Assembly: GCA_947573135.1 (NCBI GenBank) | Contig: CANPDU010000018.1 | Location: 1 to 61,052, forward strand | Origin: an uncultured Bacteroidales bacterium | Lineage (GTDB): Bacteria; Bacteroidota; Bacteroidia; Bacteroidales; Muribaculaceae | Length of the DNA: 61,052 nucleotides | Direction: 5' to 3' | Part shown: one piece after another, positions 1 to 61,052 of the stretch | Numbering within the stretch: position 1 is the stretch's first letter | How the letters are laid out: each line of letters begins with the position of its first letter | Made by a program: the position numbers and the translations under genes | The notes under the pieces: model-generated | What the model was told of the DNA's origin: nothing | Databases searched by the model: none | Seen by the model: the letters and a program-made list of their open reading frames with translations, nothing else

Positions 1-60
1 GCTCGAACCCTCGACCCACTGATTAAGAGTCAGTTGCTCTACCAACTGAGCTACGGAGTC
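1..60 (-). tRNA. tRNA-Lys (anticodon CTT), truncated by the window edge
   Basis: On the minus strand the 5' acceptor half (gactccg), D-arm (gctcagttggtagagc) and anticodon arm (ACTGA-CTCTTAA-TCAGT) are visible. The seven-base loop places CTT as the anticodon, so it reads AAG lysine codons. The T-arm begins but the 3' acceptor half lies beyond base 1. A promoter sits about 50 bp upstream at 110-139. Confidence 0.92.
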
Positions 61-109
61 ATTTGTCGCATATTAAGTTATCGCCGCTGCGATTGTCTCA
101 AATGCGGTG

Positions 110-139
110 CAAAGTTAGATGTTTTTTTTTACATGGCAA
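110..139 (-). promoter_or_regulatory. Promoter for tRNA-Lys
   Basis: Read on the minus strand there is TAACTTTG (117-110), an exact match to the Bacteroidales -7 consensus TAnnTTTG, and a TTG -33 element at 139-137 with a 19-bp spacer. The tRNA starts 50 bp downstream. The rest of 61-235 is AT-rich and shows no gene. Confidence 0.7.
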
Positions 140-235
140 ATTTTTTACAACGTTTTTTAGCCTAAAAATAGTCCATGTTCCACCAAATCCGAATAATCAG
201 CTGATCATCAAACAATGAACGCATCAAAAAAACTC

Positions 236-2392
236 CTAACGGCGATTGTTATGACGCCGCATGAACGAACGCCGTACAACACTGATGCGACGCCATATAT
301 TTCGCATCTTGCGCCAAAGAGGCGACGGCATTGAGGCAATATCGGTCGACAGCGGATCGACGAACGACGTGAGTGCCGGACCTTCTCCAAACTGCTCCGG
401 ATATACGATCAGCAGATTATTGCCGGCGAAATAGCGTTGTAGGAAAGTCGGAAGCTCGGCCATCGAGGACGTGTATGACACCGAGTTGGCTCTCGCGCCA
501 ATAATTACAAAGAGATCGTCATCAAGTATCTTATTTGAAAGCAATATATAATCATCATTCGTCTCAAGAGTGCTGAATTCACATCGTATCCCATAGTTCT
601 CGCGATATATTACTCCCCTGATCAACGGCTGAATATCTGCATTGCAACAGAAAATTATACGGCAACCGAGCTGACGGGTAAGACGGGCCAGACCTCTGAC
701 CCATCGGCTGAAACCTGTTTCAAACTGAGCGTGGGCAGGCACCCAGACAACGATGCGCGTAACAGTGTTGAGCGGTATAAACATCCGGTTGATGAGTATC
801 ATCTTGTTGGTCGAACGCAACAGTTTCTCTACTTTACTGCCAAAAAAGGTGTCGATCACACCTACACGGCGGTGCATACCGAGTATCACCTCTGTTATGT
901 CCCGTTCCTCGATCACATTGAGAACTCCGGTCACCGTGTTGAGATCAAAGCGTTCAAGGGTCTCAATCCCGACATCGGCCGAAGCAGCCGCCTTGCTGGC
1001 CATATCAAGCGACGCACGGGCCAGATTTTTTGCCGCATTCGTATTCTCATCGCGGACATGGAGAGCAAACATGCTGTGTCGGCCGCGGTCATTGCGCATC
1101 AGCACGGCGAGATCAACCAGTGGAGAGGCGCTTGCCGGATTGGCAACAGTGATCAGAGTGTTGTTCACTCTGGTCTGACGGATCACGCCGTCTTCTTCCT
1201 CGGCGGCAAGCAGACGCAATTTAAGCTTGGGCGCATTGGCGGCTGTGATGATAGGCGCGAGCGCACAGGTGACAAGTATAACGAGCACAGTGCTGTTAAG
1301 TATCCGGGTGTCAAGCATTCCGAGATTGTAACCAAGTGTAACTACGGCAAGTGCCACAGCCGTATGAGCAGCCGTAAGACCAAACATCACCCCTTCGCTG
1401 CTGTAGTCAAGCCTGTTTATACGGCAGACAATAAATGCAGGCAGCCACTTGCTGACTATTGCTACTGCAAGCATAATGCCGGCCACGGCGAGTGTCTCAC
1501 TGTTGGCGATCACGCGCACATTGATCATCATGCCGACACTTATAAGGAAATAAGGTATGAACAGCGCGTTTCCGACAAATTCGATTGATCCCATAAGTGA
1601 CGAGGCCGGCGGAACATATCGGTTTAGTAAAAGCCCGGCGAAGAACGCTCCAAGCACAGGTTCAAGGCCTATAAGTTGTGCTGTCCATGCAGCAAGGAAA
1701 ACCATGGCGAGTACAAATACATATTGCGTCACTTTGTCATTATGACTTTTGAAAAATCTGCGTGTGACGCGCGGATAGGCATATAGCAACACCAAGCACC
1801 ACACAACCATCTTGCCTATCAACATAGCTTGCGCCAGAAGATCGAACGCACCTTCACGCCTGACGTTGACAGTGGCGGCGAGTACAAGCAACGCTCCGAT
1901 GACTGCGATTATAGTGCCTACAATGGCTATAAGCACGGCCGGCGCTTTAGTGATACCGAAGCGTGCGACTACAGGATATGATATAAGCGTGTGTGAAGCA
2001 TACATGGCTCCGAGCAGCAATGACGTGATCCAGTCGAGGCCAAGCAGCCACACACTCGTCAGGACACCGAGCACAAGAGGTATAAGCAACGTCAGTAGTC
2101 CGAAAAGCAAGCCTTTGCGCATGTTGAGCCTCAGATGATACATATCTATCTCAAGTCCTGCGAGAAACATTAGATAGAGCAGTCCGACCTGACCGAAAAT
2201 CGCAAAACTCGAATCATTATCGAGTATATTGAATCCGTAGGGCCCGATAACCACACCGGCAACAATCATACCTATGATGTGCGGGATCTTCAGTTTATTG
2301 AGCAGTAAAGGCGTAAAAAGGATGATGACCAGTACGATAAAGAATATCTGCACAGGCTGTGTCACCAAAGGCACTGAGTTAAGAGTCACCAT
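236..2392 (-). CDS. CPA2-family cation:proton antiporter with C-terminal Usp-like region
   Basis: This 718-residue inner-membrane protein probably exchanges Na+ or K+ for H+. Residues about 10-390 hold about a dozen hydrophobic segments with Kef/NapA-type landmarks, such as the early GMIVAGVVIGPYGF and the GLLYLMFLAGLEID segment. Residues about 400-718 are soluble and resemble two universal-stress-protein-like domains (for example the stretch ending EVILGMHRR) rather than the RCK/TrkA-N domain of KefB/C, so control is probably nucleotide- or stress-linked; that is inference. It lies 24 bp downstream of asd and is probably co-transcribed with it. Ion specificity cannot be read from the sequence. 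Confidence 0.85.
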   Translation of the reverse strand: MVTLNSVPLVTQPVQIFFIVLVIILFTPLLLNKLKIPHIIGMIVAGVVIGPYGFNILDNDSSFAIFGQVGLLYLMFLAGLEIDMYHLRLNMRKGLLFGLLTLLIPLVLGVLTSVWLLGLDWITSLLLGAMYASHTLISYPVVARFGITKAPAVLIAIVGTIIAVIGALLVLAATVNVRREGAFDLLAQAMLIGKMVVWCLVLLYAYPRVTRRFFKSHNDKVTQYVFVLAMVFLAAWTAQLIGLEPVLGAFFAGLLLNRYVPPASSLMGSIEFVGNALFIPYFLISVGMMINVRVIANSETLAVAGIMLAVAIVSKWLPAFIVCRINRLDYSSEGVMFGLTAAHTAVALAVVTLGYNLGMLDTRILNSTVLVILVTCALAPIITAANAPKLKLRLLAAEEEDGVIRQTRVNNTLITVANPASASPLVDLAVLMRNDRGRHSMFALHVRDENTNAAKNLARASLDMASKAAASADVGIETLERFDLNTVTGVLNVIEERDITEVILGMHRRVGVIDTFFGSKVEKLLRSTNKMILINRMFIPLNTVTRIVVWVPAHAQFETGFSRWVRGLARLTRQLGCRIIFCCNADIQPLIRGVIYRENYGIRCEFSTLETNDDYILLSNKILDDDLFVIIGARANSVSYTSSMAELPTFLQRYFAGNNLLIVYPEQFGEGPALTSFVDPLSTDIASMPSPLWRKMRNIWRRISVVRRSFMRRHNNRR

Positions 2393-2416
2393 CTATGCTG
2401 TTTTCTGCCGTGTATG

Positions 2417-3433
2417 TTATTTTTTTAAGCGCCCCTTTTCAGACATATACAAGGCAATCTGCACAGCGTTGAGCGCCGCTCCTTTGCGGATCTGATCGCT
2501 AACCGCCCAAAATGCCAGTCCACGGTCATTGGCTAAGTCACGACGCACACGTCCGACATAGACCGGATCAAGATCTGCCGCGAAAAGCGGCATCGGATAT
2601 TTTTTTTCTGCCGGACTGTCGACAAGTTCCACCCCCGGAGCTTTCGCAAAAGCCTCGCGTGCGGCTTCGACACTTATCGGCTGCTCGGTCTCGACCCATA
2701 TAGCCTCACTGTGGGCGCGGAGTACAGGCACACGAACACAAGTAGCACTGACCTCGATATCGGGAGAATGCATGATCTTGCGTGTTTCAAAAAACATCTT
2801 CATCTCCTCTCTCGTATAATCATTATCCTGAAATACATCAATATGAGGGATTACATTATATGCAAGCTGATATGCAAACCTCTCCACTTTGGGTTCGTCG
2901 TCCTGCGAGATGGCCCGGGCCTGATCTTCGAGCTCTTTCATCGCTAAAGCTCCCGCGCCGCTGGCGGCCTGATAGGTTGCTACATGCACGCGCCTGATCC
3001 TCGACAGCCTGTCGATAGGAGCGAGAGCCACCACCATCTGAATGGTCGTGCAATTTGGATTAGCTATTATGCCGCGCGGTGCGTTGAGAGCATCATCACC
3101 ATTGACTTCAGGAACAACAAGCGGCACATCGTCACACATTCGGAACGCGCTTGAATTGTCGATCATAATGGCTCCATGACGTGTGATGGTCTCTGCATAA
3201 CGCTTCGACGTGTCACCTCCGGCCGAGACAAATGCAACATCAATGCCTTTGAAATCATCGTTATCGCAGAGTTCTCTTACCGCATAATCTTTATTCTTAA
3301 ACACATAGCTCTGTCCGGCACTGCGTGACGATCCGAAAAGTCTCAGATCGTCGACCGGAAAGTCAAGCTGCTCGAGAACCTTTATAAATTCTTGGCCGAC
3401 AGCTCCACTCGCACCGACTATTGCAACGTTCAT
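2417..3433 (-). CDS. asd: Aspartate-semialdehyde dehydrogenase
   Basis: The enzyme reduces aspartyl-4-phosphate to aspartate semialdehyde with NADPH, feeding lysine/diaminopimelate, threonine and methionine synthesis in the cytoplasm. The 338-residue length is normal for the bacterial family. The N-terminus carries the Rossmann motif VGASGAVGQ, the catalytic cysteine is in NPNCTT at about residue 128, and a YQAASGAG segment follows. It is the first gene of a pair with the antiporter at 236-2392. A -7 element (3480-3487) lies about 45 bp upstream. Confidence 0.95.
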
Positions 3434-3479
3434 TCTTCCAAATAAATCTTAAAATATTAATGTTTACGTTATACAAGCG

Positions 3480-3487
3480 CAAAATTA
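3480..3487 (-). promoter_or_regulatory. Candidate -7 element for asd
   Basis: The minus strand reads TAATTTTG, matching TAnnTTTG. No convincing -33 TTG is seen at the usual distance, so this is a moderate call. Confidence 0.45.
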
Positions 3488-3564
3488 ATAAATTTAACCG
3501 AATTAAACGCCGCCATACAAAATTATATCACGGATACTGTTTATATGATGCAGTGTTCAGCAGA

Positions 3565-4347
3565 CTAGTCTATGCTTACACTGCCGCTCGACTCCTCGCT
3601 TATATGTCCCGACGTCTTTGCTGAACATCTGATATTGGCCGCCGAGCTCGATTTTGCGCTCTTAAGTTTGTCGGCCATTAGTTTGCGGGCATCGATCGAC
3701 GCAGCTGACGACGCTTCATACGACGCATACATCGTCACTCCCGACAGTCTGATGGTTGCGGCGCTCGAGGCGTCGGCATTGACAGTCATACACTTCAGTC
3801 CGGCAGCAGTGATATGTCCGGAACTGCTGCAATCGAGTTCAAGTTCCGAGGCTATTATGCCGTCCATATCTATTGAAGCTGACGACGAGGCGTCGGCGTC
3901 CACATCTGCAGCTTCGAGCCCTGCGATAACCACTTTGGCCGATGACGAGGCTTCTATTTCGAGATTGCCTGACTGTTTAAGACCTGAAGTTATCTCGACG
4001 CTCGACGATGACGAAGCGTCTATCGAACGCAACGTAGGAGCGCTGACTGCCAGAACGACATTACAGTCTCCGTTGATTGACACTCCGTCTTTAAATCGAG
4101 CCTTGAGTTCTCCGTTAGATACAGATATCTCAAGATAATCCGAAAGATTTTCGGGGCATGATACCGATATTTTAACAACATCCGATTGTGTAAATTCGAC
4201 AGCGATTGACGTTGCCACATCTATTGAGTTAAGCGTCGGTGCTGAGATATCATAAGATACGAGATTTGAGCTCGGTACAACTCCGGCCATACGGCACGAT
4301 GAACCGGTAAGTGCCAGTAAAATGATTGATGTAAGAATCGTTTTCAT
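3565..4347 (-). CDS. Head-GIN (DUF2807) domain lipoprotein
   Basis: A 260-residue exported protein of unknown function. The N-terminus has a hydrophobic signal with a lipobox-like end (LALTGSSC), so Cys18 is probably lipidated. From about residue 30 it reads as the head-GIN/DUF2807 beta-helix family: an opening strand with SIDVATSIAVEF, then repeated turns carrying the tripeptide-rich motif ASSSA/SSSA roughly every 20 residues (IDASSSSSVEI, IEASSSAKVVI, ADASSSASID, NADASSAATI, YEASSAASID). Such regularity fits a right-handed beta-solenoid whose serine ladder repeats each turn. The family is widespread in Bacteroidota and uncharacterised; a surface or periplasmic binding role is only a guess. 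Confidence 0.8.
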   Translation of the reverse strand: MKTILTSIILLALTGSSCRMAGVVPSSNLVSYDISAPTLNSIDVATSIAVEFTQSDVVKISVSCPENLSDYLEISVSNGELKARFKDGVSINGDCNVVLAVSAPTLRSIDASSSSSVEITSGLKQSGNLEIEASSSAKVVIAGLEAADVDADASSSASIDMDGIIASELELDCSSSGHITAAGLKCMTVNADASSAATIRLSGVTMYASYEASSAASIDARKLMADKLKSAKSSSAANIRCSAKTSGHISEESSGSVSID

Positions 4348-4489
4348 ATCATGAAAGTTTTTAACGTCTGTATTATAGACACGCTTACCCCCCGTTTTGT
4401 GACACTTTTAGCCCGTTATTTTTGACAATTAACATATCTTAAATCGGACTACCGGTCTTTTTTGCTAAAAAACGTGCCTCACATTCAGC

Positions 4490-4497
4490 TACCTTTG
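4490..4497 (+). promoter_or_regulatory. -7 element for the holin-like gene
   Basis: TACCTTTG matches TAnnTTTG exactly. It lies downstream of the longest possible ORF start (4462) and 28 bp before ATG 4525, which argues that translation starts at 4525. The nearest upstream TTTG (4461-4464) gives a 25-bp spacer, longer than usual. Confidence 0.5.
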
Positions 4498-4524
4498 CGC
4501 ATAATCCGTATAAAATTTACAGCT

Positions 4525-5025
4525 ATGATTCTACTGACATCCTTTTCTGACAAATTACGTGCAGTCACATCGCTTGCCGGCGCGGGGATCGCATCGTTTA
4601 TCATGCCGGTCTTACCCTACGGCACATTATGCACAGCTATGGTCATTGCCGATATCGTCTCCGCACGCATGCTTGCAGCCCGGGTCCGGAAGCGGACCGC
4701 CTGCAGGGACGGTAATGCCGCTAAATTTTCGTCACGGCGTTTTGGCACCATTATTGTCACTCTATCCAAAATCTATGGGTTGCTCCTGCTTTCGCATGGC
4801 GCCGATGAAGTCATCGTCGGACATGACAGCGGTTTCAGTCTGCTGCGTTTTTCCGCAGCGCTGGTCTGCTTCTGGCAGTTCTGGTCAATTCTCAAAAACG
4901 AAGCTTCGGCCAATGACGCACCCTGGGCTCGCATATCCCGCAAAATTCTTATAGATAAAACCGAACGCCACCTCGGCGTGGATCTCTCGGATCTTAAGAA
5001 AGATGATCTGAAAACAAAAACTTGA
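4525..5025 (+). CDS. Phage-holin-family-like small membrane protein
   Basis: A protein of 166 residues with about three hydrophobic segments (approximately residues 12-50, 70-85 and 100-125), a basic loop between the first two, and a charged tail (ILIDKTERHLGVDLSDL). This layout resembles the stand-alone phage holin family proteins common in Bacteroidales genomes; the assignment is by overall pattern. I chose ATG 4525 over the in-frame start at 4462 because the promoter -7 element lies between them. No lysin or phage genes flank it. It sits 46 bp from the tRNA-Gly gene, a typical integration landmark, so a phage relic is possible. Confidence 0.55.
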   Translation: MILLTSFSDKLRAVTSLAGAGIASFIMPVLPYGTLCTAMVIADIVSARMLAARVRKRTACRDGNAAKFSSRRFGTIIVTLSKIYGLLLLSHGADEVIVGHDSGFSLLRFSAALVCFWQFWSILKNEASANDAPWARISRKILIDKTERHLGVDLSDLKKDDLKTKT

Positions 5026-5071
5026 AACCGCAGCAGAACCAACCGCCTGATTTCAAGTCTTTACACTGTCG

Positions 5072-5144
5072 AGCGGTAGACGAGGCTCGAACTCGCGACC
5101 CTCAGCTTGGGAAGCTGATGCTCTACCAACTGAGCTACTACCGC
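5072..5144 (-). tRNA. tRNA-Gly (anticodon CCC)
   Basis: The acceptor halves gcggtag (5' end at 5144) and ctaccgc pair fully. The D-arm and T-arm (gcgagttcgagcctcgt) are intact, and the anticodon arm is TCAGC-TTCCCAA-GCTGA, placing CCC in the loop. It reads GGG codons. CCA is not encoded. A -7 motif TAACTTTG (5172-5165 on the minus strand) lies 21 bp upstream. Confidence 0.95.
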
Positions 5145-5164
5145 ATTTTCGTATGATTACACGA

Positions 5165-5172
5165 CAAAGTTA
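5165..5172 (-). promoter_or_regulatory. -7 element for tRNA-Gly
   Basis: The minus strand reads TAACTTTG, identical to the -7 element of the tRNA-Lys gene at the start of the window. No clear -33 TTG is present. Confidence 0.5.
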
Positions 5173-5251
5173 GCAATTTTTTCGATAACCCGGACTATTT
5201 TCGTCAATAAAATAAATTTGAAAAAGTTTTCTGATTTCGACGTCGGCAGTA

Positions 5252-5282
5252 TTGGTTTTCACAAAATAATAGCGTACTTTTG
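5252..5282 (+). promoter_or_regulatory. Promoter for ferritin
   Basis: TTG (5252-5254), a 20-bp spacer and TACTTTTG (5275-5282) match the Bacteroidales promoter consensus. The ferritin ATG is 50 bp downstream. Confidence 0.75.
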
Positions 5283-5332
5283 CATCAATAAATGATTAAT
5301 AATTTTGGATATTAAACAAATCCGTTAAAGTC

Positions 5333-5851
5333 ATGATCAACAGAAAAATTGAAGACGCTATCAATGCGCAGATCAATGCCGAGTTCTGGTCGGCTTATCT
5401 TTATCTCTCGATGGCAATGAAATTTGAGGCTGACGGCCGTTCAGGCATCGCCAACTGGTTCCGTATCCAGTTTAAGGAAGAGCAGGCTCACGCTGAGATT
5501 TTCATCAACTACCTCGTTCAACGCGGCGGACGCGTCACTCTAAAAGCTATCGATGCTGTTCCGACTGAATGGGAATCTCCCATAGCCGCATTTGAGGCCA
5601 CTCTTGCCCACGAGCAGAAAGTGACTTCACTTATCAATAACCTCTACGCTCTTGCTGAAGCTGAGCATGATTATGCCACACGCGGCAAACTCGACTGGTT
5701 CGTATCAGAGCAGGTTGAGGAAGAAGAAACAGCCCAGAACCTTATCGACAGACTGAAACTCATAGGTGACGACGGTCTCGCACTATATATGCTTGATCAG
5801 GAACTCGCACAGCGTGTCTACAATGTGCCCTCACCTCTCGCTCAGGCATAA
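5333..5851 (+). CDS. ftnA: Non-haem bacterial ferritin
   Basis: This cytoplasmic iron-storage protein assembles into a 24-subunit shell and oxidises Fe(II) at a di-iron centre. The 172-residue length fits the FtnA family. The ferroxidase ligands occur at the same numbers as in E. coli FtnA: Glu17 (INAEFWS), Glu50 and His53 (KEEQAHAE), Glu94 (AHEQKV) and Gln127 (VSEQVEEE). It has its own promoter at 5252-5282. The following lipoprotein gene starts 5 bp after its stop and may be read through from it, although the functions are unrelated. In an anaerobe it may also limit iron-driven oxidative damage. Confidence 0.95.
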   Translation: MINRKIEDAINAQINAEFWSAYLYLSMAMKFEADGRSGIANWFRIQFKEEQAHAEIFINYLVQRGGRVTLKAIDAVPTEWESPIAAFEATLAHEQKVTSLINNLYALAEAEHDYATRGKLDWFVSEQVEEEETAQNLIDRLKLIGDDGLALYMLDQELAQRVYNVPSPLAQA

Positions 5852-5855
5852 CGAC

Positions 5856-6935
5856 ATGAACAAAAACATCCTTTTACATGCGGTCGCAGCTATTGCAGCG
5901 ATCGCATGTGTTTTTTCGTCTTGCACCCGTCAGGGCAATATCAGCGTTGCGGCTTCCGATCCCGACATATTATATATGGGACGCATTCATTGGTCTGATT
6001 CGCTGACTGCCGATTTCAATTATCCCGGAGTCACGGCAATGCTCAATTTCAACGGCACCGGACTCGCAATGACGGCAAAACCCGGCAGCGGGCAATTCAT
6101 GGTTGAGATAGACCACGGCGACGCTTTTAAGATAAACTTCACCGACTCCGTGTCGACGATTGTTCTCGCCGACTCTCTACCGTGCGGCGAACACAGCGCC
6201 CGCATCGCTTACGCTATCGAAGGTCATGAGAAGCAGCCGTCAATACGCGGATTTGAAATTTTCGGACCTGACGCAAAGCTTCTCACGGCGCCACAACGCC
6301 CTGATCTTAAAATTGAGTTTATCGGCAACTCAATTACCTGCGGCTACGGCACTGAGGCCGACAGCGGACAGGTACATTTCAGCTACGACAATGAAAATCA
6401 CACCCTGTCCTATGCTTATCTCACAGCAAGGGCGCTTGACGCCGATTTCAATGTCGTTGCTAAATCCGGCATCGGGGTTTACCGCAGCTATGGTGGCCCT
6501 CGCGAAGGCACACCCGGCAACAGAATGCCCGACCTATACGACCGCACACTATTCTATACTCCCGATTACGAATGGGATCATAATTCTTTCAGACCTGATA
6601 TCATATGTATAAATCTCGGCACAAACGACACATCGCTTGAACTCTTCGAGCCCGAGTTGTTTGAAGCGAAGTATAACGAGTTTCTCGACCATCTTCGCGA
6701 GATTCAGCCTCAGGCAAAGATCGTCATCCTCAACGGGCCTATGCTGAACGGCAAGTGGCTTGAGATCGTCCGGACATCGCTCGACCGCGTTGCTGAAGGT
6801 CGTGACGGGGTATACAGGTTTGACTTTTCTCCATGCACAGGCGAGCTCGGTTATGGCGCTGATTTCCATCCGTCGCGCGCGCAGGCAGTACAAATGGCTC
6901 AGGAACTTATCCCATACCTGCAGTCGATTCTCTGA
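5856..6935 (+). CDS. SGNH/GDSL-family esterase lipoprotein (CE2-like)
   Basis: A 359-residue exported hydrolase, probably an acetyl esterase on plant or mucosal glycans. The start at 5856 gives a clean lipoprotein signal (MNKNILLHAV ... VFSSC) with Cys at about residue 22; the longer in-frame start at 5766 lies inside ferritin. The N-terminal third is a beta-rich region. SGNH blocks follow: GNSITCGYG (nucleophile Ser), INLGTNDT (block III Asn) and ADFHPSRAQA (block V Asp/His). The two-part layout resembles carbohydrate esterase family 2, in which a jelly roll precedes the catalytic domain. The substrate is not shown by the sequence. Confidence 0.8.
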   Translation: MNKNILLHAVAAIAAIACVFSSCTRQGNISVAASDPDILYMGRIHWSDSLTADFNYPGVTAMLNFNGTGLAMTAKPGSGQFMVEIDHGDAFKINFTDSVSTIVLADSLPCGEHSARIAYAIEGHEKQPSIRGFEIFGPDAKLLTAPQRPDLKIEFIGNSITCGYGTEADSGQVHFSYDNENHTLSYAYLTARALDADFNVVAKSGIGVYRSYGGPREGTPGNRMPDLYDRTLFYTPDYEWDHNSFRPDIICINLGTNDTSLELFEPELFEAKYNEFLDHLREIQPQAKIVILNGPMLNGKWLEIVRTSLDRVAEGRDGVYRFDFSPCTGELGYGADFHPSRAQAVQMAQELIPYLQSIL

Positions 6936-6968
6936 TTCTTCAAAGCGGCCCGCATTAGCATAATTAAG

Positions 6969-7005
6969 CAAAATGATCGTCAGAATTAAATCTAACGATC
7001 ATTTT
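6969..7005 (+). terminator. Hairpin terminator after the esterase gene
   Basis: A perfect 12-bp stem (caaaatgatcgt at 6969-6980 and its complement at 6994-7005) has a 13-nt loop and is followed by a T-rich stretch. It ends the ferritin-esterase unit. Confidence 0.75.
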
Positions 7006-7017
7006 GTTTGTCATATG

Positions 7018-7049
7018 TTTGTATGTCTCGACATTTTGCCTTACATTTG
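7018..7049 (+). promoter_or_regulatory. Promoter for the secreted protein at 7101
   Basis: TTTG (7018-7021), a 20-bp spacer and TACATTTG (7042-7049) match the Bacteroidales consensus. The ATG is 51 bp downstream. Confidence 0.75.
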
Positions 7050-7100
7050 CGTCAAAATATAAACATGCAATAGTTCATATAATAAAATAAAATTAAGATT

Positions 7101-8588
7101 ATGAAACATCTTTACTTCTCACTCCTTCTCCTTTTGGCCGTATGCGTTGAAAATGTCAACGCACAAGACCCTGTTGACCCACGAACTGTAATTCCGACTG
7201 GTGACTGGGAGGTTCTCGGTGATGGCACATACTACGAGGACGTATTTTTTATGGATTATCATTGGGAGAAAGGCGCTTCCTGGACAGTAACCGTCGAGGA
7301 AAGTGTCGAACAGCCGGGATGGTACCGTTTCATCGCCTACGGCGATGCTTGTCCTAAAGCTATTATCGAGCCTACATTCGGCGAACCTGATAACGAAAGC
7401 TATATGTATATCAATGCAACAGATCCAGATAAGGCATTTATTCCTATCTGTTCTTTTGGCAACAAGTTTAATATCTGCAGCTACGTGCTCGAGAATGACT
7501 TTGACCCATCAAAATATCTGACTGTCAATGATGGCGTCATTTCCGGCAGCGAAGGATGTATAGTGTACCAGCTTATAGGAGCCGGCGACAGATGGAAACC
7601 GTGTAATTTCTTTGAAAACTTTAAGCTCGTGTTGCCCGAGAGCGAGTGGAAAGATTACCGTTTCAAGATTAAAGCCGAAAAATCATGTTCAGAAGACAAC
7701 ATCTTCAAATATGAGATCACCAATGTCGGCCCCGACCTCAAATCGTTCAAAGCATATGTAAAACCCGGTTACTTTTCAGGCACTGAAGCCGAAATATCTG
7801 AAGCATATGCCAATGGTGAAAACGTCGCAGAAGGCAAAAACACATGCACCGCAACCGCACGCGGACGTTACTCTCTCATTGTTATAGGCTGTAACGAGGC
7901 CGGCGAAGCGTCCTCTGCCAACTCAACCTACTTCTATGTGATGGACGATGAGGCCGATCAATGGGAATCCGTCGGAACAGCTGTCTATTACGAAGACGTA
8001 CTCGGGTCACTCTATCCAGATATGACCACCGAGAAACTTAATGTCGAAGTGGAGGTCAATAAGAACCGTCCCGGATATTATCGTCTCGTCGAACCATACA
8101 AAGAGCATCCTTATTTCCTGTATTATATCAAAATGTATCGTCCTCACGAAAACCACAAGCACTATCTCTATGTGAATGCCGAAGATCCGAAAGCCGTATA
8201 TATCGAGGATTCTCCTGCCGGCGTAAATCTCGGCTATGGTGATGCAAGCATCCTGTCTATGGCTTATGTCAATCTCTGCAATGGCATGTCAAAAGAAGAG
8301 ATCAGCGCACTGAATCTTTTCGGTGAGCTCAGCGGACGTGAAATCACCTTCCCCGACAACAGTCTTGTACTCGTCGAGCGTCTCTATAAAGAAGGCATGT
8401 TAGTGACTGCGGAGGCTCCTATGTTCCGCATAACCCTCCCCGAGAGCGCAGGCATCGACGACATAACTGTCGACAATGATGCTCCGGCTGAATATTTCAA
8501 CCTTCAGGGTGTCCGTGTTGACAATCCGTCGAACGGTGTATTTATCCGCCGTCAGGGTACAAAGACCGAAAAGGTCATCATCAAATAA
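7101..8588 (+). CDS. Secreted protein with internal duplication and C-terminal sorting-like tail
   Basis: I do not recognise a named family. The 495-residue protein starts with a signal peptide (to about NVNAQ, residue 21). Two related segments are visible, about residues 36-175 and 287-445. Each opens with W-E-x-x-G then YYEDV, continues with PG-W/Y-YR-F/L, and contains Y-I/V-NA-x-DP before a VYI/AFI strand. A fibronectin-like linker lies between them (about 185-280). The last 40 residues start GIDDI and contain FNLQGVRVDN and a basic KVIIK end, the kind of C-terminal module seen on many secreted Muribaculaceae-type proteins. A surface glycan- or protein-binding role is possible. The gene has its own promoter and a terminator at 8611-8647. 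Confidence 0.65.
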   Translation: MKHLYFSLLLLLAVCVENVNAQDPVDPRTVIPTGDWEVLGDGTYYEDVFFMDYHWEKGASWTVTVEESVEQPGWYRFIAYGDACPKAIIEPTFGEPDNESYMYINATDPDKAFIPICSFGNKFNICSYVLENDFDPSKYLTVNDGVISGSEGCIVYQLIGAGDRWKPCNFFENFKLVLPESEWKDYRFKIKAEKSCSEDNIFKYEITNVGPDLKSFKAYVKPGYFSGTEAEISEAYANGENVAEGKNTCTATARGRYSLIVIGCNEAGEASSANSTYFYVMDDEADQWESVGTAVYYEDVLGSLYPDMTTEKLNVEVEVNKNRPGYYRLVEPYKEHPYFLYYIKMYRPHENHKHYLYVNAEDPKAVYIEDSPAGVNLGYGDASILSMAYVNLCNGMSKEEISALNLFGELSGREITFPDNSLVLVERLYKEGMLVTAEAPMFRITLPESAGIDDITVDNDAPAEYFNLQGVRVDNPSNGVFIRRQGTKTEKVIIK

Positions 8589-8610
8589 AATTCATCTTAC
8601 AACACTACAC

Positions 8611-8647
8611 AACAAAAGCGGCGCCCGATCAAGGCGCCGCTTTTGTT
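8611..8647. terminator. Bidirectional terminator
   Basis: A perfect 15-bp stem (8611-8625 with 8633-8647) has a 7-nt loop, with an A-run on one side and a T-run on the other. It serves both the plus-strand gene ending at 8588 and asnS ending at 8668 on the minus strand. Confidence 0.9.
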
Positions 8648-8667
8648 GTCTTTAAATATTACAGTGA

Positions 8668-10056
8668 TTAGAATTCTGCGTTGTTGGGTGTACGCGGGAA
8701 GGGGATTACATCGCGGATATTGGTCATACCCGTAACAAACAGCACAAGCCGCTCAAATCCGAGACCGAAACCACTGTGGGGAACTGTTCCGAAACGACGT
8801 GTATCAAGATACCACCACATATCCTTCATCGGGATGTTGAGTTCCTCGATGCGTTTCAGGAGTTTGTCATAGTCGGCTTCGCGTTCCGAGCCGCCGATGA
8901 TCTCACCGATGTTGGGGAAGAGAACATCCATCGCACGGACAGTCTTGCCGTCTTCATTCTGCTTCATATAGAATGCCTTGATATCTTTAGGATAGTCTGT
9001 AAGGATAACAGGCTTCTTGAAATGCTCTTCGACGAGATAACGTTCATGCTCGCTCTGCAGGTCAATACCCCAGCTGACAGGGAATTCGAATTTTTTACCC
9101 GACTCCTCAAGTATCTTCACGCCCTCTGTATAGGTAAGACGCACGAAATCATTGTGAAGCACAAACTCAAGACGCTCGATCAGATCCTTGTCGAAATGCT
9201 CGGCGAGGAATTCGATGTCGTCGCGGCAATGGTCAAGAGCATAACCTATACAATATTTCACAAACTCCTCGGCGAGATCCATATTGTCGGTTATGTCATA
9301 GAATGCCATTTCAGGCTCGATCATCCAGAACTCCGACAGGTGACGCGGAGTATTTGAATTCTCGGCGCGGAAAGTCGGGCCAAACGTATAGATGGCTCCG
9401 AGAGCCGTAGCACCGAGTTCGCCTTCGAGCTGTCCGCTTACGGTCAGAGCGGTCGGCTTGCCGAAGAAATCCTGAGAGTAGTCGACCTGTCCGTCTTCCG
9501 TCTTTGGCAAGTCATTGAGCGGAAGAGTAGTCACCTGGAACATTGCGCCCGCACCCTCACAGTCACTGGCTGTGATAAGCGGAGTGTTGAGATAAAAGAA
9601 TCCTTTCTCCTGGAAAAATTTGTGGATTGCATATGCCAGTGTGCTGCGCACACGCAGAACGGCACCGAATGTATTGGTACGGGGACGCAGATGCGCTTTC
9701 TCGCGAAGGAATTCGAGAGTATGACCTTTTTTCTGGAGCGGATATGTTTCGGGATCGGCTGTGCCGTAGACTTCGAGTTTCTTAGCCTGGATCTCGCATG
9801 TCTGGCCTTTGCCCATCGATTCGACAAGCAGACCCTCGACGCACACCGAAGATCCTGTTGTCACAGGCTTCAGTTGCTCGTCAGTAAACTCGTTCATGTC
9901 AAATACGATCTGTATGTTCTTTATCGTCGATCCATCGTTGAGAGCGACAAACTGCACGTACTTGTTACCGCGACGAGTGCGCACCCAGCCCTTGACACAT
10001 ACCTCCTGACCGAGAAGAGCAGGATTGAATATGTCAGCTATTTTAGTTCGTTTCAT
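8668..10056 (-). CDS. asnS: Asparaginyl-tRNA synthetase
   Basis: This cytoplasmic class IIb synthetase charges tRNA-Asn with asparagine. The 462 residues include an N-terminal OB-fold (about 1-105, with [17 protein letters not shown]), class II motif 2 ([22 protein letters not shown], about residues 230-250) and motif 3 ([12 protein letters not shown] near the C-terminus). The N-terminal sequence and lack of an AspRS insertion favour AsnS. It lies 25 bp downstream of the pseudouridine synthase, and the two translation-related genes are probably one operon. Confidence 0.96.
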
Positions 10057-10081
10057 TATGGTTTATTATTGTGGTTGTATA

Positions 10082-11623
10082 TTATTCAAAAGAACCCATT
10101 TTCAGGAAGTTGACTTCTTCCTGAGTCAGATAGCGCCAGCGTCCGCGGGGAAGATTCTTCTTGGTCAGACCGGCGAAATAGACCCGGTCGAGTTTGGTCA
10201 CATGATAGCCGAGAGACTCGAAAATACGGCGCACGATACGGTTGCGGCCTGAGTGTATCTCGATGCCGGCCTGATTGCGGTCTGTCTCTGTAGCATAGCT
10301 GATTGCGTCGGCATGGATAGGACCGTCTTCGAGCTCGATACCGTCGGCGATACGCTGCATATCCTCTTCAGAAATATCCTTGTCACACCAGACATGATAG
10401 ATCTTTTTCTTTACATACTTGGGGTGAGTCAGTTTCGAAGCGAGGTCGCCGTCGTTGGTGAGCAAAAGCACACCGGTCGTGTTTCTGTCAAGACGTCCGA
10501 CAGGATAGATTCGTTCGTTGCATGCGCCCTTGACGAGATCCATAACGGTAGTACGCCCGTTGGGGTCGTCGCTTGTCGTCACGCAGTCTTTAGGCTTGTT
10601 AAGCAGGATGTAACATTTGCTTTCGAGAGCCACAACCTTTTCATCATATTCGACAACGTCGCTGTGACAGATCTTTGTGCCAAGCTCAGTCACTACTTGA
10701 CCGTTGACCTTGACAAGTCCCTGCTGGATGAATTCGTCAGCCTCACGGCGCGAGCATATGCCGGCATTGCTCATAAACTTGTTAAGACGTATCTGTTCGT
10801 TGGGATCGGGTATCGGCATTTCATACTCGATGCGCTTGGGACGCGGAGTGAAACTCTTGCCGCGGCCGGGGAACGATCCTCCGCCGTTCTGATTGTTATA
10901 GCGTGCGCCCTGACGGTTCTGATTGTTATAGCCGCCCTGACGGTTCTGATTGTTGTAGCCACCCTGGCGGTTCTGATTGTTGTAGCCGCCCTGACGGTTC
11001 TGATTGTTGTAGCCACCCTGACGATTGTTGTTATAGCCGCCCTGACGGTTCTGATTGTTGTAACCGCCCTGACGGTTCTGATTGTTGTAGCCACCCTGGC
11101 GGTTCTGATTGTTGTAGCCGCCCTGACGGTTCTGGTTGTTGTAGCCGCCCTGACGATTGTTGTTATAGCCGCCCTGACGGTTCTGATTGTTGTAGCCACC
11201 CTGACGATTGTTGTTATAACCACCCTGACGGTTATAATTATTATTGTATCGCGGCTGATATGTGGTGCCACTCTGCTGAACTTCGCCTTCTGCACCATCC
11301 GTTACCCCTTGAGGCGCATTGTCATGCTGTGTATAATCCGGGCGAGGACGCGGCTGATAGCCACCCGCACGGTTGTTATAGCCCCCGTTGTTGTTATAAT
11401 AACCGTTCTGACGGTTTGGGTTGTTATAACCGCCGTTCGGACGCGGCTGATATGCACGCTGGTAACGTTGCGTTGCGTCACCGCTCTGCTCGCCGTCAGC
11501 TGTCGCAGGCTTTCCGTAATTCACTTTTTCGTAGCGGGAAAAATCATTGGTTTCACCGTTCGCGCTATTAGTCTGACCGATACGCGGACGTTTGGGTTTC
11601 TTTTCGTTTTCGTTAGGTTCCAT
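10082..11623 (-). CDS. RsuA/RluB-type rRNA pseudouridine synthase with long repetitive disordered N-terminus
   Basis: The C-terminal half (about residues 275-513) is a pseudouridine synthase of the RsuA/RluB/RluE/RluF group. It has an S4 RNA-binding domain (IRLNKFMSNAGICSRREAD) followed by the catalytic segment YPVGRLDRNTTGVLLLTNDGD containing the nucleophilic Asp. It should isomerise specific uridines in 23S or 16S rRNA; RluB is the likeliest ortholog. The first roughly 265 residues are low complexity, rich in Asn, Gly, Arg, Tyr and Gln, with 12 tandem units GGYNNQNRQ or GGYNNNRQ. This RGG/YNN-like tail probably binds RNA or promotes condensation (inference). Family members usually have about 240-300 residues, so the tail doubles the protein. 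A candidate -7 element lies at 11909-11916, implying a long leader. Confidence 0.88.
   Translation of the reverse strand: MEPNENEKKPKRPRIGQTNSANGETNDFSRYEKVNYGKPATADGEQSGDATQRYQRAYQPRPNGGYNNPNRQNGYYNNNGGYNNRAGGYQPRPRPDYTQHDNAPQGVTDGAEGEVQQSGTTYQPRYNNNYNRQGGYNNNRQGGYNNQNRQGGYNNNRQGGYNNQNRQGGYNNQNRQGGYNNQNRQGGYNNQNRQGGYNNNRQGGYNNQNRQGGYNNQNRQGGYNNQNRQGGYNNQNRQGARYNNQNGGGSFPGRGKSFTPRPKRIEYEMPIPDPNEQIRLNKFMSNAGICSRREADEFIQQGLVKVNGQVVTELGTKICHSDVVEYDEKVVALESKCYILLNKPKDCVTTSDDPNGRTTVMDLVKGACNERIYPVGRLDRNTTGVLLLTNDGDLASKLTHPKYVKKKIYHVWCDKDISEEDMQRIADGIELEDGPIHADAISYATETDRNQAGIEIHSGRNRIVRRIFESLGYHVTKLDRVYFAGLTKKNLPRGRWRYLTQEEVNFLKMGSFE
10908..11230 (-). repeat. In-frame coding tandem repeat (24/27-bp units)
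   Basis: Twelve consecutive units encode GGYNNQNRQ (27 bp, nine copies) or GGYNNNRQ (24 bp, three copies). In protein order the lengths are 8,9,8,9,9,9,9,8,9,9,9,9, so a block of one short and four long units occurs twice. The units are nearly identical at the DNA level, consistent with recent slippage or recombination. Boundaries are accurate to a few bases. Confidence 0.9.
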
Positions 11624-11908
11624 AATTCAGCATTGATTTTTTATAAGCAGTGCAATCTGCTCAAAATCCACTTGATGTTACAAATTAATTTTTTTGTTGT
11701 TCGGCCTCTCGGCCATAGTTTTTCTAATAAATTTAATTGTCAGTTATTTGTGTAGATTGCTATTTTTAAAGTTCTTAAAAGTTGAATTAATATTAAAAGA
11801 AAAATATATGATAATAATTTAACAATATCATGCGTCGAAATGTTAGTTTAAATCGCAGCCTAAAAAGCTGATAAATCCCATAAATAAGCCGGTCAGTCAA
11901 ACACTCTG

Positions 11909-11916
11909 CAAATATA
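11909..11916 (-). promoter_or_regulatory. Candidate -7 element for the pseudouridine synthase-asnS operon
   Basis: The minus strand reads TATATTTG, an exact TAnnTTTG match. No -33 TTG is visible, and the start codon is 285 bp away, so a nearer promoter may have been missed. Confidence 0.35.
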
Positions 11917-12031
11917 CAACAAAAATATTTACAGCATATAAGTTTATGCAATTTTTTAACCGTAAGACAAATAAGATTCTCAATTTTGCAAAAATTAACA
12001 AACATCCATCATAAATTAACCGGTCGCCGAT

Positions 12032-12062
12032 TTTGTCACTTTAAGGATTATGCCCATATTTG
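12032..12062 (+). promoter_or_regulatory. Promoter for glycerophosphodiesterase
   Basis: TTTG (12032-12035), a 19-bp spacer and CATATTTG (12055-12062, one mismatch to TAnnTTTG) lie 41 bp before the ATG. Confidence 0.55.
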
Positions 12063-12103
12063 CAATATCATAACACCTAAAAATATCTAAATTCAAAAAA
12101 CTG

Positions 12104-12895
12104 ATGAAAATCAAACGTATTCTGCTGGCGGCAACCGCCGCTTTCGCGACTCTGTCGGGCCTCGCGGCCGGCAATGATGTCAAAGTAATCGCCCACCGCG
12201 GCTACTGGACGGCTCCCGGATCTGCACAAAACTCAATCGACGCTTTGGCCAAAGCCGCCAAAGCCGGTTGTTACGGTTCTGAATTCGACGTATGGATGAC
12301 ATCCGACTCAGTGCTTGTAGTCAACCATGACGGATGGATCAACGGCTACAACGTACAGGTGACACCGTCAGAAATCATCTGCGCTCAGAAACTTGAGAAC
12401 GGTGAAACAGTGCCAACTCTCGAACAATACTTTCAGGAAGCCCAGAAATACCCTAATCTTAGGCTAATATGCGAAATGAAATTCCCTGACAGCAAGTATC
12501 AGGAAGTGAAACTCGCGCAGAAAATGTGTGAACTCGCAAAAAAATATAACGTCGAAGACCGCATCGACTATATCACCTTCTCTCGCGACGGAATGTACAG
12601 CATCAAGAAATTTGCTCATCCCGGTGCCGAGATCTATTATCTTACCGGCGATTTCATCCCCGAGCAGCTCAAATATATGGGTGCCGGAGGTGCTGACTAC
12701 GGCATCTGGATCTTCCAAAAACACCCCGAATGGATTAAGCAGATCCAGGATCTCGGCATGAAAGTCAACGTCTGGACCGTCGACGACGAAGCAGGCATGA
12801 AATGGTGCATCGACCATGGTGTCGACTTCATCACCACTAACCAGCCGGAGCGTTTCATGGAGCTGCAGAAGACCTACAAGCCCGCATCAAAATAA
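12104..12895 (+). CDS. Secreted glycerophosphodiester phosphodiesterase
   Basis: The enzyme hydrolyses glycerophosphodiesters released from phospholipids to glycerol-3-phosphate and an alcohol. The 263-residue protein has a signal peptide (cleavage near LSGLAAG, residue 22), so it is periplasmic or exported. GDPD landmarks follow: VIAHRGYW with the catalytic His, then GSEFDVWMTSD with the metal-binding acidic residues, and VVNHDGWI with the second His. The C-terminus has the family's WTVDDEAGMKWCIDHGVDFITTNQPE ending. It has its own promoter and a terminator at 12921-12951. A role in phosphate or glycerol salvage is likely. Confidence 0.92.
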   Translation: MKIKRILLAATAAFATLSGLAAGNDVKVIAHRGYWTAPGSAQNSIDALAKAAKAGCYGSEFDVWMTSDSVLVVNHDGWINGYNVQVTPSEIICAQKLENGETVPTLEQYFQEAQKYPNLRLICEMKFPDSKYQEVKLAQKMCELAKKYNVEDRIDYITFSRDGMYSIKKFAHPGAEIYYLTGDFIPEQLKYMGAGGADYGIWIFQKHPEWIKQIQDLGMKVNVWTVDDEAGMKWCIDHGVDFITTNQPERFMELQKTYKPASK

Positions 12896-12920
12896 CACTC
12901 AGTAAAGAGAATTTTCAGAT

Positions 12921-12953
12921 AAAACGCGGGTGCCGGACAGCCCCGCGTTTTTT
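12921..12953 (+). terminator. Terminator after glycerophosphodiesterase
   Basis: The 10-bp stem aaaacgcggg/cccgcgtttt (12921-12930 and 12942-12951) has an 11-nt loop and ends in a T-run. It lies only about 10-25 bp before the first serpin start codon, with no new promoter seen in between. Confidence 0.8.
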
Positions 12954-12963
12954 AATATTCAAC

Positions 12964-14235
12964 ATGAAAATCAGAGCCATGAAAAGAAGCATATTATACT
13001 TTGGAATTATAGCTATCACAATAGGGCTGACTTCTTGCTCAGGTTCGACCGGCGATAAATCATCAGGACAGACCGACTCCATATCCTCCCGTACGGACAG
13101 CATTACTAATGCCATACCTGAGGTAGTTGAAGTCTTACCGGATATCGAACTGGACAATTTCGAATTTGATTTCTTCAAGGAGACAGCCAAATCAAACATT
13201 AAGACAAATTTTGCGACATCGCCCGTCGGAGCCTCCTTTGAAATCTCTATGATAGCAAACATATGCGATTCGGCTCTTCAGAAACAGATATTAAAAGCAC
13301 TTAAATATGAAGATCTGTACCGGCTCAACCAAAACAACAGAAAGCTGATCAGACGTATAACAAAAAATAATTCCAATACGAAAGCATATATCGGCAACTC
13401 CTTATGGTTAGCCGACGATCCGCGCATAAATCTTAATCCGAATAAGAAAGATTCGCTGCGCCAATACTTCAACGCCACCGTTGAGAAAGTTGATTTCAGA
13501 TCAGCCAACGCACTTCCGAAAATAAGAGAATGGGGACAAATTGTAACCGCCGGCAACATTACGCCCTCATTATCCAAGATTGACGACACATGCGGTTTTA
13601 TCTTGATGAGCCTTCTATATTACTCAGGACGTTGGATTGAATCATTCAACGAAAACGAGACGAAATTACGCACATTCCATAAATACGATGGAGACACGAC
13701 TGTTAACATGATGTCTCACACGCGTTATGCAGGCTATTACAGAAATACTGATTTCAAGGCAGTTACACTATATTTAGAGGATGACTTCTCTATATCATTT
13801 TTGCTACCGCGAAAAGGTCTGACAGCCGACAGTCTGATATCATCATTAACATCATCGAATCTTTCGCGAATCAAAAACAACTCGCAGTCGACTAATCTTA
13901 AATTGTCAATACCTAAATTTCACATCAATGCTCGACAGAATGCACTTGAGACCTTTAAACTACTAGGATTCCATATTTCGCCATCACAATTTAACGGAAT
14001 TAGCAAAAATGCTACTGACAGAATTGAAATGAGCCAACTTTCAAAAATCTCAGTAGTAGAAAATGGGGTTGAAGCATCGTCGGAAAGCACAACGATAAGT
14101 TGCATACTCGGTTGGCCTGAAGATGAGCCGGAACCAATAATTGTGACATTCGACAGGCCTTTCGTATTCCTGTTGCAGCATAACCGCACAAAAGCAATTA
14201 TAATGGCCGGACAATATGTCGGTCCTGATGAATAA
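12964..14235 (+). CDS. Serpin-family lipoprotein (first of two)
   Basis: A serine-protease-inhibitor fold protein, probably anchored on the cell surface or in the periplasm. There are two possible starts, 12964 and 12979; the latter gives MKRSILYFGI...LTSC with Cys as the lipidated residue, and the protein is 423 or 418 residues long. The serpin body follows, with FATSPVGASFEISM near the start, a hinge at ENGVEASSEST, and the closing FDRPFVFLL and AGQYVGP strands. By alignment to alpha-1-antitrypsin by eye, P15 is Gly, P14 Val and P12 Ala, compatible with loop insertion and inhibition. The reactive loop is about six residues longer than in alpha-1-antitrypsin and acidic (PEDEPEP), so P1 cannot be fixed. 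The neighbouring gene is a paralog 31 bp downstream. Confidence 0.85.
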   Translation: MKIRAMKRSILYFGIIAITIGLTSCSGSTGDKSSGQTDSISSRTDSITNAIPEVVEVLPDIELDNFEFDFFKETAKSNIKTNFATSPVGASFEISMIANICDSALQKQILKALKYEDLYRLNQNNRKLIRRITKNNSNTKAYIGNSLWLADDPRINLNPNKKDSLRQYFNATVEKVDFRSANALPKIREWGQIVTAGNITPSLSKIDDTCGFILMSLLYYSGRWIESFNENETKLRTFHKYDGDTTVNMMSHTRYAGYYRNTDFKAVTLYLEDDFSISFLLPRKGLTADSLISSLTSSNLSRIKNNSQSTNLKLSIPKFHINARQNALETFKLLGFHISPSQFNGISKNATDRIEMSQLSKISVVENGVEASSESTTISCILGWPEDEPEPIIVTFDRPFVFLLQHNRTKAIIMAGQYVGPDE

Positions 14236-14266
14236 TAATAGCCCAAACAATAAATAATAAGTTATC

Positions 14267-15454
14267 ATGAATGCTATCCGCATAATCGCATTATCGGTTT
14301 CATTTTACATGATCTCAATGACGACTTACAGTTGTAGCAACCATAATTCGTCTAATAATGCGGAAACAACCGAATCAGACACGATTGTTGCTGTTCCTGA
14401 CTCTTTCAAAAATGATGCATTTGACTTTGAAATTCAGCTTACGAACAACATCGCGACAATCTATAAAGACCATAGTTTTGCCGTATCTCCGATATCCGCT
14501 CAAATTGCTATATCAATGACAGCAAATCTGGTTCAAGATACGTTAGCTGCGTTCATAGCCGAAAAATTAGGATATAACAATATTAACGAGTTAAACACCG
14601 CCAACCGGAATATCATCACCCTTCTTACCCCGGAAGTGGACGAACACTGGTATGTCCCCACAAAATTTACAAATAAAATATGGACAAACAGACGTTTTGA
14701 TTCCAAAATCAGAAAAAATTTAGAGGCATTCTACGGTGTAAAAACGGAGAAAACTAACTTAGCATCTAAAAACGTAATCAAAAAAATAACCTCAAGCATT
14801 GCGAAAGCATCAAACAATGCAATTGCCGATCCTTCGCTGTCATTACCTCCTCAAACCGATATAATTATCAGTTCAATAATATCCTATTTTAGCCAATGGT
14901 ATATGGATTATCATTTTGAAGATGCCGACAATGAGATTTTCTATACACCTGCCGGCGAACGGAAAACAAAATTCATGACTGAGACCATTAATGTCGGATA
15001 CTATGCAAATGACCGCATCGAGAGCGTTACACTAAAACTCGACGACAAATGCCGGTTTATCTGCATACTGCCGCAAGATAAAAATATCAGCTCTTTATTC
15101 CCGAATTTCAGCAAATCTGATTTAGAACAAGTTCTTACCGAAACCGAGAGCAAACCCATAGACCTTACCTTGCCGGAATTTACACTCAACACCGATCTTT
15201 CGCTGATTCCATCATTTGATCAGCTCGGCATCAAGTTATCTGACCATAATATTTTTTCAGAACAATTCTCCAATTTAAAAATTGATCAAGAAGGCATCAC
15301 TGCCAGCAGTGCTACAATTAATTATGTTGTAGTAGGATGCGAAGTCATAAATGATCCGATAAAAGTCGTCTTCGATCGGCCGTTTATCTTCTTTCTTATC
15401 GAGCCCGAATCCAGAACTTTGTTAATGGCCGGACAATATGTCGGCCCGGAATAA
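14267..15454 (+). CDS. Serpin-family lipoprotein (second of two)
   Basis: A 395-residue paralog of the preceding serpin, in the same orientation 31 bp downstream. The N-terminus is a lipoprotein signal with lipobox TTYSC (Cys at about residue 23), then a short Ser/Asn/Glu-rich linker. Serpin features include SFAVSPISAQIAISM, the hinge QEGITASSATIN, and the closing FDRPFIFFLIEPESRTLLMAGQYVGPE, which nearly repeats the first copy. The hinge is rich in small residues, with Ile at P14 where Thr, Ser or Val is usual. The reactive loop differs completely from its neighbour (VVVGCEVINDP), so the two copies probably face different proteases. The unit ends at the 15487-15512 terminator. Confidence 0.85.
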   Translation: MNAIRIIALSVSFYMISMTTYSCSNHNSSNNAETTESDTIVAVPDSFKNDAFDFEIQLTNNIATIYKDHSFAVSPISAQIAISMTANLVQDTLAAFIAEKLGYNNINELNTANRNIITLLTPEVDEHWYVPTKFTNKIWTNRRFDSKIRKNLEAFYGVKTEKTNLASKNVIKKITSSIAKASNNAIADPSLSLPPQTDIIISSIISYFSQWYMDYHFEDADNEIFYTPAGERKTKFMTETINVGYYANDRIESVTLKLDDKCRFICILPQDKNISSLFPNFSKSDLEQVLTETESKPIDLTLPEFTLNTDLSLIPSFDQLGIKLSDHNIFSEQFSNLKIDQEGITASSATINYVVVGCEVINDPIKVVFDRPFIFFLIEPESRTLLMAGQYVGPE

Positions 15455-15486
15455 TACTATTGTCAGACAATATCGTCATTAAATAG

Positions 15487-15512
15487 CAAGGCCCGCCGAT
15501 TGGCGGGCCTTG
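15487..15512. terminator. Terminator between serpin genes and nifJ
   Basis: A perfect 11-bp GC-rich stem (caaggcccgcc at 15487-15497, complement 15502-15512) with a 4-nt loop lies between convergent genes ending at 15454 (plus) and 15542 (minus). Confidence 0.85.
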
Positions 15513-15541
15513 CGCATTATTATCGTATAATCTGTGTCAGA

Positions 15542-18500
15542 TTATTCTTCGGGTGCTACACCCCACTGCTGACGGGCCAGACGGAGGTAGTTGTTGTAGC
15601 GCCACTGAGCGTTCTTCTTGGCGGCAGCGAAAAGTTCGGCAGCCTCAGCCGGATACTGTTTGAGAACAGAAGCGTAACGAACCTCACCCTTAAGGAAGTC
15701 TTCAAACTTATCCCAGTCGGGCTGTTTGCTGTCGAGAGTGAACGGGTTCTTGCCTTCTTCCTCGAGAGCGGGGTTATAACGCCAGAGGTGCCAGTAACCG
15801 CATTCGACGGCGCGAGCCTGTTCCATCTGAGCGTGACCCATACCGGCACGGAGACCGTGGTTGATACAGGGCGAGTATGCAATGATGATCGAAGGACCGT
15901 CATATGCCTCAGCCTCGCGGATAGCCTTGAGAGTCTGAGCATTGTCGGCGCCCATTGCAACTTGCGCGCAGTAAACGTAACCGTAAGTCGAAGCGATCAG
16001 ACCGAGGTCTTTCTTACGGATACGCTTGCCGGCTGCGGCAAATTTTGCGATAGCGCCTACAGGCGTTGCCTTTGATGCCTGACCGCCGGTGTTAGAGTAA
16101 ACTTCGGTATCAACAACAAGAACGTTGACATTCTTGCCTGATGCAAGTACATGGTCAAGACCGCCGAAACCGATATCATAAGCGGCACCGTCGCCGGCAA
16201 TGATCCACTGCGAACGTGCTACGATATAACCCTTGAGCTCAACGATACCCTTGCAGATGTCGCAGTTGCATGCCTCGCAGAGAGGTACGATCTTATCGGC
16301 AACTTCGCGGGTAACGGCTGCGTTGTCTTCATTTTCGAGCCACTGTGCGGCGAGCGCCTTGATCTCATCGCTGCAGCAGTCGCATGTCTGAGCCTTGGTC
16401 ATGAGGTCCGCGAGACGCTTGCGCATCTTTTCGGTTGCGATCTTCATACCAAGACCGAATTCAGCGAAGTCCTCGAAGAGTGAGTTAGCCCATGCGGGAC
16501 CGTGGCCGGCAGCATTGGTTGTATAAGGAGTCGAAGGCACGGAGCCTGAGTAGATCGACGAGCAGCCTGTTGCGTTAGCAACCATCTCATGATCGCCGAA
16601 GAGCTGAGAAATGAGTTTCACATAAGGAGTCTCACCGCAGCCAGAGCATGCACCCGAGAACTCAAAGAGCGGAGTTGCGAACTGGCTGTTCTTGGGGTTA
16701 AGCTGGATGTCGACAAGATTCTGCTTGCTTGAAACAGCCTTGACGCAGTAATCCCATTCTTTCTGAACGTCGAGCTGAGTCTCGAGCGGTTTCATTTCGA
16801 GAGCTTTCACGCCCTTCTTGCCGGGGCAGACGTCAACACAGTTGCCGCAGCCGAGACAGTCGAGCACGTCGACAGCTTGCATGAAGCGCATGCCGGTGAA
16901 TGTCTTGCCGATTGCCGGAATAGTAGCATTTTCGCCGAAGGGAGCTGCAGCCATTTCTTTTTCGTCGAGCACAAACGGACGGATTGAAGCGTGAGGGCAA
17001 ACAAACGCACACTTGTTACACTGTATACAGTTTTCTTCAAGCCACTGGGGAACAAAGGCTGCGACACCGCGTTTTTCGTAAGCGGCAGTACCCTGATGCC
17101 ATGTGCCGTCGGGGATAGCCTCGAAGTCTGAAACTTTCAGAAGGTCGCCGTCCTGAGCGTTGATCGGACGCACGATCTTGTTGACGAATTCGGGATCGTG
17201 GTTTACGGGAACCTCATCGTCAGCAAGGTTTGCCCATGCGGGATCAACAGCGAGCTGTTTGTATTCGCCGCCGCGGTCTACTGCTGCATAGTTCTTGTCA
17301 ACGACGTCCTGTCCTTTCTTGCCATAGCTCTTGACGATAAACTTCTTCATCTGCTCTACAGCGAGATCGACGGGGATCACTTCAGTGATACGGAAGAATG
17401 CGCTCTGGAGAATGGTATTGGTGCGATTGCCGAGACCGATTTCCTGAGCGATCTTTGTTGCGTTGATATAGTAAACCGAAATGTTGTGTTTTGCAAAATA
17501 ACGCTTAACCTTGTTGGGGAGGTTCTTTGCAAGTTCCTCACCTTCCCAGATGGTGTTGAGAAGGAATGTACCGTTATCGCGTAGACCGCGGGTAACGTCA
17601 TACATATGGAGATAAGCCTGTACGTGGCATGCCACGAAGTTAGGCGTGTTCACGAGATATGTCGAGCGGATGGGTTCGTCGCCGAAACGAAGGTGCGAGC
17701 AAGTGAAGCCGCCTGATTTCTTCGAGTCGTAGGCGAAATATGCCTGACAGTATTTATTGGTGTTGTCACCGATAATCTTCACTGAGTTTTTGTTGGCGCC
17801 TACAGTACCGTCGGCACCGAGTCCGAAGAATTTAGCCTCGTAGATTGATTCGCCGCCGAGAGCCATCTCCTCTTTCATCGGAAGAGAAGTGAAAGTCACG
17901 TCGTCGACAATTCCTACGGTGAAATGATCCTTAGGCTGCGGCAGAGCAAGGTTCTCATATACGCCGATAATCTGGGCGGGAGTGATGTCCTTCGAAGCGA
18001 GACCATAGCGGCCGCCCACGATCAGCGGAGCGTTTTCTGTGCCGTAGAAGCATTCCTTGACGTCGAGGAACAAAGGTTCGCCGTTGGCGCCGGGTTCTTT
18101 TGTGCGGTCAAGCACAGCGATGCGTTTCACTGTCTTGGGAACAGCCGCGAGGAAATGCTTTGCCGAGAACGGGCGATAGAGATGAACAGAAACGAGACCT
18201 ACTTTCTCACCGTTCTTGACCATATGGTCAATGGCTTCCTGAGCGGCCTGAGTCACAGAACCCATGGCGATGATCACGCGGTCGGCGTCAGGAGCGCCGT
18301 AGTAGTTGAACAGGTGATATTCACGACCGGTAATCTTTGTGATCTCGGCCATATAATTTTCAACGATTTCAGGCACTGCTTCATAGTGACGGTTGCATGC
18401 TTCGCGGTGCTGGAAGAACACGTCGCCGTTCTCTGCCATACCGCGAGCTACAGGTGCGTCAGGCGTGAGAGCGCGTTTGCGGAACTCTGCGAGAGCCTGA

Positions 18501-19096
18501 CGGTCGAGCAGCGGTTCGAGATCTTCGGCGTCAAGCTGTTCGATCTTCTGTATTTCGTGAGATGTGCGGAAGCCGTCGAAGAAGTTGACGAAAGGCACGC
18601 TTGATTTGATTGTAGAGAGGTGTGCGACACCTGCAAGATCCATGACTTCCTGAACCGATCCTTCGGCCAGCATGGCGAAACCTGTCTGACGGACAGACAT
18701 CACGTCCTGATGGTCTCCGAAAATGCTGAGCGCATGAGAAGCGATCGTACGTGCGGAAACGTGGAAAACCGACGGGAGCAGCTCGCCGGCGATCTTATAC
18801 ATGTTAGGAATCATGAGAAGGAGACCCTGCGACGCTGTGTATGTCGTGGTCAGAGCACCTGCCTGAAGCGAACCGTGAACGGCTCCGGCAGCGCCACCTT
18901 CAGACTGCATTTCCTGTACGAGAACTGTCTCACCGAAAATGTTTTTACGTCCGGCAGCAGCCCATTCATCGACATATTCTGCCATTGTCGAAGACGGAGT
19001 AATGGGATAGATCGCAGCTACCTCAGAGAACATATAGCTCACATGAGCGGCAGCCTGATTACCATCACAAGTCAAGAATTTCTTTTCTTTGCTCAT
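15542..19096 (-). CDS. nifJ: Pyruvate:ferredoxin (flavodoxin) oxidoreductase
   Basis: This oxygen-sensitive cytoplasmic enzyme oxidises pyruvate and CoA to acetyl-CoA and CO2, passing electrons to ferredoxin; it is central to anaerobic fermentation. The 1184 residues match the single-chain form. In order there are the pyruvate-binding domain (from residue 1, with AEVAAIYPITPSSTMAE cues), the transketolase-like and gamma domains, a two-cluster ferredoxin insert at roughly 690-760 (CIQCNKCAFVCP and CLGCGNCVDVCP), and the C-terminal TPP domain with GCGETPY, ATGCSS, GDGAAYDIG and SNTGGQASK. It is monocistronic, with a promoter at 19178-19208 and about 80 bp of leader. Confidence 0.97.
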   Translation of the reverse strand: MSKEKKFLTCDGNQAAAHVSYMFSEVAAIYPITPSSTMAEYVDEWAAAGRKNIFGETVLVQEMQSEGGAAGAVHGSLQAGALTTTYTASQGLLLMIPNMYKIAGELLPSVFHVSARTIASHALSIFGDHQDVMSVRQTGFAMLAEGSVQEVMDLAGVAHLSTIKSSVPFVNFFDGFRTSHEIQKIEQLDAEDLEPLLDRQALAEFRKRALTPDAPVARGMAENGDVFFQHREACNRHYEAVPEIVENYMAEITKITGREYHLFNYYGAPDADRVIIAMGSVTQAAQEAIDHMVKNGEKVGLVSVHLYRPFSAKHFLAAVPKTVKRIAVLDRTKEPGANGEPLFLDVKECFYGTENAPLIVGGRYGLASKDITPAQIIGVYENLALPQPKDHFTVGIVDDVTFTSLPMKEEMALGGESIYEAKFFGLGADGTVGANKNSVKIIGDNTNKYCQAYFAYDSKKSGGFTCSHLRFGDEPIRSTYLVNTPNFVACHVQAYLHMYDVTRGLRDNGTFLLNTIWEGEELAKNLPNKVKRYFAKHNISVYYINATKIAQEIGLGNRTNTILQSAFFRITEVIPVDLAVEQMKKFIVKSYGKKGQDVVDKNYAAVDRGGEYKQLAVDPAWANLADDEVPVNHDPEFVNKIVRPINAQDGDLLKVSDFEAIPDGTWHQGTAAYEKRGVAAFVPQWLEENCIQCNKCAFVCPHASIRPFVLDEKEMAAAPFGENATIPAIGKTFTGMRFMQAVDVLDCLGCGNCVDVCPGKKGVKALEMKPLETQLDVQKEWDYCVKAVSSKQNLVDIQLNPKNSQFATPLFEFSGACSGCGETPYVKLISQLFGDHEMVANATGCSSIYSGSVPSTPYTTNAAGHGPAWANSLFEDFAEFGLGMKIATEKMRKRLADLMTKAQTCDCCSDEIKALAAQWLENEDNAAVTREVADKIVPLCEACNCDICKGIVELKGYIVARSQWIIAGDGAAYDIGFGGLDHVLASGKNVNVLVVDTEVYSNTGGQASKATPVGAIAKFAAAGKRIRKKDLGLIASTYGYVYCAQVAMGADNAQTLKAIREAEAYDGPSIIIAYSPCINHGLRAGMGHAQMEQARAVECGYWHLWRYNPALEEEGKNPFTLDSKQPDWDKFEDFLKGEVRYASVLKQYPAEAAELFAAAKKNAQWRYNNYLRLARQQWGVAPEE

Positions 19097-19177
19097 AACT
19101 GTTGTTATTGATTTATACGAAAATTGATTTGTACAATTTCAAGTTAACGAAGACTTCAATAAATTTTAAAATCCACG

Positions 19178-19208
19178 CGAAGATACAAAATTTCCAAGTC
19201 TCTCACAA
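19178..19208 (-). promoter_or_regulatory. Promoter for nifJ
   Basis: On the minus strand TTG (19208-19206), a 20-bp spacer and TATCTTCG (19185-19178, one mismatch to TAnnTTTG) lie about 80 bp before the start codon. Confidence 0.6.
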
Positions 19209-19268
19209 CCTGACACAAATAAATTCAACACAATAATACTAAATAAAAGTTATCGGCGGCGGGACTGA

Positions 19269-21830
19269 CTATCTGATTATAATCTTCGTTGCTTTACCGC
19301 CGACAGACAGCACAAACAGTCCCCGGCCGGGAGCTGTAATGACTGCCGATCCGTCAGACCCGGCGACCGCCGAAGCGACTATACGACCGCAAATGTCACT
19401 CAGGGCCATACGTTCGCCGCATTTACCCGAATAACGGACATCAAGTCCGTCAACCGTAACACCGGCGTATGTGTCCGTAATAATGTCATCAATTCCGGCA
19501 TTGCCGTCAAGCGAGACAGTCTGACTGTCGGACCACGCCGAGCAGCGTCCGTTGGCATCGACCGCACACACGCTATAAGTATAAAGCGACGCATCGTCGC
19601 GAAGTCTGTCGACTCTGTATGATGTAACATCGCCGACCTCAAGCATATCATAGCCGGCAAGAGTGACATATCCGCTATCTCCGAATGAGATACGGACATC
19701 ATCGACGGCAATATTACCTATACTCTTATTATATATAAAGCGCAGACGGCGCACACCCGCAGGGATCTCATCAGTGCGAAATTCCGCCCCCGATCCGCGC
19801 TTGGGATTGAAATCGGCAATCGCTACCCAGCTGTTACCGACAAGACCGTCGACGGCCAGAACAGACTTGGAATTTGTTGCAATACCTGTCATCCAGAAGC
19901 TTACGGATGCTATATCAGTATCATAGACGGCTGTCATAAAGCCGGAGCCGGACCTGGCGAGTTTCAGCGAAGGAGCGCTCTCGCCGAAATTGCCTTCATC
20001 CGTATACACGTCGCCCTTGCTTGATATCAGCTCCCAGCCTTCGGGCAAAGTGACAACGTCGGCATCCCCGCTACCGAAATTCGCAATTTCAGGTTCCTTC
20101 GGGTTACCTTCCACAAAAGCCTTGACAGTAAGTTTGTAAGCCACAGCTCCGTCGGCCGGCTTCCATGCAGCCTCAAACCAGCCGTCACCGACAGCCGCAG
20201 GCTCACTGACAACAGGCACGGCTGCATCACAGCGTCCGCCCGATACATTGAAAGAGATAACACCGTCATTCTCCTCGATGTCGGTTACAGGCAGATTAAG
20301 TCTGCGACCGGCCCATGTTTTCATCGATGGAGTTGTATCATCCGTAAATGAGGTGACGCCTTTTGAGCCAGGGAAAGCATAATCGCCCAGTGAGCCGCGA
20401 GTCGAGCTACTCGAGTCATACCATGTTCCGCAGGCCTCTTCGATATCGACATAATTGTGTTCCCGTTGATTGTTCACAATATTTCGCGTCCAGATCGAAG
20501 GGTTGTAATCTACGTGCCATATCAGCATTCCGTGACCCGGGACATAGCTGTCCCAACCGGTCTGCTGTCTGTTTTCAAGCAGGAAAAACTCATTTTCCGA
20601 GCCTGTGGGAATGATACAGCCCTGATTAGTTTCGCTGACAGCTTCAAGAGTAAAAGTGTCGGGTCCGTCTATGACCGCCGGATCAATCCAGCCTAGCGAA
20701 TAGCGTTCATAAATCGAATAAGCCGGAGGGGTGCGGCCGTCGTTATTATACGGACCCTGATCGAGCACGCTCCAGATGCCGGGAGTCCAGTAACCGCTGC
20801 CGTTTGTCACATAAAGGTCGGGCAGACCGAGCACATGAGAGAACTCATGGACAAACGTTCCGATGCCGACGGGGCGCGGACGGCCATAGCCGTCAAGATC
20901 AAGTTCGTTGGAACATGCATATTTATCGACAATAACATCATCGAGCGTAAGGCTCAGGCGAGCCGAGCTTAATCGCCACTGATGGGGCCATACAGAGTCC
21001 TTGGAACCGTAAGAAGCCTCACCGTATCCGGCATAAAAGACAAAAACATTGTCGACATAACCGTCTCCGTCGATGTCATACTCTGAAAAATCTATTTCCG
21101 AGTCAAGACCGACACAGGCATCATAGATCATCCGAGCCGCGTTTTTGTCATTGTCGTTGGCGTCATTACCGCCATAATAAGCCATAGGATGCGGCAACGT
21201 CACAGGACCGTAGACATCGAATGTCGGGACGAACTGACCGTTGGACGAATCGATAAAATAATCCCTGGCAGATCCGGTGCCGTCATATAGATTGAACCCC
21301 TCGCGGTTGAGCATTTCCAGAAAGAATTCACGGTCAGAGACCTCACTGAATTTCACGTCATCATATTGGGCAAGAATAACCAGACCTTTCAATTCCTTAT
21401 AGCCGAGAAAAGCGTCATCCATAAGGCCTATGCCTCCGCTTCGGGAAATCACCTGCGCAGGAGCCGAATACGGAGTCTCTGACGCACGCCGAGCGAGAAG
21501 TTCGTCTATCTTCGACAGGTCGGTACTCATAACAATATCACGCTGTGTCGCAGACAGTTCAGACAGGTCGTTCACTCTTACAGAAGTTGGCTTGAGTGAA
21601 CCGTCGGCAGCGAAATCAGCAAAACAATAGAAGCCGTCGGCACCGACGGTCACAGGATAACCCTCGGGCGTAAGAGTAATATGTGAACGTTCGTCGCCGA
21701 TCTTGCGGACACTTATCATCGTCCCGTCAGGTTGAGCAAGTTGCAACAGTCCCTGCTTTGCCGGCACAGCCCACGTGAAACCGGCTGTCATCATGGCAGC
21801 TGCGGCGCATATCAGTTTAATCTTATTCAT
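19269..21830 (-). CDS. Secreted M6-family metalloprotease
   Basis: An 853-residue exported zinc protease related to immune inhibitor A. It has a signal peptide (to about residue 22), a propeptide-like region to about 120, and an M6 catalytic domain with the zinc site HEFSHVLGLPD (328-338). A calcium-loop-like DIDGDGYVD lies at 252-260, and other M6 features such as the AYYGGND stretch are nearby. A beta-sandwich region with a W-x-x-x-x-GAVAYKLTV fibronectin-like segment follows (about 530-780). The last roughly 70 residues begin AGIDDI and end KIIIR, resembling the end module of the secreted protein at 7101. It probably degrades host, dietary or bacterial proteins outside the cell. A -7 element lies at 21897-21904. 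Confidence 0.88.
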   Translation of the reverse strand: MNKIKLICAAAAMMTAGFTWAVPAKQGLLQLAQPDGTMISVRKIGDERSHITLTPEGYPVTVGADGFYCFADFAADGSLKPTSVRVNDLSELSATQRDIVMSTDLSKIDELLARRASETPYSAPAQVISRSGGIGLMDDAFLGYKELKGLVILAQYDDVKFSEVSDREFFLEMLNREGFNLYDGTGSARDYFIDSSNGQFVPTFDVYGPVTLPHPMAYYGGNDANDNDKNAARMIYDACVGLDSEIDFSEYDIDGDGYVDNVFVFYAGYGEASYGSKDSVWPHQWRLSSARLSLTLDDVIVDKYACSNELDLDGYGRPRPVGIGTFVHEFSHVLGLPDLYVTNGSGYWTPGIWSVLDQGPYNNDGRTPPAYSIYERYSLGWIDPAVIDGPDTFTLEAVSETNQGCIIPTGSENEFFLLENRQQTGWDSYVPGHGMLIWHVDYNPSIWTRNIVNNQREHNYVDIEEACGTWYDSSSSTRGSLGDYAFPGSKGVTSFTDDTTPSMKTWAGRRLNLPVTDIEENDGVISFNVSGGRCDAAVPVVSEPAAVGDGWFEAAWKPADGAVAYKLTVKAFVEGNPKEPEIANFGSGDADVVTLPEGWELISSKGDVYTDEGNFGESAPSLKLARSGSGFMTAVYDTDIASVSFWMTGIATNSKSVLAVDGLVGNSWVAIADFNPKRGSGAEFRTDEIPAGVRRLRFIYNKSIGNIAVDDVRISFGDSGYVTLAGYDMLEVGDVTSYRVDRLRDDASLYTYSVCAVDANGRCSAWSDSQTVSLDGNAGIDDIITDTYAGVTVDGLDVRYSGKCGERMALSDICGRIVASAVAGSDGSAVITAPGRGLFVLSVGGKATKIIIR

Positions 21831-21896
21831 TATAATATTAAGTCAGATGATTATTACTAAATTCAGCCGGCGATTGTACCCGCCGGTCTCTTATTG

Positions 21897-21904
21897 CAAA
21901 ATTA
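21897..21904 (-). promoter_or_regulatory. Candidate -7 element for the M6 protease
   Basis: The minus strand reads TAATTTTG, matching TAnnTTTG, 66 bp before the start codon. No -33 TTG is seen. Confidence 0.45.
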
Positions 21905-21974
21905 TATGTTTTTTTTCATATTATATAATCTATGAAACGTTTTAGCGGGAATTCTCGATTTATGCCGTTTATTT

Positions 21975-21999
21975 TTTTGATCAAAACTCGATCAAATTG
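21975..21999 (+). promoter_or_regulatory. Candidate operator upstream of the arginine operon
   Basis: A 12-bp palindrome ttttgatcaaaa (21975-21986) is followed by a second GATCAAA (21990-21996), 11 bp from the first, about one helical turn. It lies 12-37 bp upstream of the operon's -7 element, where a regulator would be expected. It does not resemble the E. coli ARG box. This is an inference from position and symmetry only. Confidence 0.35.
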
Positions 22000-22011
22000 T
22001 TCCATAATGCG

Positions 22012-22019
22012 TAACTTTG
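22012..22019 (+). promoter_or_regulatory. -7 element for the arginine operon
   Basis: TAACTTTG matches TAnnTTTG and lies 39 bp before the first ATG. No TTG is found at the standard spacing, which would fit an activator-dependent promoter using the upstream GATCAAA sites. Confidence 0.6.
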
Positions 22020-22058
22020 TAAAATTTATTGACAATAGATCAGTTTAATTAGCGTAGA

Positions 22059-22676
22059 ATGGATATTAACGATATAACCGTAGCGTTTGCTGAAGAACAG
22101 CATGCCGTGCATGCACCTCACATTTGTGATCTTATATACGAGTCCGCACTTCAGCGCGGAACAGGCATCGCTCGACGTTCAAATGAATATATTTCTGCAA
22201 AAATCAAGGGAGGCAAAGCCGTTGTGGCGCTCCACGGCGACAGACTCGTCGGTTTCAGCTACATCGAATGCTGGGGGCATGGTGATTTTGTCGCGACATC
22301 CGGTCTGATCGTGGATCCTGAATACCGTCATCTCGGCCTCGCGGCAAAAATAAAAGAAAAGACTTTTGAGCTGGCGAGGATGCGTTTTCCCTTCGCCAAA
22401 ATTTTCAGTATCACGACATCTCTGCCGGTGATGAAACTCAATTCTCGTATGGGCTATAAGCCGGTAACATTTTCCGAACTTACCGATGACGAAGAATTCT
22501 GGCAGGGTTGTCAGGGATGCGTCAATTATGACATTCTCCAGCGAAACAACAGACGTATGTGTCTGTGTACCGGAATGCTCTACGATCCGAAAAATCCGGT
22601 CGAAAACTCCACGCGCGCCACTCCTTATATAATACTCCTTAAAAATAGAATCAGGAAATTGCTTCACCTGAAATGA
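22059..22676 (+). CDS. GNAT-family acyltransferase heading the arginine operon
   Basis: A 205-residue cytoplasmic protein with the GNAT fold: VVALHGDRLVGFSYIE (beta strand pair), then the acyl-CoA-binding turn LIVDPEYRHLGLAAKIKEKTFELA (about residues 85-110). As the first gene of a complete arginine operon lacking a classical argA or argJ, it probably acylates glutamate, the committed step. Because the operon's carbamoyltransferase has the succinylornithine signature, the acyl group may be succinyl rather than acetyl; that is inference. It is separated from argG by 38 bp. Unlike E. coli ArgA it has no amino-acid-kinase regulatory domain, so feedback control must differ. Confidence 0.75.
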   Translation: MDINDITVAFAEEQHAVHAPHICDLIYESALQRGTGIARRSNEYISAKIKGGKAVVALHGDRLVGFSYIECWGHGDFVATSGLIVDPEYRHLGLAAKIKEKTFELARMRFPFAKIFSITTSLPVMKLNSRMGYKPVTFSELTDDEEFWQGCQGCVNYDILQRNNRRMCLCTGMLYDPKNPVENSTRATPYIILLKNRIRKLLHLK

Positions 22677-22714
22677 CAGCATTATAATCATAATAACTAC
22701 TTACACATATAATA

Positions 22715-23929
22715 ATGAAACAGAAAAAGGTTGTACTTGCATTCAGCGGCGGCCTCGACACATCATTTGCCGCCAAATATCTATCCGAAGATCTCGGTTA
22801 TGAAGTTCACACCGCCATTGCCAACACAGGCGGTTTCTCTGACGACGAACTTGAAAAGATTGAAAAACGGGCTTTAGCCCTCGGTGCCGCTTCGCATAAG
22901 ACTCTCGATGTCACCGAAGACTATTATTCAAAGAGCATCAGATATATGATCGCCGGCAACGTGCTGCGCAACGGCACCTATCCTATAAGTGTATCGTCAG
23001 AGCGCATATTTCAGGCCATGGCGATCATCGAATACGCTAAATCTATAGGAGCCGACGCTATCGCCCACGGATCGACCGGAGCCGGCAACGATCAGGTGCG
23101 TTTCGACCTGACGTTCCAGATCATGGCGCCGGAAATCGAAATAATAACTCCCACACGCGACATGACTCTTACCCGTGAATATGAGATCGATTATCTCAAA
23201 AAGCATGGCTATGAAGCTGATTTCAAGAAAATGGAATACTCTATCAACAAAGGTCTGTGGGGAACCAGCATAGGCGGAAAAGAGACTCTTCACTCCGAAC
23301 AGACTCTGCCTGAAGAAGCCTATCCATCGCAGATCGAAAAATCAGGCGAGGAGCATATCACAATCAGCTTCGAGCAAGGTGAGATATCGGCTGTCAATGG
23401 CGAAAAATTTGATGACAAAATCGAAGCTATCCGTAAGGTTGAGGAACTCGGCTCGAAATTCGGAATTGGCCGCGACATGCACATAGGCGACACCATCATC
23501 GGCATCAAAGGACGCGTGGGCTTCGAAGCCGCCGGTCCTATACTCATAATAGCCGCCCACAAGATGCTGGAGAAACATACGCTGACTAAATGGCAGCAAT
23601 ACTGGAAAGATCAGGTTGCGACATGGTACGGCATGTTCCTTCATGAGGCTCAGTATCTCGAACCGGTGATGCGCGACATTGAAGCCATGCTCGAAAGTTC
23701 GCAGAAAAACGTGAGCGGAACTGTAGAAATCATACTGCGCCCCTACTCTTTCACTCTTGTCGGAGTAGATTCGCCCTACGACCTCATGAAAACCGACTTC
23801 GGCGAATACGGCGAAGTCAACAAAGCCTGGAGCGCCGACGATGTGAAAGGTTTCACAAAAATTCTCGGCAACCAGATGAAGATCTACTATAACGTGCAGA
23901 ACCGCAACCGGAAAGACAACGAGAAATGA
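22715..23929 (+). CDS. argG: Argininosuccinate synthase
   Basis: The enzyme joins citrulline and aspartate with ATP to form argininosuccinate, the penultimate step of arginine synthesis. The 404-residue length is normal. The N-terminus carries the PP-loop ATP motif AFSGGLDTS, and downstream there are HGSTGAGNDQVRFD and NKGLWGTSIGGKE, typical substrate-binding segments. It overlaps argC by 4 bp (ATGA), implying translational coupling. Confidence 0.97.
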   Translation: MKQKKVVLAFSGGLDTSFAAKYLSEDLGYEVHTAIANTGGFSDDELEKIEKRALALGAASHKTLDVTEDYYSKSIRYMIAGNVLRNGTYPISVSSERIFQAMAIIEYAKSIGADAIAHGSTGAGNDQVRFDLTFQIMAPEIEIITPTRDMTLTREYEIDYLKKHGYEADFKKMEYSINKGLWGTSIGGKETLHSEQTLPEEAYPSQIEKSGEEHITISFEQGEISAVNGEKFDDKIEAIRKVEELGSKFGIGRDMHIGDTIIGIKGRVGFEAAGPILIIAAHKMLEKHTLTKWQQYWKDQVATWYGMFLHEAQYLEPVMRDIEAMLESSQKNVSGTVEIILRPYSFTLVGVDSPYDLMKTDFGEYGEVNKAWSADDVKGFTKILGNQMKIYYNVQNRNRKDNEK

Positions 23930-24885
23930 ATATCGGCATAATCGGTGGTGCGGGATATACCGCAGGAGAGCTGATCAGACTGCTGATCAATCACCCAGAC
24001 GCTAAAATAGTTTTTGTCCACTCTGAGAGCAATGCCGACAATCTGATCAGCGACGTCCACAGCGGCCTGACCGGCGAAACTGACATGCGTTTCTCCGACA
24101 GGTTTGATCTCTCGTCTGTCGACACCCTTTTCCTGTGTCAGGGTCACGGTCAAAGCTCTGCGTTCTGGGCTGCCAATGAGATGCCCGGACACTTGAAAGT
24201 GATCGATCTCGCTCAGGATTTCCGTGACGAAAGCAACGGCTATGTTTATGGTCTGCCCGAGATCAACCGCGAAAGAATCGCTGCAGCAACCCGTGTCGCC
24301 AATCCCGGTTGTTTCGCCACGGCGATCCAGCTCGCTCTGCTGCCGCTCGCCGCTTCTGGCCGACTGAAAGGCGATGTCCATGTAACAGCCATAACCGGCT
24401 CTACAGGGGCAGGCGTGAAGCCTTCGGCAACTACTCATTTCAGCTGGCGTTCAGATAACATTTCGATCTACAAAGCTTTCTCGCATCAGCATCTTGCAGA
24501 AATCAGGCGCACGATCACACACTTGCAGCCAGATTTCGCGGATGATATTAATTTTGTGCCGATGAGAGGTGATTTCGCGCGAGGTATTTTCGCCTCTGTA
24601 TATACAGACTGCGATCTTTCGCAGGAAGAGGCCGAACAACTCTACCGTGACTTTTACACAGCGGCTGTCTTCACTCATGTCTCGGAGCGCCCGATTGATC
24701 TCAAACAGGTTGTCAACACCAACAAGGCGCTTGTCCATGTAGAGAAACACGGCAACAAACTCCATATATCATCCGCGATCGACAATCTGCTGAAAGGCGC
24801 CTCAGGTCAGGCAGTCGAAAACATGAACATAATGCACGGAATCGACCCGGCAGCAGGGCTGCGGCTCAAATCTTCGGCATTCTGA
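23926..24885 (+). CDS. argC: N-acyl-gamma-glutamyl-phosphate reductase
   Basis: This enzyme reduces N-acylglutamyl-5-phosphate to the semialdehyde with NADPH. The 319-residue protein opens with the Rossmann motif IGGAGYTAGEL and has the catalytic cysteine in ANPGCFATA at about residue 129. A C-terminal dimerisation domain contains the FVPMRGDFARGIFASV stretch. It starts within the argG stop and ends 21 bp before argD. In this operon the natural acyl group is probably succinyl. Confidence 0.96.
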   Translation: MNIGIIGGAGYTAGELIRLLINHPDAKIVFVHSESNADNLISDVHSGLTGETDMRFSDRFDLSSVDTLFLCQGHGQSSAFWAANEMPGHLKVIDLAQDFRDESNGYVYGLPEINRERIAAATRVANPGCFATAIQLALLPLAASGRLKGDVHVTAITGSTGAGVKPSATTHFSWRSDNISIYKAFSHQHLAEIRRTITHLQPDFADDINFVPMRGDFARGIFASVYTDCDLSQEEAEQLYRDFYTAAVFTHVSERPIDLKQVVNTNKALVHVEKHGNKLHISSAIDNLLKGASGQAVENMNIMHGIDPAAGLRLKSSAF

Positions 24886-24906
24886 CAGACTGAAAAATCA
24901 ACAAAT

Positions 24907-26040
24907 ATGAAACTTTTCGACGTATACTCATTATATGACATAGAGCCGGTCAGAGGTGAAGGCTGCTATGTCTTCGACAAGAACGGCGAGCGTTATCTCG
25001 ATCTTTACGGCGGTCATGCCGTGATCTCTATCGGTCACGCACATCCGCGATATGTAAAAGCCATCACTGATCAGGTCGGCCGTCTCGGGTTTTATTCTAA
25101 TTCCGTACTAAACGGTCTCCAGCAGGAGCTGGCCGGGCGTCTCGGCAAAGCGAGCGGCTATGATGATTACTCTCTGTTTCTGTGCAATTCGGGCGCAGAA
25201 GCTAATGAAAACGCAATCAAACTCGCTTCGTTCCATACCGGCAAAAAAAAGGTTCTCGCCTTCGGTAAGGCATTTCACGGCCGCACTTCCGGCGCAGTCG
25301 CCGCGACCGACAATCCGTCGATCGTTTCACCGTTCAATCGCACGGATAATGTCGAATTCGCCCGGCTCAACGACATCGCGGATGTGGAACACCACCTCGC
25401 ATCCGGCGATTTCTGTGCCGTAATAATCGAGGGCATACAAGGTGTCGCGGGCATACGCGTGCCTGACGATAATTTCGTACGCGAACTTCGTGATCTGACC
25501 CGTAGACTTGGCGTAGTGCTCATAGCCGATGAAATACAGTCAGGTTACGGACGCACAGGCCGGTTTTTCGCCCATCAGTACACAGGCATCCGTCCCGACA
25601 TCATAACCTGCGCCAAAGGTATTGCCAACGGCTTCCCGATGGGCGCCGTACTGATTTCACCGGAATTTGAAGCACGCAAAGGCATGCTCGGCACTACTTT
25701 CGGAGGCAATCACCTTGCATGTGCTGCCGCGCTCGCCGTCATCGATGTTATCGAAGACGAAAACCTCATTGAAAATGCGGCATCTGTCGGTCAATATCTC
25801 ATTGACAATCTGAAAGCAATGCCTCAGTTGAAAGATGTAAGAGGCCGGGGACTAATGATCGGAGTCGAGATTGACGGCGACGCCCCTCAGATGCGCCGAC
25901 GGCTGCTTTTCGACCATCATGTTTTCACAGGCGGCGCCGGCGCGACAACAATCAGGTTGCTTCCGGCGTTATGTCTCGACAAAGTTCAGGCAGACATATT
26001 CCTTAACGAATTTAAGAAACTTCTCACAAGCAACTCATGA
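24907..26040 (+). CDS. argD: N-acyl-ornithine aminotransferase
   Basis: A class III PLP-dependent transaminase that converts N-acylglutamate semialdehyde to N-acylornithine using glutamate. The 377 residues include CNSGAEANENAIKLA, the DEIQSGYGRTG segment with the PLP-contacting Asp, and the Schiff-base lysine in TCAKGIANGFPMG at about residue 237. It overlaps argF' by 4 bp. Members of this family accept acetyl- and succinyl-ornithine, so the sequence alone does not fix the substrate. Confidence 0.95.
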   Translation: MKLFDVYSLYDIEPVRGEGCYVFDKNGERYLDLYGGHAVISIGHAHPRYVKAITDQVGRLGFYSNSVLNGLQQELAGRLGKASGYDDYSLFLCNSGAEANENAIKLASFHTGKKKVLAFGKAFHGRTSGAVAATDNPSIVSPFNRTDNVEFARLNDIADVEHHLASGDFCAVIIEGIQGVAGIRVPDDNFVRELRDLTRRLGVVLIADEIQSGYGRTGRFFAHQYTGIRPDIITCAKGIANGFPMGAVLISPEFEARKGMLGTTFGGNHLACAAALAVIDVIEDENLIENAASVGQYLIDNLKAMPQLKDVRGRGLMIGVEIDGDAPQMRRRLLFDHHVFTGGAGATTIRLLPALCLDKVQADIFLNEFKKLLTSNS

Positions 26041-26990
26041 AAAAATTCACTTGCGTCAATGATATCGGCGATCTAAGATCAGCGCTCGACGAAGCTCTTG
26101 AACTGAAACGCGACCGTTTTGCCTATTGCGATCTTGGTAAAAACCGCACACTGCTGATGATCTTTTTCAACTCAAGTCTGCGGACACGTCTCAGCACTCA
26201 GAAAGCGGCGATGAATTTAGGTATGAACGTAATGGTTCTCGATGTCAACCAGGGAGCATGGAAACTTGAAACGGAGCGTGGCGTAGTTATGGACGGAGAC
26301 AAGCCCGAACATCTTCTCGAAGCTATCCCTGTCATGGGATGCTATTGCGATCTCATAGGCGTGAGATCTTTTGCCGGGCTCAAAGACAAGGCCGAGGACT
26401 ATGAGGAGCGTGTGATTGAACAGTTCATCCGCTATTCCGGCCGTCCGGTATTCAGCATGGAGGCTGCAACACGTCATCCGTTGCAGAGTTTTGCCGATCT
26501 CATCACTATCGAGGAATTCAAGACCGTCGAGCGTCCGAAAATAGTCATGACGTGGGCTCCGCATCCCAAAGCCCTCCCTCAGGCAGTGCCCAATTCGTTT
26601 GCCGAATGGATCAACAAGACTGACTACGAATTTGTGATCACTCATCCTGAAGGCTATGAACTAGACCCTGAATTTGTCGGGAATGCGCGCATTGAGTACG
26701 ACCGCGACAAAGCTTTTGAAGGTGCGGATTTTATATATGCAAAGAACTGGTCGGCCTATGCCGATCCCAACTACGGTAAAATATTGTCGACCAACCGCCG
26801 ATGGACAGTCGATGCGGATGCGATGAAACTGACAAACAACGCATACTTTATGCACTGTCTTCCCGTGCGCCGCAATATGATTGTCAGCGACGATGTGATC
26901 GAATCGGACCGGAGTATTGTAATTCCCGAAGCCGCCAATCGCGAAATTTCGGCGCAGACCGTAATCAAACGTTTTCTTCAGGAATTATGA
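26037..26990 (+). CDS. argF': N-succinylornithine carbamoyltransferase
   Basis: The enzyme transfers a carbamoyl group to N-succinylornithine, giving N-succinylcitrulline. The 317-residue protein has the carbamoyl-phosphate motif SSLRTRLS (about 46-53), the HCLPVRRN segment near the C-terminus, and the loop MDGDKPEH with Pro at residue 90. In the characterised Bacteroides fragilis enzyme Pro90 selects succinylornithine, whereas the acetylornithine enzyme of Xanthomonas has Glu at the matching position (established knowledge). This is the strongest evidence that the whole pathway here uses succinylated intermediates. It overlaps both neighbours by 4 bp. Confidence 0.94.
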   Translation: MKKFTCVNDIGDLRSALDEALELKRDRFAYCDLGKNRTLLMIFFNSSLRTRLSTQKAAMNLGMNVMVLDVNQGAWKLETERGVVMDGDKPEHLLEAIPVMGCYCDLIGVRSFAGLKDKAEDYEERVIEQFIRYSGRPVFSMEAATRHPLQSFADLITIEEFKTVERPKIVMTWAPHPKALPQAVPNSFAEWINKTDYEFVITHPEGYELDPEFVGNARIEYDRDKAFEGADFIYAKNWSAYADPNYGKILSTNRRWTVDADAMKLTNNAYFMHCLPVRRNMIVSDDVIESDRSIVIPEAANREISAQTVIKRFLQEL

Positions 26991-27766
26991 ATGCAGGCAT
27001 CACGGTAGTTAAAATCGGAGGCAACGTCATTGACAATCCCGATGCACTGGCTGCTTTTGTAAAAGATTTTTCAAAAATCTGCGGACCTAAAATTCTGATT
27101 CACGGCGGCGGCAAGGAGGCCACGCGCCTGAGCGCAAAACTGGGCATCGAAACGAAGATGGCCGGAGGACGAAGGATTACCGACCGCGACACGCTCGATA
27201 TTGTGACGATGGTCTACGCCGGACTGATCAACAAACGTATTGTCTCGATGCTCCAGGCCGCAGGCTGCAACGCAATCGGCCTCAGCGGAGCCGACGGGAA
27301 CGTAATCCGCGCGTCGCGCCGCAGTCCGCTCCCTGTCGATTACGGCTATGTTGGAGATATCAATCCTGAAAATATCAATACCAAATTGATAAAGGAATTG
27401 CTGTCAATGAATCTCACTCCTGTTTTTTGTGCTATTAACCATGACGGCAATGGAGGTCTTCTTAACTGCAATGCCGACTCGGTGGCGTCGGCTGTCGCTA
27501 TGGCGTGTGCCCGTATCGCACCCACGAATCTAATCTTCTGCTTTGAGAAAGCAGGCGTTCTGAGAGACATCAACGATGAGACTTCTGTAATCAGTAATAT
27601 AACTCCCGAGAATTACGACGCCCTTATTGCCGAAGGGATAATCGACGGAGGAATGTTGCCGAAAATAGACAACGCCCTGAAAGCCATAAATGAAGGAGTG
27701 AAAAGTGTCACAATCAAATCATCGGCCCAACTTCTTGCCGTTTCAGGCACCTGTATTTCAAGATGA
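26987..27766 (+). CDS. argB: N-acylglutamate kinase
   Basis: An amino-acid-kinase-family enzyme that phosphorylates N-acylglutamate. The start at 26987 (ATGAATGCAGGC) overlaps the argF' stop by 4 bp and gives 259 residues, the normal length; a longer in-frame ORF starting at 26801 lies wholly inside argF' and is an artefact. Motifs include VVKIGGNVID (residues 7-16), IHGGGKEATRL and GMLPKIDNALKA with the catalytic lysine. The substrate is probably N-succinylglutamate given the neighbouring ArgF'. Lack of an N-terminal extension of the arginine-inhibited hexameric type suggests no strong feedback by arginine (inference). Confidence 0.95.
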   Translation: MNAGITVVKIGGNVIDNPDALAAFVKDFSKICGPKILIHGGGKEATRLSAKLGIETKMAGGRRITDRDTLDIVTMVYAGLINKRIVSMLQAAGCNAIGLSGADGNVIRASRRSPLPVDYGYVGDINPENINTKLIKELLSMNLTPVFCAINHDGNGGLLNCNADSVASAVAMACARIAPTNLIFCFEKAGVLRDINDETSVISNITPENYDALIAEGIIDGGMLPKIDNALKAINEGVKSVTIKSSAQLLAVSGTCISR

Positions 27767-28818
27767 CCCCACGCGCAATAACATTACTCGACCGGCTCAT
27801 CGCAACCCAGTCATTGTCACGGCAAGAAAACAATACAGCTGATCTTCTCGAACGGCATCTTTGTGAAAACGGAGTCACACCATGCCGCCTGAAAAACAAT
27901 GTCTGGACGGTAAGTTCAAATTTCGATCGCAACAAACCTGTTCTGTTATTGAATTCCCATCACGACACCGTCAGACCTGCCGCCGGATATACCCTCGATC
28001 CGTTTACACCGCTCCATCGTGAGGGTAAAATATTCGGGCTCGGGAGTAATGACGCCGGTGCATCATTAGTCTCGCTTGTCGAAACTTTCTTGCAGCTCAG
28101 GGATGAAAATCTCAATATCAATCTCATTCTCGCTTTGACTGCTGAAGAAGAAATCAGTGGACATGACGGCATTGAATTGCTTCTGACACATCTCGCCGCC
28201 GAACATCTGACACCCGATATGGCCGTCGTCGGAGAACCGACTCTGCTGAAAGCGGCTATAGCTGAACGCGGTCTGATGGTAATCGACTGCATTTCACGCG
28301 GCAAAAGCGGACACGCCGCAAGAAACGAAGGGATCAATGCTATTTACGACGCCATGGCCGATATCGAACGCTTACGTAATTTTACGTTTGAGAAAACGTC
28401 ACCGCTGCTCGGCGACATCAAGATAACAGTTACACAGATCGAAGCCGGCACTCAGCATAACGTGGTGCCCGACCGATGTTCGTTTGTCGCCGATGTCAGG
28501 ACAACAGACGCCTATACCAACGAGGAGACGGCCGCCATTATCTCGGGCGCAATAAAATCTGAGGCCACCCCACGCAGCACACGTCTAAATGCATCGGCAA
28601 TTCCAGAAAACCATCCGCTCGTTATGGCGGCAAAAAGTCTCGGTGCGGAAACATTTGTCTCCCCGACTCTCTCCGACCGGGCACTGATGAAAAATATACC
28701 GGCACTGAAAATAGGCCCCGGAGATTCAGCGCGCAGTCATACTGCCGACGAATTCGTCTTCGAGAGCGAAATAACAGATGCCATAGTATTCTATAAACAA
28801 TTAATTTTATCCTTATGA
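27763..28818 (+). CDS. argE: M20-family N-acyl-citrulline/ornithine deacylase
   Basis: A zinc-dependent M20 amidohydrolase that removes the acyl group after carbamoylation, giving citrulline. The 351 residues show the M20 metal sites: NSHHDTVRP (His/Asp), GSNDAGAS, and TAEEEISGHDG with the catalytic Glu. A dimerisation domain follows (about 170-280). Its position after argB and before argH, with 4-bp overlaps on both sides, places it in arginine synthesis. With a carbamoylated succinyl intermediate, the product is citrulline and succinate. Confidence 0.92.
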   Translation: MTPRAITLLDRLIATQSLSRQENNTADLLERHLCENGVTPCRLKNNVWTVSSNFDRNKPVLLLNSHHDTVRPAAGYTLDPFTPLHREGKIFGLGSNDAGASLVSLVETFLQLRDENLNINLILALTAEEEISGHDGIELLLTHLAAEHLTPDMAVVGEPTLLKAAIAERGLMVIDCISRGKSGHAARNEGINAIYDAMADIERLRNFTFEKTSPLLGDIKITVTQIEAGTQHNVVPDRCSFVADVRTTDAYTNEETAAIISGAIKSEATPRSTRLNASAIPENHPLVMAAKSLGAETFVSPTLSDRALMKNIPALKIGPGDSARSHTADEFVFESEITDAIVFYKQLILSL

Positions 28819-30107
28819 AGTTATGGAGCAAAGGCCTCGAGCCTGATAAAATGATAGAAGAGTTCACCGTAGGCAATGACCGCGAGCTTGATCTGCGTCT
28901 GGCGCGTTACGATGTTATCGGTTCAATCGCCCACATCCGTATGCTTGAATCGATAGGATTGCTCAAAAAGGAAGAACTGGATGTCCTCGTCAAGAATCTG
29001 AACGATATCCTTGCAATAATCGACAAAGGTGACTTCAAAATCGCTGAGGGAGTCGAGGATATACATTCTCAGATAGAATTCATGCTCACCGAGCGTCTTG
29101 GCGACATTGGTAAAAAAATCCATTCCGGACGTTCGCGCAATGACCAGGTTCTCGTTGACCTTAAGCTCTTCATGCGCGATGAATTACGGCATATAGCCTC
29201 GGCGACCGAACGTCTGTTCGGCCGTCTGCAGTCATTGAGCGAGCAATACAAAGACACACTGATGCCCGGCTATACACATCTGCAGATCGCGATGCCTTCA
29301 TCGTTCGGTCTGTGGTTCGGAGCCTACGCGGAGTCGCTCGTTGATGACATGCGCGTCCTGGAAGCAGCCTACGATATCACCAACCAAAATCCGCTCGGTT
29401 CTGCGGCAGGTTACGGCTCGTCATTTCCCCTCGACCGTAAAAGAACGACCGATCTGCTGGAATTCGGTGATCTTCACTACAATGTTGTCGCCGCTCAGAT
29501 GAGCCGCGGAAAGACCGAACGAGCAATATCTTTCGCCATATCGGCGATAGCCTCAACGCTCGGACATTTTGCAATGGATGTCTGTATGTTCATGTGCCAG
29601 AACTTCGGTTTTGTCTCTTTCCCCGATGAACTCACGACCGGTTCGAGTATCATGCCTCACAAGAAAAACCCCGATGTATTCGAGATAATGCGGGGAAAAT
29701 GCAACCGTCTGCAGTCTGTTTCAAATGAGATCGCGCTGCTTACTGCAAATCTTCCGCTTGGCTACAATCGCGATCTGCAATTGCTGAAAGATATATTATT
29801 TCCGGCTACAGCATCGTTAATCGACTGTCTTGATATGTGCGACTTCATGCTTCAGCATATACGCGTCAACCGTGACATTCTGAATGATCCGAAATACGAT
29901 TATCTCTTCACTGTCGAAGACGTCAACCGTATGGTTCTGTCAGGGACACCTTTCAGAGAAGCTTACCGGACGGTCGGAATTCAGGTTAACAATGGAGAGT
30001 ATAAACCGACAAAAACAGTAAATCATACACATATCGGAAGTATCGGCAATCTTTGCAATGATAAAATTGCCGATAAAATGAAGCACATCGCAGCTAAATT
30101 CAAATAA
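28815..30107 (+). CDS. argH: Argininosuccinate lyase
   Basis: This enzyme splits argininosuccinate into arginine and fumarate, completing arginine synthesis. The 430 residues belong to the fumarase/aspartase superfamily. The signature GSSIMPHKKNPDVFE is intact, and the substrate loop GRSRNDQV occurs near residue 100. The length is slightly shorter than the roughly 460 usual. It overlaps argE by 4 bp, and yaaA starts 9 bp after its stop. Confidence 0.96.
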   Translation: MKLWSKGLEPDKMIEEFTVGNDRELDLRLARYDVIGSIAHIRMLESIGLLKKEELDVLVKNLNDILAIIDKGDFKIAEGVEDIHSQIEFMLTERLGDIGKKIHSGRSRNDQVLVDLKLFMRDELRHIASATERLFGRLQSLSEQYKDTLMPGYTHLQIAMPSSFGLWFGAYAESLVDDMRVLEAAYDITNQNPLGSAAGYGSSFPLDRKRTTDLLEFGDLHYNVVAAQMSRGKTERAISFAISAIASTLGHFAMDVCMFMCQNFGFVSFPDELTTGSSIMPHKKNPDVFEIMRGKCNRLQSVSNEIALLTANLPLGYNRDLQLLKDILFPATASLIDCLDMCDFMLQHIRVNRDILNDPKYDYLFTVEDVNRMVLSGTPFREAYRTVGIQVNNGEYKPTKTVNHTHIGSIGNLCNDKIADKMKHIAAKFK

Positions 30108-30116
30108 CTCGTTCCA

Positions 30117-30878
30117 ATGCAGATCCTTCTCGCGTGCGCCAAACTTATGTCGGAAAACATAACGGATGGCAAAACATATACGCTGCGACAGCCGGAATTC
30201 ATATCTGAAGCTGATAAAATCGCATCGGCAATGTGTCATTATTCGGTCAACGAGCTGGCCGATATGCTGCACGTCAGTCATGATATAGCTGTAAAGGCAT
30301 ATCATTATTATACCGATTTCCCTAACAGGTCGACACAGATACCGACCATAATGCAATATGACGGTATCGTTTTCAAGAATATCAATGCCGCCACTCTCTC
30401 GGAGTCGCAGCTCAAATATGCCGATGAACATATCAATATCTGTTCGTTTGTCTACGGCCTGCTGCGCCCTCTCGACACAATAAATCCCTACCGGATGGAA
30501 GGGAATGTCGAATTACCGGCTTTGGGAAATGACAATCTGTTCGATTATTGGCGACCACGTCTCACTGACGTGCTGATCAGACGAGTTAAAGATGATGACG
30601 GCATACTGGTCAATCTCGCAAGCAATGAAATGCGCAAACTTTTCGATTGGAAACGTGTTGTTGCCGAAACCACAGTAATAACTCCCGAATTTAAGGTCGA
30701 AACATTGGGAAAGCCGCGCACTATCACTGTTTACGCCAAAATATGCCGCGGAGCCATGAGTCGTTTTATTATCGAGCATAAACCCGAAAATCCGGAAGAC
30801 TTACAGTCATTTGCATCACTCGGGTTTATGTATGAAGGGGGCTCCCCGTCATCACCAGTATTTGTCTGGCGACCATAA
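30117..30878 (+). CDS. yaaA: YaaA-family peroxide-stress protein
   Basis: A 253-residue cytoplasmic DUF328/UPF0246 protein. In E. coli YaaA lowers free iron during hydrogen peroxide stress and binds DNA. Conserved stretches include FVYGLLRPLDTINPYRMEG and the YAKICRGAMSRFI segment. It starts 9 bp after argH and shares the terminator at 30899-30931, so it is the last gene of the arginine transcript, although its function is unrelated. Confidence 0.9.
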   Translation: MQILLACAKLMSENITDGKTYTLRQPEFISEADKIASAMCHYSVNELADMLHVSHDIAVKAYHYYTDFPNRSTQIPTIMQYDGIVFKNINAATLSESQLKYADEHINICSFVYGLLRPLDTINPYRMEGNVELPALGNDNLFDYWRPRLTDVLIRRVKDDDGILVNLASNEMRKLFDWKRVVAETTVITPEFKVETLGKPRTITVYAKICRGAMSRFIIEHKPENPEDLQSFASLGFMYEGGSPSSPVFVWRP

Positions 30879-30898
30879 TAACATAACAGTATATAGCA

Positions 30899-30931
30899 TT
30901 AACGGCTCTGATCGATGATCAGAGCCGTTAA
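30899..30931. terminator. Bidirectional terminator after the arginine operon
   Basis: A perfect 15-bp stem (30899-30913 with 30917-30931) has a 3-nt loop and T-rich flanks. It separates convergent yaaA (plus) and the oxidoreductase ending at 30957 (minus). Confidence 0.9.
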
Positions 30932-30956
30932 TTTTGTTTATTTAGCGATAGCTTGT

Positions 30957-32213
30957 TCAGTCAAATTGTATCGTCTGACCGGTGTGACGGCTGCGTTCAG
31001 CCTCGTAACACAGACGGTGACTTTTCAGAGAGTCATCGATTGTCGTGGTGGGAGCATGTGAGCTGTCACCTCTCACCGCGCTAAGAAAACTTTCGACAAG
31101 CCGCATGTCAGCACCTGCATGGAACGGCTGCTTGCATACCTCGGAAAAATCATAAATCTCACGTTTCTGAGTACGGAAATCAGTTGCAAAAATCTTGACT
31201 CCGTCGCTCACGATTTCTCCGTGAGTCATTTTTATATCTGTGCTGCGCCCGTCACGACGTGTAAAAATATCCATACATACCGTGATTATCGAGCCGTCGT
31301 CCATCTGCATTGTGAGAACCTGATTATCGACCACATCATTATTGCAATGATAAACGCATCGTCCGTAATCACCTTCTTCGAGCTCGTTTTTGATCACCTG
31401 ATCGAGAGTCATTCCGGCCGGAACATCAAAATTGTTGATCCACTCTCTGCGGCGCCAGTATAGGTCGACAGCCGAATACGGACATGTCTTTTCGATTGAG
31501 CATTTGCAGCAACGCGTCGCAGACCCGGCAGGCGCATTCTCTCTGCGGAACCATGTACGGTCGCCGAACGACGACAGACGACGGCATCCGGCGTCAGTGA
31601 GCCATGTTATAAAATCTATATCATGACAGCATTTTGCCAAAAGCATCGGATTATTGCCAGCCTCCGTATTCATCACACCTCTGACATAACTGTGAGTGGT
31701 GCGGTCGATGCCCACATCTTCAGTATGCGTAATTGAAATAATACGGCCGAAACGACCGGACGCGACAAGCTCCTTAACTTTAATAAATGCGGGATGATAT
31801 CTGAGAACATGACAGACACAGACAATTTTTCCGACCTTGTGTGCAGCCTTGGATATGAGTTTACACTGTTCGTAATTCTGAGCAACAGGTTTTTCGAGCA
31901 AAACATGCATATTCAGCCGCAAAGCTTCCATACACGGTTCGAAATGCTCGCGTTCCGGCGTACAGATAAAAGCCACATCTGCTTTTATGGGGTTCTCGAA
32001 ATAATCATGATAGTTCTCGAACCGACACTCTTCAGGCAGGCCGAACTGATCAGCCATCGCGTTACGACGTATAGGATCCGGTTCGACAACAGCCACAAGC
32101 CTGGCCTCGTCGGGATGGCTTGCGACATAATGCATATAAGTGCGCATACGATTACCGACTCCGATAGCAACTATCGAAGTCGGTTTTCGTAAACTGTCAT
32201 TAAAGTCAGTCAT
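30957..32213 (-). CDS. Gfo/Idh/MocA-family oxidoreductase (cytoplasmic)
   Basis: A 418-residue NAD(P)-dependent sugar oxidoreductase without a signal peptide. The Rossmann fold is near the N-terminus (VAIGVGNRMRTYMHYV), and the family's EKP motif occurs in VLLEKPVAQNYEQC (about residue 105-118). A cysteine-rich stretch at about 240-255 (C-C-x-C-x5-C before PYSAVDLY) is a feature of a subset of this family and may bind metal or be structural. It is the last gene of a three-gene operon (18 bp after the DUF1080 gene) and probably reduces or oxidises the 3-keto sugar after uptake. The exact substrate is unknown. Confidence 0.85.
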   Translation of the reverse strand: MTDFNDSLRKPTSIVAIGVGNRMRTYMHYVASHPDEARLVAVVEPDPIRRNAMADQFGLPEECRFENYHDYFENPIKADVAFICTPEREHFEPCMEALRLNMHVLLEKPVAQNYEQCKLISKAAHKVGKIVCVCHVLRYHPAFIKVKELVASGRFGRIISITHTEDVGIDRTTHSYVRGVMNTEAGNNPMLLAKCCHDIDFITWLTDAGCRRLSSFGDRTWFRRENAPAGSATRCCKCSIEKTCPYSAVDLYWRRREWINNFDVPAGMTLDQVIKNELEEGDYGRCVYHCNNDVVDNQVLTMQMDDGSIITVCMDIFTRRDGRSTDIKMTHGEIVSDGVKIFATDFRTQKREIYDFSEVCKQPFHAGADMRLVESFLSAVRGDSSHAPTTTIDDSLKSHRLCYEAERSRHTGQTIQFD

Positions 32214-32231
32214 TTAGATTTTTGAATGAAC

Positions 32232-35200
32232 TTATTTTCTCTTAGCTTTTTTGGTTTTGTTTTTATCGCTGAGGTCAAGAATGCGTATATTGCGGAACAT
32301 CACACCCTGTCCGTGGCCGCAGAAACTTATGTAGCCTTCTTTGTTGAAAAGACCGGGGTGGTTGCGATGGTCAAGCATGTAAGGATTGCCTTCAGTGCCT
32401 TCGGGACCTACGGCATGTCCCTGACAAGCCTCACGGATATTACCGTCGAGAATCACCTCACCGTCAACCGTTACTGTGATATGGTCGCCGACAGCTTTGA
32501 TTTCCTCTGTGTGCCACTGCTTGATCGGACCGAAATCGACATGCTTGGCAGGGATCACACCATAGACAGAACCATGCTGTTGATAAGGCTTAATGCCTGT
32601 AAAGCCGAACGGATAGCCCTGATACATCGGATGATCATGGTCAAGAACCTGAATTTCCATACCGTGGAATGCAGCGTCAACACCTGTAACATCTTTACCT
32701 GTACGGATGCCGATACCATTGTTTACACCCGGCACATCAAAGCAGAATTCAAAACGATAGATAAAGTCACTGTAGTTCTTCTTCGTGTAAAGATTACCGG
32801 ATCCGCCATACTGGGCAGTCACATAAATATTACCGTCAACGGGAACATATGCGGCGGTGTTACCGTGCCACTTGTCAAGCGAACGTCCGTCGAACAGCAC
32901 TTCGAAACCCTGAGCCTCTTCTTCAGGAGACAACTTGAAGACGGGCGTATCGGGAAGGCTGTTGAAATAAAAGTTACGCACAGCCTCGGGATTGCTTACG
33001 GAAACTTTACCGCGGTCAGGAGTCTTCGCGCCTTTCTTTGGATTGACGACAACGTCGTTGCAAGCGAAAGGAACATTACCCACCTCAACGAAAATTCGGT
33101 CATTGACCATACGTACATGTACCGGCTGAACGCCCTGAGGCAGAGCCTGAAGAATACCGTTGCCTACTGTGAGGCCGGCTGCCGGATCAATCGTTACGAG
33201 AGGCATCGAGCGAAGAGTGAGAGTCAAAGGCTCAACACCGTTCCAGTCGAAGTAAAGATCAAAGTTCTCAAATTCGCCTGCGGGACCTTCTTCAGCCACA
33301 ACAGCATATCCGCCGTTTTCATCAAGACTGTTGAGCATTCCCGCCACTTCGTCGGCAGCATAACCGGCATCAGCATCATTCACACCAAAATCAACAAACA
33401 CCTTATGAGCCTTCTCAAGAATATTTTTTGTAGTCAGCCCCTTGCGCAGACCGTCTTCCTTAGAGAAGATATATTTAACTGTTCCGGCAGCAGCAAGAGC
33501 TGTCTCTTTGTTATCGAGATATCGAGCAGCAAGCATAACTGCCGGCAGGGTGCGGCCGTTGGCAAGAGCCGAAATCAGAGCATTCTGCACATCAACCGAA
33601 GGATTGAGAGCAAGAGCATTGTTGAAAAGACGATATTGCTCGATAGCAGGCAGACCGTAGCTTTGAACGAGCTGCAGATAGCGGCGTAAAGCGGCATCCT
33701 TTTTATCAGGATTGTTGGCTGCAATGTCGAACAGTACAGGTATCATCGTGGGACTGTTGACCTGCATCAGAGCATTGTAGGCATCGGCGCTCTTTGTCGA
33801 ATTGTAATCGGCAAGCAGCTTGTCAATAGCCTGCGGAGTTGCAGCCTGAGCAAGAAGCGGATAGTAGCGTGAAAGAATCTTAGCATCTTTCTGTTTAGCC
33901 ATCATGCTGTTGACTTTATTAAACTGCGAGTCCGCATCAAGACTGACAATAGAATTCTTGGCTGCAGCTTGAAGTTCGGCAATTTCTTCCGGACCTTTGA
34001 CAGACTCAAGCATCTTGCATACTTCCTCGAAGTTTTCGGGACGAACTACGCCCTTAAGCCCCTTCAGAGCTATGACGTTGACCTGTGAGTTACCATTGGC
34101 GATAAGATCCACTGTCTTAGGATAAGCAGCATAAATATGGCGCGTAGCAGCGAGCTGGAGAGCCTTGGCCACGACGTTTGAATCGGATGAGTCAAGAGCT
34201 GCGAGCACTCCGCTGCTGATATTGCCGTTGAACGACAACAGCGCGGACTGAGCTGCGGATGAAAGTTCATTGTCCTGACCGAGAACTGACACAAGCGCTG
34301 CGAGTGATTTATCACCGCCGATTTTTGAAGCGGCTGCAAGAGCTGCGAGAGCGAGTGCCTGATCCTGATCCGAAATATTATCGATCACCAGATCAGTCTG
34401 CGAAGCGACATGGTTGTTGCCGAGCCAGTTGATCACATCAATCTTAGCTGCAGGAGACAGAGATTTGAATTTAGAAGCAACAGCATCGAAAATACCGTCA
34501 CCGGCAACATTTTTGGCTGCGAGAAGAGCAGTGTTGCGATACTTGTCATCCTTATCCTTCAGAGCGGCCAGAATATTTTTTTCAGCGTTTGCCGGATCGT
34601 TTTTAAGGATAAGGCCAAGACCGGCGCAACGTACATAGTCGTTATTTACTTTTGTGAGTTCTTTGGCCGCCGATACTGCAGTCTTGCCGCCAAGATTGTT
34701 AAGCAACCGCAGATAAGCGTCGGTGGCACCGGTAGGATCATTGGCAAATCTATGAGCTTTAGCTGCCTTCTGAAGGGGTTTCACAGCGGCATCAGAGCCG
34801 CATGCGGCAAGCGCGTTATAAACGGCATCGAGCACTTTGGGATCTGTGCTTTCAGTCCATTTGATCAATGTCGGCTCCACATTCTTGAGCTTTTTAAAGT
34901 AAGCCACATAGGCAAGTTCGGCATCAGGAGCATCCGCACTGTTGATCACATGCTCGACCACAGCGTCATCACCGGGCACAAGAGCCAGGCCGTTAATAGC
35001 ATAATGACGAAGATAGGGATCATTCAGGTATGATGCATACAGAGCAGCGTCACCAGGACGAGCAAGTTTGCCGAGCTGAGTCATAAGGAATGCTCGGTTT
35101 GCATCGTCGCCGCATTTTTTCAGACCGGCAACAAGTCCGTCGTGAATGCCCTGCTGCATGCCGGCGTTGTCGGCACGGCTGACATAGCTGACAATTGCAT

Positions 35201-35465
35201 CGATAGCATATTCGAAGAGCGCATTCTGATTCTTGTCAGCCGGTTTTAGCATGCCGGCGAGCATTTCGACTCCCTTCTGGCCTGTTGCAGCCATTTCACT
35301 GATGACTTCATTATAAGAAGCCGGATTTTTTGCGGGAAGCTGCGCGAGACCATCAGTAATGATAGTCTCAGCAGTCCGTCCGCGGCTGTCGAGCTGAGCG
35401 ACGGATGAGAATCCGAAACACAGGATGAACGACAGAAGTATAGATGATATGAATCGTTTGTTCAT
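32232..35465 (-). CDS. Secreted HEAT-repeat protein with C-terminal DUF1080 (3-keto-disaccharide hydrolase) domain
   Basis: A 1077-residue exported protein. It has a signal peptide (to about residue 22), then a long alpha-helical HEAT/PBS-like solenoid (about 30-690) with repeated 30-residue helical pairs such as ALAALAAASKIGGDKSLAAL. The C-terminal domain (about 865-1065) is DUF1080, with FEVLFDGRSLDKWHG and a concanavalin-like body (NGIGIRTG, MEIQVLDHDHPMYQG). DUF1080 members are known to cleave 3-keto-glycosides. The solenoid may bind a partner or present the domain (inference). It lies 28 bp after the Tat oxidoreductase gene in one operon. Confidence 0.87.
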   Translation of the reverse strand: MNKRFISSILLSFILCFGFSSVAQLDSRGRTAETIITDGLAQLPAKNPASYNEVISEMAATGQKGVEMLAGMLKPADKNQNALFEYAIDAIVSYVSRADNAGMQQGIHDGLVAGLKKCGDDANRAFLMTQLGKLARPGDAALYASYLNDPYLRHYAINGLALVPGDDAVVEHVINSADAPDAELAYVAYFKKLKNVEPTLIKWTESTDPKVLDAVYNALAACGSDAAVKPLQKAAKAHRFANDPTGATDAYLRLLNNLGGKTAVSAAKELTKVNNDYVRCAGLGLILKNDPANAEKNILAALKDKDDKYRNTALLAAKNVAGDGIFDAVASKFKSLSPAAKIDVINWLGNNHVASQTDLVIDNISDQDQALALAALAAASKIGGDKSLAALVSVLGQDNELSSAAQSALLSFNGNISSGVLAALDSSDSNVVAKALQLAATRHIYAAYPKTVDLIANGNSQVNVIALKGLKGVVRPENFEEVCKMLESVKGPEEIAELQAAAKNSIVSLDADSQFNKVNSMMAKQKDAKILSRYYPLLAQAATPQAIDKLLADYNSTKSADAYNALMQVNSPTMIPVLFDIAANNPDKKDAALRRYLQLVQSYGLPAIEQYRLFNNALALNPSVDVQNALISALANGRTLPAVMLAARYLDNKETALAAAGTVKYIFSKEDGLRKGLTTKNILEKAHKVFVDFGVNDADAGYAADEVAGMLNSLDENGGYAVVAEEGPAGEFENFDLYFDWNGVEPLTLTLRSMPLVTIDPAAGLTVGNGILQALPQGVQPVHVRMVNDRIFVEVGNVPFACNDVVVNPKKGAKTPDRGKVSVSNPEAVRNFYFNSLPDTPVFKLSPEEEAQGFEVLFDGRSLDKWHGNTAAYVPVDGNIYVTAQYGGSGNLYTKKNYSDFIYRFEFCFDVPGVNNGIGIRTGKDVTGVDAAFHGMEIQVLDHDHPMYQGYPFGFTGIKPYQQHGSVYGVIPAKHVDFGPIKQWHTEEIKAVGDHITVTVDGEVILDGNIREACQGHAVGPEGTEGNPYMLDHRNHPGLFNKEGYISFCGHGQGVMFRNIRILDLSDKNKTKKAKRK

Positions 35466-35493
35466 AAGAGTGCTATGTTAGTTGTGATGATAA

Positions 35494-36780
35494 TTAGATT
35501 TTCCAGGGACCGCGCATCGGCTGATAGATGAGGGCATTTGCAGCATCATCATTGATGAATGTCTGAGTCTGCGGGTCGAATGCGAGCTCGCTGCGGCCGA
35601 GACGAAGCGCGATAGTTCCGAGGTTGACGAGCGTACAGCTGTAATGTCCGTTAGCTTCATTGAGCGCGAATTTCTGACGGTCACGCACACACTGCAGGAA
35701 GTCGGTACGCTGAGGTTCGGGATCGGGAAGCTCGGCGATCTTGTTCATCACATCGGGGATAGTACATTCAAAACCTTTGTAAACCTTTCCGTTGGGGCCT
35801 TCGATATAAGGCACCTTACCCTGGCTTTCATAGCCTTCGCCTTCGAGCACGATCTGACAGCCGTCGGCATAAGTGTAGGTGATTTTGTGCCATGTGCCGA
35901 CTGCGTCGGGGTGTTGCTGGGGAGCATCGACCTCGATCTTGACAGGCAGATCATTGTCTTTGCCTAAAAGATACTGGATAGGATCGAGATAATGCTGACC
36001 CATATCGGCAAGACCGCCGCCGTCATAATCCCAATAACCGCGGAATGTCTGATGCACACGGTGTGAGTTATAGGGTTTATAAGGAGCCGGGCCGAGCCAC
36101 ATATCATAGTCAAGTTCGGCGGGAACAGTCTGAGGCACGAGATTTTCACGGCCCACCCAGAAGAACTTCCAGGCAAAACCTGTAGCGCCCGACACAGTGA
36201 CCTTCAGCGGCCATCCGAGCATGCCGCTGTCGACAAGCGTTTTCAAAGGCTTGACATCCGTTCCGAGGCCATAGAAAGTGTCTTTGAAACGGAACCAGGT
36301 ATTGAGACGGAATATACGGTTATAGCGCTGGACAGCCTCAACCACTCTCTGGCCTTCGCCGATTGTACGTGTCATAGGCTTCTCGCACCATATATCCTTA
36401 CCGGCTTTGGCAGCCTCGACTGCCATGATGCCGTGCCAGTGGGGCGGTGTGGCGATATGGACTATATCGACATTAGTATCATTGATGAGATCATGGAAAT
36501 CATGATATTGAGCCACTGTCTCGCCAAAGCGTTCCTTTGCGAGATTTGAAGCCGAAGTGAGGTGATTGCTGTCAACATCGCAGAGCGCGACAAGACGGCA
36601 GGTTTTGTCACTGTTGAAGTGGTAAGATGAGCGGCCGATACCACCGGTACCGATGATGCCACGCGTAAGTTGATCACTTGGCGGAATGTAGCCATTGCCA
36701 CCGAGTACGTGACGCGGGATTATCGTAAATAATCCGGCTGCGCCAAGAGTTTTGAGAAATGTCCTTCTGCTCGATTTCAT
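35494..36780 (-). CDS. Tat-exported Gfo/Idh/MocA oxidoreductase
   Basis: A 428-residue sugar oxidoreductase with a twin-arginine signal (SSRRTFLK at residues 3-10, then a hydrophobic stretch), so it is folded with its cofactor in the cytoplasm and exported. The NAD-binding motif IIGTGGIGRS follows the signal, and the EKP motif is WCEKPMTRTIGEGQ. The C-terminal region has the YWDYDGGGLADMGQHYLDP segment typical of this secreted subfamily. With the adjacent DUF1080 protein it fits a pathway in which a glycoside is oxidised at C3 in the periplasm and then cleaved. It has a strong promoter at 36848-36878 and is the first gene of the operon. Confidence 0.88.
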   Translation of the reverse strand: MKSSRRTFLKTLGAAGLFTIIPRHVLGGNGYIPPSDQLTRGIIGTGGIGRSSYHFNSDKTCRLVALCDVDSNHLTSASNLAKERFGETVAQYHDFHDLINDTNVDIVHIATPPHWHGIMAVEAAKAGKDIWCEKPMTRTIGEGQRVVEAVQRYNRIFRLNTWFRFKDTFYGLGTDVKPLKTLVDSGMLGWPLKVTVSGATGFAWKFFWVGRENLVPQTVPAELDYDMWLGPAPYKPYNSHRVHQTFRGYWDYDGGGLADMGQHYLDPIQYLLGKDNDLPVKIEVDAPQQHPDAVGTWHKITYTYADGCQIVLEGEGYESQGKVPYIEGPNGKVYKGFECTIPDVMNKIAELPDPEPQRTDFLQCVRDRQKFALNEANGHYSCTLVNLGTIALRLGRSELAFDPQTQTFINDDAANALIYQPMRGPWKI

Positions 36781-36847
36781 GATTGGTATATTGATTTGTA
36801 ATTTTTAAAAATTGGGAATAGAATATAGGTATTTTCAGATTATGGTT

Positions 36848-36878
36848 CAAAGTTAGTGAATTTAATCGGTTTCCACAA
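36848..36878 (-). promoter_or_regulatory. Promoter of the oxidoreductase-DUF1080 operon
   Basis: On the minus strand TTG (36878-36876), a 20-bp spacer and TAACTTTG (36855-36848) match the Bacteroidales consensus exactly, 67 bp before the ATG. Confidence 0.8.
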
Positions 36879-36933
36879 CCAATTGAAAACTATTTCTTAA
36901 ATAATTTGATTAATGGCAAGCACAATAAGCAAA

Positions 36934-38805
36934 TCACGACAATTCAGCAGGCAAAACGACCATCATCTGACACGCGCCGCAATCAAAATCGAGACGATAA
37001 GTCACGCCAGAAGCACGCAGAAAAAGCGGTGAAGGCAAACGCGATCCGCCGGGTGTGCGCAGACAGGCTCCAAGTTCTCGGCGGATACAATATCTCGAGG
37101 TCATCACCCGGCGGTCACAGTGAGCATCCGGCCTGACAACTTCCGCTGCAGACTCACAGACAGTCATATCGTTGTCTTCATAAAACTTTCGGGCAACAGC
37201 ATTGGCTACATTATCATGTCTGTCAAGCGGTTTATCCTTAAATCTACATATGCCGCAACTTTGTGGAAGCCGGTATTCATAGCGATAGACAGCCTTTCGG
37301 TCCGCATCAAGCAGATCGATAGTCCTGCGTCGTAAATCTGTAAGCACGGAAGCTGCGATGAAACTATCATCGCCCAGTCCGTCATCCAGACTTCGAAGTG
37401 AATAATATGTATCGCCGAGTTTTGCCACAATCCGCCTACGAGCTTCCGACTGACGGCTCCGGGCCGTCTGTTCGGCACACTCTGCTGTCAGTTCTGCCGT
37501 TATACCGCGGTCATCAGTAAAACTCATGGCAATACGATCCTTGTCGATTCGTCTGAGCGATGCCGAAACAGGTATAACACGCCGCGCTGTCTCCCCCGAC
37601 ATAATATCATCGCGGCGCTTGTCTCGATTACGATAGAGCTTCATACCCGGCGTCAGTTTCACGTCCGATGCGGCATACAACACATCGCCTTCAACTTTAT
37701 TCAACCTGAAGCCGCAGTAAGTGCCGGAAGAATCAAAATAGCCTATCCCGTCGCCGTTATTAAATTTCTCGTTCCCCTTCACGGTAAAGGTCTTTCCTTT
37801 CACTGACAGCACCGTACCTACCGGCAAACCAATCCACTTCGGGCTATCGAGTGATGCCATTCTGACGTTGGCCGAAGGGCGTCCGTCAAGAAAATATGAT
37901 GTATATCTGCGGTTGAATGTACGGTTCACATCGGGCGTGAAGCTGTAATCGGTCAGACCCGACGAAGAACGCTCATACCGGCCTTCTGAAGATTTTATGA
38001 CAGCATCAAGAGCCTGCGAATAAGCCGCAACTGTCGTACGTACATAATCACTCTCCTTCAGACGACCCTCTATCTTGAACGATGCCACTCCCGCGTCGAC
38101 GAGATCTCCAATTCTGTCAAGGCGGTTCATATCGCGCAATGACAGGTAATGTGCGTCGGGAGCAAGTTTACGCCCGTCTATATCAGTAAGGCTATATGGA
38201 AGACGGCACATCTGGGCGCATTCTCCGCGGTTGGCACTCCGACCCGTAGCAAACAGGCTTGCCTGACAGTCACCGCTATAACTTACACATAACGCTCCAT
38301 GGACAAACACCTCTACCGGCACCTTCACTGCAGACGCGATCTCACGTATCTGTTCAAGCGACAACTCTCGGGCAAGGACAATCTGCGAAAAGCCGCAGTC
38401 TTGCAGGAACAGCGCCTTTTCAAGCGTACGTGTGTCACATTGGGTACTTGCATGCAGAGCGATCGGCGGTATGTCCATGCGAAGCACTGCCAGATCCTGA
38501 ACAATCAGCGCATCAACCCCGGCGCGATAGAGCCTTTTGATCAGTGCTTCGGCCTCCTTCAGTTCATTGTCATAAATCAAGGTGTTAAGTGTAACATAGA
38601 TACGGGAGTTGTAGGCATGGGCGAAATCGACCAGTCGTGCGATATCATCCACCTTATTACATGCCGATGCGCGCGCACCGAAAGATTCGGCTCCGATATA
38701 CACCGCGTCAGCACCGTGTAATATTGCTTGCCGCCCGATGGTCACATCGCGGGCAGGTGCAAGAAGCTCAAGCCGTTTAACAGACTGAGACGCAACAGTT
38801 CTCAT
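36934..38805 (-). CDS. U32-family protein (RlhA/TrhP-like)
   Basis: A 623-residue cytoplasmic protein of the former peptidase U32 family. The N-terminal domain opens ELLAPARDVTIGRQAILHGADAVYIG, and the U32 signature occurs as VFVHGALCVSYSGDCQASL (about residues 168-186) with conserved cysteines, followed by GECAQMCRLPY. Characterised homologs hydroxylate RNA (RlhA on 23S rRNA, TrhP on tRNA) rather than cleave protein; its length, near 650, resembles RlhA. It overlaps the PHP gene by 29 bp, the last gene of a five-gene run. Confidence 0.85.
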   Translation of the reverse strand: MRTVASQSVKRLELLAPARDVTIGRQAILHGADAVYIGAESFGARASACNKVDDIARLVDFAHAYNSRIYVTLNTLIYDNELKEAEALIKRLYRAGVDALIVQDLAVLRMDIPPIALHASTQCDTRTLEKALFLQDCGFSQIVLARELSLEQIREIASAVKVPVEVFVHGALCVSYSGDCQASLFATGRSANRGECAQMCRLPYSLTDIDGRKLAPDAHYLSLRDMNRLDRIGDLVDAGVASFKIEGRLKESDYVRTTVAAYSQALDAVIKSSEGRYERSSSGLTDYSFTPDVNRTFNRRYTSYFLDGRPSANVRMASLDSPKWIGLPVGTVLSVKGKTFTVKGNEKFNNGDGIGYFDSSGTYCGFRLNKVEGDVLYAASDVKLTPGMKLYRNRDKRRDDIMSGETARRVIPVSASLRRIDKDRIAMSFTDDRGITAELTAECAEQTARSRQSEARRRIVAKLGDTYYSLRSLDDGLGDDSFIAASVLTDLRRRTIDLLDADRKAVYRYEYRLPQSCGICRFKDKPLDRHDNVANAVARKFYEDNDMTVCESAAEVVRPDAHCDRRVMTSRYCIRRELGACLRTPGGSRLPSPLFLRASGVTYRLDFDCGACQMMVVLPAELS

Positions 38806-39628
38806 TTCTGATTAGCTCCGATGTGAATTTATCTATAAGCATGAATGCATAGTCGCGCGACGCATCGATCAGTTCAGGGACATGAGCATCGCTGTTAACC
38901 ACCAGCGGGACGCCGGCTCTGATCAGCTGCGGCAGATAGCGTTCAGACGGAAATATACGGTCGTGAAGTTCCTTGGCTTTCGTATTGATTTCCACAATTG
39001 GCTTTAAATCACATATCATCCTGACATAATCGTCGGCCAACGACTGAAACCATTGCGTATCCTCAACTCCCGACTGATAATATGACGCATTTTGAGCTAT
39101 CTTGTCGAAATGCCCGAGTATATCAAACCCGCCGGCTTCCACCATTGCGGCAGATGAAGCAAAAAAAGTCTCTACGACATATCTGAGATCATCTCCGAAA
39201 TGGAGCTTCATATTCATCCGGAACCTGTCGGCGCTGCCGTCTATATCAATCAGTTCGCCGTCTTTAGCACGAATGAAATGCACCGATCCGATGCGATAAT
39301 CAAGCGGCAGACCGGCAAAATAATCACTCGACGGGCCCCATTCGGGTCCGAGATAATCTATTTCCATTCCTGCAAAAAGGCTGATACGATCAGAATAGAG
39401 TCCTTTAAGCCGATTGAATTCATTCAGGTACAACGGCACAGACTCCATCGACATATTGCATGGAGACGGCAGCGGAACGGGAGAATGCGGCGAAAATCCA
39501 TAATTGGCGAATCCGGCCGCTACAGCAGCCTCGACAAAATTCTGCATCGGCGCATGACCGTCGCAAAATTGCGTGTGACTGTGCAGTGTATATTTTCTAT
39601 TTAAGGCAATAGTATTTAATATATCCAT
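38777..39628 (-). CDS. PHP-domain phosphatase (histidinol-phosphatase-like)
   Basis: A 283-residue cytoplasmic metal-dependent phosphoesterase. The PHP motifs are YTLHSHTQFCDG near the N-terminus, FSPHSPVPL, the GMEIDYLG segment with the metal-binding Glu, and VNSDAHVPEL near the C-terminus. The family includes HisK-type histidinol phosphatase; no histidine genes are nearby, so the physiological substrate is uncertain. It sits 14 bp after the CstA-like gene and overlaps the U32 gene. Confidence 0.82.
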   Translation of the reverse strand: MDILNTIALNRKYTLHSHTQFCDGHAPMQNFVEAAVAAGFANYGFSPHSPVPLPSPCNMSMESVPLYLNEFNRLKGLYSDRISLFAGMEIDYLGPEWGPSSDYFAGLPLDYRIGSVHFIRAKDGELIDIDGSADRFRMNMKLHFGDDLRYVVETFFASSAAMVEAGGFDILGHFDKIAQNASYYQSGVEDTQWFQSLADDYVRMICDLKPIVEINTKAKELHDRIFPSERYLPQLIRAGVPLVVNSDAHVPELIDASRDYAFMLIDKFTSELIRNENCCVSVC

Positions 39629-39642
39629 AAAAAAAGTTTCTG

Positions 39643-41100
39643 CTAATAACCGACCTCATGGACCAGACGGCCGGAGCGTAACAACTTCATATAGCGGATA
39701 AACATGCCCAATATCACACATGCCACAATTGCCGCACTCGTCAGAGCCACAGGCAGACCGAGACCGAAACCTTCTGGCGACGGAGCAAAAAGGATATAGC
39801 TTACGCTTACCATCGTCATGAACAGAGCAGGCACCAGTGAGATCATATAGAATTTGCCGTGACGAGCCAAATATACGGTTATGGCCCACAGAGTGAAGAC
39901 GGCCAGCGTCTGATTGACCCACGCGAAATAGCGCCACAACACATTGAAATCAATCATCATCACCCCGAAACAGAGTGCAAATATCGGCAGGCTGACAGCC
40001 AGACGTTTCAGCATCGGCTTCTGGTCGAATTTAAGAAAATCGGCTGCAATAAGGCGAGCGGAGCGCAGTGCCGTGTCGCCGGTGGTGATCGGAGCGGCGA
40101 TCACTCCGAGCAGTGCGAGTATTCCTCCGATAGAGCCGAGCCATGTGATCGATATGTCATTGACGAGTGTTGCGGGTTTGCCGCCGTGTTCGGCCATATA
40201 TTGCGCCAGCTGGTCATATCCGCCAACAAACGTAATCGCGGCAGCCGCCCAGATGAGAGCGACAATACCCTCGGCCACCATGGCGCCATAAAAGATCGGA
40301 CGGGCAAGTTTCTCATTTTTCAGACAACGGGCCATCATCGGCGATTGTGTGGCATGAAAACCGGATATGGCTCCGCAGGCGATACTGACAAACATCATCG
40401 GGAATATCGGCGTCGCCTCCGGATCTGCACGGCGGTTGTAAATTCCTTCGGCAAAGCCGTCTGGTATCGTATGTCCACCGAAGAAAAGCACGAAAAGCAA
40501 CCCCGCCGCCATAAAAAGCAATGCGAGTCCGAACAACGGATAGAAATTGCCTATAAGCTTGTCGATCGGCAGAAGCGTAGCAAGTATATAGTAGAGGAAT
40601 ATCGCTCCTATCCAGAACGTCCTGTCAAGGTAATCGGGAGTCATGCCCGCAAGAAGATCTGCCGGATTTATAACAAAAACAGCGCCCACAAGAATAAGGA
40701 GAATAACCGATACGACGCGCATCGTCTGTTTGATCGACGGTCCGAGTTCGCGGCCTACGATTTCGGGTAAAGAATCGCCCCCGCTGCGCAGCGACATCAT
40801 TCCTGACATATAGTCATGAACCGCGCCGCCGAATATTGTTCCGATAACGATCCACAGGAATGCGGCGGGGCCGAACATAACGCCCATGATAGCGCCGAAA
40901 ATCGGGCCAAGACCGGCGATATTAAGAAATTGAATCAAAAACACTTTCCACGTCGGAAGCGGAATAAAATCCACCCCGTCACGACGCGTCTCGGCGGGAA
41001 CCGGACGTTTAGGATCGACCCCGAAGATTCGGGAGCATAACGCACCGTACACAAAATATCCTCCGATCAGGACCGCAAGTGCTACGAGAAAAGAGATCAT
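39643..41100 (-). CDS. CstA-family peptide/pyruvate transporter
   Basis: A 485-residue inner-membrane carrier of the carbon-starvation family, which imports pyruvate or peptides. I chose the start at 41100 (MISFLVALAV), because the 29 extra residues of the longer frame overlap the floA stop and are hydrophilic. About 14 hydrophobic segments are present, including the family stretches RRDGVDFIPLPTWKVF, QFLNIAGLGPIFGAIMG and HDYMSGMMSLRSGG. Related proteins usually exceed 480 residues, so it is full length. It lies 37 bp after floA in a five-gene unit. Confidence 0.9.
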   Translation of the reverse strand: MISFLVALAVLIGGYFVYGALCSRIFGVDPKRPVPAETRRDGVDFIPLPTWKVFLIQFLNIAGLGPIFGAIMGVMFGPAAFLWIVIGTIFGGAVHDYMSGMMSLRSGGDSLPEIVGRELGPSIKQTMRVVSVILLILVGAVFVINPADLLAGMTPDYLDRTFWIGAIFLYYILATLLPIDKLIGNFYPLFGLALLFMAAGLLFVLFFGGHTIPDGFAEGIYNRRADPEATPIFPMMFVSIACGAISGFHATQSPMMARCLKNEKLARPIFYGAMVAEGIVALIWAAAAITFVGGYDQLAQYMAEHGGKPATLVNDISITWLGSIGGILALLGVIAAPITTGDTALRSARLIAADFLKFDQKPMLKRLAVSLPIFALCFGVMMIDFNVLWRYFAWVNQTLAVFTLWAITVYLARHGKFYMISLVPALFMTMVSVSYILFAPSPEGFGLGLPVALTSAAIVACVILGMFIRYMKLLRSGRLVHEVGY

Positions 41101-41137
41101 ATATGAATTGCTGTGATAATATGGTTGTCGATTTTTA

Positions 41138-42121
41138 TTATTTTTTAGGGAGTGCCGGACTGTCGGCGGGACGGGCGATATTTTCACGCATTTCCGTATC
41201 CGCTTCTATATTTTTCATCCTATAGTAGTCCATGATGCCAAGATTGCCTTTAACAAAGGCTTCGGCCATTGCTCGCGGAAGCTCGGCTTCGGCTTCGATA
41301 ACTTTTGCTCTGGCCTCCTGAGCCTTGGCTTTCATTTCCTGTTCAAGCGCAATCGCCATCGCACGGCGCTCCTCGGCTTTGGCCTGAGCAATGTTTTTAT
41401 CGGCCTGAGCCTGGTCTATCTGTAGAGCGGCTCCGATGTTACGGCCTATATCGATATCGGCTATGTCGATAGACAGTATCTCGAATGCTGTGCCGGAGTC
41501 GAGACCTTTCTTCAAGACAAGTTTGGATATCGAATCGGGGTTTTCGAGCACCTGCTTGTGACTCACCGACGAGCCGATCGACGATACGATACCCTCACCT
41601 ACTCGGGCCAGCACTGTATCTTCTCCGGCTCCGCCGACAAGCTGCCGTATATTGGCGCGCACGGTCACACGGGCTTTGGCTATGAGTTGAATGCCGTCTT
41701 TGGCAACAGCAGTCACCGGCGGGGTGTCGATAACTTTCGGGTTCACGCTCATCTGTACGGCCTCAAACACATCGCGTCCGGCAAGATCGATCGCCGTCGC
41801 CATCTTGAAGCCGAGATCAATATTGGCTTTCGCTGCCGACACAAGTGCGTGGACAACCTTGTCTACGTTACCGCCCGCGAGATAATGGGCCTCGAGATCA
41901 TCTCGGGTTATATCCTTAAGGCCGGCCTTATGAGCCTCGATCATAGCCCGAACTATCATACTCGCCGGCACTTGTCGTATGCGCATCAGCACAAGCTGCA
42001 GAAGCGATATTCGCACTCCGCTCACACGTGCAGAGATCCACAGGAAGAACGGACAATAATAGAAAAACAGGATCAGAAGTATGATACCCGCTACAATCAG
42101 AATGATCAATGTAATTTCCAT
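41138..42121 (-). CDS. floA: Flotillin-like membrane scaffold FloA
   Basis: A 327-residue SPFH-type membrane protein that organises functional membrane microdomains. The N-terminal membrane hairpin (about residues 4-30) precedes the SPFH core ([40 protein letters not shown]). A long coiled-coil of Ala/Glu/Lys repeats follows (about 235-300, with [19 protein letters not shown]). The family is also called UPF0365/YqfA. It lies 28 bp after the TPR/PD40 gene. Confidence 0.94.
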
Positions 42122-42149
42122 GCTATATTTGATTGGTTGGTTGAATGGT

Positions 42150-43538
42150 TTATTTTGTTTCGAGACGTATCACTTTGTTGCGCCAATCGACAATCTTCTG
42201 ACGGCCGAATTCAATGGCTGCCTCCGCGTCTGATATCTGGTCTGACAGATTTTTTTCGCCGTTCCGATAACGTTTGCGAAGCTGGGCAAGACGAGCAGAC
42301 TGGGCATCAAGCTGCTCCTGCTCGACAAGCAGCTTTTGCATTTCCTGACGAGCCTGCCGGTTTTTAAAATCGTCAAGCGTCGTATATACCATACCGTTGC
42401 CCATGGAAATTTCAAAATCCATGTGTCTGCCGCCACGGTGCGAGCCGCCTTCATCGATAGCAGCTATGCGCTGACGCAATGCCGCCGCATCGCCTCTCTG
42501 GGTGTCGGCGATCGATGATATTCTGGCTTTTGAGGCCAGAGTAGGATCATCGACATCATAGTTGACACGCGTAGGTGACGGCACAAAGACATATATAGTC
42601 ACTTTGCCCGGCTGACAGCCGCGGTCGCTGGCAAACCATCCCGCGCCGGTAGCTTCATCTATAGCGAGCATATAGTCATTGTAGGGAGAATTATATGGCA
42701 TTCCTATATTCTGAGGCTGGAGATATCCGTCGTCACCGCGACGGGTCATAAAAATATCATATCCGCCGAGCGACGCGTCTCCGGTCGCCGAATAATATAA
42801 CGTCATGCCGTCGGGCATCAGAAAAGGATAATCTGCATCGCCGCCTTCTGAAAAATTTCCTTTCAGCGGAGTCGGTTTATCGACCGTGCCATCGTCGAGT
42901 ATCAATGCCGACATAAGAACAGCCGTACCGGCCGAATCACTCTCGGCCCATATCATCTCGCTCCGGTTTTGAGGCAGATACACAAGTGTACGTGCTCTGA
43001 CATCGGCATCTTCAGGCAGCAACAACCGTCCCGCCTCGGGCGAAAGTCGGTAATGAGTAAAAAAATCGGCAGCATCGACACTGATCGAATCTATGATCTC
43101 GATATTTTCGACACGCTCAAGCATATTGCTTATCAGTATCATACGCTTGCGCAGGCTCTCCATGGCCGCCGGTTCTGTTTTTTTATTTTTTTTAAGTATT
43201 TCGCTCCAGGTGTCAAGCGACTCTTCAGCGGCGTCTGTATCGTAATTATCAAGATAAATTTCAACGAGCCGACGCGACGCATCGGCCACGCCTCGGTCTT
43301 CGGCTACTTTCAATGGCGCGATCGCCTCTGACTTGCGCCCCAAAGCGGCAAGCGATGCGCCGAGATAATAATTCACATTGCCGTCGCGCGGCGACGACTT
43401 TTTCAATGTTTTTAATCGCTCAACGGCTTCTTTATAACGCCCGTTTTTATATAATTTTTTAGCCTCATCGATCGGAGCCCCCGACATTGCCGGAATTCCC
43501 AGGCCGAACAGGATGAGACAAAGCAAAAATATCCGCAT
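42150..43538 (-). CDS. Secreted TPR/PD40-type protein
   Basis: A 462-residue exported protein with a signal peptide (about residues 1-20). TPR repeats occupy about 22-135 ([37 protein letters not shown]). A beta-propeller-like PD40 region runs about 195-340 ([44 protein letters not shown]). The C-terminal 80 residues are a coiled coil rich in Gln, Glu and Arg. Such proteins occur in Bacteroidota as envelope assembly or OmpA-type companion proteins, but no OmpA domain is present. It is the first gene of a five-gene run, with a promoter at 43564-43592. Confidence 0.72.
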
Positions 43539-43563
43539 ATGCCTCCGTTTTTATTTGATTTCT

Positions 43564-43592
43564 CAAAGTTACGAATTCTTTTTGAAAACAAA
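43564..43592 (-). promoter_or_regulatory. Promoter of the TPR/PD40-floA-cstA-PHP-U32 unit
   Basis: The minus strand has TAACTTTG (43571-43564) and a TTTG -33-like element (43592-43589) with a 17-bp spacer, a little shorter than usual, 26 bp before the start codon. Confidence 0.55.
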
Positions 43593-43654
43593 ACGATGGC
43601 CGGATTTTTTGTAAGAATTTATAACACATCCTCTGCCATGGACTAAGGCGCAGC

Positions 43655-44749
43655 TTACATCACGTGCTGAACCGCTGCTTCACATTCAGGATTGTACGTC
43701 TTTATGGGCAGACTGCCTGTCATCGCGCCATAAGCGTTGAATGCAAGCGCTCCGAGCTCATCTTCGCCGGCGCGCACTGAAATTGGTGCGATCCAGTCGA
43801 TCCAGCCGCTGAGTTTCTCGACACAATATTTGCTGTGTGCAATGCCACCGGTCAGAATAATTGCATCGACATGTCCTTTTAGCGATACGGCTCTTGCCCC
43901 TACGTGACATGCTACTTTATACAGCATCGAGTCAAGCACAGTCTTATACGGTTCTTCTCCTGCCTCCGTACGACACACAATCTCCGCCACATCATTGATA
44001 CCAAGCAACGCCGTCAGACCGCCTTTGCCGTTCAGCAGCTTATGAATCTCGCGACGTGTGTAGCGGCCGCTGAAACACAGGTCGACAAGATCGGCCGCCG
44101 GAAGCGTTCCGGCGCGTTCAGGGCTGAACGGACCGTCGCCGTTAAGCGCGTTGTTGACATCGATGACTTCTCCGTGACGGTGAGCCCCGATAGAAATACC
44201 GCCACCCAGATGGACGACGATCAGATCGAGATCCTCATATTTCAAGCTGTTGAGTCGTGCATAACGGCGCGCAACAGCTTTACTGTTGAGCGCATGGAAA
44301 ATTGACCGTTTTTCAAGACCGGGGATTCCCGAAATTCGCGCTTCGGGAATCAGTTCGTCGACAACCTCCGGATCTGCTATAAAAGCCGGACAGTTTATTG
44401 CAGTGGCAAATTCGTCGGCCATAAGTCCGCCAAGATTACACGCATGCTCCATCTCGGCATTAACAAGATCATGCTTTATCTTGTCATCAACCCTGTAAAC
44501 TCCGCCGGGAGTCGGTTTAAGCAGGCCGCCGCGGGCTATGACTACATCAAACTGACTCTCCTCTATATTTTGGTCGGCGAGCAGACGGTGCATCGCCTCT
44601 GTCCGGTAATTCAGTTGCTCGTTGACGTGTTCAAATTTAGCAAGTTCTTCGACCGGATGCTGTATGCATCCTTTCCACTTAATGGTTTCATCCTCATAGA
44701 CTGCAAACTTTGTAGACGTAGATCCAGGGTTAATAACGAAAATCTTCAT
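43655..44749 (-). CDS. buk: Butyrate kinase
   Basis: This ASKHA-fold kinase converts butyryl- or other short acyl-phosphate and ADP to the fatty acid and ATP. The 364 residues include the phosphate-1 motif VINPGSTSTKFAVYEDE at the N-terminus, the VVHLGGGISIGAHRHGEVID segment and GGIAHSKYCVEKL near the C-terminus. It pairs with phosphate butyryltransferase 17 bp upstream, allowing energy conservation from acyl-CoA. No butyryl-CoA-forming genes are in the window, so the source acyl-CoA is unknown; branched-chain acids are possible substrates. Confidence 0.93.
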   Translation of the reverse strand: MKIFVINPGSTSTKFAVYEDETIKWKGCIQHPVEELAKFEHVNEQLNYRTEAMHRLLADQNIEESQFDVVIARGGLLKPTPGGVYRVDDKIKHDLVNAEMEHACNLGGLMADEFATAINCPAFIADPEVVDELIPEARISGIPGLEKRSIFHALNSKAVARRYARLNSLKYEDLDLIVVHLGGGISIGAHRHGEVIDVNNALNGDGPFSPERAGTLPAADLVDLCFSGRYTRREIHKLLNGKGGLTALLGINDVAEIVCRTEAGEEPYKTVLDSMLYKVACHVGARAVSLKGHVDAIILTGGIAHSKYCVEKLSGWIDWIAPISVRAGEDELGALAFNAYGAMTGSLPIKTYNPECEAAVQHVM

Positions 44750-44766
44750 ATTAAAATGGACTGTAA

Positions 44767-45684
44767 TTACGATGCCAGACAGGCGAAAATTAGACTATAA
44801 AATTTTGATTCTGCAGAGTCGGCCCGGGAGGCTACAACAACAGGCGACGTCGTACCGGTCACCAAGCCGGCCATCCGTGCGTTGCCAAAATATGAGACCG
44901 TCTTGTAAAACGTATTTCCAGCTTCCAGATCAGGCATTATCAGAACATCCGCATCGCCGACAACATCCGATCCGATTTTCTTCAGCCGGGCGCTTTCCGC
45001 GTCACAGGCGGTCTTGACATCCATAGGCCCCCCTATTGAAACTTTACCGAAACGACCGTCACGAGCCATTTGCTTCAGCGATTCATAATCAGTCGTAACC
45101 TGAAAGCGGGGATTGATTTTTTCTGTAAAGTGTATCAGTGCTATTTTGGGACTCGCTATCCCAAGTTTGCGTCCGATTTCACAGTCATATCCGATCATTG
45201 CTTCAAACTGCTGACAATTCGGATTGGGGATCACAGCTACATCCGAGACCATCAGCAGTTTATGATATGCCGGAGCCTCAACCAATGTGACATGACTCAT
45301 AACCTTTCCGGGCTCTATAAGACCATGACCGCCATCTTTATCTATTACAGCATGCAGCAGTGTGTCCGTATTTAGCGATCCCTTCATCAGCACATCAGCC
45401 TCACCGTTGTAGACGATTCGCACTCCTGCTTTGGCGGCTTCGGCCACATCGCCGCATCTGACACATCTGATCGAGGTCGGGGATATTGACCGGCAGAAAT
45501 TCTTAAGTCCTTCAGATTCATTTCCGTCGAGCACAAGAGTCAGATCGACAAGATTTGCTTCAGCACACCGACGCACGACATATTCAGTGTGATCATCGTT
45601 CGGACAAACAATCACCACACGTTTCCGGTCTTTTCGATCAAGATACCGTTGCAACAGATCTTCAAAACTTTTGAGAGCTTCCAT
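44767..45684 (-). CDS. ptb: Phosphate butyryltransferase
   Basis: The 305-residue enzyme converts butyryl-CoA (or other short acyl-CoA) and phosphate to acyl-phosphate. It shows the family cues VAVIPNPNCQQFEAMIG, the VLIMPDLEAGNTFYKTVSYF segment and, at the end, TGTTSPVVVASRADSAESKF. It is the first gene of the ptb-buk pair, with a candidate -7 element at 45767-45774. The pair conserves energy in a fermenting anaerobe. Confidence 0.92.
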   Translation of the reverse strand: MEALKSFEDLLQRYLDRKDRKRVVIVCPNDDHTEYVVRRCAEANLVDLTLVLDGNESEGLKNFCRSISPTSIRCVRCGDVAEAAKAGVRIVYNGEADVLMKGSLNTDTLLHAVIDKDGGHGLIEPGKVMSHVTLVEAPAYHKLLMVSDVAVIPNPNCQQFEAMIGYDCEIGRKLGIASPKIALIHFTEKINPRFQVTTDYESLKQMARDGRFGKVSIGGPMDVKTACDAESARLKKIGSDVVGDADVLIMPDLEAGNTFYKTVSYFGNARMAGLVTGTTSPVVVASRADSAESKFYSLIFACLAS

Positions 45685-45766
45685 CCTCTTTATCTATTTT
45701 TCTGCAAATATCCGAATTTGTTTCTGTTCTGCCAAATACGCAGACCAAAAAATTGCACAAATTCAC

Positions 45767-45774
45767 CAAAAGTA
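45767..45774 (-). promoter_or_regulatory. Candidate -7 element for ptb-buk
   Basis: The minus strand reads TACTTTTG, matching TAnnTTTG, 83 bp before the ptb start. No -33 TTG is evident. Confidence 0.4.
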
Positions 45775-45851
45775 TGCAAAAACTGCCGCGTGCGATGTCG
45801 TTCGACTCTGTTTCACTTTTGAGCCACGGCTTCCGACTGACACTGACAATT

Positions 45852-46118
45852 AAGAGGTTGTTTAATAATAAATGTTGCCGGCGGGGTTGCATAGCTTGAG
45901 GGGATTTTTGTCATGAGACAAAGGAGCGTACTTGACGTACGCGACTGAGGAGCAGGGCAAAAAGCGCCCAAGATATGTGCAAAGCAAAGGTTATTTTAAA
46001 TTAATCAATTTCTTCCGTAAAGATCTTAAAAGAAATGAAAAGATGTAAGTATTATGAAAAGAATAGCAGCCTACGGCCGGTCGCCCTGCCAATAACATTT
46101 ATTTTTAAACAAGCTCTA
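45852..46118. mobile_element. MITE-like non-autonomous element with terminal inverted repeats
   Basis: The 25-bp ends are inverted copies of each other with 22 of 25 matches: the left end (45852-45876) has gaggttgtttaataataa and the right end (46094-46118, read inverted) has gagcttgtttaaaaataa. If the element proper starts at gagg/gagc, both flanks show TAA, compatible with a 3-bp target duplication. No ORF is enclosed. An internal hairpin (gcgtac, 45926-45931, with gtacgc, 45937-45942) lies near the left. The structure fits a miniature inverted-repeat transposable element mobilised by an insertion-sequence transposase elsewhere in the genome. The transposase family is unknown. Confidence 0.65.
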
Positions 46119-46205
46119 ATAAGACCCAGGCGTTAACAAATATTGGGGAACGGGATCTTAATAAAAAAAATAACCGCTGCAACAAGTCAATACAGATTTT
46201 TTCCG

Positions 46206-46213
46206 TAACTTTG
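46206..46213 (+). promoter_or_regulatory. -7 element for the AspT/YidE-type transporter
   Basis: TAACTTTG matches TAnnTTTG and lies 97 bp before the ATG, downstream of the MITE-like element. No -33 TTG is visible. Confidence 0.5.
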
Positions 46214-46310
46214 CAACATAATTTCTAAGGTTATGACTTAGGCCATACGGTCAGGCATTTTCACTATAGCTAACGCATCGTTTTTTATTCATACAATACA
46301 TTTATAATAT

Positions 46311-47972
46311 ATGGATTGGATTCTTGACTTGCTCATGCCCGGCAACACATCTATAGCCAGCACGCTCGTCTTATATTCGTTTGTTATTGCTGCAGGCATA
46401 TACATCGGAAAACTAAAGATCTGCGGAGTGTCATTAGGTGTGACTTTTGTATTGTTTGTCGGGATTCTCATGGGGCATTTCGGCTATATTGTCGATGACA
46501 GCATTCTAAAATTTGTACGTGAATTCGGCTTGATTTTGTTCATCTTTTCTATTGGTCTGCAGGTCGGCCCGGGTTTCTTTTCGTCTTTTAAGAAAGGAGG
46601 CATGAGGCTGAATTTCCTTGCTGTACTGATAATCGCGCTCAACGTCCTTATCGTCTTGGGCATCTATTATTTCGGCAACATAAATGATATAAACGCACTC
46701 GTCGGAGTGATGAGCGGCGCTGTCACAAACACTCCCGGTCTGGCTGCTGCGCAGCAGACCGTCAGTCAGATGTATCAGAGCCCCGAGCAGGCCAACCTTA
46801 TGGCCTCCGGATATGCAGCCGCTTATCCGCTTGGCGTTGTAGGTATCATCCTGTCGATGTTTGTCATAAAAGGCGTTTTCCGTATTTCAACCGATAAGGA
46901 AATAAAACAGATCGAAGATGACCAGGAAAACGCACAACTCAAACCGTTCCTGATGTCAGTCGAGGTGACCAACAAACTCATTGACGGCCGCACACTTCTG
47001 CAGTTACATGATGTCATACAATGTAACTTCGTCGTTTCGCGCATTATGGGGCAGGACAACGTCGTGACTATCCCTAAATCATCAACGGAAATTCATGTCG
47101 GAGACAGACTTCTTATCGTTTGCTCGGCTATAGACTCATCGCGTTTCACCGCCGTACTCGGTCCTCAGATTGAAATAGACTGGGAGTCGGCTCAGACTCC
47201 GGTATTCTCACGCCGCATTCTCATCACCAAGAGCGAATACAACGGTGTGGCTCTCGGTTCTCTTCGCCTACATAACGGTTACAAGCTCAACGCCACTCGC
47301 GTCAACCGTGCAGGCGTCGATCTTCTGGCGTCGCCCAACCTTCGTCTCCAGATGGGCGACCGTCTGACTGTTGTCGGCAACCTTGACGATATCGACCGTC
47401 TGGCTTCCCGCCTCGGCAATTCGATGAAGCGACTCAACCAGCCCAACCTTATTACAATATTCGTCGGCATCATTCTCGGCATCATCCTTGGATCTGTCAA
47501 CCTTGGCTTCGGCATGAAACTGGGTCTCGCAGGCGGTCCGCTTGTTGTCGCAATCCTGCTGAGCCGCTTCGGCTACAAAGCAAAGCTAATCACTTACACA
47601 TCTTCATCCGCTTCTCTCTTGCTGCGTGAACTCGGCATCTGTATGTTCCTTGCATCTGTCGGCATATCAGCCGGCAAAGGTTTTGCCGACGCCGTGTTCA
47701 ACACTACCGGCATGTGGTGGGTTATCTGGGGTTTTGTAATTACCGTTGTTCCGCTCCTCGTCGTTGGTTTTATTGCCCGAGGACGCGACAAAATCAATTT
47801 CCTCACCATCATGGGGCTTTTCTCCGGCGGATGCACCGATCCCCCTGCCCTCGCCTATGCAAACAACTCAACCGGCAACGATGCCCCGGCGGTAGCCTAC
47901 TCTACTGTCTATCCTTTGACAATGTTCTTACGCGTCGTCGCCGCACAGGCTCTCATCCTTTGCCTCGCTTAA
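46311..47972 (+). CDS. AspT/YidE-family (AAEx) transporter with TrkA-C domains
   Basis: A 553-residue inner-membrane protein of the aspartate:alanine exchanger family. The N-terminal hydrophobic half (about residues 10-190) has GLILFIFSIGLQVGPGFF and GVMSGAVTNTPGLAAAQQ, family hallmarks. Two soluble TrkA-C-like domains follow (about 205-290 and 300-370, with GDRLLIVCSAIDSSRF and GDRLTVVGNLDDIDRLA). A second hydrophobic half ends with GLFSGGCTDPPALAYANN, mirroring the first. The substrate is unknown; dicarboxylates or amino acids are likely. It is transcribed alone, with the terminator at 48003-48053. Confidence 0.9.
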   Translation: MDWILDLLMPGNTSIASTLVLYSFVIAAGIYIGKLKICGVSLGVTFVLFVGILMGHFGYIVDDSILKFVREFGLILFIFSIGLQVGPGFFSSFKKGGMRLNFLAVLIIALNVLIVLGIYYFGNINDINALVGVMSGAVTNTPGLAAAQQTVSQMYQSPEQANLMASGYAAAYPLGVVGIILSMFVIKGVFRISTDKEIKQIEDDQENAQLKPFLMSVEVTNKLIDGRTLLQLHDVIQCNFVVSRIMGQDNVVTIPKSSTEIHVGDRLLIVCSAIDSSRFTAVLGPQIEIDWESAQTPVFSRRILITKSEYNGVALGSLRLHNGYKLNATRVNRAGVDLLASPNLRLQMGDRLTVVGNLDDIDRLASRLGNSMKRLNQPNLITIFVGIILGIILGSVNLGFGMKLGLAGGPLVVAILLSRFGYKAKLITYTSSSASLLLRELGICMFLASVGISAGKGFADAVFNTTGMWWVIWGFVITVVPLLVVGFIARGRDKINFLTIMGLFSGGCTDPPALAYANNSTGNDAPAVAYSTVYPLTMFLRVVAAQALILCLA

Positions 47973-48002
47973 GTTATACGTTCAAAACATAATTTTCGGC
48001 AT

Positions 48003-48053
48003 AAAAAAGATGTTCGATCTGCCGCCGGGCGGCTAAAATCGAACATCTTTTTT
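48003..48053. terminator. Strong terminator with nested hairpin
   Basis: A 16-bp perfect stem (48003-48018 with 48038-48053) opens with six As and closes with six Ts. Its 19-nt loop itself contains the palindrome gccgccgggcggc (48021-48033). It ends the transporter gene and can act in both directions. Confidence 0.85.
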
Positions 48054-48123
48054 ACTATCGTTGATGCGCTGATAACGTGCAATCGTGAGAGAGGAGTAAA
48101 TTAGGGGAGAATGAGAAACTACT

Positions 48124-48148
48124 TAGAGCTTGTTTAAAAATAAGCTCT
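48124..48148. repeat. Orphan copy of the MITE terminus, also forming a hairpin
   Basis: Bases 48124-48143 (tagagcttgtttaaaaataa) equal the right end of the 45852-46118 element (read inverted) over 20 of 20 bases. The sequence continues gctct, so agagctt/aagctct forms a 7-bp stem with a 10-nt loop. It abuts the trxA stop codon and may serve as that gene's terminator. Confidence 0.6.
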
Positions 48149-48456
48149 TATTTTTCCTTCTTTTGAAATTCCTTTATTTTGCCCAACAGGACATCTGCCT
48201 GCTGAAGACCTACTGCTCGCCATAGTGGCTCGCCGTTCATAAACAGTATCAAAGTTGGAATCGATTGCACATTATATTTACGCGCAACAGCTTCGTTCTT
48301 GTCTATGTCTATTTTAAGAACATTTGCGGCATCACCGACTTCCTCTTTAACTTTCTCGATAATTGGAGACTGCATCTTGCACGGGCCGCACCAAGTTGCA
48401 AAAAAATCCACCAATGTCGGTTTATCCTGACCTATCAGTTCGCTGAAATCGCTCAT
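48148..48456 (-). CDS. trxA: Thioredoxin
   Basis: A 102-residue cytoplasmic thiol-disulfide reductant. The active site WCGPCKM occurs at about residues 22-28, followed by the cis-proline segment VQSIPTLILFMNGE. The length is typical. It is monocistronic, with an orphan repeat hairpin directly after the stop. It is divergent from the glycosyltransferase gene at 48585; no standard -7 match was found in the 128-bp gap for its side. Confidence 0.95.
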   Translation of the reverse strand: MSDFSELIGQDKPTLVDFFATWCGPCKMQSPIIEKVKEEVGDAANVLKIDIDKNEAVARKYNVQSIPTLILFMNGEPLWRAVGLQQADVLLGKIKEFQKKEK

Positions 48457-48549
48457 ATTAATTTTATTTTAGTTTTACTTTAGTAAATATTTACCTATAA
48501 AACGCAGACTAACCTCCAATTGTTTTATTTCCGCTCTACAAAAAATATG

Positions 48550-48557
48550 TATATTTG
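48550..48557 (+). promoter_or_regulatory. -7 element for the glycosyltransferase
   Basis: TATATTTG matches TAnnTTTG, 28 bp before ATG 48585. It overlaps the TTG at 48555 that would otherwise open a longer frame, so that start is rejected. Confidence 0.6.
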
Positions 48558-48584
48558 CAATGCAAAACAAATGTTCCATCTGTA

Positions 48585-49760
48585 ATGACATTCTTTTTTG
48601 ACCTTTCATTGCTGACAATATCGCTTATATCGGTAAGCGCCATATCTGCATTAATCATTTTAGCATTTTACGACCCGTTTATACGGCGCATATATCATCG
48701 CCGGAATGCATGTCGGCTAATTGTCGATAACCCCGATAGACCGGCATCACATGTTGCGGCATCAATAATAATATATGCTCAGGGAGAGGCCGACAGGCTC
48801 GAAACTATGCTGCCGGCTGTACTGGGTCAGAATTATGACGGTCAGTTCGAAGTAATTGTAGTCAACGAAAGCGATTCTGCCGATGTCCGTAATGTTATCA
48901 GCACGTTGCAGCTGTCCAATCGCAATCTATATCTCACATTTACTCCCGACGGAGCTCGCAATCTGAGCCGTAAGAAACTCGCACTGACGCTTGGCATCAA
49001 GGCCGCAAGATATCCTGTAGTCGTAAACACTACCGCTGATGCGATTATTGACTCTCCCTTATGGCTGACAAAAATAATGCGGCATTTCAATGACCCCTCG
49101 ACCGGAATTGTTCTCGGATATGCGGCCCCGGTACGTGACTCCGGACTTAATCGAACGCTCACATTTGACTTTGCCAATTACTGCGTTTCATGGCTGGCGG
49201 CAGCTATCGGGAAAAGGCCTTTCAGAGGCACCGAGCTCAATCTTGCATATAGGCGCGAACTGTTTTTCAACAACAAAGGTTTTTCTCGATCTCTTAATCT
49301 TCATTTCGGTGACGACGACATATTTATAAGCGAAATTGCTACACGCCGTAACACCGTAGTCGAATTATCGCCTGAATCCATCGTTCGCTTCAGCAGTTAT
49401 GACATGCCGGCGACTCTTAAGGGCACTGCCGTACGACACATCTTCACCAACAATTTCGTAAAACACAAACCCGTTCCGTGGCTTGCTGTCGGTGAATGCG
49501 CTCTATGGTTGATGCTGCTGTCTTCTGCCGCAGCAATTCTGACCGACTGGCACAATCTTGCGACCATAATCATAACAGCACTGATTCTCATCGGCACAGC
49601 TACTGACATAGCACTCTCATGGCGTAAGACAACGACGGCTCTCGAATTGCGTCGCCTGACTCTGACTGTTCCCTGGTTCGTAATCATAAGACCATTCCGT
49701 CGCCTGTCTCTCTCTATTTATGCCCAGATATCAAAACAGAAGAAATACACCTGGGATTGA
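48585..49760 (+). CDS. Membrane-bound family 2 glycosyltransferase
   Basis: A 391-residue inner-membrane glycosyltransferase. An N-terminal membrane helix (about residues 5-27) is followed by a GT-A fold with SIIIYAQGEADRLETMLPAVLGQ and FEVIVVNESDS. The donor-binding acidic site is not a clean DxD: the position usually occupied by TDAD reads NTTADAI, which is odd and may mean altered metal use. Two hydrophobic segments near the C-terminus (about 305-350) form a membrane anchor. ATG 48585 is chosen since the promoter -7 element lies over the longer start. The acceptor is unknown; a polysaccharide or glycolipid is likely. Confidence 0.8.
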   Translation: MTFFFDLSLLTISLISVSAISALIILAFYDPFIRRIYHRRNACRLIVDNPDRPASHVAASIIIYAQGEADRLETMLPAVLGQNYDGQFEVIVVNESDSADVRNVISTLQLSNRNLYLTFTPDGARNLSRKKLALTLGIKAARYPVVVNTTADAIIDSPLWLTKIMRHFNDPSTGIVLGYAAPVRDSGLNRTLTFDFANYCVSWLAAAIGKRPFRGTELNLAYRRELFFNNKGFSRSLNLHFGDDDIFISEIATRRNTVVELSPESIVRFSSYDMPATLKGTAVRHIFTNNFVKHKPVPWLAVGECALWLMLLSSAAAILTDWHNLATIIITALILIGTATDIALSWRKTTTALELRRLTLTVPWFVIIRPFRRLSLSIYAQISKQKKYTWD

Positions 49761-49837
49761 CCGTCTGATATTATTTTTCTCAAAAAAAAATCTGTTCTGA
49801 GGTTTAGTATCCGCACTACTGTGTGTCTTATTGACGT

Positions 49838-50344
49838 ATGACAGACAGAAACAACATCGAACAGCTTTTCAAGACTCATTATGCGCGGATGCTACGCGTG
49901 GCGGTCATGATTATCCATGATGATGATCTCGCCCGCGACATTGTCCATGATGTGTTTGCCTCTCTGCTTGCATGCTCCGGCGATTTTCTTCCGTCTGAAA
50001 GCTATCTTCTCAAGGCAGTGCGCAATCGCTGTCTCAATCACATCCGCGATTGCGGGATACATGACCGCATTGCTCTGTGCTATCTTGCCGATAGCGAGGA
50101 ATATGACAATGAAGATTGGCCCGACGAAGAGACAATCGAGGCCGTCAGTCGCCTCATAGCGACTGATATTACCCCGAGGGCTCGAGAGATTATTGATCTT
50201 AGGTTCAGCAAGGGGCTGAAATTTGCAGAAATCGCTGCCCGTCTGGGCATAAGCCAAAATGCTGTTTTCTGTCACATGCGCAATGCGTTATCATTCATCC
50301 GTAAAAAAATTAATCAAGATGGATCACCGGTTCAACGACACTAA
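49838..50344 (+). CDS. ECF-type RNA polymerase sigma factor
   Basis: A 168-residue alternative sigma factor. Region 2 is LFKTHYARMLRVAVMIIHDDDLARDIVHDVFASLL (about 10-45) and region 4 is the helix-turn-helix FAEIAARLGISQNAVFCHMRNALSFIRKK (about 125-160). It lies at the head of a trio with an anti-sigma factor (26-bp overlap) and a TonB receptor, the layout of a cell-surface signalling system. It should direct transcription of a target set that may include the receptor. Confidence 0.92.
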   Translation: MTDRNNIEQLFKTHYARMLRVAVMIIHDDDLARDIVHDVFASLLACSGDFLPSESYLLKAVRNRCLNHIRDCGIHDRIALCYLADSEEYDNEDWPDEETIEAVSRLIATDITPRAREIIDLRFSKGLKFAEIAARLGISQNAVFCHMRNALSFIRKKINQDGSPVQRH

Positions 50345-50978
50345 AACGACTGACAGGTATGACCTTGTGCTCGATCTCGTGGAGAACCCCGGGAAATATT
50401 CTCCCGGGCGGATCAGAGAAATTCTATCCGACAAAGAGTCTCTGGAAATTTACAGGCTCATCTGCGCCACTGCTTCTGCTGCTAATTGCGGCATCAAAGT
50501 CGACATTGAGAGCGAATGGGAGCGCTTTTCCCGACGCCACTGCGTCCGGAAACGTTTTGCTCCGGCAGTGGGACGCGCTGCCTCTATCGCGGCGTTCACT
50601 ATTGTATCGGTCGCAGCTGTAGCTATCGGAATTGCAGTGTCAGTTTCCATTGACAAGAAAGCCGAGCCCGTTTCTGCCGAACCCGCCGTTCAGCAATGCG
50701 ATAAAACAGTCACCAGTACTGCATCCGACACCGTTGCCGAAAATCATCCTCTGAGGCCCGAGCCTGTTCTGTTCGAAGACACGTCTCTCGAAACTATAAT
50801 GTCGGCCATATCCTCGGCTTATGATCTGAAGGTCGTCTTCAATGACAGTCACACGGCGTCGCTTCATCTTTTTTACAAATTTGACCCTGCGTTGCCGGTG
50901 GAAGAGATCGTTTCTCAACTCAATATGTTCGAGCAGATAAACATCAGCCTCGACAATGACACTATAATTATAGACTGA
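50319..50978 (+). CDS. Compact FecR-like anti-sigma factor with DUF4974 domain
   Basis: A 219-residue inner-membrane regulator. I chose ATG 50319, within the sigma gene, giving a 26-bp overlap. The cytoplasmic part (residues 1-80) probably binds sigma. One membrane helix spans about 88-110. The periplasmic part has a short linker and the DUF4974/STN-like domain (about 151-219: FEDTSLETIMSAISSAYDL). The FecR domain usually between helix and DUF4974 is missing, so this form is about 100 residues shorter than typical. The next gene, encoding the receptor, starts 1 bp after its stop. Confidence 0.85.
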   Translation: MDHRFNDTKTTDRYDLVLDLVENPGKYSPGRIREILSDKESLEIYRLICATASAANCGIKVDIESEWERFSRRHCVRKRFAPAVGRAASIAAFTIVSVAAVAIGIAVSVSIDKKAEPVSAEPAVQQCDKTVTSTASDTVAENHPLRPEPVLFEDTSLETIMSAISSAYDLKVVFNDSHTASLHLFYKFDPALPVEEIVSQLNMFEQINISLDNDTIIID

Positions 50979-50979
50979 T

Positions 50980-53511
50980 ATGAAAGCGATCCTGTCCCTG
51001 ATCATGGCCGTGACTGCTTTTATCCCGGCTTACGCATCCTCGTACGATTATACATTTGACAACACTCCGGTTGCCGATGCACTCGTTACCATAAGTAAAG
51101 AACACCCCGATATTAACATCTCGTTTATATATACCGAACTCGACAACTACTTGACCTCGGCCCGCATTTCGACCGACTCTCCTCTCGAAGCTTTACGTCA
51201 GGCTATCGGTTCCAATCCTGTTTCTGTCTTGAAAAAGGGCAACGGTTTCTATATCGAAGCGCTTCAGCACGGCAAATTCATTTATCGAGGCCAGACAATC
51301 GACTCCAAGGGCGAACCTGTGATTTCTGCAACCGTCATGCTCCTCGAACCGAACGATTCGACAGTCATAACCTACGGCGTAACCGACAAATCCGGCCGTT
51401 TCTCAATTCCCTGCGACCGTAAGGACGTAATTGCAAAAATTAAATGTCTGGGCTACATCCCTGCTTATCGCCACTGTAAATCTTTTGCCGTCGGTATTAT
51501 CGAAATGAAAGAGGCGTCTATTCTGCTCAGCACTGTCAGCGTCGAGACCGCCAACTCTGTCATGCTGGCCGACAGATCTGTCTATTTACCGACATCACGT
51601 CAGAAAAGATCGGCTCAGACTGCCGATGACCTCATCAGACGCATGGCTATTCCGCAATTAAGCATAAACGACGTCACCAAAACTAACACAGGCCGCCCCG
51701 TCAAACTGTATATCGATTACGTTCCGGCAACAGAGGCTGAACTGACAGGCATGCGCGTCGCCGACGTCAAGCGTGTCGAATATTACGATTATCCGTCCGA
51801 TCCTCGCTTTGAAGGCAATGACCATGTCATAAACTTCATCATGCATCAATATGAATACGGCGGCTATACCAAAGGAATATATTATGACAATTTCGTCACT
51901 TCCCGACAGTTTAACGGTTACGCCAAAGTCCAGTATAAGAATATGACTTTCGACTGGGCGGGCGGATTATTCAACAAAAACGACAGCCGATCCTATCAGG
52001 AAACGTCTGAAATCTACCGACTTCCTCAGAATGACGGCCTGATCAAAGAGTTCGAACGCAACTCCGAGGTCTCCGAGGTCAGAAATCGTCAGGATATCTG
52101 TTGGACATCGGTCAAAGCAATGTATCGGACCAAAAATACCGTAATGAGCAATATGCTTACCGCTGATTTCGATCATTCGCCGCGGCAGTTTCTTGCCGGA
52201 AATGTCACCTATAATCCTGAAGAATATAAATCGTCGGAATTCACATCTTCAAAATCACATCGCATAAACTCTATAATTTACAGCGGATACTGGTATTTTA
52301 AACTGCCGGGCGGCAGCTCGGTCACATTGAACCCGTATTACGCATATTCCCATACCAATCAACATTCTTTATATGACGAGATAGATTTAGGCAGTTTCGA
52401 CAATGGCGCGAGAGATGATTCTCATCAGGCCAATGTAAGTCTCGCGTTTACCCACTCTTTCGGTTCTGCAGGCACATTAAAAGCTCTGTGTCAGGGTCGC
52501 TTTCTTCAGAACCGCACGCGCTATCAGGGCACATCGACTGTCTCTGATCTCGCCAGAACCTACCGTCTCGGACCCGGTGTGAACTATAGTTTTACGAATG
52601 ATAGGTTTTACGCCAATGCCGGACTCGGTCTGCACTGGGATAAATCAAGCTACGGATCTGTCTCCGAAAATTCCACTGCACCCTGGGCCAACCTGTCACT
52701 GCAGTATTCTGCCGACAGCAAAAACTCTCTTTCTCTCGATGTCGATTACCGGAAATCCATTCCTGCATCAAGCTACCGCAGTGCAAGTGTCATACAGGCC
52801 AACCCCTTTATGAGCTACACCGGCAATCCGGCTTTGGTTCCGTATAATTCTTTTCAGATCGACGGAAGTTATGTTTTTGTCCCGAATAACAGATTGTCTT
52901 TGTCGGCATACGGCTGGGCCTGGATTGTCGACAACCGCTATGCCTTCTGCTATGAGGCCGGACCGACCGGCATTCTCCGCACCATCCGCCAGCCCATGGG
53001 CGGCTACGCTCAATGGCAATACGGCATCAAGGCGACAACCCGACAATTCAACAACAATCTTCAGGTCAGTGCATCTGTCTATATGCGCCAGGCTCATAAC
53101 GGCATCCCTTACAACTGGAACAAATCCGACCTCACAGCCTCCGTTTCTGCTTATTACTATCTGAATAATGTATATTTCGGTGCTTCATACAATTGCGCCG
53201 AAGACTATCCCGACGGATGCATGGTTGGCGAGTGGATCCATGCACGCGATCGTTACTCTTTTGAAGTAGGATGGTCTGACAACAGCTGGAATTTCAGATT
53301 TTTCACCCGCAATTTTCTGCGTCGGAAATCCTATGACAACGTAGGCACAATGCAGAGCAAATACTACGATACCACCTCTTATTATTACCGTGCGAGCAGC
53401 TACAACTTTTTCCAGATATCGGCAACTTACACTTTCGCCTTCGGAAAACGGATCAAGGACGGAAATGAAGCATATCAGGCCAGCCGTGCTTCTTCAGGTA
53501 TTCTGAAATAA
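50980..53511 (+). CDS. TonB-dependent signal-transducing outer-membrane receptor
   Basis: An 843-residue outer-membrane protein. A signal peptide (about 1-19) precedes an STN domain (about 22-92, FDNTPVADALVTISKEHPD), which contacts the anti-sigma factor. A carboxypeptidase-regulatory-like domain follows (about 97-170, GQTIDSKGEPVISATVMLLE), then a plug (about 200-295) and a barrel ending FFQISATYTFAFGKR. The family resembles outer-membrane beta-barrel type 3 rather than SusC; no SusD partner follows. The ligand is unknown. It is the last gene of the sigma/anti-sigma/receptor unit, ending at the 53533-53574 terminator. Confidence 0.9.
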   Translation: MKAILSLIMAVTAFIPAYASSYDYTFDNTPVADALVTISKEHPDINISFIYTELDNYLTSARISTDSPLEALRQAIGSNPVSVLKKGNGFYIEALQHGKFIYRGQTIDSKGEPVISATVMLLEPNDSTVITYGVTDKSGRFSIPCDRKDVIAKIKCLGYIPAYRHCKSFAVGIIEMKEASILLSTVSVETANSVMLADRSVYLPTSRQKRSAQTADDLIRRMAIPQLSINDVTKTNTGRPVKLYIDYVPATEAELTGMRVADVKRVEYYDYPSDPRFEGNDHVINFIMHQYEYGGYTKGIYYDNFVTSRQFNGYAKVQYKNMTFDWAGGLFNKNDSRSYQETSEIYRLPQNDGLIKEFERNSEVSEVRNRQDICWTSVKAMYRTKNTVMSNMLTADFDHSPRQFLAGNVTYNPEEYKSSEFTSSKSHRINSIIYSGYWYFKLPGGSSVTLNPYYAYSHTNQHSLYDEIDLGSFDNGARDDSHQANVSLAFTHSFGSAGTLKALCQGRFLQNRTRYQGTSTVSDLARTYRLGPGVNYSFTNDRFYANAGLGLHWDKSSYGSVSENSTAPWANLSLQYSADSKNSLSLDVDYRKSIPASSYRSASVIQANPFMSYTGNPALVPYNSFQIDGSYVFVPNNRLSLSAYGWAWIVDNRYAFCYEAGPTGILRTIRQPMGGYAQWQYGIKATTRQFNNNLQVSASVYMRQAHNGIPYNWNKSDLTASVSAYYYLNNVYFGASYNCAEDYPDGCMVGEWIHARDRYSFEVGWSDNSWNFRFFTRNFLRRKSYDNVGTMQSKYYDTTSYYYRASSYNFFQISATYTFAFGKRIKDGNEAYQASRASSGILK

Positions 53512-53532
53512 AAACAATCCGACATAAAAACG

Positions 53533-53574
53533 CAGGGAGCACCCGCAGGACTATCGTCTGACGGGTGCTCCCTG
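53533..53574. terminator. Bidirectional terminator after the TonB receptor
   Basis: A perfect 13-bp stem (cagggagcacccg at 53533-53545, complement 53562-53574) with a 16-nt loop is bracketed by A-run and T-run. It lies between the receptor gene (plus) and folB (minus). Confidence 0.88.
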
Positions 53575-53589
53575 TTTTTGTGGTGATTT

Positions 53590-53952
53590 TCAGAAATCCA
53601 GTATAAAACGGGCTGCTTTAAGTTCGGCTGAAACAGGCGGAGCGAGCTTCGAAACGACAATGCGCCCCGATGCAATCTTTGGATATTCGTCAGTCAGCGC
53701 TTTATGGATGCGGCCGGCGACATGCTCTATCAGGCCGGAAGGCTCGGCCATCACACGCCTGACAATTTCCACTGCTTTGGCATAGTTGAGCGTATCATCG
53801 ACACAATCACTGACGGTTGCCTCTAATGCCGGCGGATAGACCAGCGACAGCGACACCTCGAATTCATTGCCGACCACTCTTTCCTGCGGCAACACACCAT
53901 GTCTGGCTCTGATCCTGAGTCCGTCGATGACAATAGTCGCCTTCATACTCAT
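53590..53952 (-). CDS. folB: Dihydroneopterin aldolase
   Basis: This 120-residue cytoplasmic enzyme converts dihydroneopterin to 6-hydroxymethyl-dihydropterin in folate synthesis. The N-terminus IVIDGLRIRARHGVLPQER matches the family (GLxxxxxHGVxxxE), and DTLNYAKAVEIV follows. Its start overlaps the stop region of rnr by 4 bp, so the two are translationally coupled. Confidence 0.94.
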   Translation of the reverse strand: MSMKATIVIDGLRIRARHGVLPQERVVGNEFEVSLSLVYPPALEATVSDCVDDTLNYAKAVEIVRRVMAEPSGLIEHVAGRIHKALTDEYPKIASGRIVVSKLAPPVSAELKAARFILDF

Positions 53953-56234
53953 TTACGTCTCGATGACTTTCCTTTTTTAGACGACTTTGACGACGTTTTA
54001 CCGCGCGATCTTGTCTTCTTGGATTTCCCGGAAGATCTCATCACTTCAGCCACTGACGGCGCGGCAAGCGTGTCAAGCGAACGCGGCGGATTTTTCTCAT
54101 CGACGAGCACGAAATCAAGCTGTTTCTTGTCAAGATTGGCTCTCGCCACCTGCACCTTCACCTCATCGCCCAGCCGGTAGCGGTTGCCGTTACGGCGCCC
54201 GACAAGACAATAGTTTTTCTCGTCATAATCATAATAATCGTCTGCGAGATCGCGCACCGGCACAAGCCCTTCACACTTATTTTCCTCGATCTCGACATAC
54301 AGCCCCCACTCTGTCACGCCGGAAATAATGCCGGTATAGACCTCGCCGAGATGGTCGGCCATAAACTCAACCTGTTTGAATTTTATCGAAGCCCGCTCGG
54401 CGTTGGCTGCCAGCTGCTCCATATTCGACGAATGCTTGCAGTCTTCTTCGAGCTTCTCGACATTGACACTGCGGCCGCCTTTCAGATAGCGGTCAAGCAG
54501 ACGATGGACCATCATGTCGGGATATCGTCTGATCGGCGAGGTAAAATGCGTGTAATAATCGAAGCCGAGTCCATAGTGACCTATATTTTCGGTTGTGTAG
54601 ACTGCTTTCGCCATCGAGCGGATAGCCAGCGTCGACAGGAAGTTTTCTTCGCCGCGGCCCTTCACATCCTCAAGCATTTTATTGATCGAGCGGTTGACTT
54701 CTTTAGGTGTGCCGGTCGGTCTGATCTTGAAGCCGAACGTACGGGCGAGCGACGAAAGATTGGCCAGACGCTCCTGATCGGGCATATCATGCACACGGTA
54801 GACAAACGCCTTTGATTTCTTACGTTTATCTTTCGGCAGGCCGACAAACGTCGCCACTGTGCGGTTGGCCAGAAGCATGAATTCCTCTATCAGCTTGTTA
54901 GCATCTTTTGATTCTTTGAAATAGACTCCCGTCGGATGACCGTTCTCATCGATGTCGAAACGCACCTCGACGCGGTCAAAGTCGACAGATCCGTTTTCAT
55001 AACGGCGCTCACGCAGTTGCTTTGCCAGAGTGTCAAGTGTCAGCAGTTCGTCGGCATAGTCGCCTTTGCCTGTCTCGATCACCTCCTGTGCCTCCTCATA
55101 TGTGAACCGGCGCACACTGCGTGTCACTGTCCGAACGATGCGTGAATTGATCACCTTTGCGTTTTCGTCCATCTCAAATATGACAGAGAACGTCAGTTTA
55201 TCCTCATCCGGACGCAGCGAGCAGATGCCGTTGCTCAGATGCTCGGGGAGCATCGGCACGACACGGTCGACCAGATAGACCGACGTTGCACGTTCCTGAG
55301 CCTCACGGTCGATGATCGTATCCGGCTTTACGTAATGCGTGACGTCAGCGATGTGAACACCCACTTCATAGTGGCCGTTCGGCAGTTTTTTTATCGACAG
55401 CGCGTCATCGAAATCCTTCGCATCCTTAGGGTCGATCGTAAACGTTGTCACTCCGCGCAGATCCTCGCGTTCGGCAACGACTTCAGGCGTAATGCCGGCG
55501 TCGATCTTCTCGGCCGCTTTCTCTACAGCCTCCGGATAGCGGTACGGCAATCCGAATTCTGCAAGGATCGAATGCATTTCAGCTGTGTTGTCTCCCGTCT
55601 TGCCGAGTATGTCGACAACTTCGCCGACAGGATTCTTGGCGTCATCGGGCCACTCGGTAATTCTGACTATGGCCTTGTCGCCGGTCACGCCGCCTTTTAA
55701 TTTCGCCTTGGGGATAAAAATATCCGTTGCCAGATATTTAGAATCGGTGAGCAAATAGGCGAAATGACGGTCAACCCTCAGAGTACCGATGAATGTCTGG
55801 TCATTTTTTTCGATGATTTCAAGCACTTCGGCCTCCGGTTCTTTGCCTTTGACATGTGCCGCGATGCTAATGGTCACACGGTCACCGTTGAGCGCATGTT
55901 TCGAATTCCGTTCGGCCACAAAAACAGGTTCGCTGTCATCATCATCAAGAACGACACTGTTCTTGCCGTTGGAGCGGCGCACAAACACACCCGTGGCGAC
56001 TACCGCGCGTTTGGGTGTCTTATACTTGCCCGGGGCGACTTCGATTATCACGCCGTCAAAAGAAAGTTCGGCGAGATACAGCGCTACCGCCCGCTGCTGC
56101 GCCGGAGTGACTGCGCCGACGGCCGCGGATACTTGTTTATAATTGAATGTGCCGCTTTCCTGACAGCCAACGTAGATGTCGACTGCCTCGCGCAGACGCT
56201 TGGATGAATTATCTTTTTTACTCGATTTTGCCAT
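53949..56234 (-). CDS. rnr: Ribonuclease R
   Basis: A 761-residue processive 3'-5' exoribonuclease that degrades structured RNA. In order there are an N-terminal helix-turn-helix-like segment, cold-shock domains (about 85-240), the RNB catalytic domain (TIDPKDAKDFDDALS with the metal-binding Asps, about 275-600), an S1 domain (YTGIISGVTEWGLYVEIEENK, about 640-720) and a Lys/Ser/Arg-rich tail. Its length is typical. It heads the rnr-folB pair. Confidence 0.96.
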   Translation of the reverse strand: MAKSSKKDNSSKRLREAVDIYVGCQESGTFNYKQVSAAVGAVTPAQQRAVALYLAELSFDGVIIEVAPGKYKTPKRAVVATGVFVRRSNGKNSVVLDDDDSEPVFVAERNSKHALNGDRVTISIAAHVKGKEPEAEVLEIIEKNDQTFIGTLRVDRHFAYLLTDSKYLATDIFIPKAKLKGGVTGDKAIVRITEWPDDAKNPVGEVVDILGKTGDNTAEMHSILAEFGLPYRYPEAVEKAAEKIDAGITPEVVAEREDLRGVTTFTIDPKDAKDFDDALSIKKLPNGHYEVGVHIADVTHYVKPDTIIDREAQERATSVYLVDRVVPMLPEHLSNGICSLRPDEDKLTFSVIFEMDENAKVINSRIVRTVTRSVRRFTYEEAQEVIETGKGDYADELLTLDTLAKQLRERRYENGSVDFDRVEVRFDIDENGHPTGVYFKESKDANKLIEEFMLLANRTVATFVGLPKDKRKKSKAFVYRVHDMPDQERLANLSSLARTFGFKIRPTGTPKEVNRSINKMLEDVKGRGEENFLSTLAIRSMAKAVYTTENIGHYGLGFDYYTHFTSPIRRYPDMMVHRLLDRYLKGGRSVNVEKLEEDCKHSSNMEQLAANAERASIKFKQVEFMADHLGEVYTGIISGVTEWGLYVEIEENKCEGLVPVRDLADDYYDYDEKNYCLVGRRNGNRYRLGDEVKVQVARANLDKKQLDFVLVDEKNPPRSLDTLAAPSVAEVMRSSGKSKKTRSRGKTSSKSSKKGKSSRRK

Positions 56235-56297
56235 GATTGTGTATTATATGATGAATGACCGGATTTGACAAGCAGCCGTTCAGTCCTTTATAACTAA

Positions 56298-56331
56298 AAC
56301 GGTCCGCACGTCAATTTTGTTGCGGACCGTT
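56298..56331 (-). terminator. Terminator after gyrB
   Basis: The 11-bp stem aacggtccgca/tgcggaccgtt (56298-56308 and 56321-56331) with a 12-nt loop is in the gap between gyrB (stop at 56346) and rnr, in the minus-strand sense. Confidence 0.75.
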
Positions 56332-56345
56332 GTTATCGTTTCTGT

Positions 56346-58277
56346 TTAAGCGTCAATATTTGCGTAATTGGCATTCGCTTCAATGAAATCGCGGCGTGGT
56401 CCGACATCTTCGCCCATCAGCATGGAGAATATTCGGTCGGCTTCGGCTGCATCGCTGATATTTACCTGCTTGAGCATTCGGCCTTCGGGCGACATTGTCG
56501 TGTCGCGCAACTCGGCCGCGCTCATCTCGCCGAGACCTTTGTAGCGCTGTACCGTAGTACCTTTGCCGTGTTCGTCGATAAAGCGTTGCACCTGCTGGTC
56601 GGTCCAGCAGTATTCTTCAGCTTTGCCTCGCTTGCATTTGTAGAGCGGCGGCGTGGCGAGATACAGATAGCCGTTCTCGATTACAGGGCGCATGCGGCGG
56701 AAGAAGAATGTCATCAGTAGTGTGGCGATATGAGCGCCGTCGACATCGGCATCGGTCATGATTATAATCTTGTGATAGGCCAGTTTCGTCAGATTGGCTT
56801 CCTTAGGATCCTCCTCTGTGCCGATTGTGACACGGAGCGCACGGAAAAGATTGGAGATCTCCTCGTTGTCGAGAATTTTGTGTTCCATAGCCTTCTCGAC
56901 ATTAAGGATCTTACCGCGCAATGGGAGGATAGCCTGGAACGTGCGGTCGCGTCCCTGTTTGGCCGTACCGCCTGCCGAGTCACCCTCGACTATGAATATC
57001 TCGCAGTTTTCGGCCGTGCGCGATGAGCAGTCGGCAAGTTTGCCCGGCAGACCGCCGCCCGAAAGCGGTGATTTGCGCTGCACCTGTTTGCGGGCGTTAT
57101 TGGCTGCGTGACGCGCCTGAGCGGCAAGAATGACCTTGTCGACGATAGTGCGCGCCTGACGCGGATTTTCCTCAAGATAATTGCGGAGAGCCTCGCTTAC
57201 CGAAGTCTGCACGGCTCCTATCACCTCCGAGTTGCCGAGTTTCGTTTTTGTCTGACCCTCGAACTGGGGCTCCATGACCTTAACAGACACAACAGCTGTC
57301 AGACCTTCGCGGAAGTCGTCGCTCGCAATTTCCACCTTAGCGTTTTTAAGCAGGTTATTGTCTTCGGCATACTTTTTCAGTGTCGAAGTAAGACCGCGGC
57401 GGAAACCCGTAAGGTGTGTGCCACCCTCTATGGTGTTGATATTGTTGACATACGAGTAGACATTCTCGTTGTAGGTGTTGTTATAGGTCAGCGCCACTTC
57501 GACGGGTATGCCCTGACGCTCCGTGCGCAGATCTATGACATCGTCGATCAGCGAGTCCTTGTTTGAATCAATATATCTGACAAATTCCTTAAGACCTTCT
57601 GACGAGAAAAATGTCTCGCTGCGCGGGTTGCCGTTCTCGTCAATATCTCTCATATCAGTGAGCTTCAGCGTAATGCCGGCGTTGAGGAACGCAAGATCTC
57701 GCAGACGGTTGGCAAGCGTGGAGTAGTCGTATTCGGTAACGGTAAAGATCGACGCATCGGGCTTGAATGTTATCATTGTGCCCGTATGATCACTGTCGCC
57801 TATGACTGTCAGCTCGCAGGTAGGCTTGCCGCAGGAATATTCCTGCATATAAGATTTACCGTTACGATGTATCTCTGCGCGAAGATAAGTCGACAGTGCG
57901 TTGACACAGCTTACACCGACACCGTGAAGTCCGCCTGACACCTTATATGATCCCTTATCGAATTTACCTCCGGCATGCAGAACCGTCAGCACTACTTCAA
58001 GAGCGCTTTTGCCCTCTTTCTCGTGCATATCGACAGGTATACCGCGCCCGTTGTCGACAACGGTGATTGAATTATCGGAATTAATGGTTACTTCAATATC
58101 TGTGGCATATCCGGCTAACGCTTCGTCGATAGAGTTATCGACAACCTCATACACAAGATGATGCAGACCTTTGGCAGAAATATCGCCTATATACATCGCC
58201 GGGCGCTTGCGCACGGCCTCAAGCCCTTCGAGCACCTGAATGTTACTGGCGCTATATTGCTCTTTTTCTTCTGACAT
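56346..58277 (-). CDS. gyrB: DNA gyrase subunit B
   Basis: The ATPase subunit of gyrase, which negatively supercoils DNA. The 643 residues show the GHKL ATP fold (EVVDNSIDEALAGY, VVDNGRGIPVDMHEK, GGLHGVGVSCVNAL), the transducer, and the Toprim region (IFIVEGDSAGGTAKQGRDR and DADVDGAHIATLL). The ending DFIEANANYANIDA is characteristic of GyrB in Bacteroidota. GyrA is not in the window. It has a strong promoter at 58322-58352. Confidence 0.97.
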   Translation of the reverse strand: MSEEKEQYSASNIQVLEGLEAVRKRPAMYIGDISAKGLHHLVYEVVDNSIDEALAGYATDIEVTINSDNSITVVDNGRGIPVDMHEKEGKSALEVVLTVLHAGGKFDKGSYKVSGGLHGVGVSCVNALSTYLRAEIHRNGKSYMQEYSCGKPTCELTVIGDSDHTGTMITFKPDASIFTVTEYDYSTLANRLRDLAFLNAGITLKLTDMRDIDENGNPRSETFFSSEGLKEFVRYIDSNKDSLIDDVIDLRTERQGIPVEVALTYNNTYNENVYSYVNNINTIEGGTHLTGFRRGLTSTLKKYAEDNNLLKNAKVEIASDDFREGLTAVVSVKVMEPQFEGQTKTKLGNSEVIGAVQTSVSEALRNYLEENPRQARTIVDKVILAAQARHAANNARKQVQRKSPLSGGGLPGKLADCSSRTAENCEIFIVEGDSAGGTAKQGRDRTFQAILPLRGKILNVEKAMEHKILDNEEISNLFRALRVTIGTEEDPKEANLTKLAYHKIIIMTDADVDGAHIATLLMTFFFRRMRPVIENGYLYLATPPLYKCKRGKAEEYCWTDQQVQRFIDEHGKGTTVQRYKGLGEMSAAELRDTTMSPEGRMLKQVNISDAAEADRIFSMLMGEDVGPRRDFIEANANYANIDA

Positions 58278-58321
58278 ATTTATTACTGTGCTATAATCGT
58301 TTGTTCGTTACAATTAACAGA

Positions 58322-58352
58322 CAAAGATACAAAAAAATCGGCACTTGAGCAA
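58322..58352 (-). promoter_or_regulatory. Promoter for gyrB
   Basis: On the minus strand TTG (58352-58350), a 20-bp spacer and TATCTTTG (58329-58322) match the Bacteroidales consensus exactly, 44 bp before the start codon. Confidence 0.8.
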
Positions 58353-58356
58353 ATAG

Positions 58357-59568
58357 TTATGATGGTGTATCAGCCTTTTTCAACTGCCCGGCCAGAGCAT
58401 AAGCCAAAGTCTTACAACTTTCAAGAACTTCTGCGGTCGGAGACTGTTTTGCCGATATCGGCTCTATGACCGGAGTTATGCCGCATTCGGCAAGACGCGC
58501 GGTAATTTTCTTTGCTGCCTGAGGCGACCATGTGTACTCCCCCAATACTGCTGTCGGGCGATTGACAAGTCCTCGCAGAGTCATGGCGTCGATTACTGCC
58601 GCCAACGGAGGGAAAACCGTGTCAGAGTATGTCGGTGAGGCTATGACCACACCGGCATTGGTGAAAAGGTCTGCGATAATAAAACTGAGATCATCTTTCG
58701 CCGCATTTCTGATGGAAATATTGCGCACTCCGGCATCTGCAAGCGCTTCGGCCACAAATTCGGCCATCCGCTCCGTATTGCCGTACATAGACCCGTAGAC
58801 TATCGTCACGCCGTCGGTAAGCGGTTCATAGCGGCTGAGCCTATTATACAGACCGACAACTTCTTCTATCCGGTCATGCCACACCGGGCCGTGAGTCGGA
58901 CAAATAGTCTCGATCTCAATATTGTCAAGCTTTTTAATCGCTTTCTGAACGAAAACGCCGTATTTCCCGACAATGTTGCTGTAATAACGGATCATTTCCG
59001 AGAAATAACGGTCCGTGTCCATATCCGTATCGACAACAGCGCCGTTCAACGCACCGAAGCAGCCGAACGCATCCCCCGAAAAGGCCAGCTTATTCTCCCT
59101 GAGATAAGTGACCATAGTCTCGGGCCAATGGACCATCGGAGTCATGATGAAACTTAGCGTCACATTTTCTCCGAGAGAAAGTTCATCGCCTTCTTTGACT
59201 GTCAGAAAGTTTCCTGTCACTCCATAGAAGCCCTCCACCATCGACAGAGCCTGAGCGTTACCGACTATAGTCAGATCAGGAAATGCTTGACGCAGCAGAC
59301 TTATCGCACCCGAATGATCCGGTTCCATATGATTGATCACAAGATAATCGGGTTGTCTGTCGCCGAGTATACTTTTCACGGCATCAATCTGCTGAAGCGC
59401 ATGACTAAGTTCGACACCGTCTATGATCGCCGATTTGTCAGATCCGGTTACAAGATACGAGTTATAGCTGACTCCGTTGGGCAACGGCCACAGACTTTCA
59501 AAGCGATCTGTAGTTCGGTCATTTACGCCTACATAATGTACATTATCAGATATCTTTTGAACTTTCAT
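58357..59568 (-). CDS. Flavodiiron protein (FprA-type A flavoprotein)
   Basis: A cytoplasmic protein of about 403 residues that reduces oxygen or nitric oxide to protect an anaerobe. The N-terminal metallo-beta-lactamase-like domain has the di-iron ligands in NHMEPDHSGA (about 88-97), and the C-terminal flavodoxin domain has VYGSMYGNTERMAEFVAEAL (about 255-275). I chose ATG 59568 (MKVQKISDNV): the longer frame from 59616 begins upstream of the -7 element at 59603-59596, so it would not be transcribed. It stands alone. Confidence 0.94.
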   Translation of the reverse strand: MKVQKISDNVHYVGVNDRTTDRFESLWPLPNGVSYNSYLVTGSDKSAIIDGVELSHALQQIDAVKSILGDRQPDYLVINHMEPDHSGAISLLRQAFPDLTIVGNAQALSMVEGFYGVTGNFLTVKEGDELSLGENVTLSFIMTPMVHWPETMVTYLRENKLAFSGDAFGCFGALNGAVVDTDMDTDRYFSEMIRYYSNIVGKYGVFVQKAIKKLDNIEIETICPTHGPVWHDRIEEVVGLYNRLSRYEPLTDGVTIVYGSMYGNTERMAEFVAEALADAGVRNISIRNAAKDDLSFIIADLFTNAGVVIASPTYSDTVFPPLAAVIDAMTLRGLVNRPTAVLGEYTWSPQAAKKITARLAECGITPVIEPISAKQSPTAEVLESCKTLAYALAGQLKKADTPS

Positions 59569-59595
59569 AGTCTCAGTTGTTTTGAAATCCGACTG

Positions 59596-59603
59596 CAAAA
59601 TTA
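59596..59603 (-). promoter_or_regulatory. -7 element for the flavodiiron protein
   Basis: The minus strand reads TAATTTTG, matching TAnnTTTG, 27 bp before ATG 59568. It supports the shorter start. No standard-spaced -33 is seen. Confidence 0.5.
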
Positions 59604-59700
59604 CAAATATTTCCAATGACTTTTATCACTGAAAACAGCCCGAATAAGAAAATAGCAAAGCCTACTATTGCAGTCATTTGATGACAAAGAACTAGTTAAA

Positions 59701-60735
59701 TTAAAAATAGGTTTTGACGGCGAAGAGGAATTGGTCAATGAAGATACGTTTGAAGGAGGCAATATTGTTCTGCTCGTAGAACATCAGCATGGCCTTTTTG
59801 TAATCAATCGAATCCACGGTGCGGAATGAAATCGGACAATAGCCGTTGGCGATGAGAATGCCGTTGCTCACGATTCGTGCTGTGCGCTTGTTGCCGTCGG
59901 TGAACGCCTGAATGTAGCTGAGCAAAACAAGTGCGAGAAGGGCTTTCTCAAAGATGTTGCTCTTACCGTTGATGAGCCGAACTGTATCTTCAAGAGCTTC
60001 GCGTATCTGGAACTCATTATCGAGCGGAGTGTAGTTTGTTCCGGTTATGCCGACGCGGCGATGGCGTATGTTTCTATCAACGCCTAACTCTTTTGTAAGC
60101 AACGCATGGATTTCTTCGATACGGGCAACAGTCAAATCTTTAAGATAGTCCGGCACATCGAGAATAAAGTCGAGCGCATCCTTGTGATTGAGTAGCATCA
60201 CGGCTTCCTCTTTTGTCTTTCCGCTTGCCGTTTGTTTCTCTTTCAACAGTCTTTCTGTTTCAAGTAAAGAATATGTGTTGCCCTCTATCTGCGATGATTT
60301 CCAAGACAAATCAATTCCGAGACGTTCCATCTCTTTTCGGTATTCCAACTCGGACATTTCCGAAAGATGTTTACGGAAAAGAGCCTGCGCGTCATCAAGA
60401 CGTTGCAGCTCTTCATTGGTGAATAAATCCACCTTTGGAAGGATTTCATTTATGAGCTCAAAATTGAATGGTTCCTGCACCTGTCGTTCATCAACATCCT
60501 TGTCAAAGTATGTGTCGAGGTTTAAGTCCATAGTCACATGCGCCTGCGGCGTAAGCTTATAGCGAGTAGCCGGTCCTCGACCGACAACCTCTATGTGCCC
60601 CTTTGCAGTTGCATCGGAAAGCATACGCATAAGAGTCCTGTCACTTATCTGTTTGGATAAGGCGGGGAGAATATCTGCTCGCTTTGATAGCGGATTATAA
60701 TGTAAGAATTGTAGTATTTCGATTTCTGCGGTCAT
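59701..60735 (-). CDS. Fic-family protein with winged-helix-like N-terminus and substituted catalytic histidine
   Basis: A 344-residue protein. The N-terminus (about 1-65) looks like a winged helix (SDRTLMRMLSDATAKGHIEVVGRG). A linker with SSQIEGN (147-153) matches the class II inhibitory motif [S/T]xxxE[G/N], and the Fic core is QAFTDGNKRTAR (276-287). The canonical core is HPFxDGNGRxxR: here the catalytic His is Gln276 (codon CAG, 59908-59910) and the second Gly is Lys, while Asp, Gly-Asn and Arg residues are kept. It may therefore not AMPylate, or may use another base. The promoter region carries 32-bp-spaced repeats, suggesting autoregulation. Confidence 0.88.
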   Translation of the reverse strand: MTAEIEILQFLHYNPLSKRADILPALSKQISDRTLMRMLSDATAKGHIEVVGRGPATRYKLTPQAHVTMDLNLDTYFDKDVDERQVQEPFNFELINEILPKVDLFTNEELQRLDDAQALFRKHLSEMSELEYRKEMERLGIDLSWKSSQIEGNTYSLLETERLLKEKQTASGKTKEEAVMLLNHKDALDFILDVPDYLKDLTVARIEEIHALLTKELGVDRNIRHRRVGITGTNYTPLDNEFQIREALEDTVRLINGKSNIFEKALLALVLLSYIQAFTDGNKRTARIVSNGILIANGYCPISFRTVDSIDYKKAMLMFYEQNNIASFKRIFIDQFLFAVKTYF

Positions 60736-60752
60736 ATCAGCATCGTTAATCG

Positions 60753-60833
60753 CGACAAATTTAGCAAAATTCTATAAATAACCACGACAAATTGGCGCGA
60801 TTTATCGCTTAATTTCATACTCTTTGGCGCGAT
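60753..60833. repeat. 32-bp-spaced direct repeats upstream of the Fic gene
   Basis: cgacaaatt occurs at 60753-60761 and 60785-60793, and ttggcgcgat at 60792-60801 and 60824-60833; both pairs are offset by exactly 32 bp, about three helical turns. They overlap the minus-strand -7 element (60763-60756), so a bound protein could block transcription of the Fic gene. Operator function is inferred. Confidence 0.5.
60756..60763 (-). promoter_or_regulatory. -7 element for the Fic gene
   Basis: The minus strand reads TAAATTTG, matching TAnnTTTG, 21 bp before the ATG. A TTG at 60790-60788 gives a 24-bp spacer, slightly long. Confidence 0.5.
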
Positions 60834-60964
60834 CTTATTAAAAGCGACTTTATACCATGCACAAAGAGAAAACTCCAAACTTTCGTAATTACAAAACCGT
60901 CTACTCGATCTCATAGGAACACAACAATACAACTATCCGTTAAGGAAAGTGCATTCAAAAAGAG

Positions 60965-60972
60965 TATTTTTG
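60965..60972 (+). promoter_or_regulatory. -7 element for the gene beginning at 61038
   Basis: TATTTTTG matches TAnnTTTG, 65 bp before the ATG. No clear -33 TTG is found. Confidence 0.45.
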
Positions 60973-61037
60973 CAGAGAGAAACGAAGAAACATCTAAAAT
61001 AACTCGTTGGTTGAATTAAGAATCTAAATATTTATAA

Positions 61038-61052
61038 ATGAAAAAGTTGCAC
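61038..61052 (+). CDS. Start of a gene cut by the window end
   Basis: ATG followed by AAA AAG TTG CAC (MKKLH) lies 65 bp after a -7 element and could be the start of a signal peptide. Only five codons are visible, so the product cannot be named. Confidence 0.35.

Follow-up and report, generated by a model that had tools for sequence, protein, structure and literature searches.

A tandem pair of predicted serpin lipoproteins without an adjacent protease gene, within a C10 protease-paired serpin family of the Muribaculaceae

Among the nearest described counterparts of the gene pair reported here is miropin of Tannerella forsythia (PDB 5ncs), a bacterial serpin like both members of the pair and one of the top solved relatives of the first of them, although the match is only at E 4.9e-27 and the available part of PMC8233489 gives miropin neither a tandem partner nor a link to a C10 protease. 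The siropins and other serpins of gut bacteria have an inhibitory hinge like that of the pair, according to the available parts of PMC8233489 and PMC5127057, and have been reported on human serine proteases, unlike the C10 target that we propose below; the available part of PMC5127057 uses none of the terms "operon," "cysteine protease," or "tandem." Serpins are also described as cross-class inhibitors of papain-like proteases, including cathepsins and bacterial staphopains, in the available part of PMC7863939, and such inhibition appears in that of PMC8233489 as well. In Bacteroides fragilis, the Bfp-Bfi system combines a C10 gene with an adjacent, co-transcribed inhibitor gene, and the accessible text cites SpeB-Spi alongside it (PMC2873492). 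Both systems follow the same logic as the C10-serpin units described here, with an inhibitor gene next to a C10 gene, but Bfi is small (116–138 aa) and staphostatin-like and Spi is a propeptide analogue, neither being serpin-type as in our units; moreover, our pair, unlike either system, has no protease. The potempins of T. forsythia are lipoprotein inhibitors encoded beside the KLIKK proteases, as in the units described here, although their folds and protease classes differ. In toxin-immunity systems, orphan immunity genes are antidotes retained without the toxin, and their contact surface evolves rapidly; in the present case, by contrast, a protease inhibitor of the suicide type would serve as the antidote, and the toxicity of the protease is putative.

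The window, by which we mean the whole stretch of 61,052 nucleotides that was analyzed (contig CANPDU010000018.1 of an uncultured Bacteroidales bacterium), contains the following features around the pair:

12104..12895, + strand: glycerophosphodiester phosphodiesterase (GDPD), upstream flank (Pfam GDPD)
12921..12953, + strand: terminator-like inverted repeat (AAAACGCGGG...CCCGCGTTTT) accompanied by a T run (read in the sequence)
12964..14235, + strand: serpin 1 (P0001, 423 aa; Pfam Serpin, miropin/conserpin match, reactive-loop parse)
14267..15454, + strand: serpin 2 (P0002, 395 aa; Pfam Serpin, alignment, loop parse)
15486..15513, both strands: terminator-like hairpin of 12 pairs between serpin 2 and PFOR (hairpin scan)
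15542..19096, − strand: pyruvate:ferredoxin oxidoreductase-like gene (PFOR), downstream flank (position search in 49 genomes)
19269..21830, − strand: M6 protease with a C-terminal DUF6383 domain (Pfam)

An earlier note on this DNA had described two adjacent serpin genes, and the pairing proved correct, with both ORFs where it had placed them. Serpin 1 starts at 12964 or possibly at 12979, and 31 bases separate it from serpin 2. The inverted repeat lies between the GDPD gene and serpin 1, just before the first ATG; the hairpin scan, with its loop limit of 8, does not list it. Given the 31-base gap and the terminator-like elements before serpin 1 and after serpin 2, the two genes look like one transcription unit. 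The GDPD gene stands in the slot that a C10 protease gene holds at the linked serpins described below, and our C10 search found no such gene upstream of the pair or anywhere on the window contig. We take the downstream flank, from its sequence, to be a PFOR-like gene. The M6 protease was rejected as a candidate serpin target because it is encoded on the other strand, belongs to another class, and lies behind the intervening PFOR gene; the earlier remark that it was not an obvious target was thus a reasonable one. Elsewhere in the window, we observed an S4-domain pseudouridine synthase whose long N-terminal tail is built of GGYNN(Q)NRQ repeats (10082–11623, − strand) and a Fic/DOC family protein (59701–60735, − strand).

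The profile scan bore out the assignment of both ORFs as serpins, since each matched PF00079 (MEROPS I4; cut-off, 27 bits) significantly and over nearly its full length. Serpin 1 scored 213.9 bits (E 5.4e-63; residues 64–421 on profile positions 4–370 of 370) and serpin 2 scored 127.3 bits (E 1.1e-36; residues 53–394 on positions 5–370 of 370), and an NCBIfam scan of the two returned no match. Among solved structures, the matches of serpin 1 included conserpin (E 2e-27) and miropin (E 4.9e-27), and the more divergent serpin 2 found its best match in 9j88 (E 1.3e-12). The two proteins are 28% identical to each other, and in the alignment serpin 2 lacks ~11 residues ahead of the hinge compared with serpin 1; in a genome-wide profile search, it was the weakest of the genome's six serpins (124 bits). 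Both carry the C-terminal FDRPF...MAGQYVGP motif that had been noted before. Of the lipoboxes claimed for the two proteins, that of serpin 1 (LTSC) is good, but that of serpin 2 (TYSC) is atypical at positions −3 and −2. Structure models built from two-row alignments had pLDDT values of 31.6 and 33.9 and were unusable, so the serpin fold is assigned here from sequence profiles.

Inhibitory serpins have small, uncharged residues at the inward-facing hinge positions P14, P12, P10, and P8. These positions are V/A/S/S in serpin 1 (hinge ENGVEASSES) and I/A/S/T in serpin 2 (hinge QEGITASSAT), all small or hydrophobic and uncharged, so that both hinges appear compatible with loop insertion and both proteins with an inhibitory role. 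Serpin 1 carries a Glu at the outward-facing P9, where an acidic residue was found in 3 of 132 loops. By counting, P1 is Leu in serpin 1 (TTISCIL|GWP) and Gly in serpin 2 (INYVVVG|CEV).

The earlier note had called serpins uncommon in bacteria, which is untrue of the source lineage. There are six serpins in this genome. At the level of the genus, 33 of the 49 genomes encode serpins; the figures are 45 of the 149 genomes sampled for the family and 130 of the 295 sampled for the order. In all of our counts, these terms are the taxonomic ranks of the source bacterium (family Muribaculaceae, order Bacteroidales). A run of three tandem serpins was seen in a genome from another family of the order (L219:1007-4762).

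A C10 peptidase-like protein adjoining one serpin, confirmed by Pfam, gave the lead to a wider pattern. Of the 136 full-length serpins of the family, 63 (38/81 in the genus and 25/55 in the rest) have a divergent C10 (streptopain-family) gene directly upstream on the same strand, and the gap between the two open frames has a median of 4 bases. The remaining 73 serpins stand alone (58; 33 in the genus and 25 in the rest), follow another serpin (7; 3 and 4), or lie at contig edges (8; 7 and 1). No opposite-strand C10 gene was found upstream or downstream at any of the 136 loci, and the two cases of a same-strand C10 gene downstream of a serpin were both part of the next unit. One duplicate row (L117, equal to L109) was excluded from the genus, broken-C10, and lipoprotein counts.

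The genus genome tables point the same way from the protease side: at least 32 of the 61 divergent C10 matches listed (<130 bits, and including some genes split into two) lie less than 2 kb from a serpin, all of them on the same strand and with the C10 gene first, and 20 of the 29 unlinked divergent matches were inspected. None of the 89 canonical C10 matches among those listed lies within 2 kb of a serpin. A family-wide C10 table holding strong matches only was left out of these counts. In other families of the order, we found the pairing at 0 of the 30 best-scoring serpin loci and at 1 of the 20 low-scoring loci listed, one of which (L209) stops at a contig edge. This proportion of 1 in 50, obtained with a C10 model built from the source family that distant C10 proteins may escape, indicates that the pairing is mainly a trait of the source family. 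The single neighboring C10-serpin pair observed outside the family is at L218:857-3546 (G291).

The linked C10 proteases look active, judging by their sequences. All four linked C10 proteins scanned with Pfam have a propeptide-like I69 domain together with the C10 domain, and of the 44 linked C10 ORFs that reach 380 residues, all keep the best-conserved Cys and 43 keep the best-conserved His; from the C10 context, we take these to be the catalytic residues. The best solved match of one linked C10 protein was interpain A (E 1.1e-4).

Decay at these loci is asymmetric. The C10 gene was intact at 42 of the 63 linked loci, broken at 16, and cut by a contig edge at 5, where a gene counts as "broken" if 85% of the model is not covered by any one open frame, a definition under which assembly errors are possible; 2 of the 16 broken-C10 loci lie near a contig end. 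All 63 loci have a full serpin by selection; loci were chosen mostly through serpin matches, and the asymmetry depends on that choice. Counting from the protease instead, what comes after the 57 intact divergent C10 genes in the loci is a full serpin in 42 cases, another gene in 14, a contig edge in 1, and a broken serpin in none. One of the 16 broken-C10 loci belongs to the window's own genome (contig C29). At G000 contig C29:23500-29300 (L109), we observed two consecutive C10-serpin units, the first having a C10 gene with one in-frame TGA and an intact serpin. An intact C10-serpin unit of the window's genome lies on contig C1 (− strand; C10 match at 89316–89984, serpin match at 87820–88917).

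By their N-termini, the proteins encoded after the 14 C10 genes without a serpin comprise 8 lipoproteins, 5 small outer-membrane-type proteins, and 1 that is neither, and a Pfam scan of six of the eight lipoproteins gave no match. This mixed slot, along with the decay asymmetry, is what would be expected if the downstream gene neutralizes the protease and other inhibitors can take over its position, although it is not proof of this. Four lipoproteins of ~225–245 aa behind divergent C10 genes (L125:1189-1920, L126:2021-2728, L127:1567-2241, and L129:2630-3328) are candidates for new C10 inhibitors; we read an RFP(F/V)xVW stretch common to those of L125, L126, and L127, and those of L126 and L129 had no Pfam match. 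At L130–L133 and L136, a divergent C10 gene precedes a small protein that is, by its N-terminus, of outer-membrane type and not a lipoprotein.

We placed the pair in a quick tree of 100 serpins, built without a mixture model and before the last 37 family loci were added, in which the one long-branch join that drew a warning lies outside the window clade. Serpins 1 and 2, together with relatives from genomes G180 and G175, form a clade of five rows (support 99). Its sister clade (87) has seven rows, five of them C10-linked, and holds the genome's other four serpins (three C10-linked). Both clades fall within a 100-supported set of 40 rows, 16 of them linked. When the C10-linked label was mapped onto the tree, it required 36 changes, compared with a shuffled mean of 33.4; linked and unlinked serpins are interspersed, and this scatter suggests that loss or gain of the partner is frequent. 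Among all of the serpins compared, close relatives of serpin 1 occur only in G175 and G180, and a position search in 49 genomes found the place beside the PFOR gene to be common to these three genomes. In G175, PFOR comes immediately after a serpin 1-like gene, and the contig starts just before the serpin; in G180, the order is a partial serpin 2-like gene, a serpin 1-like gene, a serpin 2-like gene, and then PFOR. The tree puts the apparent duplication into serpin 1 and serpin 2 before the split of these species. As judged by tree and gene order, the window pair is a syntenic branch without a protease within the C10-paired serpin family.

The reactive loops of the family serpins diverge faster than any stretch of the body tested. 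Over 27 disjoint serpin pairs, mean identity was 0.356 in the loop (P7–P3′), 0.626 in the body, and 0.787 in the hinge, and none of 318 ten-column body windows was as low as the loop (lowest, 0.371). Changes in loop length explain part of this, as the 13 pairs with equal loop length gave 0.485 for the loop vs. 0.664 for the body. Serpin 1 departs from the family trend: the apex TTISCIL is identical, with a register shift of one residue, in its G175 relative at 46% body identity (3 of 321 seven-column body windows are equally identical in this comparison), and the G180 relative has QTITVIL at its loop apex. This conservation suggests a constant target for serpin 1. A basic P1 residue occurs in 2 of 132 loops, making trypsin- or plasmin-like targets unlikely for the family. 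We also considered P1/P2 preference as proof of target class and rejected it, as the counts do not distinguish targets of the cysteine class from those of the serine class, and C10-linked and unlinked serpins have similar counted P1/P2 residues.

Acidic residues after the lipid-bearing Cys are the surface-export signal of Bacteroidetes lipoproteins, according to the available part of PMC5080379. At least one was present in 121 of the 126 callable family serpins and none in the other 5. The mature N-termini of serpins 1 and 2 have no acidic residue at positions +2 to +6, leaving the description of the pair as surface-anchored unsupported; with this signal missing, the two proteins, as predicted lipoproteins, more likely face the periplasm. 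The serpin 2-like protein of G180, which is outside the callable set, begins CSNEEEP, so the missing acidic residues are not a trait of the whole window clade.

We tentatively favor, with somewhat less than even confidence, the explanation that the pair consists of orphan serpins that trap C10-type cysteine proteases, the cell's own or those of neighbors. Both proteins would be inhibitory serpins, probably periplasm-facing lipoproteins; once cleaved by a target protease, the exposed reactive loop would insert into the central sheet and leave the protease trapped as a covalent acyl complex. C10 (streptopain/interpain-like) enzymes would be the most likely target class, because the serpin family of the pair is most often partnered with an upstream C10 gene; as the pair itself has no C10 neighbor, its target is argued by kinship. 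The pair may have lost its protease partner or may never have had one, and as stand-alone antidotes the two serpins could protect against the C10 proteases of neighbors or of other loci in the same genome, which has three C10-serpin units, the protease gene being broken in one of them. The loops of serpins 1 and 2 differ (counted P1 Leu vs. Gly), so they probably represent two target specificities. Our account of serpin identity, hinge, family-wide C10 pairing, decay asymmetry, loop hypervariability, and synteny comes from sequence comparison, whereas the inhibitory activity, the class of target, the location, and the protective role are inferred. The frequency of the C10 pairing makes a cysteine protease the best-supported target class for the pair. 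Against the C10 reading, the two genes of a C10-serpin unit could share their regulation without the serpin acting on the protease, over half of the family serpins are not seen behind a C10 gene, and the loop of serpin 1 is conserved. A broader proposal seems possible but more doubtful: that family serpins are cognate, fast-evolving antidotes to exported C10 proteases, that the serpin is one of several swappable folds behind C10 genes, and that the window pair are orphan antidotes against the proteases of competitors.

The main rival, a serious one that we regard as less likely, is that the pair defends the envelope as miropin might, trapping host or gut serine proteases of the elastase, chymotrypsin, or cathepsin G type. 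P1 Leu would suit chymotrypsin-like enzymes and P1 Gly or Ser elastase-like ones, and the loop apex that serpin 1 shares with its G175 and G180 relatives is as expected for a constant target. By sequence, miropin is among the closest solved structures of serpin 1, and it inhibits human plasmin, as siropins inhibit human elastase, according to the available part of PMC8233489. Such a role fits poorly with a cysteine protease gene as the commonest neighbor in the family, with the scarcity of basic P1 residues noted above for plasmin- or trypsin-like targets, and with the lack of a surface-export motif in the pair. Dedicated defense against host or neighbor proteases, as the earlier note had proposed, is therefore possible but incomplete as an account, given that about half of the family serpins follow a C10 cysteine protease gene. 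It is improbable that the serpins are non-inhibitory or decaying and kept for binding or storage: serpin 2 is divergent and shorter and serpin 1 has the rare Glu at P9, but both frames are open, no charged residue stands at an inward hinge position, and similar loop apices are retained in relatives. Control of an envelope serine protease of the cell itself as a housekeeping role, for which the absence of an export motif, the shared place beside PFOR in three genomes, and the conserved apex of serpin 1 could all be cited, appears more improbable still; close relatives of serpin 1 in G175 and G180 only do not look like a core function, and no serine protease gene was adjacent among the ORFs read.

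We found no report of C10-serpin pairing in a literature search that covered few subscription papers or preprints; the pairing is absent from the available parts of PMC8201313, PMC7863939, PMC8861167, PMC4936053, and PMC2873492. In the parts available, PMC2873492 lacks the word "serpin," PMC8861167 mentions serpins nowhere but in its table notes, where they are predicted inhibitors, and PMC7863939 has "serpin" 59 times, "streptopain" once, and "bacterial serpin" not at all. An S24-7 genome paper reports streptopain homologs with a C10 domain in 26 genomes, and the word serpin is absent from its available text. Taken alone, the window pair adds new members to a known fold; what is new is its setting, a C10-paired serpin family with a protease-less pair. 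This C10 setting makes the function of bacterial serpins testable, as the recurrence of a protease gene beside a serpin gene points to a natural target, open to examination with two purified proteins from one operon. If the C10 reading is true, serpins would join the few inhibitor folds that accompany C10 proteases, cross-class trapping of cysteine proteases would be part of normal bacterial physiology, and the window pair and other stand-alone serpins would be retained antidotes. If the antidote proposal is also true, bacterial serpins would serve in protease warfare as an immunity system that works across protease classes.

The idea of reactive-loop cassette switching, which we rejected, had been raised by shared 3′ ends and by fragments of serpin C-termini located where contigs begin. 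Two of the contig-start fragments coincide with contig overlaps of fixed length, 55 bases (L012/L026) and 127 bases (L011/L024), which is what assembly would produce; the remaining C-terminal fragments resemble broken genes, and no inverted or silent serpin cassette was found among the part of the fragments tested. At L073:1967-2209, an 81-aa ORF fuses a serpin-type signal peptide to a serpin C-terminus, a remnant of internal deletion. The four serpins of the source genome other than the window pair (L001, L002, L003, and L005) have a near-identical C-terminus, RNTKTGSIIMMGQYTQP, with differing loops and bodies. Their 3′ ends are 77–92% identical in DNA over ~130–330 bases in all six pairs, partly beyond the gene, which suggests that these four genes may have exchanged sequence there.
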